From Fistulifera solaris (Eukaryota > Bacillariophyta > Bacillariophyceae > Naviculales > Stauroneidaceae), in NCBI GenBank assembly GCA_030295235.1, contig AP026140.1, positions 248,001 through 312,000 on the forward strand: a stretch of 64,000 bases of DNA. The letters are read 5' to 3'. Position numbers and translations under genes: made by a program. How positions within the stretch are numbered: the first letter of the stretch is position 1; the number at the start of each line of letters is the position of its first letter. Shown piece after piece: positions 1-64,000 of this stretch. The notes below the pieces were generated by a model, which saw only the letters and a program-made list of their open reading frames with translations, had not been told where the DNA came from and searched no databases.

Positions 1-1
1 A

Positions 2-202
2 TCAGAGCAGTCCAGATTGCGGCTGACGAACGATTATGCGCCTCTTACCGCTCTACTCCGTCAATTCGATCAACAAGTATCTTCATTCACAGGGCAGATG
101 GAGCGCTTTGCCTATAAAGCTGCTCCAAGTTATGAAGGTCTTATCGAAAAATGGACACAAGAAGCCGCTCTTTCCAACGGGGACGATGGTGCATCTGCAT
201 GA
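2..202 (+). CDS. C-terminal fragment of an unknown protein (cut by window edge)
   Basis: An open frame runs in from the left edge and stops at 202, giving about 66 residues. It is mostly helical-looking and polar, with short runs such as LRQFDQQVSSF and EGLIEKWTQEAA that could form an amphipathic helix. No start is visible because the gene begins outside the window. I do not recognise the family. It converges with the PheS fusion gene, whose probable end at 286 lies only about 80 bases away, which fits a compact tail-to-tail arrangement. A chance open frame cannot be excluded. Confidence 0.4.
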   Translation, partial: SEQSRLRLTNDYAPLTALLRQFDQQVSSFTGQMERFAYKAAPSYEGLIEKWTQEAALSNGDDGASA

Positions 203-285
203 AGTTCGAAGCCGAGGCCGGCAGTTGTAGCAATACTACAGTGCTCCCTATGTAAATACTCCGAAGTTAAGGCACTTTTATTCAT

Positions 286-955
286 TTATGCTACATCCGC
301 GTCCGGAAGAGGTGCTTTGCAAGCACCTGCACTGGTTGATAAAGGAACGCCTTTGTAGGTGGCCACACCGGAGCTGTCAGTTTTGAGGTCGGGAAATACT
401 ACATCCAACATTTTCTTTTTTGATAATTTGGTTTTCTGTCGCGGGCTCTCCGTCAAACCCTTCTACCATGACACGCTCACCTATCTTTGCACCCTCAGGA
501 GGCTCTACGAATTTCACTTGATCGCCAGCCGATGCGCATAGCACCATCCCGTGCGAAGGAAATCCAACCAACTTTCGTTCCTTCAAGTTTGACAGCACCA
601 GAACACGCTGGCCTACTAAATCATCAACGCTGTAGTGAGCTCGGAGTCCAGAGGCTATTTTGCGGGGACCTTCCGGTTCCCCAATATCGATTTCTTCGCA
701 AAATAGCTTTTCGGCTTCTTCATGCTCCCAGGCCTTGGTGATAATGCCGACGCGAATATCAAACTTCGAAACATCGATTTCAGCAGATGGAGCTTGTTCT
801 TGTTTCTCAGATGCCGTCGTCAACTTTTCAGTTTCCTGTTTATTTAGGGCCTCTAATTCAGCAAGTGATCGGACGATTCGACTGGGTACTTTTTTCACCA
901 CGTGGGTCCGGTTTAGGCTCTGGCTGTGGTTTTCCAGATAAGAAATTCGACAGGC
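286..955 (-). other. EMAPII-type tRNA-binding domain region of the preceding gene
   Basis: This is the downstream exon of the PheS gene seen on its own. Its main frame (377-901) has no ATG before the domain, only a GTG, so an independent gene is hard to start. The last 100 bases hold the EMAPII C-terminal extension in another frame. The known role of this domain in AIMP1, Arc1p and some synthetases is non-specific tRNA binding in trans or cis. It could still be a separate short gene with an unseen upstream exon. Confidence 0.7.
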
Positions 956-2266
956 CTGCGAAATGGCGACTCAATTGTGAGCTTTGATAAATAATACTCC
1001 GTATAAAAAATTTAAATATGCTGCAAGCAACGTACCATCATCGTAAAAGTGCGGAAACTGCTCCAGGAATCGCTTGTCGTTTTTCGTGAACTCGCGCAAA
1101 TCCTTGACTCCGTGAATTACCATACAAAAGCGCTCGACACCAAAACCGGCCGCGAAACCAGAATACTCGTTGGGATCAATGCCAGCCATTTCCAAAACAT
1201 TCGGATCAACCATCCCGCAACCCAATACTTCCATCCATTTTCCACGAAAGAATACGTCGACCTCCATGCTGGGTTCAGTGAAAGGGAAGTAACTCCCTCG
1301 AAAGCGAACCTGAATGTCGGGTCCCAACATTTCTTTCAAAAAGTGTTCGACGGTACCTTTTAAATGTCCCAGATTGAGTTCACCGCGCTTTTCTAACGCC
1401 AAAATTTCAACTTGATGAAACATTAGAGAATGTGTGGCATCAATATCGTCTTTTCGATACACCCGACCGGGCGCTACAATCCGAAGCGGAGGTTTGCGCT
1501 TTTTCAACTGTCGGATCTGTACGGAGGAAGTATGTGTACGCAACAAATACTCCATATCTTCCGTCAAATAGAAAGTGTCCTGCATATCGCGAGCGGGATG
1601 ATCTTTGGGGCAGTTGAGGGCTTCGAAGCAGTTGTAATCGGTCTCAATTTCGGGTGAATCTTCGACGGACGTGACGGTATCGTAACCGAGACTCGTAAAT
1701 ATATCAATGGCTTTTTCCATGGTCATACTCAAAGGATGACGACGACCGATATCGGGGTATCGAGAAATTCCAGGCATGGTGACATCAATGTACTCGGCTT
1801 TCATTTTTTCTTCAATCATTCCAATTTCCAATTGCTTCATACTTTCGGTTACTCTCGTCTCTAAAGCTTCCTTAATTTCATTCACCACTGCTCCTAATTT
1901 AGGTTTATCTTCATTCGAGAGTAGACGCATGTACCCCATGGCCTTGTTAATGGGTCCCTTTTTTCCCAAATATTCTCGACGAATAGCTTCCGCATCGGCA
2001 ACCGTTTTTACTTGATCCATTTTGGCGTCAAATTCTTCCTTGACTTGTTGTAGCTCGGCGGAAACTTGCTCAATCGGAACAACTTGTTCGCTCGTTCCTG
2101 TCATGGAAAGCGCGCGGACAGGATCTCGCTGAGGTAGGAAGTTGGGATGCCGTGATACTGTGGTTGCCGTGTGAACACCGTGAGAAATTCGCAGGGACGT
2201 TGGAAGAAAGGCTTCGACAGAGATCGACGCCAAAACAGCAAAATGGATCCAGCAACTTAATTTCAT
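286..2266 (-). CDS. PheS-type phenylalanyl-tRNA synthetase alpha chain fused to an EMAPII/Arc1p-like tRNA-binding domain; plastid-targeted
   Basis: Charges tRNA-Phe. The ATG at 2266 is chosen over an upstream in-frame codon because it opens a hydrophobic presequence ending VEAFLP, a diatom plastid-type cleavage site. Residues ~70-410 are a bacterial-type PheS: an N-terminal coiled coil, then class II core motifs RVYRKDDIDATHS, FTEPSMEVD and GFGVERFCM, closing at DLREFTKNDKRFLEQF where PheS normally ends. A likely intron follows (1035-956, GTACGT...TTCGCAG). Next come a Pro/Lys linker and an OB-fold tRNA-binding domain (KFDIRVGII, KIASGLRAHY, NLKERKLVGFPSHGMVLCAS) with the AIMP1-like C-terminal piece VATYKGVPL ending at 286. 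Two frame changes, both relieved by removing one A from an A6 run (890-895 and 416-421), are needed to read it through. Domain calls are firm; the fusion is inferred. Confidence 0.8.
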
Positions 2267-2724
2267 GATGATTGTTGAATTTATACTACGTAATAATACA
2301 CCGCTGCTTCGAGGCCGAAGTAGGTTTAACAAAGATTATATGTGCCAATACTACACAAGGAGAATAATGATGATCTGAATCATCGTTTCATCGTCATCGT
2401 TGCCATCATGAACTGTTTTTTGAGGTTGTTGGTCTACGCGAACTTTACGTAGAACCGTAGTAGAAAAACGTACGCAAAAAGACCCGGAGTTGCAACAAAT
2501 CGGACGGACAGACAGACAATATTTTTCACACGTCAGCACGTCAGTCACTATTATTGTGGAAGATAATTGGCATTAAGGATTTTATTTGACTCTAAAACAT
2601 TTGATTTCAACTTGGTTAACCCTATTGAAGATAATTCGTGACATGAGTGAGTCATCAATCGAGCAACAAAAACGAAAAAAAGAAGGAGCACATTGACACA
2701 AAATAGAAAAGCATCAATGGAATA
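2267..2724. other. Divergent intergenic region
   Basis: 458 bases separate the start of the PheS gene (minus) from the lumen-protein gene (plus). It must carry both promoters. I see no recognisable element or credible open frame. Confidence 0.5.
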
Positions 2725-3561
2725 ATGTTTACAAAACAACTTTCAACACTAATTCTTGCATCGGTTGCTATTGTCGGAAAGAGCGGCTGCAATGCTTTCG
2801 TGACGCAGCAGCAGAAGTACGAAAGACTGGGCGAGCTGTCTGTATCATCGGAGGCAGAATCGTCGTGGATGGGCAGTCGCCGTTCATTGCTACAAACGAC
2901 ACTCTCAGCGTTGGCAGTGCCTCCCGTCATTTTTCTTCAGAGTACACCAGTCTCGGCTGCCACGAGAGAGCCCCTTGCTGACGTATTGTATCGGATCATG
3001 CGTGTGCGCGAAGCGACTCAACAAGAAACGAGACTCATCAAGACGGGAAAATTCAAAGACGTGCAACGAGCGAATGTGAAACTGGCCGTGAAATTTATGG
3101 TGGACAATTATCGTCTGAATGATGCCTTTGTGACGGCCAGCAGTTATTTGGAGGGGTCGGATTCTCGCCGTGTCGAGGCGAGTCAAGTCGGACAGACCGC
3201 CGTGCAGAATTTATACACGATTTTGGAATACTTCGATTCGGCCGATGTACAGAACCTGAAGGTAGGTGTTTTGTGTGTGTGACATGTTGCGAGACGAGCT
3301 ATTCGAACTGACAAATAGCAACCAAAATTGTGCCGAAACTCGCTCATGATAGGTTGGTCAAATGAGCGCCATGTCGGGAAAAGAAGAGTTGGTTTTCAAA
3401 GGCTTAGACGCAACGCGACGAAGTATCGATGACTTTTAGCATACTTCCCCAAAGCGGAAGTAGATGCGGTCTTAAGCAAAATTAAAGAGGAGAATGAGCT
3501 CAACGCCAAAGAATTCGATTCCTCATTTGGCGTGATTCTGAACATGCCGCCTCCGTCGTGA
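2725..3561 (+). CDS. Predicted thylakoid-lumen protein with bipartite plastid presequence
   Basis: The start at 2725 opens a signal peptide with a plastid-type cleavage site at CNAFV. A second, Tat-like signal follows at residues ~52-78: SRR, a hydrophobic stretch and a VSAA lumenal cleavage site. Together these predict import through four membranes and then into the thylakoid lumen. The mature part is helical with a strongly basic conserved-looking segment (RIMRVREATQQETRLIKTGK). Exon 1 ends at 3261 and exon 2 starts at 3353 (91-base GTAGGT intron). Exon 2 breaks at a T4 run near 3436-3439; one more T restores the frame to the stop at 3559-3561. I do not recognise the family; a PsbQ-like or other photosystem-associated helical bundle is possible but unproven. 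Confidence 0.7.
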
Positions 3562-4182
3562 AACAACTAGACCATGACAATGATTAGCGATGTTTTGTGG
3601 GTAAACGGATGCTCTAGAACTTTGAGTAATCCTAGCCTATACTATCCTTTTTGATTGCGTGTAGCCATTAGCCACTATTTTTTCTTGATCCTCACTAAAT
3701 GACCTGTCGAAGGTTGGACGCTCGCGCCAGAAAACGACGTACTTGTACTTTTGTTGTTATAGTCTTTTAGGCAAAGGTACACTTTAGTATCTTCTCGTAT
3801 CTTTGCGCGCATTTGTCAGCCACATAAAATGCTATAGTGATCAATCAGCGTCATGTTTCGATACGAAATCAAAAACCGCACAGATACCTCACATTTTGAT
3901 GCGATCTGACGTCCGTTTTTAGAGAACTTGACACTGATGACACCACTCTAAAAGGAGCAAGAAGAAGATCATTCTGTATTCTCACCTCTAATCCGAACAG
4001 TCTGAACCACGACGATCCGAGACGAGTGACGATACACCACGAAAAGAGACAATAGTCGGTATCTTCCGTCGCCAATCGGCTTGCTCGAATTATTCATGTC
4101 AGTGGCTGGATTCTGGGGTTGTCAACGTGATTGATGGATCTGTTTGTGGCGACATTATAGGCGCAGGCGAATTATAACGAAT
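3562..4182. other. Intergenic region, no recognisable content
   Basis: About 620 bases between two plus-strand genes. It holds AT-rich sequence and a short minus-strand open frame (3869-4075) that looks like chance. It presumably contains the terminator of the lumen-protein gene and the promoter of the HEAT-like gene. Confidence 0.4.
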
Positions 4183-7100
4183 ATGGAGCCGGCCATCGAC
4201 GTCATGAGCAGAGCATTGCAGGGGAGACCATGGGGCGCGCTCCTTCCTGGAAAGAACGACTACTATTTATGCTTTAGATGTCACAGATACGTCCAATGCG
4301 AAGACGTACGGTTGCTGGAATTTTATTCATCAAGCGATGAACGAGATAGAGAGATATGAGCTTGCGAATGATCCTTTCACGCCATCGAGCTTGGTGGCTC
4401 ATGCGCGACTGCTTTCAACCATGGCGTTAAAAGTGGCTAGAAGATCGCCAGCCAAAGATAGGGCTATGGTTGCGACTTGCATATCAAATGATTCACACGG
4501 CAATCTTTCTCCTGAGCAGTCGCAATGGCTTTTGGATCTGAATTTCGAACTTCGAGAAATTGTTATGGGTCGTATTGCAGCAATGGCTTTTGATTTTAGT
4601 TTTCACCGGTCGAGTGTAGGTCGTCATGGGAACTCGTCGTTTGCGGATCATGTTGTGATGGATACATTTTGCGCTGTTTTGTCGGCGAATGCCGTGACGA
4701 GTGGACCTCACGCTATACGACACTTTTCGACGGAATGGATTATTCCTTCTTCGAGAAATCTTCCTCCATTTGCTCTCGCTTCCGTTGTCTTTCATTTGGC
4801 AATGGAAAGTCAAAGAAAGCTGGCTCCAGCAGGTACAAAGGACACGCTACAACAACTTTCCAGCCCAATTATTTGTATCGTTCTTATACCTATACTAGCG
4901 GCAACAATATCGGAAGATGAAGAGTTAAGTGCTTCTTCTCGAGATGCTGAACGCATAGCAACCAAATGCCTTTGCGCGCTGAAAGCATGGTGCAATGCAA
5001 CGGACTTGAGTCTTCCGCAGATCAGCCATGTCTGTTTAAAATTTGGCGTAAGTACATTTGTGTTCGCCTTTGATATTAAGTCTTGTTATCAATCTAACCA
5101 TGGTAGGCGATTTTATCAGTCCAAGATTGTTGACCTGCTTAGTGACATCATGTACTCAGATTCGGGTTTAGTCATTGATGCGCTCGCGGAGCTTATTGAG
5201 ATAGTTGTACCTCTCTCAGATGAGAAAGTCATGTCAGAAGGGAGAATGAGTCAGGTTCGACATATTCTGCAAGTTGATGATTTAGAATTTCGGAGCAAGT
5301 TTTCTCCTGAGCAACTTAAGCTGATAGAGTTTCGAGAAATGGGTGCCATTGTGAATGAGCTCGTCTCCGCCGTCAGCTTGCAGCGATTTCGTTTCGTCGA
5401 AAGGCAGAAGAACGGTACGCATAATTTACTTTCTATGAAATGTCGCCAAACGCCGCTCACGTTGCTGAATACGTATTTCAGATGAACACGAAGTATGCCG
5501 AAATTTGGCGAGAATTGCAGCAACCGTTTGTTCAACACACATCGATGTAATGACCAGAGAAGAATCCGTAGTGCTAGATAAGGGTGTGCTGACTCTTCTC
5601 TTAAAAGCAGCAGCCCATCCTTCTGTCAATGTTTGTGCCATAGTGTTACCTGTGCTGACAAAATGCATTTCAATAATGTCATTGCTCGGTCCGGAACTGC
5701 TGCCGGTTCTGCAAAGAAGGGCGATCATTCCTCATACTCTTACGAGCAACCTCCTTTCCTTTGCGGTACCTAGCTTCTGCGATATCAACTTTTCTGAATT
5801 TTGTAGATTCAGGGATGATGTTCTCAGGAAAGCACTAATTGCATGCTGGAATGCGAACCGTTCATATTACGTTGAGTCATGCGCCTCGGCTGTTGAAGAG
5901 TTCTGTTCGATTTCATCATCAATCGAAGTCTCTTTGCAATTGGAGGCTGCCTTATTTTGCATTGAAATCATCGGTCCTGAAGCTACACATGTCGCTGATG
6001 GCTTCCCTCATGGTGATCAGTTGTCACAGATCATTGCAGCTCTTGGTTTGAAGCCGCAAAGTCTTATGTTGAATCCGCTGACGCTCGCGAGAGCATATAG
6101 AATGATGAAGATGGTGAGTTACTTTTCTGTGCTTCTTCTCCACGGGAGTAAGTTCTCTAATTTTGCAAAATTAGTACTCGGAATGGTGTCTCGCGGCAGG
6201 AAAAGATTCGATCGGCTTTGAACTTTGTGTCGCTGGATTTATAAAGGCCTCAAGGAGCATCCAGCTGAGCAGTGACCTTGTCGAATATTCCCTCTCGGTA
6301 CCAACAGAAGCTGCATCGTGTCTGAAAAACTTTATTTCTGGCCATCCCTTGCATTATGCAAGTGACACATGTGCTGCAGCATTGCGTGGTAAGTTTCTCT
6401 CTAGAATGCGTCGCGTTCTAGAAGCTCGAGTCTCATTTCAATATTTTGAAAGCCTGTTGGGATGCTTCACAGCCCACAATCGAAAGAACAGACGCTTTCA
6501 GTACCGAATCTCGATTGACCCTGGGCGCTGGTTTAATGCAGATATTCCAGGTTATGCCGAGAGAGCATCAACCTAGACTTCTTGAAGAGTTAGTCACATC
6601 ATCGATTGCGCGGTTGAATCATTTAAGCCAAGTTCTTGCAAGTGTCGACAGAAACACCTTCTCGTCTACTCAAATGGACAATGTGGCTGACGACATAGTG
6701 TTACTCTCTGGGCTAACAAGAGAGTATCTGCTCTCAACATCAAGTGATAACGAGGACATGGCAGACGACCACAGGACGCCACCGCTACCGGACAGTGCGA
6801 CTGATGTTGTCATGGCATCTCATGTTGTATCGTTGATTCGAAACTCTCTTCCCGCTATTCTTTTTTTGGTAAAAATGTTTCTTCGTGATGAGGTACGTGT
6901 ATGCAATTAAGTCTGATACTCGACCAGATGCGTCTCAAAAGCATTTCAGACTGTGCATGTTGCGTTTAAAACTTTTATTTCAGATCTCGTTCCTTTCTCA
7001 TCAAAATGGGGCGACTCTAGCCTCCTGTTGGACTTTTTGTTGCTAATAGACGATCTTCGTCTTGCAAGTGAAGATCATTTTCATGAATGCAGTCTTATTT

Positions 7101-8025
7101 TCCACATTCTACAAGAAATCACAAAAGGATAGGAAACGATATTGAAAATCATTTCATCGGAATACAGTCCTCGCAACCCTTTTCTGAGATCAGTAGATCT
7201 TTTGAGAACAAGGTGGTCATTTGCATTGGGCTATTAAACGTAATTGAGTTCAGTGGCCAGAAGGCTCAAATTGATGGAAGCGAAACAACATTGGTTTCAT
7301 CAGCCCCCTTAATTGAAAAAAACTGAAAAAGTTGACGAGGAGAATGTGGTGCTCTTTTTGGATCTTTTGACGGTGCTGCTTCAGTCGTGCCCTTCTTTTA
7401 CCATTCGATTAAAGGCAGAGAAGGGAGGCGTAGAAAGTGGAGACCGAATTGCCAACATAGCTGTAGATGCAGCTGCCAAATCGATGACCGTAGACGACGC
7501 TGGCAGCGTAAAAAGCGCGGTTCGTTTTCTCTTGTGCCTGGTGAGTCGGACATTTTCTCGCCATTGTTCACTCCTTGATTTATGCATGACTTGCTAACAC
7601 TTCGAGTACAGTTGCGTTTAACTCAAGCTTCCGATGAAAATCTGGTCGCTTTTGCTACACAAGCATCAGCGCATGTTAGACGAAATACAGTCGCTGCTAT
7701 GCTAGCAGGAGCATGTGGCAAACTCGACGTTGCTTTGCTGCATGACGTCGCCGATTTATTGGTTTTAACCTTGAAATGTACACCGCTCGGGGAAATCGAA
7801 TCACACTTAGTTTCAGCTCTGCGACAAGATTTCTTCCTGTGCGGGGATGACGCCAAAGATGCAACGCTTTCCTTTTTTGCAAAGTGTGTGCTTCAAGGCT
7901 GGCCAGAGGATGGCGTGCAAAACTTTCTTAATGAATTGTGGGACATGCACCAGGCGGAAGATGACGATTCACTCCATAACAGCGATCTAGTCGCTCGTTT
8001 TGTCACCAAATACCAGACACCTTGA
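4183..8025 (+). CDS. Large alpha-solenoid (HEAT-like) protein, possibly an importin-beta/transportin relative
   Basis: About 1,150 residues of helix-rich sequence without transmembrane segments, typical of a HEAT/ARM solenoid. The N-terminus (MEPAIDVMSRALQ, then ARSFLE and NFIHQAMNEIERYE) has the helix pattern of an importin-beta N-terminal repeat, but the match is weak. Clear GT-AG introns lie at 5048-5106, 5415-5481, around 6115-6170, 6389-6450 and 7541-7611, and an intron near 6892-6949 is also likely. Frame breaks fit single-base errors at homopolymers: G4 at 4221-4224, T4 at 5111-5114, A4 at 7123-7126 and A7 at 7316-7322. The C-terminus at 8025 follows a leucine-rich helical region. If it is a karyopherin it would carry cargo through nuclear pores; other solenoid roles are equally open. 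Confidence 0.65.
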
Positions 8026-8157
8026 ACTGCACAATTAATGGAAAACTAACAAGATGGATTTGTTGAAGCAGAAGACCGATGGTTTTAACAAGTCAACGCA
8101 ATGTACATAAGGCTTGAGAATGAGAGCTGAGTAATATTATGAACTAAACGAGAATAA

Positions 8158-10792
8158 TTACTTTTTCTTCAAAAGCTCTGCTGTAGCTAGTTCCGCGGAA
8201 AAGGCTGCATGCTTTCCAGCGTAAGTGGTTGCGCGCTTGCGAGCATGTCTGTTTACCATGTAATAATTCTTGACGCAATATCCAAAAACTCTGCTTAGAA
8301 TGACAAGCCACACTAATTTTGGGTACGCTTTCTTCAAAAGATGTAGCAAAGATGCGCTCGAATCAACTGCAATAGGATAGAGTTGCATTTCCGACCAAGG
8401 CGTGGAAGAATTCCACTTAAAGACGGGCTGGCAATCACCAATTCAGAAGGATGTGTTTATTGAACGATCTCATTTGATTTGTGGCATTTAATGACTTACC
8501 TTCATTCCTCGAAAGTTCGCCATACCGTGCACTACAACAGATGGTAGAAGTATCTTCCACAGCGGCATCGCAACACCAAGCAAATCACGTTTTGCAAGGC
8601 CAAGGGCTGTTATAGTACCACATAGTTCATGAATAGGAAATACCCCCCTGCAAAACGAGAAGAAGCTTTTGCTTTCGTGGTGTGGTTTCGTGTATAAAAG
8701 AATCCGTCGGATGCTATCACACATCTTCAAACCCAAGGATGCGGCAAGCATCTGAGTCACGTGTTGGTTCGCGTTAACGATATCGACTTCTCCATCCCGC
8801 CGTTGTACCTGCTCTGGCACAAGCTCCGTCTTTGTCACCTGACTATGTTTGTCGGTCACAGTCTTCCTTCGCCAGTTGAAATTTCGCGGCAATGTCGCTG
8901 TCCATAACAAAATTTTCAATTTCACAAACTCTTCCACCACCGGACTCGCTATACAGCTTGTAAGAAAATCAGCAGCGAAAAGGGTAATGCGCTTCGGCTT
9001 ATATCCATTTTCGCGCAACACCCACGGCAAAATGAACAGGGGGGATTCGAGGCGAAAGATCGAAAATGCGTTTTTCCAAGAGACTGAACACCGCAAGTCG
9101 GATAACAGTAGCGAGCACTACCTCCGAAATAAATGCCATTGTATATCCCACGGAACAGGATGTGAAAAGCGTATTGATCACATCGTTTCGATTGTTCATA
9201 GCTCCATCATAAACCAGAGCCATTACTACAGCTGGAAAAATCAAAACAAGAGAAACAACCCGCGCATTCTCCAGGATGCGGAAACGATACTCGTCTAAAG
9301 GTAAATTGCGGGGAGATACTGCAGCGAAACACGCCAAAGATCCAGCCGCGATGAGTAGAGTTATCTGCTGTATTGACCTTCCAGTAAGAGAGCCATTTCT
9401 GTTGATCTAACAAGACGGAGGTCAGAGGATGATAAAGTTATCATAATGCGGCTTGTCGTGTCGTACTTACCACTGCAAGCTGGCCTTTTTCTGTGGAACT
9501 TAGCGGTGCTACATTATTGGAGAAAGCACTTGCAGCTGGCACCGGGTGTAAAGAACTCTGTGGGTGCTGAAAAACGACATTCGGTGTCTGTGGTTGCCAA
9601 GGTGACTGTGCTTGATTATTTCCTGCAGTCGGTGGAGAAGTCCATTGCGGAGGTGGCTGGTAGTGTTGGTATTCCGGAGGTATAGCATTGCTGGTGATAG
9701 AATTCGGCGGATGATTTCCGAATCCTTGCTGATGGATCGGTTGGGAGCTATAATAATGTGGAGGATTTTGGTATTGTTGAGCTGCGTACGCCTGTGCATC
9801 GTAAAAAATCTGGCGGTGGTGATTGCTGTGCGTACGTTTGTTGTGGATAGGAATGTGGGTAGTCAGCTGTAGTGGGAACCGACGGATGTTGCCTTTGACT
9901 TTCTTCAGCCTTCGGTATGTAGCTTGTTGTTGCAGGTGCGTACGAATTCGATTCGAGTATCGCTTCAGTTTCACTTTCTCCTTCCGCGTCGCTGTAATAT
10001 ACGGGCAAATTTGGCAGGGTATATCCCAACGCATCATCACTTTCTTCAGAAAGGTCGTCCTCCGAAAACGGCTGAACTGGAGGAGGAGGAGGTCTGTGTA
10101 TATTGGATGCTGGAGACGAAGGATTGTATGAATTGTTGCTTGATGGTGGGGCCTTTGGTCTGCTGGCTTCGTGGAGTCGATGTTGCCGCATTTGCTCGGT
10201 AAAGCCTTGATCCCTCATTTTCCGTTGCTGTTTCTTGTACTTTGCTCGATCTTTGCTGGTCCACAATGACTCTTTGGAAGCTCTCTGACTAGTTTTGTGT
10301 GTCGGCTTGGTCATGTAATCCGTGTCATCGAGCATCTGTTGTAGTCGATCCAACGTTTTCATGGATTGATAGGATGCCGAGTGTTTGTCACTTTGACTGG
10401 TTTCATCTCGAGGTTTCGTGCTGTCCTTTTGTTTTCTCTTCCCCGAAAAGTTGGAGGTCGCTCCGGGAACTGTGGAATAAGATATGGAAGTTGTTTCCAA
10501 ACGCTACAGGAGCATCCAGCAGAGAATGATCATCGTGATTGTCATCATCCGAACTCGACTCGGTTTCATTCCCATCATCGGAACCGCCAGCATCATCATT
10601 CCACCAACTGGTATCTTCATCGATTCGATTGCGAGAACTATTGTTGGATAAATTTTTATTCGTACTGCAAGTAGGCAAACTCCACGAAAAGCCGTCGGCC
10701 GGAGTGGTGGCAGCTGTCGTCAGCGGCAAGTAGTAGCAAGCCGCAAAGGAAACCAGAACGACCATCTGTCGGGACCGTTTTCTGCTTGGCAT
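8158..10792 (-). CDS. PrsW-family intramembrane protease with long disordered N-terminal region
   Basis: The start at 10792 opens a signal-anchor-like hydrophobic stretch (MVVLVSFAACYYLPL). Some 350 residues of Ser/Asp/Gln/Pro-rich disordered sequence follow, including an HYQPPPQW stretch. The C-terminal half has several membrane segments and the PrsW/CAAX-protease-like motifs SPVVEEFVK (paired Glu and Lys), FPIHELCGTITALG and LLPSVVVHGMANF. In bacteria PrsW starts regulated proteolysis of anti-sigma factors; a diatom substrate is unknown. Introns lie at 9470-9407 (GTAAGT...GTTAG) and ~8510-8430. Frames must be joined near 10499 (A3), 9803-9808 (A6) and 9039-9044 (G6 on the plus strand); each is relieved by removing one base. 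The last exon encodes a basic, hydrophobic tail ending at 8158. Confidence 0.75.
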
Positions 10793-11251
10793 GTTTGACG
10801 CGTTCGTTCTATGTAGCTATATGGAAGATGAAGCTCTCTTAATGTTGATGAACACAAAAGAAGGAGTTGAACTCAACCACAGCGCTTGAATTTCGCATGT
10901 TCGCGATGGCGAGGCGCTGCGCTTTCATTGCAATCGAAGTCTCCGAGACTACTACTATAGCTACAGTCATTTACACCGGTATTCAGTTTTCTTATACATG
11001 AACTATGATAATCTTGTCCTACTGAGTAGAAAAACGTCTCTCTTGTTTTGCTGTATCACATATAGTAGGGGGGCGTGCGTACGCCAGCCGTCGCGGAAGA
11101 CCGCGAACCGCGAAAAAATGAGTGAGATGGAAATAATGAGTACCAGGTGTACCAGGTAAAGCAAGGAAAATGGTCTCCATTCAAATAAAGATGACAACTC
11201 TTTCTTGGTGAGACAGTTCATCCAGCAAAAGACACATAAGACTTAACAATC
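10793..11251. other. Divergent intergenic region
   Basis: 459 bases between the PrsW-like gene (minus) and the RsfS gene (plus). It contains TACTACTATAGCTACAGTCAT near 10949-10970, vaguely like one end of the dispersed hairpin family seen elsewhere, and a short minus-strand open frame (11003-11221) that I judge non-coding. Confidence 0.4.
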
Positions 11252-12268
11252 ATGTCGCTGGCGAAGTATAGCTGGCAGATAATTTTGCGGCGAGGAGCGT
11301 CTTCTCGAGCAGCAACATTCATCGCACAACGGCAGAGATGCAATCGGAATTGTCTTGTCATTCAACAAACAATACAGAGGGCATGGAACAGCAGTAAAAC
11401 ACCCAACAACACTATTGATAATGAAAATACAGACGATACATCCGAATGGATTCCTCCCAGTCATCCATTGGCGGGTGATCGAGGACAATCGCATCTCGAT
11501 CAGCGGTTTCACGAACCCAACCTGGCGGAAATTGAAAAGCAATTGAAAGAGATGGAAATGGAAGAAAAGACGTCCCGTACCAGCACAAATGAAGTCGACT
11601 GGCTTCAAACACGACGCAAAAAGATGGGTCCCATCGACATGCTACTGCCACACGAAGCCAAACTGAAGAAAGATGCCCTGGCGGAAATTCCCATCAAACA
11701 TCATACACTCTTATCGAAAGATGAAATCGCGACATGTTTAGAAGCCATGGGTGGCCGTGATATTACTGTCATACTGGATGACCCCCGGTATCGACGCATG
11801 GGGGGAGCTTTGGGCCTGATTCTGGTCAGTGCTTCCACGCATACACAACTCTCTATGATGGCGGATGCATTGGTGCGACAGATGCGGAGACGTGATTTGC
11901 ACCAACTGGATGTGTTAGGTGCCAAATATGGTCCGGAAGGCAATCAACGTAGTAGTAGTCAAGCAGAAGAAACGTGGATTGTGGTCGATTGTCGAAATTA
12001 TGTCGTTCATTTTCAAGATGAAGTCACACGAAAGTTGATTGATTTGGAAGCTTTGTGGTCGGGGAAGGATCCACTTTTCGAGATTAATTACCGAGACGAA
12101 GATCAAGTCGATGATTATGTTGCAAATCATCCTGTTCCTATGCATTACGGAAGATCGACGGTTGAGTTTGATAATGTGCTCAAGCAATTACACAAACGAC
12201 GGTATACTTCACCACACAAGCCTGTGGTGCGAAAGACAAAAAAGAAGTTGTCGAGCCGACGACGATAG
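11252..12268 (+). CDS. RsfS/Iojap-family ribosome-silencing factor, organellar (MALSU1-like)
   Basis: A single-exon gene of 338 residues. Residues ~155-290 carry the RsfS/Iojap fold: KDEIATCLEAMGGRDITVILDD, a mid-domain GLILVSASTHTQLSMMADAL, and the signature ETWIVVDCRNYVVHF followed by DLEALW. Known members bind uL14 on the large ribosomal subunit and block subunit joining, or assist mitochondrial large-subunit assembly. The basic N-terminus (LRRGASSRAATFIAQRQR), rich in Arg and hydroxylated residues, looks like a mitochondrial presequence; there is no diatom plastid-type signal. The last 30 residues are Lys/Arg-rich. The frame is intact, unlike many neighbours. It is tail to tail with the CRAL-TRIO gene, 59 bases away. 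Confidence 0.88.
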   Translation: MSLAKYSWQIILRRGASSRAATFIAQRQRCNRNCLVIQQTIQRAWNSSKTPNNTIDNENTDDTSEWIPPSHPLAGDRGQSHLDQRFHEPNLAEIEKQLKEMEMEEKTSRTSTNEVDWLQTRRKKMGPIDMLLPHEAKLKKDALAEIPIKHHTLLSKDEIATCLEAMGGRDITVILDDPRYRRMGGALGLILVSASTHTQLSMMADALVRQMRRRDLHQLDVLGAKYGPEGNQRSSSQAEETWIVVDCRNYVVHFQDEVTRKLIDLEALWSGKDPLFEINYRDEDQVDDYVANHPVPMHYGRSTVEFDNVLKQLHKRRYTSPHKPVVRKTKKKLSSRRR

Positions 12269-12327
12269 ACATATGCAAACTCTAAAAATCGTTCTAGTTC
12301 GTACGTCTATCGCAATTGTTTCAACAA

Positions 12328-13329
12328 CTACTTTGGATTCTCGGCATATTTTCGATACTTGATAAAATCGGCCACAATCTCGTCCGACGGAGCCTTTCCC
12401 GTGTCGGCGTCGTCCGGCAAATACGATTCAAAGCCGGGCATGAGAAATTGGGGTAAATCCGCTTCGGGAATGACGTGCACTTTCTTACGGAAATCGGCCG
12501 CCAACATGGGTTTCATGATGTTCCAAATCTTATCAAACCAACCGGGTGGGTTCACGATAAGAAAGAGACGAACACGAACGGGGACTCGTCCCTGTAGCAT
12601 CATCATAAATTGGTAACAATAATTGATGGAGAAGTTTTCCATCTTCCAATTATTCATATATGCCATGAAGCCGATTCCTGTAAGCAGCAACCTTATCTGA
12701 GCAGAATCATCGTGACATCCCCTTTTTCCTTCCACACAAACCTACCTTCGGAACATGCCTTTTCCTTCTCTACCATAGTTTCCATGTAGTAGCCGAGATT
12801 ATCAATAATGGTTTTTGTAGATGTTTCCTTGGGAAAGTATCGGGCAGGATACATGAAAAACAGATCGTGACCGTCTTTCGTCTGCAAACCAGGAACCGGG
12901 TAGAGTGTCTATCGGTGATCGTAATTGCACACAGATTGAGACAAGAAAAACGCGATTCAAACAAGCAAAGCACGAAAAGACATGTATTACCTTAGTGGCA
13001 AGTTGTTTCTCGAGATCAATAGCATTTAATTCGAGATAACGTCGAGGAAAACTCTTCATGACTTTGAAGGCCGTCTTTTCGTTGAACTTTTCCTTCCCTG
13101 GACTGCAACGAGCAAATCGTAGATACATTTCATCCGAAAATGGCTCATAAGTCTTTTCCCACTTTTCTTTGAGATTATCGAAACACTTCTTTTCCGCTTC
13201 CGTGAGCGCGGCAATTTGCTCCGCAATCGACCGTTCTCCCGTCGGAGCAAAACGCATCGGTCCATCTCCTAATTCCTTGCGCGCGGTAACAAAGTCAATC
13301 TTTGTCTCATTCGTTACTTCAATCGTCAT
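12328..13329 (-). CDS. CRAL-TRIO (Sec14-like) lipid-transfer domain protein
   Basis: Three exons (13329-12991, 12908-12746, 12677-12328) give 283 residues with all junctions in frame. The N-terminal helical part (residues ~40-110, with EMYLRFARCSPGKEKFNEKTAFKVM) is the CRAL-TRIO N-like bundle. Residues ~115-265 form the lipid-binding lobe, with the conserved-type segments LFFMYPARYFP, GIGFMAYMNNW, RVRLFLIVNPPGWFDKIW and KPMLAADFRKKVHVI. Sec14-like proteins exchange phosphatidylinositol, phosphatidylcholine or tocopherol-type ligands between membranes; the ligand here cannot be told from sequence. There is no signal peptide or membrane anchor, so it is probably cytosolic. Confidence 0.88.
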
Positions 13330-14117
13330 TCTAGTATTTGGTGAACGAGAAGGAGATGGAAGTATACAAGCAACGGGCTTTTTGAGTTTTTGTTATTAAT
13401 TTTTTTATGTGGAAATAAGAGCTTTCGCGAAGATGTAAAAAACGCAAGAAGCCGAACGAGGGTTTTTCGCGAAGATCTAAAAAATGCGCGCTTTAAAATC
13501 TACTATGGGCCGAAAAGTATTGTCCACCTTTCTTCGCATGACTGAGTTTCAGTCATGAGACACGAGACACATCCCTACCGTCTTGTCTGCTTGAATGATA
13601 AGTTACCATTATTTGTAGCGCCAGTGGTAATTTTCTCTCGTGTACCATGAATCTCGTAAGGTTTCCTGGGACATGCAACGCATCGATCGTTTGCTTTGCG
13701 TCAAAATTTCTTCCAAACGTTGATTTTTCTTAGTCGACTGTAGGCCTAAGTGTAGATTACTTTTTTTGTGTGACTGGATAGCAGTCACGAGTCATGGGAT
13801 TCGATGAGTTCAATAACTCGTTTCGTGTGTTGCCTTTTTTGTTTGCTTGACTTAAAATAGTCTAAATAATGGATTATTACTTCTTTCGTTTTCAATTGAT
13901 TGTACCAGCTACCGGAAGCTCGGTGGCGTTCGAAACTATCAGAGACTTCTTACAAAGTAGGCATCGAGCAGTGATAGCCATTACTTTACGGCAACAAAAT
14001 TGAAATTAGTGAAGAATTGGAGAACAATTTACAAGCCGTTTGGAATCATTCACAACATATAAAAAGTATATTTCATATTGAAAATATATGTGTTTATTTA
14101 TTATCCATGGCAACGCC
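13330..14117. other. Intergenic region with two copies of a dispersed hairpin element
   Basis: 788 bases without a gene. It holds a perfect inverted repeat at 13538-13558 (arms CATGACTGA and TCAGTCATG) and another at 13770-13788 (arms GTGACTG and CAGTCAC), each near an ACTATGGGCC or TAGGCCTAAGTGTAGATTAC stretch. It also has a short direct repeat, TTCGCGAAGAT, at about 13424 and 13470. I see no credible coding sequence. Confidence 0.6.
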
Positions 14118-15094
14118 TTACAAACGTCCGCCACTGCCCGCCACAAGGTTCTCCTCCTTCTTGGCTTCTACTGGCTTTCCAGTGTCGGCAACTTTTTCAT
14201 CCGCACTGTGCCACTCCATGAGTTCAGTGACATCAAACTTGGGCTTCTTTAGCACCTTGACCTTACGAATGTAGCAGTCCTTGACCGGGAAGATCGATGA
14301 GGCATCCTTGGCGATATTGTCTCCAATGGGGGCCGAGATGAGTTCCTTCACAAGAGATTTCAAGTCACCCTTTGTTCCGAGTTCCGTCATGGTGGCGGTC
14401 ATCTTGGCGCGGATGGCTCGTGCCTGAGCGGACTTGATGTAGCAAGTGTTCTTGATCTGGTTCTCCTGGGGACGAGTGAAAGCAATGCAGAACATGCGAA
14501 CGACGTATCCGTCCGTTGTTCGAACATCCACCGATCCTTCAATGATGGACTGCTTCTTTCGGATCAAACTGCAAAGCTTATCGCGCGTCATGTCCATTCC
14601 GTGGAAGTTCAGCAGACAGTTGTATCCCTGAACGTCCTCTACACACAAACGCACTTTTCTCCAAGCCAAAGCCTCATTCTTGTTCAAATCGGCCAAACTG
14701 ACTTCAACAATACGTCCTTTCAAGTAATCCGAGGCAATCTTTGTACCTTGGGTTTTTGTAATAAGAGTACGACCGCAGTCCTTGACCGCGAAAATGGAAG
14801 GAGCAACGAGCTTGTACCATTCCTTTTTCAAGAAAGGATCGACCGCCTTTTGCGGCTTCCCTTCTTGCTTTTCGTCAATCGCTTATTCTTTCCCTGTTCG
14901 ATTAAAAATGAGAATGAGAGAGTGGCATTAGACTGGTTCTACCGGAAGACAAAATGGACAATGGAGTGCAGAACGATGCAGTGGAGAGTTTTTTATTGAA
15001 CCATCCATAAGGACTACGTGGCGCTTCCATTCCTCTCACTAGCCCTGTATTTATTCTCTTCTCATACACAAGAATATTAACTTACGACTGCCAT
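14118..15094 (-). CDS. RPS3A: 40S ribosomal protein eS1 (S3a)
   Basis: Component of the small ribosomal subunit near the mRNA exit. A tiny first exon encodes only Met-Ala-Val (15094-15086). The 192-base GTAAGT intron (15085-14894) joins it to GKNKRLTKSKKGS, the universal eS1 N-terminus, which fixes the start. The rest is a close match to the family: WYKLVAPSIF, GRTLITKTQGTKIASDYLKG, RVFEVSL-like VEVSLADL, LLNFHGMDMTRDKL, DGYVVRMFCIAFTRP and a C-terminal ELMEWH followed by an acidic/basic tail. A T4 run (plus strand 14848-14851) lacks one base between KKGSRK and AVDPFLKKEW. An essential single-copy-type protein is unlikely to be broken, so I treat this as a sequence error. Confidence 0.95.
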
Positions 15095-15456
15095 GGTGAT
15101 CAACTGTGTATGTAACTCGGAGGAATAGCACAACAATTGCCGAACGATGATGAAGGCGGATCAAAAACGCACGGTGCGGTCTCGTCTCGTTTTTAGTAAA
15201 CCGAAAAGTGATTCTGCGTCTGGCCTGTGTACGACATCCAGACTCATTCGGGAATAAAATATTGTTGCGTGACTGCTTCCAAACGTACGACAGACCAAAG
15301 ATCGCACCTCTCGTACTGGTTCAACTTGAGTATCTTACGTTGGGCTGACGATTGGCTGTTTGGACTGCGAGAAAAAAGATTGCAAGTCAACTTTGCAGCA
15401 GCAGCACCGGTCGCTTTCGTCCAATTTTATACCTGTGTTTACCTTTCGAAAAGACC
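15095..15456. promoter_or_regulatory. Divergent promoter region between eS1 and FCP antenna gene
   Basis: 362 bases between the starts of two genes expected to be very strongly expressed. It holds a pyrimidine-rich, CGTCTCG-containing stretch on the eS1 side and 5' leader sequence before the FCP ATG. No TATA box is obvious. The promoter call rests on position only. Confidence 0.45.
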
Positions 15457-16047
15457 ATGAAGTTCTACACTCTTCTCGCTCTTCTCGGCTCTGCCGCTGC
15501 TTTCGCTCCGGCTTCTCAAACAAAGTCATCCAACACGGTCTTGTCGGCTTGGAAGGACGATGCCGTCGTCGGAAAGACCGCCCCGGCGGGTTATTTTGAC
15601 CCCTTGGGTTTGTCAAAGAACAAGAGCGACAAAACTATGGCTTACTACCGTGAAGCAGAATTGAAAAACGGTCGTGTTGCCATGGCGGCTTGCTTGGGAT
15701 GGTACATTACCGCCGGAGGAACTCACCCGGCCTTTGGTGGTTCCCTTTCCGATGATCCTTTGAAAGCGGCCGGTGAACTGTCTTTCGTTGGATGGTTGCA
15801 ATTCATTTTTGGATGCGGTGTCATTGAATTCTTGGGTGAGAAGATCAAGGAACGTCCAGGATATGTTCCCGGAGATATTCTTGGTGCCAGCTTCTGGGTT
15901 GACAACAGCGATGAGGGATGGGTCATGTACCAAAACAAGGAGCTCAACAACGGTCGCCTTGCTATGCTTGCCTTTGTTGGTATCCTCACTCAGGATATTC
16001 TGTACGGAAACTATGGAGATATGATCTTCAAGCCTTTGGTGAAATAA
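15457..16047 (+). CDS. Fucoxanthin-chlorophyll a/c-binding (FCP, Lhcf-type) antenna protein
   Basis: A light-harvesting protein of the thylakoid membrane, 196 residues. The ATG at 15457 is chosen over an in-frame one 105 bases upstream because it opens a compact signal peptide ending AAAFAP, the canonical diatom plastid motif. Three membrane helices follow. Helix 1 has ELKNGRVAMAACLGWY and helix 3 has ELNNGRLAMLAFVGILTQD, with the Glu/Arg ion-pair and chlorophyll-ligand residues. The middle helix is WLQFIFGCGVIEFLGE. The mature N-terminus, DDAVVGKTAPAGYFDPLGLS, is typical of FCPs. There is no intron and the frame is intact. Assignment to an exact Lhcf number would need comparison with a reference set. 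Confidence 0.95.
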   Translation: MKFYTLLALLGSAAAFAPASQTKSSNTVLSAWKDDAVVGKTAPAGYFDPLGLSKNKSDKTMAYYREAELKNGRVAMAACLGWYITAGGTHPAFGGSLSDDPLKAAGELSFVGWLQFIFGCGVIEFLGEKIKERPGYVPGDILGASFWVDNSDEGWVMYQNKELNNGRLAMLAFVGILTQDILYGNYGDMIFKPLVK

Positions 16048-16251
16048 ACTGATATTTACGTATGTGATCCTGTCGTGATGGTAAATTGATTTTGTTTACT
16101 AGAAGGATAATACACCCGCTCAGCCTGCTCGCTGGAGCTAGGACCCTAAATGCAAGCTGCGTTTTGTAATACGCTAGAATCTAGATGAAACAATTCTCGC
16201 ACTTCGTAAACCGTGAGAGTCGGATCGACTTCCAGCAGAACCGCCTTCCGA

Positions 16252-16944
16252 TCATTGTATCTCAGCCGTTCCGCGTGTAGCATCTTGTAGTTCCTCCCGC
16301 AGTCGCACTTCATTTTCTTTTTCGCATGTAATGTCGATCGACAAAGTCCCATCCACTCCATACTCGTCATTCGATGTTTGTCCTCCGCATTTGGCTGCCA
16401 ATTCGTAGACAATTCCGACGAAGCTGGCTGGCACTTTGACATGCACTGTGATCTTGGGCGTGAGGACTAGGACGGGCGCTTCCCGCAACGTTTGACGCGC
16501 CGTTGCTCCGTACGCTCGAATCAATCCACCGGCACCGAGTTTGACACCACCAAAGTAGCGCACGACGATACAGATCGTATCCGACAAAAATTCTCCCTGA
16601 ATGGCACCCAGAATCGGTAGTCCGGCCGTGCCTGTCGGCTCGCCGTCATCCGAACATCGTTCCGTCACAGGATCAGTACCTCCACGATATCCATAACACC
16701 AATGGCGTGCTTTGGGGTGTACTTTTTTGATGTGCTCTAAATAGTTTTGTGCTTCTGCCCACGAGTCGACGTGACTCGCGTACGCCAGAAACCGACTTTT
16801 CTTCATTTCGTATTCAGTCAGGTGTGATCCTGGTGCCAGTGTTCGTATTTCTTCCGTCTTGGACAGGAAGAACCGCCGTTGTCGTCGTGCGAGGCTGCTA
16901 TAATTTGTTGGACGACTTGTCGAGAAGGCGACAAGGATTGTCAT
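16252..16944 (-). CDS. YigZ/IMPACT (UPF0029) family protein
   Basis: About 230 residues in one exon, starting at the ATG at 16944. The IMPACT domain covers residues ~30-150: KKSRFLAYASHVDSWAEA, HPKARHWCYGYR, SDDGEPTGTAGLPILGAI and VVRYFGGVKLGAGGLIRAYG are the family signatures. A YigZ-type C-terminal ferredoxin-like part follows (CGGQTSNDEYG). Eukaryotic IMPACT regulates GCN2, but this short YigZ-like form lacks the RWD domain, so that role should not be assumed. The N-terminus is basic and could be an organelle presequence. The frame stops at 16252; another frame stays open to 16146, so the true end is slightly uncertain. Confidence 0.88.
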   Translation of the reverse strand: MTILVAFSTSRPTNYSSLARRQRRFFLSKTEEIRTLAPGSHLTEYEMKKSRFLAYASHVDSWAEAQNYLEHIKKVHPKARHWCYGYRGGTDPVTERCSDDGEPTGTAGLPILGAIQGEFLSDTICIVVRYFGGVKLGAGGLIRAYGATARQTLREAPVLVLTPKITVHVKVPASFVGIVYELAAKCGGQTSNDEYGVDGTLSIDITCEKENEVRLREELQDATRGTAEIQ

Positions 16945-17117
16945 TCGGGTGCTCCAGCACAAAAATCCCCCAAAGAGAGACGCCAGCGAATAAACGATTG
17001 TTATAAACGCGATAAATCATACTATTCTGGTCATTGGGTTCATGTAAGTTTTAGTATCGCGTCAGTCAAGTCAATAACATCAGATTTTTATGTTGTTCAA
17101 ATAATTTTGTTGTTGTC
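16945..17117. other. Transition into repeat island
   Basis: Upstream region of the YigZ-like gene, leading into the palindrome-rich field. Nothing else is recognisable. Confidence 0.3.
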
Positions 17118-17720
17118 GTTCCAGAAATTCTGGGATGAGTTTGTGGACGTTCGAGAAAATCTGGAAACGATGTTTTTGGTTCATACAGAACATCTGTGTA
17201 AGTCTACCAGGTAACCTCCAGAAAATCTGGATTTCGGATTTTGGGTCAAACAAAAATTCGGTGTGAAGTCCAGAAAATCTGGAACATTCGCGTTTGCATA
17301 CAAACAGCAATTCTGTCTGTCTATGGTCCAGAAGTTCTGGACCATCGATGTTCGAGATCATACCAAACTTCTCAAGAAACTTTGGACCTCTTTGTTATAG
17401 ATCTTATTGAACTTCCGTGCTCTTTCAAGCAAATATCTGGAAACGACCTTTTCAATGAACATCGGTTCCGAGTTAAGTCCAGAAATTTTGGACCATCAAC
17501 GTTTGCTATAATACAGAAATTCTGTGATGGTCCAGAAACCCTGGACCAGGTGTTTCATCTAATAGATATTATGTGGGCGTTCAAAAAAACTTTTCACCTC
17601 GTTGGTATAGATAGAAACGGTGTTTTTCAACAAGCATCGTTTCCGAGTAAGTTCGTGGAATTCGGGAAACCGCGATCTACTGTAAACATACAAAAATTCG
17701 GTTGACATTCAGAAATTTTG
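17118..17720. repeat. Degenerate palindromic minisatellite field (CCAGAAATTCTGG family)
   Basis: Some 600 bases carry at least ten variants of a short near-palindrome around CCAGAAATTCTGG (e.g. TCCAGAAAATCTGGA, TCCAGAAGTTCTGGACC, GTCCAGAAACCCTGGACC), often followed by ATACAGAAATTCTG-like pieces. It is the same sequence family as the more regular array at 27245-28080, but the units are more diverged and spacing is irregular. A 154-residue open frame crosses it but has no protein-like features. Confidence 0.75.
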
Positions 17721-17727
17721 TGTAAAT

Positions 17728-19303
17728 AAATTTCCTACGGTGGCTACGTAGAGTACGCGTAGACGCAGGAAGCGTTGAATCTTTCGACTAATTCTTGTAT
17801 CACTGTCATCTTGGAGTTGATTATTGTTTAACGTCACGCATTAGTAGTATGTAGTATTGGGCAAATTATGGTTGATATGGGTGTCCGAGAACTGCGGAAA
17901 ATGATGTGATCAAAATTACAAAATATCCGGTTTCCCCTCTGTCGATAAATTTCCCTACGACAGCTACGTGAAATTGCGTAGACATTCGAAGCGTTGCGTT
18001 GTTCGTTCCGTCATCCTTTTGTTTTTCAATTCACTTCGGTGGCGAATATTACTTACCGCTACGACGCCCATTCGGTGCGCAAGATAACGTTGACGTTTGT
18101 GCACACTTTAAATCCAAAAATTGGATGATGGTGAAAATGCGATCTCCGGGTACCCCTGCAGAGATAAATTTCCTACGGAGGCTACGTAGAGTACGCGTAG
18201 ACACAGGAAGCGTTGAATCTTTCGACTAATTCTTGTATCACTGTCATCTTGGAGTTGATTATTGTTTAACGTCACGCATTAGCGTTGTTGGGCAAATTAT
18301 GGTTGATATGGGTGCCCGAGAACTGCGGAAAATGATGTGATCGAAATTACACAGTGTCCGGTTTCCCCTCTGTCGATAAATTTCCCTACGAGAGCTACGT
18401 GAAATTGCGTAGACATTCGAAGCGTTGCGTTGTTCGTTCCGTCAACCTTTTGTTTTTCAATTCACTTCGGTGGCGAATATTACTTACCGCTACGACGCCC
18501 ATTCGGTGCGCAAGATAACGTTGACGTTTGTGCACACTTTAAATCCAAAAATTGGATGATGGTGAAAAATGCGATCTCCGGGTACCCCTGCAGAGATAAA
18601 TTTCCTACGGAGGCTACGTAGAGTACGCGTAGACACAGGAAGCGTTGAATCTTTCGACTAATTCTTGTATCACTGTCATCTTGGAGTTGATTATTGTTTA
18701 ACGTCACGCATTAGCGTTGTTGGGCAAATTATGGTTGATATGGGTGCCCGAGAACTGCGGAAAATGATGTGATCGAAATTACACAGTGTCCGGTTTCCCC
18801 TCTGTCGATAAATTTCCTACGAGAGCTACGTGAAATTGCGTAGACATTCGAAGCGTTGCGTTGTTCGTTCCGTCAACCTTTTGTTTTTCAATTCACTTCG
18901 GTGGCGAATATTACTTACCGCTACGACGCCCATTCGGTGCGCAAGATAACGTTGACGTTTGTGCACACTTTAAATCCAAAAATTGGATGATGGTGAAAAA
19001 TGCGATCTCCGGGTACCCCTGCAGAGATAAATTTCCTACGGAGGCTACGTAGAGTACGCGTAGACGCAGGAAGCGTTGAATCTTTCGACTAATTCTTGTA
19101 TCACTGTCATCTTGGAGTTGATTATTGTTTAACGTCACGCATTAGCATTGTTGGGCAAATTATGGTTGATATGGGTGTCCGAGAACTGCGGAAAATGATG
19201 TGATCGAAATTACACAATGTCCGGTTTCCCCTCTGTCGATAAATTTCCCTACGAGAGCTACGTGAAATTGCGTAGACATTCGAAGCGTTGCATTGTTCGT
19301 TCC
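17728..19303. repeat. 431-438 bp tandem satellite, about 3.6 copies
   Basis: Three complete units and a truncated fourth repeat head to tail: starts at about 17728, 18166, 18598 and 19029. The marker phrase ATTCTTGTATCACTGTCATC recurs at 17791, 18229, 18661 and 19092, giving spacings of 438, 432 and 431. Units 2 and 3 are almost identical, while unit 1 differs by scattered substitutions and small indels. Each unit carries a ~63-codon open frame starting MFVPS; its conservation follows from DNA identity, and there is no reason to call it a gene. The fourth unit is broken by the hairpin element at 19304-19393 and ends at about 19423. Confidence 0.93.
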
Positions 19304-19393
19304 GGAAAGGACGTTAAAATTCTGCCTTTCAGTTCAAGTTTCTTCGTAGAGCCTAGAGCCTACGGCGAAGCAGAATTTTAACGTCGTTTCCCC
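19304..19393. mobile_element. MITE-like hairpin insertion in the satellite
   Basis: About 90 bases interrupt the fourth satellite unit exactly where units 2 and 3 read GTTCGTTCCGTCAACC. The ends are inverted repeats of about 22 bases differing at one position: GGAAAGGACGTT... at the left and ...AACGTCGTTTCC at the right, each running into TTCTGC or its complement. The interior (CTTCGTAG...CTACGGCGAAG) can also fold back. Possible target duplication is no more than a CC pair. There is no coding capacity, so any mobility would need a transposase in trans. Confidence 0.75.
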
Positions 19394-19719
19394 GTCAACC
19401 TGTTGTTTTCACTTCGGTGGCGATTTCTGTGCCATGGTTGTCATCATTCGGGACTGCGCGCGCCTGTTTAACAACCTGTGTTGTAGAATACGTCGGTGTT
19501 CAATCCCACGAAACGCACTACTGATTATTACTACCAGAGGGTGCTTGTCGGAAGTCTCTCCGTGACAGAATATGTACACTTAAAGCTTATATGACATGAT
19601 TTTTACCGATAACGTTGAACTCCTACAGAACTGTATCAACAAACATCCGGTTTTTAATCACGTTTTATCTCCTAAATATAAATTTGGTTCATTCCTATGT
19701 AATTATCCTTTTTTGGCGT

Positions 19720-19842
19720 AGAGAGAAATTTCTCACTGTAGAGAGAAATTTCTCACTATAGAGAGAAATTGCTCTCTCAAAGTGCATTTTCTCCCTATAG
19801 AGAGAATTTGCTCTCTATAAAGAGAAATATCTCTCTAGCTCG
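19720..19842. repeat. Palindromic GAGAGAAATTTCTC cluster, copy 1
   Basis: Tandem short palindromes built on TAGAGAGAAATTTCTCAC, followed by CTCTCTATAAAGAGAG-type inversions. The whole stretch could fold into multiple hairpins. A closely similar cluster lies at 20716-20846. Not part of any gene. Confidence 0.8.
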
Positions 19843-20715
19843 ATTGAGTAAGTAACGAAACTCAACAGCAATAACACGCTTTTCAATTAAGGTTTTTGCG
19901 TTTCAACGGAATCCGACGCAAACTCTCATCGCTCATCGCTCATCGCGTTCACATAATTCACAACACTCGCAAATCTCACTCGTTCAATCTTTTATTTAGA
20001 AAAAGGCCCATTTAGACTATCCAAACAAGATAATCTTGAAAAATATCTATTGGGAATTCATAGGCAAATGCTGGTTCATGAAATCAGTGCGAAATGTAGA
20101 TTGGGTTCTTTGACGGGCTCTCACACCGACGGCTCGTGGATGCGACCGTGAGTTTTCTATCGACCCAGCATCCAAAGCCAACAGGATAGACCTCTTGTTG
20201 GTCCTTTCCTTTCTTCTTTGCAGCAGCGTAACGTTCTTTCTCCCACTCCTTCGGTCAAAGAATCTTCTGGCTCTAAAGCTGCAATTTTTTCGAGTAAGAA
20301 TCAAGTATTGCTGCTGATAAACGAAGCAGCCCCGGACCGCGTAAATTTGCCAGACTTCAGTCAGCATGGAAACAACATGCTTTGTTCAAGATGAGCCTCG
20401 GATCAAAAGTGCGCTTGTCACAATAAAACAATGGTGGTGGTGAAATTGGCTCGTCGTAACCAGCACATGAAGCCAAGAATGGCACTCGGCCTGCAAACGC
20501 GCCATCCTTCTTTCCAGAGCTAAGCCCCAACAATCCTGTTGAAGGAGGTTGATTGATAATAAGTAATTAGAAGTGTTTGTGTAACTCCGAAGCCTTGTTG
20601 TTGTGTTGCGGTCGATTCGCGGTCGCTGATGAGAATTTTCGGTGATGCTTCATTTTTGGAAAAATCATAACCTTAATTGAAACCACAAGTAAGACACGGT
20701 TAAAATTTTGAAAGA
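19843..20715. other. Non-repetitive spacer between two palindrome clusters
   Basis: 873 bases between the clusters. A 106-residue minus-strand open frame (20367-20047) is rich in Arg, Ser and Thr, has no homologue I recognise and no splice context, so I do not call it a gene. Confidence 0.4.
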
Positions 20716-20846
20716 GAGATTTTTCTCACTATAGAGAGAAATTTCTCACTATAGAGAGATTTTTCTCTCTAAAGAGAGCAAATTCTCTATAGAGAGAAAA
20801 TGCTCTCTTGAGGGAGCATTTTCTCTCTATAGAGAAATTTTTCTGT
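20716..20846. repeat. Palindromic GAGAGAAATTTCTC cluster, copy 2
   Basis: Second cluster of the same family: TCTCACTATAGAGAGAAA appears twice in tandem, then AGAGAGCAAATTCTC and GCATTTTCTCTCTATAG-type inversions. Order and orientation of the sub-units match copy 1. Confidence 0.8.
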
Positions 20847-21212
20847 GGCTAATAAAGTACCAACACGTTTTAAGGGCTAAGTAATTTAACCGTTTCGAAC
20901 GCTCAAAGTAAACATTTATCGCCGATAGCTATTTTTACTGTTACAATAAATTATATCAATACGACATGAATGCCCTCTATTCTGAAACCGGTCGGACGTA
21001 GCAGTTTCCGCCAAGCTCCCAGGTATATGCTTTGATTGTGTCACTTTTCTCGGAGCAACGAAAACATCGCCAAAAACGAAAACACGACGAAACATCTCGA
21101 TGCTTATTTCTTATTTCTCGCTATTTGTCTGCATTGTTTGTTTCTTGTCTATCCTTCAATCACAACGTCTAACTTATAAACACGGCGACAACCTTTAGCA
21201 CCCGCTTCTACA
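20847..21212. other. Upstream region of the presenilin gene
   Basis: 366 bases with no repeat or credible open frame. Presumably contains the presenilin promoter and 5' leader. Confidence 0.4.
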
Positions 21213-23326
21213 ATGAATGACGAAGGGGAAGGATCACCTTCGCCCGAGACGACGACGCCACGCAACACACCCCGCGATGTATCGTCTTCACCAAAAGAAC
21301 AAGCCACTGTCGACGACTTTCTGTACGGTATCTCATCGTTTGATGCCATCGTAAAGCCTGTCTTTGTCACAATGATCTTGGCAGCTCTTTCCTCTGTGTA
21401 CATCAGTACCCCCGAGTCGAGACAAGAAGGCGAAGAATCGCTTTCGAATTCCTACACCGTCTTACAAGGCTCCGAAGATGATACGGACGGCCAAAAGCTG
21501 GGACAGAGTCTCGTTAACGGTCTCGTCATTGTGCTGGTCATTACTGTCATGACCTTTGTGATTGTACTGTTGTACAAATATAGATGCATGAAACTATTGA
21601 TCGGATACATGATTGTCGCCATGACGAGTTTACTCGGTTTCGTCAGCTCGCAAATGTTCACCATTGCCATTGAACGCTACTCGCTGAAAATTGATCGCGT
21701 CTCGTACGCCATCACCATTTATAACTTTGCCTTGGTCGGAACAATATCGCTCTTTTTTGGTCGAGGTATACCGGCTTACATTTCACAATGCTACTTGATT
21801 GCCATTTCGGTCATTGTTGCTTGGCAATTGTCCCATTTCGATCCGTGGACTGGTAAGTTCATGCCGATTCGATTATGAAACGTCTTGTGTACGCACTCAC
21901 TCCTTGTTTCTCTTGTTGGGAATAGCCTGGGTACTACTAGTTTTGTTAGCATTGTACGATCTGTTTGCTGTTTTGTCTCCCTGTGGACCATTGAAAGCAC
22001 TAGTGAACTTGATGAGTCAGTCCGATGCGCCGCATTTACCTGGTCTACTGTATGAAGCGAATCTGAACGTGGGACAACAGCAGCAGCAGCAAACGCAAGC
22101 GCAAGCGCAAACGCAACAACCCGCTCCAGTATCCGATCATATTGCGCAGTCGACGTCAACCAGAAATGAAAGTAATACGACAACAGATGACAAAGTTCAA
22201 TATCCAATAAGTCCCATTCAGAATATGTCAAACACACGGATTTTAAACTTTGCAAGTACTACGATGACGAATGTTTCGTTTTCGAAGGAAGATGTCTCCG
22301 AGGAAAAGAAGTCAGAGGATATGGTGGAGGATGGCAATGTCGAACGCGGGAAAGTTTTGTGTGGAACGATCCCTTTGGGATTGGCAATCCGCTGCCAAGT
22401 GCCACTTGCGAATGGACAAGTGAACACAGCGGATGCGTTCAGCGCTGAGGAATTGCAAAAACCCATAGAGGTGATTTTTTCCGAGAATGGACCTTTCATA
22501 ACCCTCCACGATCGACAGTCCGATGGGGAACCACTTCGATACAATGTACTCGATTCCGACAACAATCTGCTGAAAGTTGTGTTTGTTGATGACCAAGGAC
22601 GCGTCATGGAAGATCAACGCCATTTGCGACAAACTGGGACGATCCCATTGGCAATTGCGAAACTGAATAAGCTTCGTTTCGTACAGGGACCTCAACCTAG
22701 CTGGATCCGAAGAGCCGAACATCCGACGGAAGACAATATCCTTGACGATACCTGGACGCCGGAGGAACTACAACGTGACGTTGAGGTATTCTTCCCCAAA
22801 GGATGGCAAATCGTACGACACGTGGAGCAGCGAAACAATGAGGCCACTCGGTATGCCGTAATAAAACCGGATGGGAGTATTAAGCGAATTTTGTATGTAA
22901 ACAGCGAAGGGAACGTATTTGAGGATCGAAGAGATAAGAATAAAAAAGACGACAGTGATCAGAAAGAAGGGAGAGGCTCGATTCGATTGGGACTGGGTGA
23001 CTTCATTTTTTATTCAATCCTGGTTTCAAAAGCAGCGCTCTACAGCTTTACAACCTTTGCGGCTTGCGTACCAGCTATTCTCATTGGATTGGCGCTCACA
23101 CTAGGCATCTTGGCTTATTACGGGAAAGCCTTACCAGCCTTACCGATCTCGATTTTCCTCGGTGTTACCTTTTACTTCATAACACGGTACTCCGTGCAAC
23201 CCTGGTAAGTTCCTTGCAGATGTTGATCATGTCGTGTCATCCAGTTTTATAGTATCTCATATTGCTGGCTTTTATCCGCATGTCCATAGGGTCGAAGATG
23301 TCTTCATTCAGACCTTGTACGTCTGA
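21213..23326 (+). CDS. Presenilin (gamma-secretase catalytic subunit) with expanded hydrophilic loop
   Basis: An intramembrane aspartyl protease of 651 residues from three exons (21213-21852, 21926-23204, 23290-23326), all junctions in frame. Membrane helices 1-6 occupy residues ~30-240. The first catalytic Asp is in [12 protein letters not shown] (D225) and the second in [10 protein letters not shown] (D572), followed by the PALP motif (617-620). The last exon supplies [11 protein letters not shown], a normal presenilin C-terminus after VQPW; the apparent stop at 23206 lies inside the third GTAAGT intron donor. The loop between the catalytic aspartates is ~340 residues, far longer than usual. 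It holds a Gln-rich stretch and two related ~90-100-residue repeats. Presenilins cleave type I membrane proteins within the membrane together with nicastrin, APH-1 and PEN-2. Confidence 0.93.
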
Positions 23327-23803
23327 CAGCATCCGTAGTTGCTCACATTTTAGAATCCCTAGATTAAAAATAGAGTGCCCCGAGATACCTCAACTCTCTA
23401 AAATATGTTGGAGCTGAGAAACGCGACGGAAAATGTCGTGACGCGTTGCTAACAGGTGGGCTGATAGAAATGCTTTGGGGGCAAAAAATGTAACTTAGTG
23501 AAAGCCTAAAAGCAACTTCGCTTAAGCTACAACCCAATCAATGGTATAACAATCAGGAGTAGGCAAGTAAGCCGTGCAAAAATAGCCTATTTAGGTTCTG
23601 GCTTGGTCGCTAGGTAACACTTTTCATTGTAGCTCATGACTGAAATTTAGTCGTGGAAATTGTCGTCTACACTTTGGACCATAGTTTATTTGCAGTGCGA
23701 CGCGAGGCCGCAGACGACGTTGATGGTCTGATGATGATTTTATCTGAATGTATTCACAAGGTATTCACAACAATGCCATGTTGGTATGAACAATGTTCTT
23801 ATC
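23327..23803. other. Intergenic region with a reversed copy of the dispersed hairpin element
   Basis: 477 bases. At 23634-23700 lies CATGACTGAAATTTAGTCGTGG followed by TCTACACTTTGGACCATAG, which is the reverse orientation of the element at 53022-53090. An open frame from 23653 continues into the sirtuin gene but lacks support upstream of 23804. Confidence 0.55.
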
Positions 23804-24751
23804 ATGTCAGAAGGGTATGCGTCTCGATTAAAAGAGTATCCCAACAAGGGAAAGTGCGGGCTCCCGGAAATGCTCGATACCCGTCGGAGCTTAACGCAAA
23901 GGTGAAAAAACTCGCCCAACTCATCGAAGCATCGAAGCGCGTCGTCGTCTTAACTGGAGCCGGAATTAGCACCAGCTGTGGTATTCCTGATTTCCGTGGT
24001 CCCAATGGAATATGGACTATCGAACAGAAAGAACAGAATGCGGCGAAGAGAAGAAAAAATTACAAACGGCAAATTCTCTTCCGCTTCATCATCGTCAACG
24101 AAGAATGAATCGATGAAACGACCGAGGCAGCCAGTGCTGATGGACTTTTCTCAGGCGAAGCCGTCTCGTACACACAAAATCATCACAAAACTAATAAGCA
24201 CGGGTCATATCCACTTTTGCATCACACAAAATGTCGATGGATTGCATCGAAGATCTGGTTTGAGCAGACGAAAGCACGCCGTGTTGCACGGATGTGTCTT
24301 TACAGAAAAGTGCGAAGATTGTGGAGCCGAGCATTTTCGTGACAGCGATGTCGGTGGGATGAGTTTTCAAAAGACAGGAAGACAGTGCGATAACTGTGGG
24401 GGCGGTTTACGAGATACGCTTCTGGATTGGGAGGATCCGCTTCCGGAGGATGACTTTGCGAGGGCGACGGAAGAATGTGAAGCCGCTGATCTTGTGATAT
24501 GTTTGGGAACATCATTGCGGATTGAACCCGCTGGAAGTCTTCCTACGTATGCGAAGAAGTTTGTGATTATAAATATGCAAGAAACCCCGTACGATTCTCA
24601 GGCAGAATTAGTCATTCGAGGGCGCGTGGATGTTGTCATGCAAGAAGTCATGGAGTTGCTAGGTTTAGGAAATTGGGAAGAGTTTGATGTACCACCACCG
24701 ATTGAGCGAATCTTTCTTCTTACAAATGGTGATTCCAAGAGTCCTGAATGA
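23804..24751 (+). CDS. SIRT6-type NAD-dependent protein deacylase (sirtuin, class IV)
   Basis: About 316 residues. The start at 23804 is chosen because MSEGYASRLKEYPNKGKCGL matches the SIRT6 N-terminus. The NAD-binding motifs GAGISTSCGIPDFRGPNGIW and TQNVDGLHRRSG, with the general-base His in LHG, are all present. So is the four-Cys zinc site (CEDC and CDNC), followed by LRDTLLDWEDPLP and ICLGTSLRIEPAGSLP. SIRT6-type enzymes act on nuclear histone H3 in DNA repair and gene silencing. A Ser/Lys insertion (SSASSSSTKNES) sits after the first Rossmann motif. Two single-base breaks occur: C3 at 23880-23882 needs one more C, and A6 at 24054-24059 needs one fewer A. Confidence 0.92.
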
Positions 24752-24840
24752 CACTGAGAAGTTATGGACGATTTTATTCTTCTTTCGATGGCCTCAAACA
24801 ATTTAAAATCTGTCGACTAGAATAAATAATCGACCCTTAT

Positions 24841-26626
24841 TTAAGTGCTGCTTTGAGGCTGCTCTAATTCCTGGGTTTCAGTTTCCACAGGACTCGAAGG
24901 TTCTTGATCTGCATGAGCATCTTGATTTTCCGCGGCTGATGTTGTTTCTTCGGTTTCCAAACTTCTGGTCGACTTTTTCGTTTTCCATTGACGGTTGCAT
25001 AGGGTCAGAGACCCGAATACTGTCAAGGTAGATCTCATAGAAGTGTCGCGCTCCTTCATTATTACCCAACGCAGCTTCCAACGAGCCTCGCAAGTAAGGA
25101 TCAATTGTTTGTGTATAGATTGACTTGAATTTCGCGGCTGTTTCGCGCAGCTGAGCGGCTTCTCCGCGAAATCCAGGTTTTAGCACAGCTCGTTCATTGT
25201 CCATAAGTTCCCTTTTGATTTCAGCTAGAAGGCTTTCCAAAGTACTTCGCAATTGACTGAAAATACCAGGTAACAGACAGCGTCGTAATTCGTTTAAACC
25301 CGTCAGAATCGCATTTACGAGCCGTGCCAGCGGTGGAAAGGCGAGCAACGCACGCGGTGGCACCAATGGGCCACCCGGCGCAAAGTCCAGTGCCGGATCG
25401 GCTTCCATGGCATCAAGGGATTGACTGACCAATGGCGACGCGACCCCGGCATCTCGACAGATTCGCAACGTTTCTCGCAATTGCTCGAATCCCTGCGTCC
25501 AAATGGAATCTACCAACGAAAGCATTTTGGGTTCAAACACTTCGGGCAATCGAGCGGTAAAATCCGCGCCGAGTCGACCCATGGAGTTGGCAAAGAACAC
25601 GGACGCTTCGAGTGCATCTCGCAGAGATGCCGCATCCTCCATGCGTGACAATTCCAGTCTAAGCAAATCCATGAAGGAACGCACGCGCCGTGCCATCCAC
25701 ATACTTAACAAGGGAACCGAATCGCTCGGGGACTGTGTTTGAGCACGGAATATTGCGTTATACTGTGTCGCCACTTCAAACACACTGTTCATGTAGTCAT
25801 TGTGTGAGAAAATCAATAAGATTATGACCATATCAAAGGTAAAACTGACTTACCGAGTTCGGTATCGCTCAATCGCGTCCAACAGTTGCTCATTCAGCGA
25901 AAGACTGGTTCCCCGAGACATGACTTCGGTCGATTTGGTCTCCAACCAGACATCACGAGCTTCCAAAAAGTCCACCTGCAAGCGCATTTCCATACTGGCG
26001 TGTACACGCTCCATGTTGATATCCGATCGACGTTCTAAATCAATCGAATTCAAGCGTCGCAGTGCGGTCACAATTTCCAAACATTGCGGCATGGTGACCG
26101 ATACTTTCATACGCTGCAGCAAATGTCGTCGGAGATCGTCTTGGCGCGAACGAATTTGCGAAATGACCTGTTGCAAAACAGGATTGTGATCGGGATGGTG
26201 ACGACGTTCCAGCGTGTTGGCGAAAGACGCCACTTGCAAAGCCTCGTCGTACAGAAAGTTGGATCGGACGCAAGCGTCCATGAGGGAAGGCAGTTCGAGT
26301 AATTCCAGCAGTGAAGAATGCTGCAAGAGCGTCCGACGACGAACGCGATGACGTTCCGACAAGACCGCCAAAGAGGTGCTGCCCTCGTCCGACGGATCCA
26401 AATGGCCTTGCACGGATTCAATCTTTGTATCGATGACTTGTTGAGTGGCATTTAATAATTCTTGAAGAGCTTCTTGCAAAGCCCGACCGCGGCGTTCGAC
26501 TGCAACAAAGGTCCCCGCGTACGAGGCACAGAGTGACTGAAGTTGCTCCTCCGATGCTTCGAGAGCGGCTGTAGCAGCTTCTCGTTCATCCAGTTCGCTT
26601 CCCGCGGATGACAAGATGTCAGTCAT
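24841..26626 (-). CDS. COG8: Conserved oligomeric Golgi complex subunit 8
   Basis: Subunit of the COG tethering complex, which guides retrograde vesicles within the Golgi. Exon 1 (26626-25854) encodes a Dor1/COG8 N-terminal region rich in helices: QLQSLCASYAGTF, LLELPSLMDACVRSNFLYDE, ALQVASFANTLERRH. Exon 2 (from 25784) continues in frame with VFEVATQYNAIFRAQ and LSMWMARRVRSFMDLL. The spliced-out 69-base intron has GTAAGT and CAG ends. Near the C-terminus the reading frame forks: one frame stops at 24878 with a basic tail, the other, reached by one base fewer near 24985, runs to 24841 with an acidic Glu/Gln tail. The second looks more natural. It is tail to tail with the sirtuin gene. Confidence 0.9.
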
Positions 26627-27244
26627 TGAATATAAAAGGCAAAGCTTAAAGAAACATCAACACTTGTGATGATATGATTTTGATTATTATTAGACCCTCT
26701 AGTGCGACAACCGCCATTAATAAAACCAGAGGGGGGCGGCGGCGTGGCGGCGGCGACCACTACGTTTCGCGACAAAGGTTAATGTTAACAATGTCTACTA
26801 CGGAGTGTGTCATGAGTCATGAAGTATTGTCTTAAGGGACTCAACCGAACTCCAGCACCGGCCTAGAGAGCAGAACTTTCGAAAAAACACATTCATTCTA
26901 CAAACATTACAAATGTTTTTGAAAGCAACTAGCATTGGAAGAATACCAGGTAACAGGCGGATGCTAGTGATGATAATAATTCATGATTGAAATGCAGTCG
27001 CGGTTGCCTAGAACCTACACTTCGGTCTATAGTATTTGCGGACGAGACCGGTCGAGCGTCCTTTGGACCCACAAAACTAGCTCGCGCATTCTTCACTAAT
27101 GATTCTAGTAAAGCTGCACATTGTGTATGTATTAAAGCTCCATGCTGGGAGAACGGGCGGAAGATAGTGTGCATGGACTCATATTCCGATGTCGATGGGA
27201 CCCGGAGGGGCGAGGTTCGATACGGTACCGGTAGTTGATCGAAA
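26627..27244. other. Intergenic region with a reversed, diverged hairpin-element copy
   Basis: 618 bases upstream of COG8. At about 26965-27045 the sequence CATGATTGAAATGCAGTCGCGG, then CTACACTTCGGTCTATAG, resembles the element at 23634-23700. A GGCGGCGGCGTGGCGGCGGCG run lies near 26735. The 83-codon open frame at 26987-27238 spans the element and is not protein-like. Confidence 0.5.
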
Positions 27245-28080
27245 AATGGACCAGATGGATTTCAATCATACAGAAGCTCTGGGCTGGTCCAGAAATTATG
27301 AACCAGGTGTATTTCAGTCATACAGAAAATCTGGGGCAGTCCAGAAATTCTGGACCAGTTGTATTTCATTCTTACAGAAAATCTGGGGGTCTCCAGAAAT
27401 TCTGGACCGGTTGTAGTTCATTCATACAGAAAATCTGGGGGTCTCCAGAAATTCTGGACCGGTTGTAGTTCATTCATACAGAAAATCTGGGTTGGTTCAG
27501 AAATTCTGGACCCGCTGTATTCCTTTCCTACAGAAAATCTGGGTTGGTTCAGAAATTCTGGACCCGCTGTATTCCATTCCTACAGAGAATCTGGGTTGGT
27601 TCAGAAATTCTGGACCATTCATACAGAAAATCGGCCGGTCCAGAAATTCTGGACCACTTCTATTCTCATCCATAAAGAAAAGCTGGGCTGGTCCAGAAAT
27701 TCTGGACCAGCTGTATTTCATTCATACAGAAAATCGAAGGCGGTCAAAAATTCAGGACCAGGTGTATTTCGTTCATACAGAAAATCAGGGCTGGTCCAGA
27801 AATAATGGACCATTTGTATTTCATTTCTACAGAAATTCAGGGGAGTTCCAATAATTCTGGACCCCTTGTATTTCATCCATAAAGAAAATCTGGGCTGGTC
27901 CAGAAATTCAGGATAAGCTGTATTTCATTCATACAGAAAATTGAAGGCCGTTCGAAATTTTGGACCAGTTGAATTTCAATCATACAGAAAATCTGGTTGA
28001 TTCCAGAAATTCTGGACCAGGTGTATTTCATTCATACAGCAATTCTGGGTATTTCCTGAATTTTCAGAATTTCGGGGGTA
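27245..28080. repeat. Palindromic minisatellite, about 15 units of ~51-54 bp
   Basis: Each unit reads roughly TTTCATTCATACAGAAAATC, TGGGCTGGTC, CAGAAATTCTGGACCAG and TTGTA. The second half is a palindrome with arms CTGGTCCAGAA and TTCTGGACCAG around one central A. Palindrome centres fall near 27289, 27338, 27393, 27447, 27497, 27551, 27638, 27692 and onward to 28001. Units differ by substitutions and small indels. Open frames through it (e.g. 27359-27805) simply translate the repeat. It ends about 50 bases before the MGMT start codon, so it may form part of that promoter. Confidence 0.92.
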
Positions 28081-28130
28081 CCCGGAAATGGGTGCCAGTA
28101 TTATACCCTCGCGTTGCAAAAAAACACAAA

Positions 28131-28741
28131 ATGGCAAAGACACTTCTTTATCGGCACTTTACAAACCTAAGGAATCAAAGCATGTTGCTAAAAGAAAACA
28201 TTCGCTTTCAATCAGAAGTCAGAGGGGAGACGGCGGTTCCGGTCTATTACGGATCCTGTACAACTCCATTTGGAGAGGCAACTCTTTTTGGGATCATCAA
28301 CACGCTTTGTGCGGCTTGCACCAGGGTGACCCGCATCAAGCAATGAAAATGGCTGAAAACGAATGGGGGCTTGTGTCGCAAGGAAAGTCGGATCCGGCAA
28401 CGGCGACCCAAATTTTAGATGCTATTTTAAACGATAAAGTCAGTGAACCCCTTGCTCTGCGTGTGAAAGGTACTCCGTTTCAAGTCAGTGTTTGGAAGGC
28501 ATTAATAGACGTTCCCTTCGCCGATACATGGACTTACCAGCAACTGGCTCGACATGTTGGAAATGAAAAAGCCGTCCGGGCAGTAGGGACAGCGGTCGGC
28601 AAAAATCCGCTCCCGATTGTCATTCCTTGCCATCGCATCGTTCGTGGCGACGGTAGTATTGGTAACTACAATGGTGGTATAGAACGCAAGCAAAAAATTT
28701 TAGACTGGGAGAAAGCAAACAAACAAAACGTTCTGCAGTAA
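28131..28741 (+). CDS. MGMT: Methylated-DNA--protein-cysteine methyltransferase (O6-alkylguanine repair)
   Basis: A suicide DNA-repair protein that moves the alkyl group from O6-alkylguanine to its own cysteine. The active-site motif is LPIVIPCHRIV with the acceptor Cys. The surrounding domain is typical: GTPFQVSVWKALIDVPFADT, YQQLARHVGNEKAVRAVG, and GSIGNYNGG after the active site. The ATG at 28131 gives an N-terminal half with YYGSCTTPFGEATLF; a T5 run at 28285-28289 appears to lack one T before WDHQHALCGL, which then continues in the main frame. Length is about 203 residues, normal for the family. The palindromic minisatellite lies directly upstream. Confidence 0.92.
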
Positions 28742-28755
28742 AGACTACTATGTAT

Positions 28756-29329
28756 TCACACCAGCGCTTGCTGATCCTCTGGCAATAATTCTTTGATATT
28801 GTCGGGGACTTTCAACCGTCTCTGTTCCGGTGTCAACAAAAGATAACGAGCACCCAATTTCCTTAACTTCTGTTCTGTATGTTGTAATGTATTGACACGA
28901 ATATCTCGAAACATGGCAGCATAATCATCTCCATGCTTCGCCATGCACTTTTGAATGTACTCTTCTTCGTCCTTATCGAGCGGATGTTTTTGTCGAAAGG
29001 ACGATGCATCGGAGTCGGGAATATCAAACAATTCAATGATATCCGGGGCTCCCACAGGTTTCGTTTGTCCCTGCTGATTCGGCTTGGCCACCAAACCCAA
29101 AGCTTGCAAATTGGCGGCCGGCGACAAACTTGCATTCCATTTTTCTTTCAATTCTTTCGCGACTTTGGGATTGGGATCCCAGCGTACCCATGATCGGTTC
29201 TGTCGCACAAAAGTCGTGTGAGCTAACAAGTATCCATAAAAATGTCAAATGATTTTCATAACACACCTTGAGTTTTGTTCTTCCATAACGGCCAGCTCTT
29301 CGCTTCTTCGTGTGTCCGTGTTTGACCAT
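28756..29329 (-). CDS. NOP16: Nucleolar protein 16 homologue (60S ribosome biogenesis)
   Basis: NOP16 acts in early 60S subunit assembly in the nucleolus. The first exon, from 29329, encodes a very basic start (KHGHTKKRRAGRYGRTKLK). A short intron follows (about 29268-29225, ending GTTAG); the exact donor is uncertain because the GTGTGT after AAG gives the wrong phase. The second exon has RSWVRWDPNPKVAKELKEKW and, near the end, the family's most conserved segment, KCMAKHGDDYAAMFRDIRVN followed by QHTEQKLRKLGARYLLL. Length is about 175 residues. It is tail to tail with MGMT, only 15 bases apart. Confidence 0.87.
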
Positions 29330-29554
29330 TCTGTGCCGTTAAATGCTTTAGTCTGCTGATGTTGCGCTCTCTAATAAAAAAATTGGTGTGGAATGATAAT
29401 GCACTGGAAGGAGAAAGAGAAAGAGGGAAGCAACAAGAATAGCAACATGAACTGCAACAAGAATTATTTTCTTTGTTTTTTTATAATTCTGAGCTTTTTC
29501 GTGGTGGTCCACCGTTTTGCACGTCTGTAATGCGCACGTGCTGTTTGTGTGGTG

Positions 29555-30150
29555 AAGTTACCACTCACCCACCACCCACATTTTCTGGATAGGTAAAAAT
29601 TCCTCGTTCCATAGAGCAGACCTAGACTACTTGTAGTCACACCTGATTTCCACACTCCCACATTTTCTGGATAATAAGTGAAAATAGAACACCCCACATT
29701 TTCTGGATACGTGAAATTACCACACTCCCACATTTTTCTGGACAAGTGAAAAACCACGTGCCCACATTTTCTGGATAATAGAAAATAGCACGGCCCCACA
29801 TGGTGCTCCTTCGCGATCTACCGTTTCCCTTCTGAGCGTACCAGATACGTCGTACAACTGATCCTCGTGTTAGACAAGCATAGTAGAGAAAGTAATACTA
29901 TAAAGGACAAGTTTCAAAAAAAAAAAAAAACATTTTCTGGGTACGTGAAATAGCACTCCCCCACATTTTCTGGGTACGTGAAATAGCACACTCACCCACA
30001 TTTTCTGGAGATGTGAAAATAGCACTCGCCCACATTTTCTGGACACGTGAAAATAGCATTACCGGTACCCACATTTTCTGGACACGTGAAAAACCACCTC
30101 CCCATATTTTCTGGACACGTGAAATTACGCCCACATTTTTTGGAATGCAC
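29555..30150. repeat. CCCACATTTTCTGGA minisatellite, about 12 units of 31-35 bp, in two blocks
   Basis: Units read CCCACATTTTCTGGACACG then TGAAAATAGCACTC, with variants TGGATACGTG, TGGGTACGTG and TGGACAAGTG. Block 1 spans ~29570-29800 and block 2 ~29929-30150; the 130 bases between are unrelated and end in a 14-base A run. Several units create the palindrome CACGTG. The array lies between the start of NOP16 (minus) and the start of the ABCG gene (plus), in shared promoter space. Confidence 0.9.
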
Positions 30151-30470
30151 GTCTATAATCAGCAAACGCAGTCCAGCCAAAACAATGATGCCGGTGATAA
30201 TGAATGACATAACGCAAATCACATCATAAAACAAAAAGCCAAGCTGCGTACTTGCTTTAGCCGCCGGTAGGAAAAGGCGGAATTTGTTGCGATTTTTCTC
30301 AATGGGACCGAACGTCTTTTGCAGTTTGACAGGATGCGAACCCGAACACATGAGTTACCAGATTTTGTTGGACTGGAAGTGATCAACATGTCACTACAAA
30401 AAACGATTTCGTCGTTCCTTACACGCAATAACCTTCAATCTCTAAAGATTAAATTCTAATTCGTTCGATC
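30151..30470. promoter_or_regulatory. Upstream region of the ABCG transporter gene
   Basis: 320 bases after the minisatellite. It includes AT-rich stretches and the probable 5' leader. There is no clear core promoter motif, so the call rests on position. Confidence 0.35.
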
Positions 30471-32555
30471 ATGGCCGCAATGTCAATAACAACAACGGAG
30501 AATGATATTGAGAAAGGTGTCTCCGTATCCCTTCCCAAGTCCTTTACGGATCCATTTGCTCCACGAGAAGGACGAACCCTTGTCTGGACCGATGTCAACA
30601 TGGTGTTGGTACGATTTGAAGGGGAAAGGTGATACAATATGAGCGTTTCTGACCTTGCCTTTTCTCTGCCAATTCATTCTCAACAGAAAGGACACGGCGG
30701 TCTCCCCGACCGCACCATTCTCGATCATGTTTGGGGAGAAGTTCCACCCCAACAAACGGTAGCGATTCTCGGACCGTCGGGAGCCGGTAAAACGAGTCTA
30801 CTCAACGTTTTGGCCGGTCGTTCGAGTACCCACGGACGTATTCATGTCACGGCGGATGTCCGGTGGAACAATTATGCGGTGGAGCCAACCGACATGAACA
30901 TTCGTCATTCCATTGCTTTCGTGGCGCAAGAGGATTCTCTGCAAGTAACCGCCACTCCTCGTGAGGCAATTCTTTTCTCGGCAAAGCTTCGTTTGCCTCG
31001 ATCCACGACGAATGCGGAACTCCATCAGTTGACATATCGCATGCTCGAGGAACTCGGCTTAACCAATTGTGCCGACACCATTGTTGGTTCGGAATTAGTC
31101 AAAGGAATATCGGGAGGAGAACGCAAACGAACCAGTGTGGGTGTGGAATTGGTGACCCGACCGGCGGTGCTGTTTTTGGATGAACCCACCAGCGGCTTGG
31201 ATTCGTTCTCGGCGGTGCAACTCTGTCAAGTATTGAAAAAGTTGCGGCCGCGGGAGCGTCGGTTTTGTTCACCATACATCAACCGGCTTCCGAAATATTC
31301 AATTCGTTTGATGGTGTTATACTGATGAATCAAGGTCGTGTTATGTATCAGGGCTCTGTGTCGAATGTGCCAGCTTATTTCGGTCAGCGTGGATATCCTA
31401 TTCCTGTCAACCATAACCCTGCAGACTGGATCATTGTGAGTGACATCTTTGTGTGTTCTCTTTAGTTTGTTATGCCGGATATCTCATGTCGTTGTTCTTC
31501 CAGAACGTCGCGCAATCTGCCACTGTTGCCGAGCTTCAAACGGCTGGTTTTTTCCCAAACGACGAACGCAAACTGGGGGATTCATTGGAGCTTGACGACA
31601 AGCTGACTGGTCTGGGACTCGTGGCAGATCGCAAGACCGACAAACCAGTCGGTGTTGCAACGCAGACACAGCTGTTGGTTCTCCGTGAACTCGTGAACCT
31701 GAAAAGGAATGCACCGGTGCTACGTGCTAGACTGGGCCTGGCTTTGTTTATGGGTTTGCTGGGCGGTATCATTTTTCTAAATGTTGGAGAAAAAGCACGC
31801 GACAACTTTTTGGTGGTGCAAAGTCAGTTTGGGGCGATTGTTATGGTGTTGATAATGAGTATGGTGAGCACAGCCATGCCGACGTTAGTTGCATTCCCTC
31901 AAGAACGTCCCGTCTTTCTACGGGAATATTCTACCAACCACTACTCGGTCGTCTCCTACTTCATGTCGAGATTGGCGATCGAAACTCTGATTACAGCTGT
32001 TCAAATTTTCGTTCTCTGTGTATTGACCTATTACTTGATTGGTATGCAAGGGGGATTTGGTATTTTCTATACTGCAATATTTGCGCTGGCTATGTCAGGC
32101 ACTGCGTTGGGCGTGGCCGTGGGATGTTCGACTGTGGATCCCAAGATGGCTATTGAACTTTTGCCCGTCATGATTGTGCCGCAAATTCTTTTTGCTGGCA
32201 TCTTTGTTCAGATTGATTTGATTCCAAAGGTAAGAAAGAGAAGAGGACTTGTCTCATTGCCTCATAATGTTCTTTGCGCTCACAATCGCTACTTTTTTAG
32301 TTCCTGCGATGGGCCCGCTATCTGTTTGCTCTTACCTATGCGCTTCGGGTCCTTGTAATCAACGAGTTTGAAGATTGCGCGTCTGACGAACTCTCGCAGC
32401 CAAACCCTCTAGATTATTGTAGTCTGGTCCTCGAAAACACCGATTCAGATCCAGACGAGACTTGGTGGAACTGGCTTGTACTCGTATCTTTGTTCGGCTT
32501 TTTCCGTCTTCTCGCCATGCGTATTCTTCAGGTGAAAGCAACTAGATACTATTAA
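30471..32555 (+). CDS. ABCG (White/WBC-type) half-transporter
   Basis: One ATPase domain followed by one membrane domain, the ABCG half-transporter order; such proteins dimerise and export lipids, sterols or drugs. Exons join at introns 30609-30686, 31436-31503 and 32230-32300. The ATPase has Walker A (GPSGAGKTS), signature ISGGERKRTS, Walker B with D-loop VLFLDEPTSGLDS, and FTIHQPASEIFNSFD containing the H-loop. The membrane half has about six helices with the ABCG segments RPVFLREYSTNHYSVVSYF and FAGIFVQIDLIPK, ending ATRYY at 32552. The A5 run at 31237-31241 lacks one A, splitting LKKVAAAGASVL. The start at 30471 gives a short acidic N-terminus. Substrate cannot be inferred. Confidence 0.93.
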
Positions 32556-33003
32556 TAAAGTACTTGATATGTATTAGAAAGGTAGCTTCAGTTTTTGGTT
32601 AATTGAGTACTACGTACTATTATCACTTCGAAAGTTGTTACCCTTAGTGTTGCGTGACCGAGTCCAGTTTGTTCACGAGACGCACTCGATGCTCGATGTT
32701 GTGACTTGTGACGCAGAAATTCGATGAGTTGGTCATTCCCGTGGAACAAAAACGGATGATGTGTTCATCGCAGTCATCCAAAACGAGAGGATTTGATTGG
32801 CTAAAATCGCCGTTGAAAATTAGAGTATAGGATAATATTGTATAGTTTTTCCGTTCTGACTTTTACCTCATCCACGCAACAACACGAGAAAACCCGTCCC
32901 TCTCAAAATCGCGGAAGCAAAAAAATTGTTCAACCTCGTCATCAAAATCGCCCATCAACTCACATCCAGCAATTATCATTCATATCTCTACCTACCATCT
33001 ACC
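32556..33003. other. Intergenic / promoter of the LHC gene
   Basis: 448 bases between the ABCG gene and the LHC gene. The last ~120 bases are an A/C-rich, G-poor leader typical of diatom 5' UTRs. No repeat is noticed. Confidence 0.4.
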
Positions 33004-33856
33004 ATGAAACTTTCTGCTGCCACCTTTTCGCTTCTTTTCCTCAGCCCGGTTCTCGGCTTCGCACCAAATAAGGTTTCGAGAACGTCCACTGCCTTGAAGA
33101 ATGACCTGTTTAAAGAGCCTAGTGGCGACAAGAAGAATGAAATGTCTAAAGCGCTTCCCTTTGTCAAACGACCGAAACTACTGGATGGAACCCTCGCAGG
33201 AGATGTAGGCTTTGAGTAAGTGTGCAGTTGTTTGGAATGATTTTGCTTGATACTCTGACTTCTCACTTTGCAGTTTTTCCCTCTGACAGTCCTTTTGGCT
33301 TTGCCGGAAACGACATTCCCACTCTCGTTTACATGCGGGAGGCTGAGATCAAGCACTGCCGCTTGGCCATGCTTGCTGTGGTCGGATGGCCCATCGCTGA
33401 GCTTTTTGATAAGCCCATTGCCGAGACGTTGGGCTTGCCGACCGCTTTGACCAAGTCGGGAGCTTCTCCGTCAGTCCTCAATGGTGGATTGGATCGAATC
33501 GATATTGCCTACTGGGTAAGTAATGCGGGCAGTGATCATATCAAGTACCAATTAATAGGCTTCAACTCACTTGAGCTCTCTGCTAGGTTGCGGTGGCTGC
33601 TTTGGCCGGAATTGTCGAGCTGGAGAATGCTAAAGTCAAAGAAGCGAAAGGAAAGAAATACACACCGGGCGACTGCGGATTCGACCCCCTTAACTTATAT
33701 CCTAAGAGCGACGCGGATAAGAAAGTAATGCAGACCAAAGAAATAAAGCATGGCCGTGTTGCCATGATGGCGATTTTGGGCTTCGTCGCCCAGGAAGCTC
33801 TCTACCGAATCCCTGTCGTTCAAGAGACGCCAATGTTTTTCAAGCCAATTTTCTAA
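33004..33856 (+). CDS. Light-harvesting complex (FCP-like) protein, three exons
   Basis: Thylakoid antenna protein of about 235 residues. Exons are 33004-33215, 33290-33515 and 33587-33856, all in phase. The signal peptide ends LGFAP, a plastid-type site. Helix 1 carries REAEIKHCRLAMLAVVGWPI and helix 3 KEIKHGRVAMMAILGFVAQE, with the Glu-Arg pairs and chlorophyll ligands. The middle helix begins IAYWVAVAALAGIVELENAK. The segment PGDCGFDPLNLYP before helix 3 is more like red-lineage Lhcr-type proteins than the Lhcf protein at 15457. This gene's introns, contrasted with that intronless gene, also fit a different subfamily. Exact subfamily is inferred. Confidence 0.92.
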
Positions 33857-34290
33857 ACAATAAAGAATTGTGCATTGTGTGATTTAAATTTGCTACTATG
33901 TCTAGGTTTGAAGCTTGAGTTATAAGTTTCATTTCGTGAAGCGTAGCATTCATAACCAGGTACTATCATGTAAAGTGTAGCAAACTTTTTTCACTATTGA
34001 CTGAACTGACATCGAGTCACGTGTCCCGAACAATCTTTGACCTAATTATTCCTTTAAGACTATAAAAAGTCTTTAGCTCATTCCAAGCAGCGAGGATTCG
34101 CCGTAATGTACGCGCTTTCATAGGAAAAATATATGCTAAACATTAAAAAAATAGATGCTATTGTTCTTATTGGTTTGAATGATTTTTGGATAAGCCTTAG
34201 CAAGAAATTCCGTCGATTGCCTGTTTACTCCAAAAGACTATAGACTACCACGTAGGTGCTATATATAATGGTAGTTACGGGAAAATAAAA
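33857..34290. other. Intergenic region without recognisable content
   Basis: 434 AT-rich bases downstream of the LHC gene. I see nothing in it beyond a probable polyadenylation region (AATAAAG at 33859). Confidence 0.35.
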
Positions 34291-34745
34291 TCGCAACAAT
34301 GATGATTTTTCACGTCGAAAATCCGAGGGTCGACATTATGAATTTCCACTATGAAACGGAGTGTTGGTTTACGCCAGCCAAGAATGGATTGTACACTAGT
34401 CATGAGTCATGAACCGAACAACAAAGGAATCCGTTTTGCGTCTCTCGCATCCGTCCATTGTTATTCAAATTCGAATATAATCATATTTACGGATAAGTTA
34501 AGTCGCAACAATGATGATTCTGAACTACTTTTTAAAAAAGTTTCTTTTATTTTCACGTCGAAAATCCGAGGGTCGACATTTTGAATTTCCACTATGAAAC
34601 GGAGTGTTGGTTTACGCCAGCCAAGAATGGAATGTACAGTAGTCATGAGTCATGAACCGAACAACAAAGTAATCCGTTCTGCGTCTCTCGCATCCGTCCA
34701 TTGTCCATTGTCATTTAACTGCGAATATAATCATACTCCTGGAGT
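34291..34745. repeat. Tandem duplication, two copies of ~213 and ~242 bp
   Basis: CGCAACAATGATGATT opens both copies (34291 and 34504). TTTCACGTCGAAAATCCGAG through TCTCGCATCCGTCCATTG then repeats with few mismatches. Copy 2 has about 30 extra bases (CTGAACTACTTTTTAAAAAA...) after the opening. The open frames at 34351-34584 and 34594-34806 begin alike but diverge downstream, which marks them as passengers of the duplication. Confidence 0.85.
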
Positions 34746-35162
34746 AATTACGATAGCTATTGTCAAAAAGATTGTCTTCCGCATTGGATCATCATCACGA
34801 CGGTAAAACTTTTCCGCCATGCATTTACCATTTACTCATGATGCAGGCGTCAGCGACAATGTACATATCAGTCGATAGTAATTCGATGTCCGGGTTACCT
34901 GTACGGAACAACTACTAGTACAAGTACAGTACCTGTTTTTATTGCCTCGTCCTTTTTTTGGATGAAACGAAAAAGAAAGTGCGGCGGTAAAATAGCAGCA
35001 AACCATCTTTGTCGCAAGTCCTAGCAATTCCAGCGGTTATAAGCAGCGAAGTTTTTACACGAACGCGCGAGAATAATTACCGATTCGAATCGATTGTTCT
35101 CCAGCATTTTCGTGATTCACTTCTCAAAGATACGTTGAAGCTTATAAACAATCGGAGGGAAC
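34746..35162. other. Upstream region of the bromodomain-PWWP gene
   Basis: 417 bases with no recognised element. It contains GTACAAGTACAGTACCTG-type short repeats near 34910-34935 and the likely 5' leader. Confidence 0.35.
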
Positions 35163-38100
35163 ATGTGGAACGGCAACAACAATCCGAACGATCATCGGAA
35201 TCGACATTACCCACCGCAGCCACCGCCAGGCTATCATTACCGTCAATCGCCTCCTACGTACCCCGATCCGCGATATCCCCCGCATCCTCCTCCTCCCTAC
35301 GGTTACGGTGGTCCTTATTGGCCTCCGCCGCATCATCCGCACGGTAGTGAACGCCCCCGGAGCGGCAGTCACGGAGAGAACGTGTATTACCCGGAAGTCC
35401 GGCACCGTTCCGGAGACAGAGAAGAAGATAGGTTTGTGCCCGTCGCACACCCGGATGATGACGAGGAGGTCGCGGATGTCGCCGTGAGTGAAGTAGCTCC
35501 CCGAGGAAAGCCGGAAGCCATGGCGCAAGCATTGGCGGCCGCAAAAATTGAGACAAAGCGTGAAGAAATTGCGGAAATGAAACGCAAAGAGGAGGAACGC
35601 ATGAAGTTTGACGACGACATGGAGGAAGATCCTGTCATGGACGTGGAAGTCGAGGCAGAACCCATTCCAGAAGAAGACGAAGATGACGCCATTGCCGAGC
35701 CAGTAGTTCAGTCATCGTCGTCGATCATCAAGAAACCATCGGAAACGAAAAGAAAAGTCCTACCCGCAAGAAGAAACCAAAGCCGCCGATGTCATCGTCG
35801 AGGTTTGGAAGGGGCCGGCTCAAATCTTTTGAGTCGCCCGGTGGATCCTGTTACCGAAGTGGAGTGGGAAAATTTGGATGCTTTGATGAATCAATTCTGC
35901 CGCGTTCCTTTGTTGGCAGAATTCAGTCGTCCTGTCTCGCTTTTACACCCAGAAGTAAGCATTTCGTAGGGAATGCAGCATTGTTGAGCGATTTACCGGA
36001 CTAACAACGACTTTTTCTGTTTATTGCAGCTTATTTCCACGTATTCAAAAATCGTCAAGCATCCATTGGATCTCGGCCATATATGCCGAGGCATACGTCG
36101 TCGGCAATACAAAAACCTTCGCGATATACGCCTAGACATGTGGCGCGTCTTTGCCAACTGCGTCAAGTATCATTCGCACCCGAACAACAAAGAGGCGGTC
36201 CCCTCCTTTGTTTCAATTGCCTTGCATTTGCGCGAATTCTTTAACAATTTGTGGAACGAACATATGCTACCCTCGGATCTTCCGGAGAACGCTTCTGACA
36301 CTATGAAAGAAATGTTTCAAACGAGACAAAAAGATCGCAAATCAATCATGGAAAGCTCGGGCGTGCTTTCCATTACTCCAAAGATCACCGGCGTTACGTC
36401 TCGTACAATCAAGAAATTCATCAAGGACGGTGGCCGGGTCGATGGGCTGGACAAAGATGCTGTCTTTGGGCCGGATGCAAAAGAAAAAGATAGAGATCTG
36501 GAAGTCGTCGTTGCGAATTTGACAAAGATCGGAGAAAAGGTGATGTCGTGGGATGAGGATTATACTCTTGAAAAATTTTACCAGGAGTTGAAAGCTGTCT
36601 ACACAGTTGATGTTCTGGAAGAGAATCCGGCTCTTCGCAATCGTATTGGCAACCGTATTACACGTATGTTTTGGAAATTGTTTTTGCCCTTGCACGAAGC
36701 AAATTCGAGAGGTGTGTCGCAGTCGAGTATCTGGGGCAACATCGCTGCGACTATCTGGGCCAGAGAAAGCAGTAAGAAACCATTTTGGCCGGCGATTTGC
36801 CTCGGAATTTTGGCTCCAGAAGACCAAAGAGAGTCGTGGCACGAAAGTATTACGCAGCGAAATGAAATGAGGCTCCCGGAGAAGCTTCGAGCGCCGTTGG
36901 AGGCGTCGCGAAACAAGTGTATCTTGGCACAACAGCGACAGCCCCTAAGTTACTTCATGGTTGAGTTTCTTGGAACCCACGAATTTATCTGGGTCCGCGA
37001 AACGGATATCATTGAAAACTTCGATGCTAGCAAAGACCCCAACAAAGATACTTCTTCTTCAAAGAAGAAGCGTGCGTCGAGAAGCGCAACGTCTAGTGTT
37101 ATTGGATCGAAGACTTACGCGACGGCCCTGGAGGAATGTACTTGGGCCATGGAAGAATACGAATCCGTGTTACAGGATTGTTACAATTACACAAGTGTTG
37201 GTGACACTGCCCAGGTCGATGAAGAAGAAGACGGCGATGATGTCAACTACAGCTACGCTGTGTTGGCACAGTCCGATGACGAAGCTGACGACGAAGATAC
37301 TCATGGATACGCTTATGATGATGCGACAATGTCCTTGTCGGATGTAGATGAAGCTAATTTCCTCTTGGAGCATGCAGGCTTACTAGACACTAGTTCCGAA
37401 GGGCGAAAGAATGCTAAAAAAGCGGGCACAGGCCATGAAGAAAAAGAATATCGAAAAGCACGGCGACACAAAGTCAAAGGGACGTAAAGATGTCAAATCA
37501 AAGAAAGACTCGAAACGAAAGGATGCCCAAAGGGCGAAAGACGAAAAAAAGCCGAGAAGCTCAGCGAGCAAAGGACTTGGACCGGGAGTTGAGGAAGGAA
37601 GAAAAGGAATTAGAAAAACGAAGAAAGAAGCGTATGCGAGAGCGAGAGAAGGCTCTTCGACTAGAGACCCGCAAAAATAAAAAGCGGAGGTCGAGTCTCG
37701 GTAATGAAGACGATGATCGCGGACTGACTCTCGATAAACGAGCCCGAGCGACGGCGATAGTAAAAGCGTATCTGACTCGGCTTGCGCAAGATGACGATTA
37801 TAAAAATCTTGGTATTGGTGGGGTAATGAACATCCCTGCGGTAATGATTGACTCCACTGGACTTCTCGGAATGGCACTCGCTTTTCGATCTGCTGCTGGC
37901 GAGATTCCTGTCCCCGATGATGGGGACGATTCGATGGCTAAATTGAAGCCCTGGGCTGCTGTTGACACGGAATCGCACAAAACAAGTGCTGAGCGTATTG
38001 AAGCTCTTCAGACCAAGATACGACTTCTAGAAGACCACATTGAGAAAAAGAGAATCAATATTAAGATACGAGAGGAGCTGACACAGGAAGCAATATCCAA

Positions 38101-38431
38101 ACGGATTCGTATGGAAGAGAGAATTGTTGCGGACGATGAGCTGGCGCGCCGCAATCCATACAAGAAAAAGAAGCGCTACCCTTCACCGAAATCGACGACG
38201 AAGTCGAATCTGTCAAAGGAAGCAAATGACGAGGCTGAAGACGACGAGGAGGAGGAGGAGGAAGAAGAAGATGATGCTGGAAGTGAGAAGCTAGGGAGGG
38301 AGGACGACGACAACGGTGACGATGAAGATGACGACGACGACAAAACTCTTGAAAGTACCAATCGCTCCGATGAAGATGTAGAGAGTGCAGCGTCAGCTGA
38401 CATCGACGCCATGGACGTTGAAAACTCTTAA
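35163..38431 (+). CDS. Bromodomain plus PWWP-like chromatin protein with charged C-terminus
   Basis: About 1,060 residues. A Pro/Tyr/His-rich N-terminus (PPHPPPPYGYGG) and an acidic coiled region precede a bromodomain: TYSKIVKHPLDLGHICRGIR, YKNLRDIRLDMWRVFANCVKYH and ALHLREFFNNLW. A PWWP-like domain follows (FWPAICLGILAP ... SYFMVEFLGTHEFIWVRETD). The tail is acidic, then Lys/Arg-rich and coiled, then acidic again (DDEEEEEEEEDD). The bromodomain exon joins at intron 35955-36030. Two breaks, at A6 37416-37421 and A7 37544-37550, each need one base fewer. The frame around 35750-35850 is also uncertain. By family knowledge it reads acetylated and methylated histones in the nucleus. Confidence 0.85.
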
Positions 38432-38476
38432 AGTGTACTCCCTATTTAGAATATCCTGCCATAGTCTCAATCATAA

Positions 38477-40259
38477 TTAATCGTTCACGGCATCCAAGTG
38501 GGGCTCGAATCGAAAATGATGATCTCTCTTGTTTTGTCTCATAATTTCGAGAAAAGTTTGCTCGTAGCCAGAGAAGATTAGATGATCTTGAGGATAAAAA
38601 ATAAATTAGCTTGACAAGTGCGAAAATCATTCCATGATATGTGGCTGCTGACACGACCTACCTTCTGCCATCCTACGTGTCACGTCAATCTCAGAGAAAA
38701 AATCATTCGGTACGTAGCATCCTGCCATGCCCACCCCGTCTCTATAAATATGGATCACTTTCCCAGGAACGAAAATCTGCGGCCTGATGCGATTTGTGAC
38801 ATCCCTTTCAATCAAATGACCAAAGTGCTCTCGAATGAGCGGAGTAATCGTCTTACGGATTTTGCGAACCGCATCATCGCTGAAAAGTACAGAGTTGAAA
38901 CCTTTCAGTGCTTTCAGAATGCTATCGATGTCTCGCTGACTATACGGAATCCAATCAAACTCCTGCATAAGACACAATTCACGTACGTGAAAAGATAAGA
39001 AAGAACGCTGCAATGTTCGTACCCAATACCGTACCCATGAAACGTACCACTAGATTGAGCAGAAGATTGGTAATTGTAGCCGCACTGCACCGCGGAATCG
39101 CATCCGAATCATTAACAACAGTGGTGATGAAAGTCGACTTTTCGGCCAAATCTTTGGAGAGGCACGCCGGGCAACCGAAACCAACGACCTCGACTTCGAA
39201 ATTGCTCAATTCGTTGAACTCGATACCTGCAATCGACGCTGCACCCGCGCCCAGCGAATGTCCCACTAATTTGAGTTTGATCTTGGACCTCCCCGCCTTT
39301 CTACAAATTTCTTCTAACGTTGCTCTATGTTTTTCGAATAAAAACTTTCCACCTTTCAATATGTAACCATGCGCCTTGCCTCCTCGATACCGTTCCGAAT
39401 CACACAAAATATCGGTGATCGCATCCGCAATGGATTTGGTTCCTCGCACCCCCATGATCACTTCCAAAGGCGGTGCCGTCAAAAATCCTTTCGTCTCTTG
39501 ATGACGCGGAATGGCGACATAATGCGCGGGCTCTCCGGGCGCACTGTCGACATTCGCATACACTAAATCTGCCGGGACGGCGGCTCCACTCAATCCTTTT
39601 TCAATGTCGGTGACCGTGTCCGCATACGCCAGTAGGGCCAATTCGAGATCGCGGTTGAGTTCATCCACCTTGTCCAAGTCAATGGTGGAACAAAATCGGT
39701 GCATGCGCGCCTTCCAACTCGGATTCTTTCGTTCATCTTCGCGCTCCAAGTAATATATAAAAGTTGTGGGTGTCAATTTGGACAAATCAATGCCTCCGAC
39801 ATATTTATCGGCGACTTGTTGAATGAGCGCGACGTACGTTTTGACCAATTCAAAGACTTCCTCAATGGTTAAATTATCGTGCAACTCTCCTTTTTGCATC
39901 TTGTCGCGGGCTTGTGCTACGAGATCCGCCAAAGCTTCATTTTTCGCTTCCTCATTCCCACTAATCAGTGACATGAAACCGGTCGCGATTTGTTGAAAGG
40001 CCATGATGGTCTCTTGCTCGCGTTTGTCTGGTGCGTCCGTTGTTTTGTCGTCGTCAAGTGCGACTGCTTTTTGGAAGGTCTCTTTGATATTAGCGATATC
40101 GAACGGAAAATCGGTCGGTGGGCGTTCTAATAGCGTTCGAGACGTGTGAAAGGATGTAGCAGCGACTACTGTAGCCAACAAGGCACGCGTCGTCGTTGCC
40201 GGAACGAAGATTCTTCGTGAAACGGACCTCCGTAACTTTGTCGCTGACGATCGAAACAT
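38477..40259 (-). CDS. Class 3 (fungal-type / DAG-lipase-like) lipase
   Basis: A serine hydrolase of about 540 residues, predicted to cleave acylglycerols. The nucleophile elbow is LKLVGHSLGAGAASIAG. The expected Asp lies in VVNDSDAIPRCS. The His candidate is in the last exon (EDHLIFSGYEQ), or in PGKVIHIYRDG. The start at 40259 opens a basic N-terminus (RSSATKLRRSVSRRIF), probably a mitochondrial presequence. Intron 1 (about 39022-38963) joins in phase only if the G3 before its donor is G2. Intron 2 (38661-38587) is in phase and extends the protein to the stop at 38477. The N-terminal 200 residues are helical and not part of the hydrolase fold. Confidence 0.87.
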
Positions 40260-40810
40260 GCGACCGGCTTTACCGGGAAATGATCTACTCTAATGAAGCC
40301 GATAGATCAGTCGATAACAAGGAGATCTTTTTAGCTGAAGGAAAAAGAGACCTTGGTTATAATAACAAATACTTGTAGTAGTAGCTTTGCGTTATTCATT
40401 CGCGGCTTTTTGCAACGGTTATTGGCATGGAAAAAAAAACGATGCAAGAGGTGCGAAAAAGTCGTCCGGTAAAAACGTGACTATACTTCATAGTGGTATA
40501 AAAACCTTCCATCCGGTACTCGCAGCGAAGAACGGAACGCTTTCCGCCTGTACTTTATAAACGATAGTGCAATGCGATCGATCCCAAACGCGACCGGGAA
40601 GAATAAGAGGGACGACGACGTCGACTTTATTTATTGCGACCGAATGGGGGCTTATCATGACGATAAAAGAGATTCAGTGCATTGATTTAGGTATAAAAAG
40701 TCAAATCAAAGCTCAAAGTTTGTCATAACAAAGCAAGGAAGGTTTTTGTCTGAAAAATAAACTCGTCAAATCGCGTAGAGAAGCCCTATTCCCCCGCAAC
40801 AATCATCATC
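40260..40810. other. Divergent intergenic region
   Basis: 551 bases between the lipase (minus) and the bZIP gene (plus). It has an A9 run near 40431 and a leader region before 40811. Nothing else is recognisable. Confidence 0.4.
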
Positions 40811-42734
40811 ATGCCTTCTCCGCGTACGGCTGCTTCGTTCACAGGAAAGCGTGAAAAACGTGTCGAATTTTCTCCGTCGCTTGAATCGATCGACCAGGAG
40901 CAATCCGAGTCACCGCACCATTCGAGTGCCGTCCCATGGGATACCGAGACAGGTACGGACTGCTGTGCTCTCGGATCTAATTATTGAAATGTGTTCTCTC
41001 GTTTCTCAGTCTTTTTGTGTCTTTTGTTTAGACCACATGCTCTCGTATTTTCTCGGCGGAGAAATGGGACACGGCCCAACTCCCACATTCTCGACGGCCG
41101 ACTCCTCGAGCAAAAAATATTACGAAGACGAGGAGGAGGCACCTCCGACGACACCGGCTGTTCCTTATTTTTATGCGGGGGCTCATCGTCGCAACAATAA
41201 TAAAACCGAATCGTCGTTGCAACCCATGGCCGCTTCCTTGATTACCGGTGGACCCATGGTCCGACAACAAATATTGCGACAGTCCTCCTCGACGCACACG
41301 ATGGATTCCTTGGAAAATCCTTCACCGATTTCACCCGCTGCCTTGATTGGGAATGCACACGAAAATTTAATGTTACCGCACAGTGATGATATTTCTCCCC
41401 TCATTGCCTTTCAACGGCAGCAGATGACGTCTTCGGATGCGAAGCCCATGGCGTTTTCGCAAACGATGGGAAATCGACAAGAAAGAGTGATTCCGCCACG
41501 ACCTCAGAACGGAGAAGTAACCTATCAAGATCCGAAAAACACCGAGACGAGTCAACAACAGCAACAACAACAACACATGGCTTGGTTACAAGAGATTAAT
41601 GCCCGCGCTAAAATGGCGGGTCCGTCGTCCACGAGTACACAGTTTGTAGCACCGCCCATGCCGATGCAACCCATGATGGCGTATTTTCCTCATCCTCATT
41701 TAATGGCGCAACACCCGTACTTGTTTGCGGCCGCCATGGCGCAACAACAGCAACAACAAGACTCTACAACTCCGGTCGAAAGTGAGGAGAAACGAGTGAA
41801 GCGTTTGGAACGCAATCGAGAGAGTGCTCGGAAAAGCCGTCGGAGGAAGAAGGAACGTTTGGAGACGTTGGAAGCCAAGGTGAACCAATTGCACGAGCAA
41901 ATCGAGAACGAACGCAAGACATTGATTCATGTCATGATTGAAAATACCAAGTCGTGGAGATGTGCGGAAATGGAGAAAGGACAGGTACCGTCCGAGCAGG
42001 TGGTTCGTTACACCAGTCCCTTTAGTCCCCTCACTCGTGCGGTCACGGAGTTTCAATACAATCGGTTACGGCAAGTGACGCTTCCGGGGTATCACAAATT
42101 CTTGTTGTGGTGTGTTTCACGAGAAGATGCTTTTTACACGTCGGCTCGAGAACAGTATGTTAAGCGTGTGGGGAACTCGGGAGGTGCCAACCGCTCGTCG
42201 GCCAACAAGATTAGTTCCAAACAGATCGGGGAAGAGTTGTTCAATGCTGGTACAAAGGTAGAAGAGAAAGAAGACCGACAGTTTCCGGCATCGTCGTTTA
42301 CGGATGATTATGAGAAAACGTGGCCATTGATATGTTTCGAAATGAAATTCAGCGTTGATCAGGAAGAGAAATTCATGGCATGTCGGAAGAAAGCCCGCGA
42401 GATTCCCAATTTGGATTACATTCAGTCGGAGACGACCACAGCGGTCCGGACGGTCGAAAGCTTGAGCTCGGCGGTCGAATCGGTCAGTTACGCCGTGGGG
42501 AGACGTGAAGAAGCATCGTTGAATTCCATTTTGACTCCGGCACAGACGGCTGCCTATCAAGGGTGGCTAGCGCGAAACCGTAATAAGTGTCATCAAGCTT
42601 TCCACCGAGCGCAAGTGGATCCGTTGCCGGCAGCAGCCACCAGCGAGGCGGGTGTCATTCCAGCCAAGGATACCTCTCTGGTCGACATCTGCCGACGACT
42701 GAATGAGGTTCTTCGAATTTCTAAGCCGCAGTGA
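40811..42734 (+). CDS. bZIP transcription factor with conserved stramenopile C-terminal domain
   Basis: About 614 residues. The first exon (40811-40952) starts MPSPRTAASF; the 79-base intron (40953-41031) has GTACGG and TTTAG ends and joins in phase, which places the true start upstream of the open frame at 40851. The N-terminal half is disordered with Gln and Met/Pro runs. The basic region is KRLERNRESARKSRRRKK (Asn, Ala, Ser and Arg contacts present), followed by a leucine zipper of about four heptads. C-terminal to it is a helical domain: TEFQYNRLRQVTLPGYHKF, SREDAFYTSA and ILTPAQTAAYQGWLARNRNK. It resembles a domain common in diatom bZIPs. Target genes are unknown. Frame is intact. Confidence 0.92.
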
Positions 42735-42924
42735 ATAGTGTTGAATTTGTGAAACCATTAAAGCTTTATAGACTATATCATTATACACGTAATCAATGGA
42801 AATAACAAACTTAGATTACAGTGACGCGTTGAGAAGTGTGGATTCGTTCGTTGTCAAAATCAAAAATCATATGATCCACGAAGCTCTCTTCGGCGAAAGA
42901 GCTATGCATTCAGCTATACTTCTT

Positions 42925-43783
42925 CTATCCTGTACTACCTTGAGAATGTATCGATCTAGATGCTTGGGCGTTCTCGTAATGCTGTGGCGGCGAAGGATAC
43001 TGGTTCCCAGGCGGAGGAGGATAAAACGGCTGATGACCTCCGCCCATCCAGTTTGGTCCGCTGGGATAAGAAGGTCCGTAATTTCGGTGCATGTGAGGGG
43101 GCATGTGATTTGGGGGACTTGCGTAATACCCTCGATAATCGGGCGGAGGAGGACCTTGGTGATAGGGCAATGGCGGAGGACCCAGCGATGGTGGTGATTG
43201 ATGGGAGTAATATGGCTGATGAGGAAATGGGGCCGTTGCCCTTGCTGCCGTTTCCGATGGACTGTTTGCCATGCCTCTTCCGAGATCGTTGTCGACTGGT
43301 GTTAACGTTGGAACCATCACGAGCACTTCCTGAAGGTAATCAAACATCATGTGAGTCTACAATTAGAAAACGAGGACACTTTAACATCATATCTCACTCA
43401 CTTTGTCATCTTTTTTCTTCTCCGTTTCGACCATGAATTCTTCTTAGCTCCATATTTTCGTTGTGTAACCTCCGAAGGACATCTACACTTTTCCCTATCA
43501 GATCCAAACGAGTCGATCCAGCGTTATCGACCGTATCCAAATCTGCTGCGTCCCCGACTGATTTCCTTCTTCGCTTTTGTTGCCGATTTGACATCGATTC
43601 CGATGCTTCCTCCGGATCTATCAAGGACAATATTGCCGCTAATTCGTCAAATGCGTTGGCTAAATCCGATCGGCGTTGTCTCTCGCGCTGTCGCTTTCGT
43701 TCCGATTTAGTCGACTCATCTCCGCCCGCAATATCAGCATCCAAATCTTCTCCCGTAAAAGCAGTCTCTCTTACGTTTTCCAT
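42925..43783 (-). CDS. bHLH transcription factor with Pro/Tyr-rich C-terminus
   Basis: About 260 residues in two exons (43783-43402 and 43329-42925; 72-base intron GTGAGT...TTCAG). Residues ~25-110 are a basic helix-loop-helix: basic region KSERKRQRERQRRSDL with the Glu/Arg pattern for E-box recognition, helix 1 ANAFDELAAILSLI, a long loop with a basic patch, and helix 2 TRLDLIGKSVDVLRRLHNEN. Exon 2 encodes a low-complexity Pro/Tyr/His/Gly tail (PPPPDYRGYY), a likely activation or condensate region. A T6 run at 43411-43416 has one base too many just before the exon end. It is convergent with the bZIP gene, 190 bases apart. Confidence 0.88.
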
Positions 43784-44607
43784 TCTATAATTAACACATT
43801 GCCTTCCTGAGTTTATTATTCGATTTGAATTTTAGATGCTCTATGTCGCAACTTCGGGTCGAGTGAAATCGAAAACCCAGAGTTTTTCGTCTACTTACCG
43901 TATGGACGAGAAATGACATTGCTGGCGGTCGCTGCTGCCAATAGTGAGTACCCTCTTTTCTACACAACAATCTTGCAATTTCAAATAATTAGGGGAGCTA
44001 AAGGCCTTTCACGGAAATGTGTCGTCATTGCCAGCGCACGTACGACTGAACTAGTATGAATAACGTACGTGTCCGATGAGGAAAAGAGCCTCACAACTCT
44101 ATCAAGCGCACGTGCCTTTTGTGATAACAGCGTGGCTTTCGGCTTTCATTACATTGGTATAAGGTTTTGTTTAAAGTCTTAGAGTTAAGGTTAACGGATG
44201 ATTTGCCCCTCCACCGCAAGACCGCACGTTTCGATCTGCGATACAAGGTGCGAAATAGATTGTGTACTACGCTCCCTAAGTATAAATAACTTCATCATAG
44301 TAAAATCCATCCTAATTTTGAGGAGATTCATTGAGTACCTTTTTCTCAGTACTCCAATGTCATAGTATCCGTCCGAGCGATCGAACTTACTGGACGCTGC
44401 TTGTTAACAAACGATTGCTCTTGGACGATAGGCAGTTTTCTTATTACACCTCACAAAACATTAGCGAGGGATGTTGGAAGTCACAATTAGGAAACCAGAC
44501 GTTGCGATGCGTTCGGAGAGTGATGCGTTTCAGCCTTGTTGCCGGGGCGATATTCGCTCTTCGAGAACACAAATGCAACAAGCCAATCTCTCTACAAGGA
44601 AGTGAGC
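43784..44607. other. Divergent intergenic region
   Basis: 824 bases between the bHLH gene (minus) and the Pro-Val protein gene (plus). It holds GCGCACGTACGACTG near 44034 and GCGCACGTGCC near 44105, which include ACGTAC and CACGTG cores of the kind bZIP and bHLH factors bind. A 104-codon open frame (44331-44645) overlaps the downstream gene and is probably leader sequence. Confidence 0.45.
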
Positions 44608-47507
44608 ATGAAGTTCTTCCTTCCGACTCGACTAGCCACGGCTAGTCTTCTTCTCTCTTCTGCTGCAGCAGCTAGCGGAAAGGCCCATGATGAAGATAGC
44701 AGCTTTTGGAACCGATTTTTGCAAACAGATGGTGCTCAGAGTTTGACACCTGCGCCCACCACGCCTCGTACCCCCGCACCCACTTCTCCTCCGTCGGAGG
44801 CTCCCTCGCAAAGTGTTGGCTGTTTGGTCGCCGTGGAGCTCACTTGCGCTACCAGCTCGGGAGCATCCTGCGACACAATTGCACCTCCGCCGTCCTTCCA
44901 GTGCTCTGCCGGTGCCGACATTGACACGCTCACATTCGCTTACCAAGGAACGCCCTGCAACCCCAGCGGCAACTCTCAGGGAACCGAGGCTACATGCGTT
45001 GACAGTGCACCGTTGACCCCTGAAACGCAGGTCACCGTTGAATGCGTTGACGCTGCCAACGGATCGCCGATGACCGTCGAGCCCAACGTCGTGGATCCCA
45101 CCATTTTCGTCGTCACTGGCCCCGGTGGTGCAATCCTCCCTGAGAAGATTACTTGCACTATCTTCGCCGCTGCTGATGACACCCAGCTTCAGACCAACAC
45201 CATCGACACGGGTGTCAACGCCCCGCTCAACCTTCAAGACACTTTCGGTGCGCTTCAACTCTTGTCATGTGATGACCTCACATGCATCGAGACACTGGCG
45301 TACAACGTGAACATGGAGAACATCGGAACAGTCATTATGGACATCACGTTGGCCTCTTTCACTTTCAACGGAATCAACGAAGACTTTTTGCCTTTCATTC
45401 CCATTAACCCGCTTGAACCTGGTCAGTCAACTTCGGTTGATCTCAGACAGCTGATTGAGATCTGTGAGGGTGGCAGCTTCGCTGCTGCAGTCAGAGTTGA
45501 GGCTACTCCTCCTAACAACGACATTTGCCAAGATCAGCAGTCCTACGAGTTCAATGTGACTCCGCCTGTACCAGTGCCAGTCCCTGTTCCCGTTCCTGTG
45601 CCGGTGCCGGTGCCCGTTCCTGCACCTCTTCCTGTGCCTGTTCCTGTTCCAGTCCCTGTGCCGGTACCTGTGCCCGCTCCTTTGCCGGTTCCTGTCCCTG
45701 TGGTCACACCGGAACCAACGGTTCCTCGAACAGAGGCTCCCGTGCCGGTCCCTGTGCCGGTGCCGGTTCCCGTTCCCGTTCCCGTTCCTGTGCCCGTTCC
45801 GGTCCCAGTCCCAGTCCCTGTGCCGGTGCCCGCCCCTGTACCTGCTCCGCTCCCGTCGCCTACTCCGGACACCTCGGCCGCTCCTACCACAGAGTGCAAC
45901 CTCTTCGTCGCAGCCGAATGTACGATTCAGTCCGGTCAGTTCCAAGGCTTCACGTGCGAGTCCCCTGGTATTGGAATCGAACCGTGCCGTCAGCGTCCTA
46001 CTGGAGCTACCATGCTTTACAATGGTGGAGACTGCTCTCAGAGTGACAACCGTCAGTTCCTCAAGTTCACTTGTCAAGATTTCGGAGACGGTCCTCCCAC
46101 TGAATTGGGAACAGAGTCTTGGATTGTTGTCACGGACTTGACAGGCCAGGTTGTTTACCACGAAGACTTTGTCCCGGTCGGAGAGAACTACTTCCTCCGT
46201 ACTCCTCCCGACCAAGAACGCTTCGTGCCTGATCAGATCATCAACATTTACAGCTCGTCGGATGCCACCGAGGCTACCTTACTTCAAACCATGCAGTACC
46301 ACAGTTCGTGCTCTAGTAACCTGGAGCTCAAGAACCGTTTCGAGCAAGTCAGTTGGTTGAGTTCATCAATGAACTCCAGGGTAATGTCACCTGCTTCAAC
46401 GACGCCAACTTTGGATTTGATATCGTTGTCCCTGTTACCATTGATGGTGATGCCGCTGAGATCATCACGCTCACGGCGCAGACCAACTTTGCCGGACTTC
46501 TTGACTTGAGTGACCAGGTGGCTGGCCAAATCGTTCAACCTGGTGACACCATCTCTGCAAGTATCACCACCTCGTTCGATTTAAGTACGCGACAGAGATA
46601 CACCTTGTTGATTCAGGTTACGGCCTCGGCGATCCCCACCGGTACTATCTGCCAAGGAACCAACTTCACCGAGTTTTTGGCTGGTAACCCGCCTCCCATT
46701 GGAAGTACAACAGAGGCACCTACCCGAGGCCCGACGATCTCGCCCGCACCCACACCTGACCCAGAGACCACCGCCTGCAGCGTCGAGGGAGAAATCATTT
46801 GCCAGACTCTTGATGATCAAGGCCGCGTTGCTAGCTTCTGTGATGATGTCGGTGATCCTAGCGAGAGCGTGTGCGGTGGTGACTTGGAGGCAACTGCTCT
46901 TGGATTCCGCTACAATGGTGGAGCCGGTTACCCTGAGCAAATTTGGTTCACGTTGGCTGGAGGTCGCACTGGAACCGTTGTCAGTCAGCGCCTGTCGGTT
47001 GGCGAGCGCGCTTATGGAGAAGGTGACTTCCGAGGAGAAGCGTTCGTTATTGTGACTGAGGTGAACGCTGCCGGTACGGGCCCTGGTGACTTTATTGAGC
47101 AGTTCCAGTTTGATACGAGCTGCACTGAAGGCGAGGAAGTTCTACGCTTGACGGATATCTATGGATCTCTTGAGCTAACTGACTATCGCAACGCTCTCGG
47201 AGTTCGATCAAGTCTCAGCAACGTCCGCATGTCCTACTTCGTGCGCAACTTGTTGGGCATTGCGATGATTGCCGAGGATGCCTTTGTCGATAGCGACTTC
47301 CAGGAGCTTGTCTCCGACTACATTCCCGACCCGACTGAAATTGAATTGGGTCCGAGACAACGCACTATTGTGCACGAGGAAACTCGTCCCGTTGATTTCG
47401 GCGCCAAGTTCGCCAATGGCGAAACTCTTTCGTTCTTTATGAATGTGACTGGTCGTGGTGAAGCTAGCTCCTTGGAGTGCTTTGACGACTTGTCGTATTC
47501 GTTTTAG
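44608..47507 (+). CDS. Secreted modular protein with three Cys-rich domains and a long Pro-Val dipeptide repeat
   Basis: About 965 residues. A signal peptide ends SSAAAASG. A Thr/Pro/Ala linker leads to three related domains of ~200-250 residues, opening [23 protein letters not shown] and [12 protein letters not shown]. Each has a CxxP-like second Cys pair and an F/LxYNGG or FAYQG segment. Domains 1 and 2 are separated by a Pro-Val stretch (~45 dipeptides, 45568-45860) interrupted by PAPLP and a [12 protein letters not shown] insert. Domains 2 and 3 are separated by [16 protein letters not shown]. There is no transmembrane segment or GPI signal. A cell-wall, frustule-associated or extracellular-matrix role is inferred. 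One base appears missing near 46341 (T3). Confidence 0.85.
45568..45860 (+). repeat. Pro-Val-encoding hexanucleotide-like coding repeat
   Basis: CCNGTN repeats encode PVPVPV within the secreted protein. Third positions vary (CCTGTG, CCGGTG, CCCGTT, CCAGTC), so the protein repeat is kept while DNA identity decays, suggesting selection on the amino acids. The antisense strand is open here (Gly-Thr repeats) purely as a by-product. Confidence 0.85.
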
Positions 47508-48086
47508 GACAATTAATATTTTTAGTCATAGTTATTACATTTAAAACCAACTTGTGAACTCCGAAAAATCGTCTTTTTATTCTCGCCTTCGACGTCAACC
47601 ATAGGATAGATAACACCACTATCAATGGAGACTTTCTAGAGTTGCTTGCACGCCTCTCGGGAGAATTCAAAGGAAGCTTCAAGATCGGGGGGCCCATCCT
47701 AGCTACGGAGTAGATGCTGACTCAACATTATAATCGGGTTCAAAATCACCACGGCCCAAGCAGTACGATTGATGTTGTTGTTGTTGTTGCTGCTGCAAGA
47801 TATGCTTAGGCTTTGGTAGAACTGCCTCTTTGCGTTGCGTTTATTTAGGGTGTCGACTTGTGGCCTTGACCTCGCATTTTTATTGTCACCCAGTTTTTAC
47901 GACTGGACTATTTAGTCATGAATAACTTGGAGCCGCGCATCATCGCACGTTTTCATTGCATCGATCGCATCTCCAAACTTCCAACTTCTTGCCGACAATA
48001 ATAATACGCGGTTATCATCTTTATTGATCTTTGTTATCACTTTACTTACCGGTCATTCCTTCATACAACCTGAGCAAGGTCAGAGA
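47508..48086. other. Intergenic region with one weak hairpin-element relative
   Basis: 579 bases. ACGACTGGACTATTTAGTCATG at 47899-47920 is an imperfect member of the dispersed hairpin family. A GTTGTTGTTGTTGCTGCTGC run lies near 47775. No gene is seen. Confidence 0.45.
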
Positions 48087-51000
48087 ATGAACTTTGAAAC
48101 GAGCTCTTCCGTGAGCAGTTCCGGTTTTTCATCATCGAGCTTTCGCAGCCAGTCAACAACAAGCCCATCTTTCAAGGACGCGAAACCGAAAACAACAGGA
48201 AGTGTCGGAATTATGCTCGTTGGAATAGGAGGATACAATGGAACTACTCTCTTGGCGGGTATTATGGCGCATCGCTTGAATATTACGTGGCGAGGACCGT
48301 TCGGAGATATACGGACGCCGAACTACAACGGTTGCATCACGCAATTGAACATGAAAGGCGGCGGTGTTGGGTTTAAAGATCGTGTCAAAGGACTCGCGGA
48401 TGCTACTTCTGCTGCCGTCGGCGGTTGGGTACGTCGTTTCTGCATTGCTGGCCTTGTGACTTTTTCTTGTCGGAACTCACGCAATTGTGTCAGGATATTC
48501 GACCCACCAAATGTGGAGATGCTCTTCTAGAACAACAAATATTAGACTACGATTTGGTGCGGCAAGTACAGGACGACCTTAACAAAATCAATATCTTCAA
48601 GGGGGCTTACGACAGTCGCTTCATCGGTCCTTCGCAACACGCCACCGCGACACACATTCTCACCGACTTTGAAGCCCCGAACGCATCGGAAACATTGAAA
48701 TGCATACGAGCTGATATTCGATACTTTAAATGGAAAAATGGTGTAGTAGGTCATACAACAGTCATCTGGAGTGCCAGCGTGGAGCCCAACAGTGAATTGG
48801 TGGGAACCTGGAAATCGGCCGATGAATTGCTCGCGGCGTTTGAACAAAGTGAATCCCAGCGCGGTGGACCCATTCCGCCCAGTCTTATCTACGCTACCGC
48901 CGCATTACTCGAAGGATGTTCTTTCATCAATGGTGGTTCGCAGAATACATTGGGTTGTCCTGGTCTTATGGATTTGGCACGGCAGCAACAGGGTGTTTAC
49001 TGCCTGGGAACAGATTTCAAAGCGGGACAGACAAAGTTCAAGACGGCGGCAGTGGAATATTTACGAACCATGGGATTGACTCCATTAGTCATAGCCAGTT
49101 CGAATCATTTAGGCAATAATGACATGCGGAACTTGGCTTCGGCCCCGGATACTTCGAAGGCTAAGCTGCGTGTCAAGCACGATATATTTGCTCCTTGGGA
49201 AGAAAACATTGATCATAAAGTCAGTATTATGTATACGGAGCTTATCAATGATGAAAAACGAGACTTTGTCGAATATACCAGCGCTGGATTTTTGGGGCAA
49301 CTTCACACCATGGTGACTTACACACGGGCGTCGGATAGCGTTTTGTGCGTTCCTTTGATTCTTGACGGTGCTGTCTGGTGTGATTTCTTTTCTCGGTGCA
49401 GTTGGCCTTACGAAAAAGTCGCCAAGGCATTAGCGTATCTCTTTAAGGTACCAGAAGGTGCAGCGACGGGTGCCGATCCCGGGTTTTTCGCGCAAATGCG
49501 AGAGCTCGACGCACAAGCTATGGCAGCAAACGAGAGTCGCGGTTCCGGTAAAGACGCTGGTAAGCGGGTTCGTATCATTACAAATGAAAAGGCAAAGACG
49601 GAGTGGGCGGTCCCTGAAGGAGGTGTTATTTGTGCCGGCCTAGCTTGCGTAGATATGCAACTAAACAACGCGACGGGGGGTGACGGCGGAGAAGGAATTG
49701 AGTCATTTCAAGGCGAAAAGAGTATTGGTGGTGGAAGCGTCAGTATGGCTTGCAAAACGTTGGCACGTCTTTGTCATGGTGAAGCACAGGATTCAGTGCA
49801 CGCTCAGACTCCGGCAGTACTTTCAAACATTGTTCCGATTTGCAAGATTGGTATGGATGGTACTGGAGACAAGTTGCTGAATTTGTTAGAGGCAACCGGT
49901 GAAACATGTCGGAATGTGAATGTGCGGCATTTGAAAAACAATCGCGACCCTGAAGGCAGAACTGCTTTGTCTGTCTTGCCTATCTATCGTGACGGTCGAC
50001 GCGGATGCTTCTTTGATGCGGCTTCAAACGTAACATTCTCAGCAAAGGAAATCATCTCGGACCTCAAGTCCTTGAGAAATGGAGAAAATGCGACATATGG
50101 CGCATTTCTCTTCGGCTATCCTCATTTACTTCCCGAACTTCAAGGTCAAGCACTGGCGCAAGTTTTAATTGAAGCTCGCAATGTTCTGGTGAACGGAGGA
50201 ATATGCGCTGTCGACTTAAACGGTGTACCTGAAGTCTTGTTCCAGCGAGACAAAAGAAGCGGTTTACGTGCTGATATGAAAAGTGACCCCGTTATCGGGG
50301 CCGCTTTGCAGCACACAGACATACTTCACATGAATGTAAGTTGGTATTTCTGGAATGCTAATGGCGTCCAACAAAAGAGAACCTGTACTCACGGTTTTCA
50401 ACTACAGGAAGAAGAATTGTGTCTGCTTACCGGTTGTATAATGACAGGAAATACCGTTCAGGACGATGGAACAATTCGACAAGCAGTCAAATTGTTTTTG
50501 GACGCAGGAGTAGGAATTGTTGTGGTGACCCGAGGCAAACTGGGAAGCGTCGTGTATTGCAATAGTAAACTGCGCCCCACTCTCCCGGCATCGTGGGAGG
50601 GTGGCTCTGTAGCCACACCTGCATCAATGTTGGCGAGAGGGACGATGATTAACTCCAACGGAGCTGGAGATGCGTTCACTGCAGGATTCTTGTTGGCGGC
50701 TATGCTCCGACACACTGGTGTCGATGTAAAGGACGACGCGGAAATGAGTAGTCCATCGTCGCGAGGAACTCCCACAAAAAGTCCGGCGAAAAAGCAACTA
50801 ACTCCGTATGCCTTATACATGCAAGAAAATTACCTTACTTTGAAAACGCAACTTCAAGGAGATAAGAAAGCAATATTTTCCAAATGCCATGAATTGTGGG
50901 AAAATGAATCGCCTGCTGTCAAGGCAATGTACGAACGTCGTGCCTCCGAGGAGAATAATACAGCGACCCAAACTGAGGATGTGAATTCTTCCTTTGACTC

Positions 51001-51184
51001 GAGCCAAATGATGACCGACTCAATCAAAGAACGCACTTTGTCACTGGAATCTGCCGCTACATTAGCCACTCTCATCGCCGCGCGCCACATTGATGTTTCC
51101 ACTCGAGATGACTTGCATCTGGATTTGAACACTTTACTCGAACATTGTCTGTTATTACCCAACGATGGGCTCGAAGAAATTTAA
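48087..51184 (+). CDS. Three-domain fusion: myo-inositol-3-phosphate synthase, PfkB-family kinase, HMG box
   Basis: 986 residues from three exons (48087-48428, 48494-50335, 50408-51184), all in phase and with no frame errors. Residues ~30-460 are an inositol-3-phosphate synthase: [20 protein letters not shown] binds [52 protein letters not shown] and DEYTS-like [10 protein letters not shown] follow. It would turn glucose-6-phosphate into Ins(3)P. Residues ~490 to the end are a PfkB/ribokinase-type sugar kinase: [31 protein letters not shown] and the catalytic [17 protein letters not shown] complete HMG box ([11 protein letters not shown] ... [17 protein letters not shown], residues ~858-912) sits inside the kinase, before its last helices. 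The single exon spanning synthase and kinase shows the fusion directly. Kinase substrate is unknown. Confidence 0.93.
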
Positions 51185-51250
51185 CGAATAACTTACGCTG
51201 CTAATTTATCGACTTTCTACTGCCGCAATTTGTTCTTTCTAAAATTAGCA

Positions 51251-52382
51251 CTACAATCCCGCAAACGGATCGTCGTCTTGTTGTGATTGGGAAATACTCG
51301 TACTGGCCGTATTACCGACAAATGGGTCAAATCCGCTTTGAAATGCAGCTGTCGGTGCGGCAGTCACGGCGAATGGATCATGATAAGTGGCGGATGGAAC
51401 GGGCGCTGCTGCTGGAGCTGTCGTAAAATCCAGCAAATCATTGGATGCAAATGGATCGGATGATGGTTGGTGTGCTGGTGGGTAATTGGCTGGAGGTGCC
51501 ACATACGTGGGTGGAGGTGCCTGATACACCGGCGGTGGTGGCGGCGCCGAATAGGCAGTGGGTGCAGGATTCGAGTAAACAGATGGCGGTTGTGGTGGTG
51601 GATAATTGCTGGAGGTGGACGATGGTGCCGTACTCGCCCACGGCATACCATTCGATGGCGGTTGCGGCGATATTCGAGCCGGTTCGGTTCCCGCCGCCCC
51701 CAGGGAGGCACATCCGGGTTAACCGGTCCTCCTCCACTTTTTTCTTCTGCAACACTCTCCCCACTCAATTCCGCCAATTCCTTTTCTTTGTCGGCCCGTT
51801 TTCGTCGTATCTTTTCCACATCCCTTCGACAAATATCATAAAAGGATCGAATTTCTCGATCCGTCGGCAACCATTGTTGCGTATCTTCCAATTTTCCAGA
51901 TCCGCATACATTTTGACGCCAAATTCTTGTTTGTGTTTCGTAATTTGTCCCTGCACCATACTGAGTTCGGTGGTCAAGGCGACTTCTTTGCCGGCGTAGG
52001 CGGTGGTTTTCCCCGCATTGGCCAATTTTTCTTGCCAATTGGTGGCCGGTGCACACGAAGCGGCTTTTTCGACGCCCGTCAATTGGACTTTTTGTTTCAA
52101 TTTGCCAACTTTAATTTCGAGAGCGGCAATTTCCCGTTGGGCCGCAATGAAATGCGGTTGAATCGATGCCGTCAACAAATCGTCGGAACTGTAAAAACTG
52201 TGATGTTTCGCCAGCGGTGCGACATAATCGTACAATTGTACACCGAACGCGTATTGTCTATTGGCAAGCTCGCGATCAATGAACATAAGATCGGCTTTGC
52301 ATTTGGCTTGCATCGATGCTTGACCGGCGACTTGTCCGACGGCCGCGGCGCCTTTGATGACCGTCGACCAAAGAACGTCCAT
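51251..52382 (-). CDS. Coiled-coil protein with C-terminal DPF motifs (possible endocytic or vesicle adaptor)
   Basis: About 377 residues. The N-terminal ~200 are helical and coiled-coil-like (DRELANRQYAFGVQLYDYV, AQREIAALEIKVGKLKQKV, REIRSFYDICRRDVEKIRRK). The C-terminal part is Pro/Tyr/Ala-rich and has four DPF motifs (DPFAS, DPFAV, DPFVG, DDPFAGL). DPF and related motifs bind the AP-2 appendage in animals, so membrane traffic is a reasonable inference. The helical half could be BAR-like, but that is unproven. Two frame joins are needed: T4 at 51892-51895 lacks one base, and the G3 at 51703-51705 lacks one. I do not recognise a named family. Confidence 0.7.
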
Positions 52383-53179
52383 TCTTTGTAGAGTGCTGCT
52401 CGTAATCAAGGGTTACAGATGCAGCAATGCATGCAAAGCAATAAGAACGCGTGCTTCTGTTGAAAGCTAATACAGAATGCTTTGGTTGTTTGTTTCGTTT
52501 TGCGCTTTTGAACAAGAATCAAAACGCACCGCATTATTGCAAATAATTACGTGGTGTTTTTCGCCTTTAGCATTCTGTGTGGGTGTTTGTGTTGCATTAC
52601 ATGTTTTGGGAATACGGCATTCGGTACCCGGTTACTATAGCTCCTAATGTATGTTGTCCGGATTTCACCACGACTGCATTTCAGTCATGAATCAGAATGG
52701 GTCCTAAATGGCTACTAGAATTTACTATGCTTACGTCCTATCCCTACAAGAGAACCGAATCCCTAATACAAGTTAGAGAAACACAACTGACCCAATGGAC
52801 AAAATGGATGAAATCCACCGAACACCGAACCGCTGCCAGGTCAAACATGTGAATCATGTCCTATGTGCCCGACATTGATTGCAGCTCCATTCATTCGGCA
52901 AAATGATAAACTACCACTGCTTGAAAAATACAAACAATAAGATGTCACCGTTCTTTGACAGGCGCAGCATCCATCTTCTGTCCATCTTCTGGTCCAAAAG
53001 CTGAAAGGATGGTGGTGGTTCCTAGTTACTATAGGTAAAAGTGTAGATTACTTTTTTCACGACTGCCGCGTATTTCAGTCGTGAGACGCAAGAACGCGCG
53101 ACGACAACGAGAGAAATAAATGCGACGACCCTTTTGCGCATAGCCAAAAATCGAACGAATATCGGCGTAAGAAGAAACA
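52383..53179. other. Intergenic region with two copies of the dispersed hairpin element
   Basis: 797 bases between divergent genes. Copy 1 covers ~52640-52695 (TTACTATAGCTCCTAATGTA, then CACGACTGCATTTCAGTCATG). Copy 2 covers ~53022-53090 (TTACTATAGGTAAAAGTGTA and GATTACTTTTTT, then perfect arms TCACGACTG and CAGTCGTGA). No coding sequence is credible. Confidence 0.6.
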
Positions 53180-54725
53180 ATGAGTTTACTTTTCGCAATA
53201 GCGGCCTTTGTGACGACTACCGTCGTTGCGGCGGCCCCGTACACGGCGTACCCGGTCTATCCGCCCTACTGTTCGACTCCGGAACAAATGCAACAACGTG
53301 GGGTTCCTCCCTTACAGCAAGGTAGTAGTTACGGTGCCTCACAGTTGCGGCATGTCACCGCGGTCATTCGACACGGGGCACGGACTCCGTGGGCCGGCAA
53401 TTTGCCCTGTTGGGCCGATTTTGATCCACAACCGTGGAATTGTGAATTGCAAACGACCATCACACCGGAAGTGTCGGCGGCGTGGTTTCGCAAACAATAC
53501 GATGCTCTGCAATCTCCCGAATATAATTTGACCAACGAGTTAATCGGAGGAACCTGTCAATTGGGACAATTGTTGGAACTGGGAGTCGTGCAAGAACTCT
53601 GGAATGGAGAACAGTTGCGGGATGCCTACTTTGATACTGCTTCTCCCAACATGCTGCTCAGCCCCAACAAGCCGTGGGAATCTTTGTCTTATCGAGCCGA
53701 CGATGAACAACGGACACTCATGTCGGGACGCGTCCTCTTGAAGGGATTGTTTGGGAATGAAGTGACAGCACCATTAACAATTCCGATGCATACGGCCGAT
53801 TATGAACGAGACGTCGTGGGGGAAAATGAAAATCTGTGTCCGCGATTGACGCAATTGCGGGAATTGTTTTATGGGACGGACGAATTCCGTCAATTCAATG
53901 CATCGGCCGAAGCACAACAATTGCGTGACTTTCAACGGCGTCAACTGCATACGGACCACGATCTGGAATTGGATTGTTTCATGACGACCATTTGTACCGA
54001 TCGTACCTTACCCGATGCCATTAACGATTATGCCGGAGAAGAGCAAACGGAAAGTATGTTTTTGCGTCTCGTCAACTTTTATATACGACAATATACCAGT
54101 TTTGCCATGGCCAATGATGCGGAATACAGCAAGTTGGCGATGGGTCCTTTAATGGGCGGAAATTATGGACAACGTCGATCGTGTCATTGCGGAAAATGGC
54201 ACAGCCTACCCACGCTTGGCGCTGTTCAGTGGACATGATACGACCATTATTGGTCTCCTGGCGAGTCTATCAAAAGTCTACGATGGCTCGTGGCCTCCGT
54301 ACGCCAGTAAATTGCTGTTGGAAATTCACGAAATTGATCTGGACGGTCGAAAAGATAAAGCATTGTACACGACGGGGTATGGATTTCGATTGATTTACAA
54401 TGGTCAAGTGTTGACCGACCAAGTGGAAGGATGTCCCAAAGACACTCACATTTGTGATGTTTCTGTCCTGAAACGTCATTTGAATTTCCCGTTACGGGAT
54501 CGCGATTGCTCACTATTGGATATTCCGACAACGACGACCGCCTCCGGTGTCGCGCAAGTCTTTGATTTGTTCTTGTCACCCTCGGGCTTTGGCGTCTTTG
54601 TGGTGGTTGTACTGAGTAGTATGGCCGTGGGCAGTGTCCTCATGTTTGTGTTGTTATCGAAACTGCAACCCCAATTGATTCATCGAAGATCGTACGGAGC
54701 AGCCTCTCAAGAGAATCCGGAATGA
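53180..54725 (+). CDS. Membrane-anchored histidine acid phosphatase (PXYLP1-like)
   Basis: Phosphatase of branch 2 of the histidine phosphatase superfamily, about 514 residues. A signal peptide (residues 1-18) leads to the catalytic motif VIRHGARTPW with the phospho-accepting His and two Arg. The C-terminal proton-donor motif is LFSGHDTTIIGLLAS. The last 60 residues hold one membrane helix (FGVFVVVVLSSMAVGSVLMF) and a short cytosolic tail, so the enzyme faces the lumen or outside. Substrates in the family include phosphoxylose, lysophosphatidate and general phosphomonoesters; this one is unknown. One base too many near 54155-54165 splits PLM from AEIMDNVDRVIAENG. Confidence 0.9.
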
Positions 54726-54875
54726 ATAGTGGCGTGTGCGGGGTATGATTTTGCCTTGTAAGCATTTCGAGATCACGTTACAACAATAAACAATACATAG
54801 TTTGTTTTCAAAGACTCTGATGTTCATTTCTCCATAATTAGTTAATAGTTATTCAAAAACGACAACACCATGAAT

Positions 54876-55519
54876 TCATCGCCGCGCAAATTCGAGTTCC
54901 TCTTCGTCGTCCAACAATCCCCGTCGTTCCGCGGCGGGCGTTACATCGGGCGGTGGAGCATTCTTGTTGAATCGAGACGCCAGCATCCGGAATTGCGACG
55001 ACACATTTTCACCAAATTCATTCAAATGTTTCTGGACGGTTTGCAAATTTTGTTGCAAGACGGGTCCGATGGGAGGTGCTGCCGTTCGTTGTTGTGTAGT
55101 AGCGGGGGTTCTGCGTGGCGCCGGACGCTCTCGTTGCTGATTTTCTTCCTGTTGCAACCGCCGCGCCAAGGCTTCATCACTTTCGGTATCGGCCGGATTG
55201 TAACCGGGAATGCGCAAAAGTCGTCCGGCAACACCGTGGGGGTACCGCGTTGGCTGTTCGTACTCTCGGTGTGTGCCAATTGTCGCGCCAATTCCGCATC
55301 CATGCGGGTCGTCGAATCGTCCGGATTGATTCCGGCTTGCAACTGTTCCATGAGTTGCTGCGGATTTTGATCCATGTGCCGCAAAATAAAATCGACCGTA
55401 TTTTCCATATGACCTTTTTGAAAGCGCAAGACGGCATCGAGGGATTCCCGGGTCCATGACGACGATTCGGAGAACATGGATTCGAGCGTCGACAATGCTT
55501 CTTCGTACGAGAGTGCCAT
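54876..55519 (-). CDS. CUE/UBA-type ubiquitin-binding domain protein
   Basis: About 214 residues. The start at 55519 opens MALSYEEALSTLESMF, followed by a CUE-like three-helix domain (ESLDAVLRFQKGHMENTVDFILRH), with Met-Phe in the position of the CUE MFP motif. The middle has PDDFLRIPGYNPADTESDEA then LARRLQQEE. The C-terminal half is disordered then helical (LQQNLQTVQKHLNEFGENV), ending in a Asp/Glu-rich tail. A4 at 55216-55219 lacks one base. CUE domains bind mono-ubiquitin in endocytosis and quality control; the partner is not evident. Confidence 0.82.
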
Positions 55520-56052
55520 CTTATTATAATGATGTTGTTTCTTCTCGTGCTCGTCAAAAGAGAGACCTTTCTCTTCACAGTTCTTTATATCTGCGAGATG
55601 CTTTCGTTGCCTCGGATGTTCCGGAGAAGGTTGAATGATATTATTTGCACCCTTTGATGATGATTCGTGCAGAATGAAACACGCAAAATGCGAAAAAGAT
55701 CGCTGCTGCGGTTTCGACCGCGCCTTCGTTTATTGCCGCACGTCATCACGAACGTCTCTTTTTCGGTGGTTCTGTAGAAAACGTAATAACAAATGAGACA
55801 ACAGTAAGTAACCGAATGGTAGTACCGGAACGATTTCTTAGCATTCTTGTTTCATCTTTCGAGGCCGTCTGACTGTCGCCCGATGAGAATGATCCTCCGC
55901 CGTTTTTGCACGGGACGCGCCTCCATCGCAATGAAAACGCCAAATAACAAAAAGATGCATTCATTTATTGTTGCTATCGAACTGCATGAAAAAGCGAATT
56001 ACAAAGACGACTTTGAACACAGTTCCACACTCTTTGACACTCAATAAACGAC
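55520..56052. other. Divergent intergenic region
   Basis: 533 bases between the CUE gene (minus) and the EGF-type gene (plus). No repeat or motif is recognised; short open frames on both strands look like chance. Confidence 0.4.
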
Positions 56053-58773
56053 ATGTTGCTCTTCTGGCTTTCTTTACTAGCAATATTATACACTGCGTCG
56101 GCCGACAACGCTCAGTGCGAGCAATTGCCATCGACCTTGACGTATACACAAGAAGAAGCTCCCCGTGATTTATCCGGATTGGTGCGTCAAAGAATAGACC
56201 CCTTACTATTATTGGTGCTATACTATACTCACATTCATTCTTTCTGTCTCGACAGTTACCTGTTGTTGTGCAACGCATCAATCAAGTATTGGATGGTGTT
56301 GTCGATGTCGAAGTCGAATGGACGGGAGCCGATTTGCACGGCAAAGTCGGAGAGCATATGGTACAAACCAAAGTCACGCGTCATTTGACACAAGCATTAG
56401 TGACACAATGTTTTCAAGTACCCTTTCGGATTTTGGATACGAACGAATGTGTGTTGCCGGAAGGGCATTTTATGAAGCATCACTGTCATGCTTCGGCGAT
56501 TTGTATCAATACCATTGGTTCGTACGAATGTTTGTGTCCCACCGAAGGTTGGTCGGAAGAAGGTATGACAGTCGAAGAACCGGCCGTCTTGATCGAACTC
56601 ATCGCGTCTCGCACCAATCCTTGGGAATTGTCCTTTGCCACCAGTCGGTTAACCTCGTGTCCGTCCTTACCGTCGACGCACAAATGCTGTCCCGAAAACG
56701 ATCACGCGTGTCGTGCCGCCTTTCGATGTCCCGAAGATCCTTGTCTGACTCGGAATGATTGTGTCGCGACGGCCCAATGCGAACGAGCGGCATCGCCCTT
56801 GCAACAACCCAATTATACGTGTCGGTGTCCGGCCGGGTTGATGGGAAACGGACACCAATGTAAGGACCACGATGAACCGCCCATCCCGAAAGTCATGTAC
56901 GATGGTGTCACTCCGACGGAAGAAACGGTCCGCAACAACTATTATTGTGATTGCACCAAACCCATCATGGATGCGTGTTCGGGTTATCCGCCGTGTGCGG
57001 GCAAACACGAAGTTTGTTTGGTGAATGCCGAGAATGCACCGTATTGCGGATGCAAACCAGGATATGTGTGGCACGAAACGTACGGATGCGTCGACAAGAG
57101 TCCGCCGGTCTTGCGACTCAAACACGATGAAAGTGGTACCATGAAATTGCGTCAAGGCGATGTCTATCACGAATACGCCGTCGAAATTCAAGACGAGAAT
57201 GCGGAAGAATACATGCGCTCACTCAAAATCGCTTACAGTCGTCCCATTCCGCACGGCTGTTTCACGCAAATGGGAAACTTTCACGTCAATTACACGATTG
57301 CGACTCCGTGGACGACCCCGCCCTTTGTGCAAGTGACCCGACACGTTGTCATTGACGATATTGATGAATGTTCCCTGGATCCCGCGAAATACGAAACGAC
57401 GTGTCCTTCGTTGATTCCGCGCTGTGATGTGGCGGCGGGAGCGAAATGCGTCAATACCGTAGGGAGTTACACGTGCCAATGTCCGCCCCACACGGAAGGA
57501 GATGGATTTTTGAAAGGCGTATCGTTCGAATCGTCTTCTCCACCCGGGTTTCAAGGAGGCACGGGTTGTAAAGATACCTCCCAACCGGTCATTCAGTTAC
57601 AAGGACCGAATCCCAAAGTGTTTTCGGTGTGCGCGTGCCAGGGTATTACGGGTGTTATCCAGGACAAGGCGAAGGACAATAAATACCCGGATTTACGGCA
57701 ATCGCAACAAGGACACTACCATCAAGATATCAAGGTGCGTTCACTAAGAACATTTGTTGCGCGGTCACAAATTTTCTTTTGTTCACTCACAAATTGCTTT
57801 TTCAGGAGCTTGTCCGAAAGACAGCCGGTGCGGAGCTGTGTGCCACGCCCACCCATAAAAATCCCAAACCAACGGATTGCGCTCAAGCGTACGATGACAC
57901 ATACAAAGGACGTGTGAATCTTTCGGACAAAGTACGAATCGGAGAACCTGTTCAGAAATCCGCTTTGCATTGGGTGGTCTCCTATGATGTAACGGACGAA
58001 GCAGGAAACGCTGCGGCTACTGTATGGAGAGATATCATGGTCGAGGAAGTTGACTTGGCAAACTTTCAGCGAGACACCGATGTTGATGCTTTAGTCCAGA
58101 AGGCTTTGCAGGAAAAGAGAAAGAGCATGAATTAGAGATGCGCAGAAAAATCGCAAAGGCTGTTGAAGAAGATCGTCAGAAGAGAGCCGGGAAAGCCACC
58201 TCGTCATGTCCCGATTGCCCGAAATGTGATTGCGCTTCAGGGTCAGTGGACGTTTCCAACTGCGAAAGCTATTGCAAAAATAAAATGCAAACATGCACTT
58301 TAAGTCACTATCAAGATTCAGCTTTGATGAAAGTCATGATGTGGCTGGAAGAATATGTACCTTGGCAAATTGTACCATTGCTTGTGACCTCCGTCGTTGT
58401 GATCTTCGGTGCAACTCTGCTGCGATGGATGATTACTGTTTTGCTGAGACCCTCCACAAGGCCACGAACATACATCGCGTCTGACGAGCTGGAACGCCAG
58501 CTGCAAAGTGCTGCTACAATACTGACGTCCCCCAACGGCAATATTGTAAACGGAAACGGCTATCATCCACCACAGCAACAACAACAGCTTTCGCAGCCAC
58601 AGGCCCCATTCTTCAGCCCTGGGTTCGGATCGCCGCCAACCGAGGGCAGGGTTGCGGATGTTCCTCGATCATCTGGCTACGATGATATTTATGCTTCACC
58701 GCCTCTCATAACCCCACGAAAAGACAGACTCCCGGCCTTAGTCGATAGAATTTGCCTCGTTGATGAGAATTGA
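56053..58773 (+). CDS. EGF-domain type I membrane protein
   Basis: About 858 residues. A signal peptide (residues 1-17) is followed by a domain seen as LPVVVQRINQVLDGVVDVEV, then calcium-binding EGF-like modules (DTNECVLPEGHFMKHHCHAS ... NTIGSYECLCP and DIDECSLDPAKYETTCPSL ... NTVGSYTCQCPP). Between them lie Cys-rich stretches. A beta-rich module (LHWVVSYDVTDEAGNAAATVW) precedes a helical stalk, a CPDCPKCDC Cys cluster and one membrane helix (IVPLLVTSVVVIFGATLLRW). The tail is Gln/Pro-rich. Introns are 56182-56255 and 57735-57805, in phase. A4 at 58113-58116 lacks one base. Adhesion or receptor function is inferred; nothing identifies a ligand. Confidence 0.85.
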
Positions 58774-58893
58774 ATGATGCATCTATCTCCCTTGCTTTAC
58801 CGCTACTCTAGTGTTTTGTAGAATAACGCGTGATAATAATGTTTAGCGTACCCAAGAAATTATAAGCCAGCACGCTTAAGTGCCCAGTATATT

Positions 58894-59915
58894 TTACATT
58901 GGAGGCGAACCAGGGGCACCACCCGTAATGGAAGAAATGTCGATCCCGGCCGATTGCCAAATTCGAACCATCGCTGCCGCAGCATACTCGCCAACTAAAG
59001 GATCTCCCTCATGATCGCTCATGGCACATTGCATTTTCGCGTAACCTTCTCCTCCAGAACCGAATCCCAGTTCTTCGACCAAGCTCGGGCTTCCGCCTAG
59101 GTATACTTGATTAATAATGACATTTTGTAGAACCTGGTGTTTCAGTTGCAACTCAATTTCCGGATCATCGTCTGCGAAAACAATAACAACAGTATGAGTG
59201 CGCTGAATCGTAAGTCCATTCAAACAAAAGCAGGAGTGCACTCACGACTAATTTTGGAGGACTGCGTTTGAATTTCCAACAAGACACTGGGTTCCATCAT
59301 CTTGGATGCCACTTTATGCATATGATTCCGAGCATCCACAATGCCGAGTGTAGGAATGTCTACCACATCCAAGGAAAACGCGGTGGCGACCATTTCTCTC
59401 CACGTATCTCTCCGAATGTCCGTGAGCACTTTTTGCACGTCGGGATCCGCCTTTTGCAAACACGATTGTAAATCTTGTGCATATTTCGAGAGTCCCTGCT
59501 CGTTTGCCGTGTATCCAATGGACCCAATGACATGCACTTGTGTCACTGAGAAAAATATAATTGAGTGAAATTGCGTATTTCTGCATGTTCTAATGCGCCA
59601 TTATTACTTACTCAAAAACACTTCCATCATCTTTTGCCATTTGTGTAGAACCGGTTGCTCCGATTGGGCCAAATGTTCGAGACGTTGTCGGGACAGACCG
59701 TAGCGCATATAAAACTGTGTAGTATCCGCAATGCCTTCGGCGATTTCGATGGTAATTTCTTTCGGAGATTGTGGTTTAAAATCGTCATCGTCATCCAACG
59801 ACGACGACAGGAACGCCCGGTCGAGTTTATAACAAGCGATGCGTGGCTGCCGCAGCAGCTGCGGCGTTATTTTGGCGCCAAACTGCGTAGAGACTTTCTT
59901 CGCTATAGAAAACAT
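58894..59915 (-). CDS. Conserved-looking protein of unknown function, three exons
   Basis: 293 residues from exons 59915-59612, 59545-59246 and 59171-58894; introns of 66 and 74 bases splice in phase. The N-terminus (FSIAKKVSTQFGAKITPQLLR) is basic and may be a mitochondrial presequence. The body is mixed alpha/beta: EITIEIAEGIADTTQFYMRY, VIGSIGYTANEQGLSKYAQD, TLGIVDARNHMHKVASKMME and ELGFGSGGEGYAKMQCAMSD. The C-terminus is GAPGSPPM. No catalytic motif is recognised and I cannot name a family. It is tail to tail with the EGF-type gene, 120 bases apart. Confidence 0.8.
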
Positions 59916-60215
59916 GTTTTTAAGAGAGTTGTAATAGTCACAATAGCAGGAGGAATGAACGGTATAATATGCGCAGTTTGTAAAAAAGATCGAAAAGCGA
60001 AAATAAATCTTGCCGCATCGGAACGGTACACAATGATACTCTTGTGATCTAGTTCGGTAAACAGTCTTTGACAAAAAGTAGAAGGCGCATTCAAGAAACA
60101 GCAAACGAGTGGAGAAGATTTTGCAGCCTCACATTTTGGATTGCGTTCTGTTTCTCTTCAAAGATGTCAGAATTTATTGAAAGAACTTCACAAAGAAATC
60201 GCTTAAACAATAACA
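59916..60215. other. Divergent intergenic region
   Basis: 300 bases between two divergently transcribed genes, AT-rich, containing both promoters. No specific element is recognised. Confidence 0.4.
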
Positions 60216-61111
60216 ATGATGAAATCTTCTGTATTTGCTCTCTCGATTTTCGCTTCCACTGAGTCACTATCAGCGGCACCAGATACCTCCTCCAGAACCT
60301 TTCGTACTCACAAGTACTACTGCCCGGATCGACGATGGTTCTTGGGCTGGACGACCAGTTTGATCCCATCTTGTGCCATCGCGTTGACACCCGAGGAAGC
60401 ATCTCGTCAATATGATACCTATGCTCCTTCTTACGACAACTTGGATGGCGGAAAAGTCTCGGTAGCTCTGGGAATTGAAGATGCTCGTCGAGAAATGATT
60501 TCCAAGGCCAAGGGCGACGTATTGGAAATTGGGGTAGGCACCGGTACGCTCAAAACATCGTTCAACAGGTGTATTCGACGTTCTTTCGTCACTCACACTC
60601 GTTTTCTTCAAAAGGCCTGAATTTAGACAAGTACGTAGGCTCCCAACTGACTTCACTAACGCTAGTGGATATTTCGGAGGGGATGTTGAAGGAAGCGCAG
60701 AGTCGACTGGAGAGCTTGCCGAATGTAAAAAAGGTGCCTGTGAAGTGGGTACAAGCAGACGCAACCAGCCAACTGGTCGACTTATTTGGGAAGAATTCAT
60801 TTGATACAGTCATTGATAGCTTTTCGCTTTGCGTCATGGGTAATACAGGCGCATTACAATCGTTGCAACAAATGGCGGACGTTTCACGAAACGAGGTCCT
60901 TCTGCTGGAGAACTCGCGCTCGTCGAACGCGTTCTTGGGATGGTATCAGGATATCACTGCCGACGCAGCCGCAATGGCAGGTGGAAAAGGTTGCGTCTAC
61001 AATCAAGATGTTGCGGCAATGATCCAATCGACTAAGAACTTGCAGATTGTGAAGGAAACATCCTATTCAGCTGGGTTGTATCGATCGTTCGTTTGCAAGG
61101 TGATGAACTAG
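60216..61111 (+). CDS. SAM-dependent methyltransferase (class I, OMS1/Methyltransf_11-like), organelle-targeted
   Basis: About 274 residues from exons 60216-60543 and 60615-61111. The 71-base intron has GTACGC and AAAAG ends. Splicing rebuilds the SAM-binding motif I as VLEIGVGTGLNLDKY, confirming the junction; the unspliced frame stops early. Other class I motifs are LTLVDISEGMLKEAQSRL (acidic loop) and FDTVIDSFSLCVM (motif IV). The N-terminus is hydrophobic with SLSAAP, a signal-type start, followed by a second hydrophobic stretch (WFLGWTTSLIPSCAIA), which may be a thylakoid or inner-membrane signal. Relatives methylate quinones or lipids or are mitochondrial OMS1. The substrate is unknown. 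Confidence 0.87.
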
Positions 61112-61299
61112 GCATTTGAATTCGCAACCAACAGGAATATACCTAACGTACAGAAATGTCAAGGTTGTTTGAAATATTCTATCATGCAATCTTCGACATG
61201 TACACGATTTACGACACAAGTAACATACAATTAGCAAGGAACGCGAGAGCTGTTGCTGTATGGCTCTTTGCCGCGTGAGGTGACGGCATATTTGTGATT

Positions 61300-63332
61300 T
61301 TAATGCAGACCGGCTGCTGCACCGGGGCCGTGTAAGCGACGATCGGTATAGGTGAAGCCCTCAAAGGGATTGTCGACGGGCGTGGCGGAGAATCCATGCA
61401 AACCACGATTCTGCGGGCTTAAAATGGGCATGTTGGTGAATTCCTTGTCGAATTGGCTCGTATCTAACATACCAGAAATCGTAGGCTTCCAGGGTGGAGT
61501 CATTTCTCCTGCCGCCAGTTTATTCCAGTCGATATCCTTGAAAAATTCGTGCGATTTGATTTCTTCAGCATCCGTTGGACCGCTTCCCAATCTCTTGGTC
61601 GGGTCTTTCGTCAGAAGCCCTACGAGCACGCTCTTTGCCGGTCGTGACAAACTAGGCGGATATGGGAGCTCACTGTGTCGAATCTTTTCGAAGAGGCGAT
61701 GTCGGTCTTGGCAATAAAACGGGGGTAAGCTTGTGAGCATTTCGTAAAGAAGAGCTCCTAGACTCCACCAGTCAACGGCTCGACCGTGTCCTTGGCGATT
61801 GAGAATTTCAGGAGCAAGATATTCCGGTGTTCCACAAAAGCTATTCGCACCACTCGAACTATTGCTAATCCCTTCTTTAGACAAGCCGAAATCTGTAAGA
61901 CGAATGTGACCTTCGGCATCTAGGAGAACATTTTCTGCAGGTTGTTAAAAACATGGCGTCGTGAGAAAAGTCTTGCAATATCGAACAGCCGAAGTGGCGA
62001 TCCAAAAACATATACGTACCGGGCTTCAGGTCTCTGTAAATAATGTCGAGACTGTGCACGTAACTGATCGCGAGAATGATTTCGGCTGCATAAAAACATG
62101 CGCGAGGCTCTGGAAACTTTCCTATCTTTCCTAAATGAAAGAAAAGTTCACCGCCGGCACAATAATCCAGAACAAAGTAGAGCTTATCTTTCGACTGAAA
62201 AGCCATGTTCATACCAACGATGAAAGGGTGGCGCACATACCCAAGAACACTACGCTCTGTCTTTGTATGCTCGACCTGATTTCGCTTAATGATGTTGTCT
62301 TTTCTTAACACTTTCAGAGCATAGATCTGTCCGGTCATGTTTTCTTTGACGAGAAAAACCTTACCTGTAATAAGTCGACAAAGAAACGTGAGAACGATTT
62401 GATTTGCGGTCTCACGAAGCGCTGCATCAGGACTTACCGAAAGATCCTTTACCGATCACCTTAATTAACTTGAAGGAATCTAGCCGCGGGGCAGACTGTA
62501 TAGGTTTAGAGTTGAAAGCATTGTTACTGCTAAAAGCATTCTCGGACTGGGCTCGCTCGATAGCACCGCCAATGCCTCCAGATGCGCCCTTGATTGCGAT
62601 TCCTCCCATTTTAAGCCCTTGTGGTACCTGAGCGTTCTGGTTTACATCATGCGTTCTGTGTTTGATTTCAGCCTGCAATTGTAACGATCTTCCTAAATGA
62701 GACGCCCCAAGACTTTGCGCCAAGGATCCGATATCTTCCACCATTTCAACTTCGCCAGCGAGATCCATAAGCTCCATTTCTTCGGCATTTGTTATCGCTT
62801 CATCCGTAGGTTTGTAACGTTCCAAGGCAGAGGGAATATAATCACCTTCATCAAAGTTGTCATCGTCTGCTACATCACCGTCGTCACCGGCCATGAACAT
62901 ATCATCCATTTCCATGTCATCTAGATTGGTAGTTCCTCCACCCGCATGCGCGCCATTGGGAGAAACCCGCTGTGGAGGAGCTGGATTGAATTGCGTCCAA
63001 GCGACTCCTTCGTATTGCGGCGGAATCATATTTGCCCCTTGGCTGAGAAAATTGCGCGCTTCGATGGATTCTTGTACTCCTGGATACATTAGGATATTAG
63101 TCAGCCATTCCTGCAATTCATTTCTTGCCAACATCAGTGCATTTAGATCGTATCCAGGAGATAAGGAAGGAGGGCACGGCGGAAGGGATGGCAAGAATCG
63201 TGATAACGTTTCACCCAGAACTCGTAACTCGTCATGAGATCGAAAGACAGTCCATGATTGAACGGGCTGATTGACCGTAATAGCACAAACGAGCCCTCCT
63301 CCCAGAGTCGTTGGGGCGCACCCAACAATCAT
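61300..63332 (-). CDS. PX-domain AGC-family protein kinase (SGK3-like architecture)
   Basis: 624 residues from exons 63332-62438, 62364-62020 and 61934-61300, all in phase. Residues ~15-100 look like a PX phosphoinositide-binding domain (WTVFRSHDELRVLGETL, LPPCPPSLSPGYDL, RNELQEWLTNILMYP). An acidic linker follows. The kinase (~291-560) has GKGSFGKVFLVK, the Lys in YALKVLRKDN, YRDLKPENVLLD, LTDFGLSKEG, the activation loop SFCGTPEYLAPE and WWSLGALLYEML. The AGC C-tail ends with a hydrophobic motif, NPFEGFTYTD, whose Thr is the TORC2-type site. YRD replaces the usual HRD-type Tyr/His, as in many AGC kinases. It probably links endosomal PI(3)P to growth signalling; pathway partners are inferred from the family only. 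Confidence 0.93.
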
Positions 63333-64000
63333 GACGGCGAATTGGGCTTGTTGTGAAGAGTCGGTCTGGTGGAAAAGTAGAAAGGATGATACTATGGTGA
63401 GAAAAGTGGATCACGATGTTTCCAAGGTGACAACTGTATGGCGTCCTCTGAAGAAAGCACCCAAAACAGAAAGAACGTTTTTCACGCGTAGAAAGGTTTT
63501 CGACTGAAGAATTCAAATGCAAGCGTGCGACGTTGATTCTCATTAGTTTCAAAGGGCGGGCACCGCTGCGTTTGAAAAGCCATAAACGAAAACCCAACTT
63601 TTCTTTCTTCACGACGAGTCTTTTTTTTCTTTCGTTTTCTCACCTGTATCTTCCCCGGCGAAGCCATGCTTTCACTCTATTGACTACTCAAGAAAGAAAG
63701 ACCGATATATTTAGTCGGATAAGATGTATAACAACTACAACAACGAGTCATGTGTCTGGTGTTAATAATGAGCTAACTCCATCACGAATCCTTCTGATTT
63801 TCTCCTCCGCGCCGCCAACGAAAATTCGAGAAAGAGCCAGGATGCGGAGGGAGAGTGAGCAGAAAGCCGAGGTTCGGATCTACTTTTTCACGCCACGAAA
63901 GCCGAATGTCCAGCTCATTGTACAACATTCACGAGCGCTTGTACTTAAAAGCTTATTTTGAAAATCCAGGCACTGCGCAGATTGTAGGCCCAACTTTAAA
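63333..64000. other. Right-end region without supported gene
   Basis: 668 bases upstream of the PX-kinase gene, to the window edge. A 142-codon plus-strand open frame (63533-63961) is rich in Ser, Arg and Thr without recognisable domain or splice signals. It may be part of the kinase promoter or the 5' region of a gene continuing beyond the window. Confidence 0.35.

Follow-up and report, generated by a model that had tools for sequence, protein, structure and literature searches.

The locus studied here lies in a window of 64,000 nucleotides from contig AP026140.1 of the diatom Fistulifera solaris, and it raises the question of whether one gene encodes an inositol-3-phosphate synthase (MIPS) fused to a PfkB-family kinase and, if so, what such a protein might do. 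We found that positions 48087-51184 (+) encode a single protein of 986 amino acids from three exons, in the order MIPS core (aa 40-453), 37-aa linker and PfkB kinase (aa 491-986; Table 1). The gene runs from an ATG at 48087 to a stop codon that ends at 51184 (+), and the frame from 48377 to 51184 is open for 935 codons. A preliminary description of this locus had given exon and intron coordinates that proved exact to the base, and all of the motifs it had listed are in the sequence: the NAD loop (GIGGYNG at 48222), HLGNNDM (49106), CAGLACVDM (49631) and NSNGAGDAF (50651). It had also predicted that a domain search would return the two MIPS families followed by PfkB. Pfam analysis of the spliced protein gave exactly this order, with NAD_binding_5 (PF07994) at aa 40-453 (199.4 bits; cut-off 25), Inos-1-P_synth (PF01658) at 292-396 (70.9 bits; cut-off 27) and PfkB (PF00294) at 512-826 (45.0 bits; cut-off 25.8); failure of the kinase part in a PfkB profile search, one of the outcomes which that description had set against itself, thus did not occur. 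A fourth match, to the HMG box (PF00505; cut-off 25.4 bits), lies at aa 856-913. Nothing in Rfam reached gathering scores across the window.

Table 1. Features of the fused gene, in positions of the 64,000-nucleotide window.
Feature	Positions	Strand	Remarks
Exon 1: N-terminal tail and beginning of the MIPS Rossmann fold, GIGGYNG at 48222	48087..48428	+	Start codon and frame kept in C20
Intron 1	48429..48493	+	65 nt, GT..AG; C20 counterpart 80 nt
Exon 2: remaining MIPS, linker, first PfkB portion	48494..50335	+	
Intron 2	50336..50407	+	72 nt, GT..AG, open here; C20 counterpart 74 nt
Exon 3: kinase catalytic motif, HMG-box-like insert, kinase tail, stop	50408..51184	+	
MIPS core, aa 40-453, split by intron 1	48204..49510	+	PF07994, PF01658; PDB 9m53, 1vko, 9f2k, 1jkf, 7nwr
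KLRVK, aa 338-342, possible K-x-x-x-K pentapeptide counterpart	49163..49177	+	Shortened flap; register by eye
Interdomain linker, aa 454-490	49511..49621	+	Free of stops and frameshifts in both copies
PfkB main part, aa 491-832, split by intron 2	49622..50719	+	PF00294; VDM, GG, NxxE, GAGD motifs
NSNGAGDAF, PfkB catalytic motif	50651..50677	+	
HMG-box-like segment, aa 855-913, within the kinase domain	50786..50962	+	PF00505 match
C-terminal kinase tail, aa 938-986, 3' of the insert	51035..51181	+	Shuffled-tail test

It has been previously reported, in passages of PMC5935921, that F. solaris carries paired homoeologous chromosomes (42 pairs). In the genome surveyed here (51.7 Mb, 61 contigs), PfkB and MIPS matches were, by eye, largely paired on neighbouring-numbered contigs, and a homoeologue of the fusion was found on contig C20. 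This copy encodes 993 aa, with 94% identity in protein and 87% in DNA, and returned the same four Pfam families (PF07994 at 200.8 bits, PF01658 at 70.7 bits), so that the fusion in a single frame, as first described, is borne out in both homoeologues. The introns of C20 are 80 and 74 nt long, compared to 65 and 72 nt in the window copy. Since the 74 nt of intron 2 in C20 do not divide by three and the frame of that copy changes across them, the kinase tail and the HMG-box-like segment are joined there only through splicing, a requirement that supports intron 2. Retention of intron 2 as coding sequence was rejected on the same ground, although its 72 nt are open in the window copy.

To describe selection on the protein, we used Nei-Gojobori counts between the two copies (986 codons aligned, 926 residues identical). 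The dN/dS ratio was 0.048 for MIPS (aa 38-455; 84.5 synonymous and 17.5 nonsynonymous changes), 0.137 for the main part of PfkB (aa 491-833; 62.5 and 31.5), 0 for the HMG segment (aa 855-910; 12 and 0) and 0.030 for the kinase tail (9 and 1). The stretches on either side of the HMG segment gave 0.37 and 0.20, and the linker, which is the least constrained part, gave 0.62 from only 6 changes. Constrained modules separated by drifting joints are the pattern expected for a working multidomain protein. The identical architecture of the C20 copy and the 935-codon frame place the fusion far beyond chance, and the same architecture under strong selection in both copies argues against a misassembly or a neighbouring gene pair; these two candidates were rejected. 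Taken together, these comparisons indicate that the fusion is real and is functional in the evolutionary sense.

The MIPS half had been called full in the preliminary description. The word overstates the case: the fused form begins at the Rossmann fold and lacks the standard C-terminal extension, and beyond the point (LKAP / FKVP) at which its alignment with the stand-alone MIPS of the same genome ends, the stand-alone protein runs about 60 aa further. A PDB search gave 9m53, 1vko, 9f2k and 1jkf as the best structure matches; we take 9m53, 1vko and 1jkf to be the human, worm and yeast MIPS, and 9f2k to be eukaryotic. Identities of the fused MIPS were 37.3% to human, 35.4% to its own stand-alone MIPS, 35.2% to 9f2k, 34.7% to worm and 34.5% to yeast, compared to 28-32% for prokaryotic and viral-contig rows. 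In a tree of 20 rows, which included 11 of the 80 listed prokaryotic loci and one viral-contig locus, the fused MIPS fell on the eukaryotic side (100/100) with a branch length of 2.94 changes per site. Its exact place, outside the group of the other five eukaryotic rows (support only 82/91), is unsure given the program's long-branch warning. By these comparisons the fused MIPS is of eukaryotic type but very divergent.

We then considered the residues of the active site. In the alignments the fused MIPS retains residues matching yeast D320, K412 and D438, and one of its lysines falls opposite the C-terminal Lys of 1vko; the equivalent of yeast Ser323 is Ala291, so that the serine is not kept. 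Ser323 is presumably required in the substrate site, and we likewise assume that D320 and the C-terminal Lys are important. The importance of K412 and D438 is described in passages of PMC5614600. The active site of MIPS is gated by folding of a flap, according to a passage of PMC11348189, and in the fused protein this flap is about 9-12 residues shorter by a hand count on the alignment rows. The stretch (S/T)KExSK, present in all eight of the other rows displayed, is altered. By eye, KLRVK (K338, K342) comes five residues past the conserved SAP, a spacing shared by the human and yeast rows and by that of the genome's own stand-alone MIPS. Across eight alignments (three HMM profiles and five MAFFT settings), K338 paired with yeast K373 every time, and a lysine partner for yeast K369 appeared in one (K336, with the eukaryote profile) and in none of the other seven. 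With phmmer, K336 and K338 paired with K369 and K373 for yeast, and for human K338 paired with the K369 position. In the same genome there is an orthodox stand-alone MIPS on contig C13, with a partner copy on C14. The C13 copy, on which the Pfam scan was run, is 66% identical to human MIPS and scores 442 bits for NAD_binding_5, compared to 199 for the fusion. With this orthodox enzyme elsewhere and the flap shortened, the fused MIPS can be called only a putative synthase.

The kinase half retains D501 (VDM), G526-G527 (GG), NxxE and G813-D816 (GAGD), of which we take D501 to be the substrate Asp and the GAGD Asp to be the general base. Its PfkB score rises from 45.0 bits in the whole protein to 52.8 bits when the insert is left out. 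Compared with ten other PfkBs it was 16-21% identical, and a tree with long branches left its placement among them unsettled. With a two-row kinase profile, adenosine kinases made up nine of the eleven PDB matches up to E 0.1 (best E 7e-4), and 3w4s, 4xf6 and 4xf7, which we take to be the archaeal myo-inositol 3-kinase TK2285, were absent among the eleven. Within this comparison with PDB sequences, the fused kinase showed no particular affinity to an inositol kinase that is already known. A separate PfkB in the genome (L001) has a C-terminus that is adenosine-kinase-like by eye, and the fused kinase is 20% identical to the genome's own adenosine-kinase-like protein. NCBIfam matches were far below cut-off (top match 5-dehydro-2-deoxygluconokinase, at 35.2 bits where the cut-off is 300). 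Pattern searches confirmed none of 67 matching stretches in genome contigs as relatives of the fused kinase and none of 63 in viral contigs as relatives of the whole fusion; because the patterns were built from two near-identical rows, these are weak negatives. The interpretation first offered for the fusion, as an inositol-phosphate enzyme pair, therefore stands in part: there is one frame and the PfkB profile is passed, but the closest solved relatives of the kinase are, weakly, adenosine kinases, and the presumed TK2285 structures are not among its PDB matches up to E 0.1.

A third module, beyond the two described earlier, is the HMG-box-like segment, which is the most surprising part of the protein. 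PF00505 scored 22.5 bits on the whole protein and 26.8 on the 107-aa segment that holds the match, 23.8 on the whole C20 protein, below the cut-off of 25.4, and 26.9 and 29.0 on genomic DNA of the window and C20 copies, respectively. On profile score alone the match is marginal. With 109 matches in a DNA search, the HMG box is a frequent domain in this genome. The insert, of about 100 aa, follows GAGDAF and precedes the final stretch of the kinase, and several observations bear on this arrangement. When the HMG stretch was left out, the PfkB match reached 52.8 bits and profile position 287, compared to 49.3 bits and position 268 when the protein was cut before the insert. With a small profile of kinase C-termini gathered in this analysis, the core plus its real tail scored 27.1 bits, compared to 22.6 for the core alone, and none of 200 shuffled tails reached the real score. 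Furthermore, the adenosine kinases 3vas, 3vaq and 3uq6 (PDB) align across the excision point over 59 positions. These sequence comparisons indicate that the HMG-box-like segment sits inside the kinase domain; the segment is a candidate DNA-binding box.

We also examined if the two families are paired elsewhere. A search with a five-row MIPS alignment gave, among the matches listed, 80 of 576 confirmed prokaryotic loci, and one viral-contig locus; the closest relative among those placed in the tree (11 of the 80 listed plus the viral locus) was 32% identical to the fused MIPS. A PfkB gene lay beside MIPS in one of these 81 loci, among the matches listed, many of them with short flanks. This locus, L055, is from Saprospiraceae, and its PfkB gene begins directly after the MIPS stop. 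A looser motif scan of the 81 loci yielded 19 ORFs, of which only that of L055 was judged a PfkB; a stricter scan of the same loci found no PfkB because its pattern was too strict. The L055 kinase matched 3kd6 (6.1e-15) and then 3w4s, 4xf6 and 4xf7 (1.4e-12) in the PDB. Its relatives comprised three others, in all four of 149 sampled genomes including that of L055 itself. All three adjoin frames of solute-symporter type (Pfam SSF for the two scanned, the third by eye), and a MIPS motif was not found in their short flanks. Such symporter neighbours would be consistent with a kinase that acts on a polyol taken up by the cell. The fused kinase was 24% identical to the L055 kinase over 108 aa, and 17% in the PfkB comparison.

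We tentatively propose, as the most likely role, that the fused protein is a specialised inositol-phosphate enzyme. The MIPS half would bind NAD and glucose-6-phosphate and would probably have kept the ability to form inositol-3-phosphate. For the kinase half the substrate would be a polyol, most likely either free inositol, which would provide a second, salvage route to inositol-3-phosphate, or an inositol phosphate, whose phosphorylation would come next on the way to soluble inositol polyphosphates. The HMG-box-like module may serve as a tether, either to chromatin or to a partner. Bulk inositol would come from the orthodox MIPS, leaving the fused copy for a specialised pool. This proposal is consistent with the architecture and profile scores, the conservation of two copies at low dN/dS, the retained catalytic counterparts in MIPS (D320, K412, D438 and the C-terminal Lys) and motifs in the kinase, and the stand-alone MIPS on C13 and C14; passages of PMC4765147 describe PfkB-family inositol kinases in plants, and L055 is an independent case in which both families occur as a pair. 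Several results do not sit easily with it. The fused kinase shows no special resemblance to that of L055, its weak top PDB matches being adenosine kinases; the flap is shortened, Ser323 is replaced by Ala and the alignments disagree on the lysines matching K369 and K373. In addition, bacterial adjacency is rare (one of 81 MIPS loci among the matches listed), and the HMG match falls below the Pfam cut-off in both whole proteins (22.5 and 23.8 against 25.4). Given the adenosine-kinase-like matches, the altered flap and the orthodox MIPS, channelling of inositol between the two halves is only a hypothesis, if a plausible one. Any explanation must also find a place for the HMG-box-like insert.

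An alternative, somewhat less likely but a serious rival, is that the MIPS half has become a ligand-binding regulatory domain, sensing glucose-6-phosphate and NAD or an inositol phosphate and controlling the kinase, with inositol made by the orthodox MIPS. The redundancy with that enzyme and the long branch (2.94 changes per site) would fit this reading, as would the flap shorter by about 9-12 aa, the altered (S/T)KExSK and the Ala at the Ser323 equivalent. Passages of PMC5614600 report that the two pentapeptide lysines are 100% conserved in the representatives of its alignment, and that rice MIPS keeps about 7% of its activity after deletion of the pentapeptide (KEISK) and about 14% in the double Lys-to-Ala mutant. 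However, loss of only the first pentapeptide Lys left about 70% (PMC5614600, same passages), so that a less than perfect pentapeptide need not abolish activity, and a literal K-x-x-x-K (K338, K342) is found by eye five residues past SAP. The catalytic counterparts D320, K412 and D438 and the C-terminal Lys are also kept, and a dN/dS as low as 0.048 argues against a loss of synthase function.

A further serious rival, slightly less likely again, is that both halves are active and that the kinase substrate lies outside the inositol pathway, being a nucleoside or a sugar, so that the fusion would serve co-regulation and not consecutive steps. The predominance of adenosine kinases (nine of eleven PDB matches up to E 0.1) points this way, as does the unsettled placement of the kinase at 16-21% identity to ten PfkBs. 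Against this, the adenosine-kinase-like L001 means that a second adenosine kinase is not needed, and the three diatom enzyme fusions listed in passages of PMC2173943 join consecutive steps. More improbable is a chromatin-associated enzyme that makes soluble inositol phosphates at DNA from glucose-6-phosphate, and from free inositol, with the insert acting as a tether or as a switch that couples the activity of the kinase to DNA binding; if true, this would link carbon status to transcription in diatoms. That the locus is not one protein, and is instead a neighbouring gene pair, a misassembly or a pseudogene, is strongly disfavoured: the linker is least constrained (dN/dS 0.62, from only 6 changes), but its frame is open without stop or frameshift in both copies at 87% DNA identity, with strong purifying selection on both sides within a continuous 935-codon frame.

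A specialised inositol-phosphate enzyme would bear on a known gap. Passages of PMC8024741 describe inositol kinases as patchily known in plants, Dictyostelium and animals, and the route by which inositol enters the inositol phosphates in the cytosol, independently of lipids, as little understood in many eukaryotes. A conserved fusion of synthase and kinase would single out a candidate enzyme and substrate in diatoms, and an HMG-box-like insert in an enzyme fold would join central metabolism physically to chromatin, in an unusual way. We found no report of a MIPS-PfkB fusion in the literature searched, in which few subscription journals were covered; the protein is probably an undescribed fusion of known families, and an existing database annotation of it is quite possible.

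Compared with known MIPS (Ino1/ISYNA1; PF07994 and PF01658), the fused form shares the Rossmann and catalytic domains, several catalytic residues and a place on the eukaryotic side of the tree, but it is only 34-37% identical to five other eukaryotic MIPS, has a shortened flap, lacks the canonical C-terminal extension and carries a kinase. With the PfkB/ribokinase family (PF00294), which includes myo-inositol kinases and adenosine kinase, it shares the substrate Asp, GG, NxxE and GAGD and a passing Pfam score; however, it fits no single subfamily by sequence and contains the HMG-box-like insert of about 100 aa. That segment matches positions 2-60 of the 69 in the HMG box (PF00505), leaving the end of the box unmatched, and differs from known boxes in sitting within an enzyme domain and in scoring below cut-off in whole-protein scans. 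The Saprospiraceae pair L055 has MIPS followed directly by PfkB, the order seen in the fusion, but as separate bacterial genes, and its kinase has no specific relationship to the fused one. Kroth and colleagues describe inositol phosphate synthase genes in two diatoms, and enzyme fusions in P. tricornutum (TIM-GAPC3, UGP/PGM and G6PDH/6PGDH), in passages that do not mention a MIPS-PfkB fusion among them (PMC2173943). Those proteins likewise consist of two metabolic enzymes and a short linker; compared to the MIPS-PfkB pair, for which consecutive steps are only hypothetical, their pairs catalyse consecutive reactions.

In the window, the fusion gene is followed at a distance of about 2 kb by a gene for a histidine phosphatase of the His_Phos_2 family, to which phytases belong, and an RHGARTP-type frame likewise lies downstream of the homoeologous fusion gene on contig C20. 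The DUF7467 gene of the window showed a frame switch near 46.3-46.5 kb, which may be due to a frameshift or to an intron left unspliced.

Genes in the window and MIPS loci outside the diatom
Feature	Locus	Position	Strand	Remark
Bromodomain+PWWP protein	window	36024-37484	+	upstream of fusion
bZIP protein	window	40851-42731	+	upstream of fusion
DUF7467 protein, long PV repeat	window	44524-47504	+	two overlapping frames
His_Phos_2 histidine phosphatase	window	53180-54235	+	53.9 bits
Saprospiraceae MIPS-PfkB gene pair	L055	4989-7133		PfkB gene directly after MIPS gene
MIPS gene	L100	5001-6188		contig filed as viral (IMG/VR)

The genome that holds the window carries a further PfkB fusion: on contig C32 (locus L007), a single frame of 741 aa encodes PfkB followed by a xylose-isomerase-like barrel. 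Its PfkB part is of the ribokinase type (113.9 bits) and its barrel part matched AP_endonuc_2 (73.8 bits). On contig C33, a 770-aa frame also gave PfkB matches; the barrel was seen on the C32 frame.

In the Saprospiraceae locus, the MIPS-PfkB pair is surrounded by genes that, labeled by eye, resemble those of lipid synthesis, and its PfkB matched 3kd6 and 3w4s/4xf6/4xf7. The MIPS of the contig filed as viral shares 26% identity with the fused MIPS; our tree placed it, on a long branch, with the prokaryotic MIPS.
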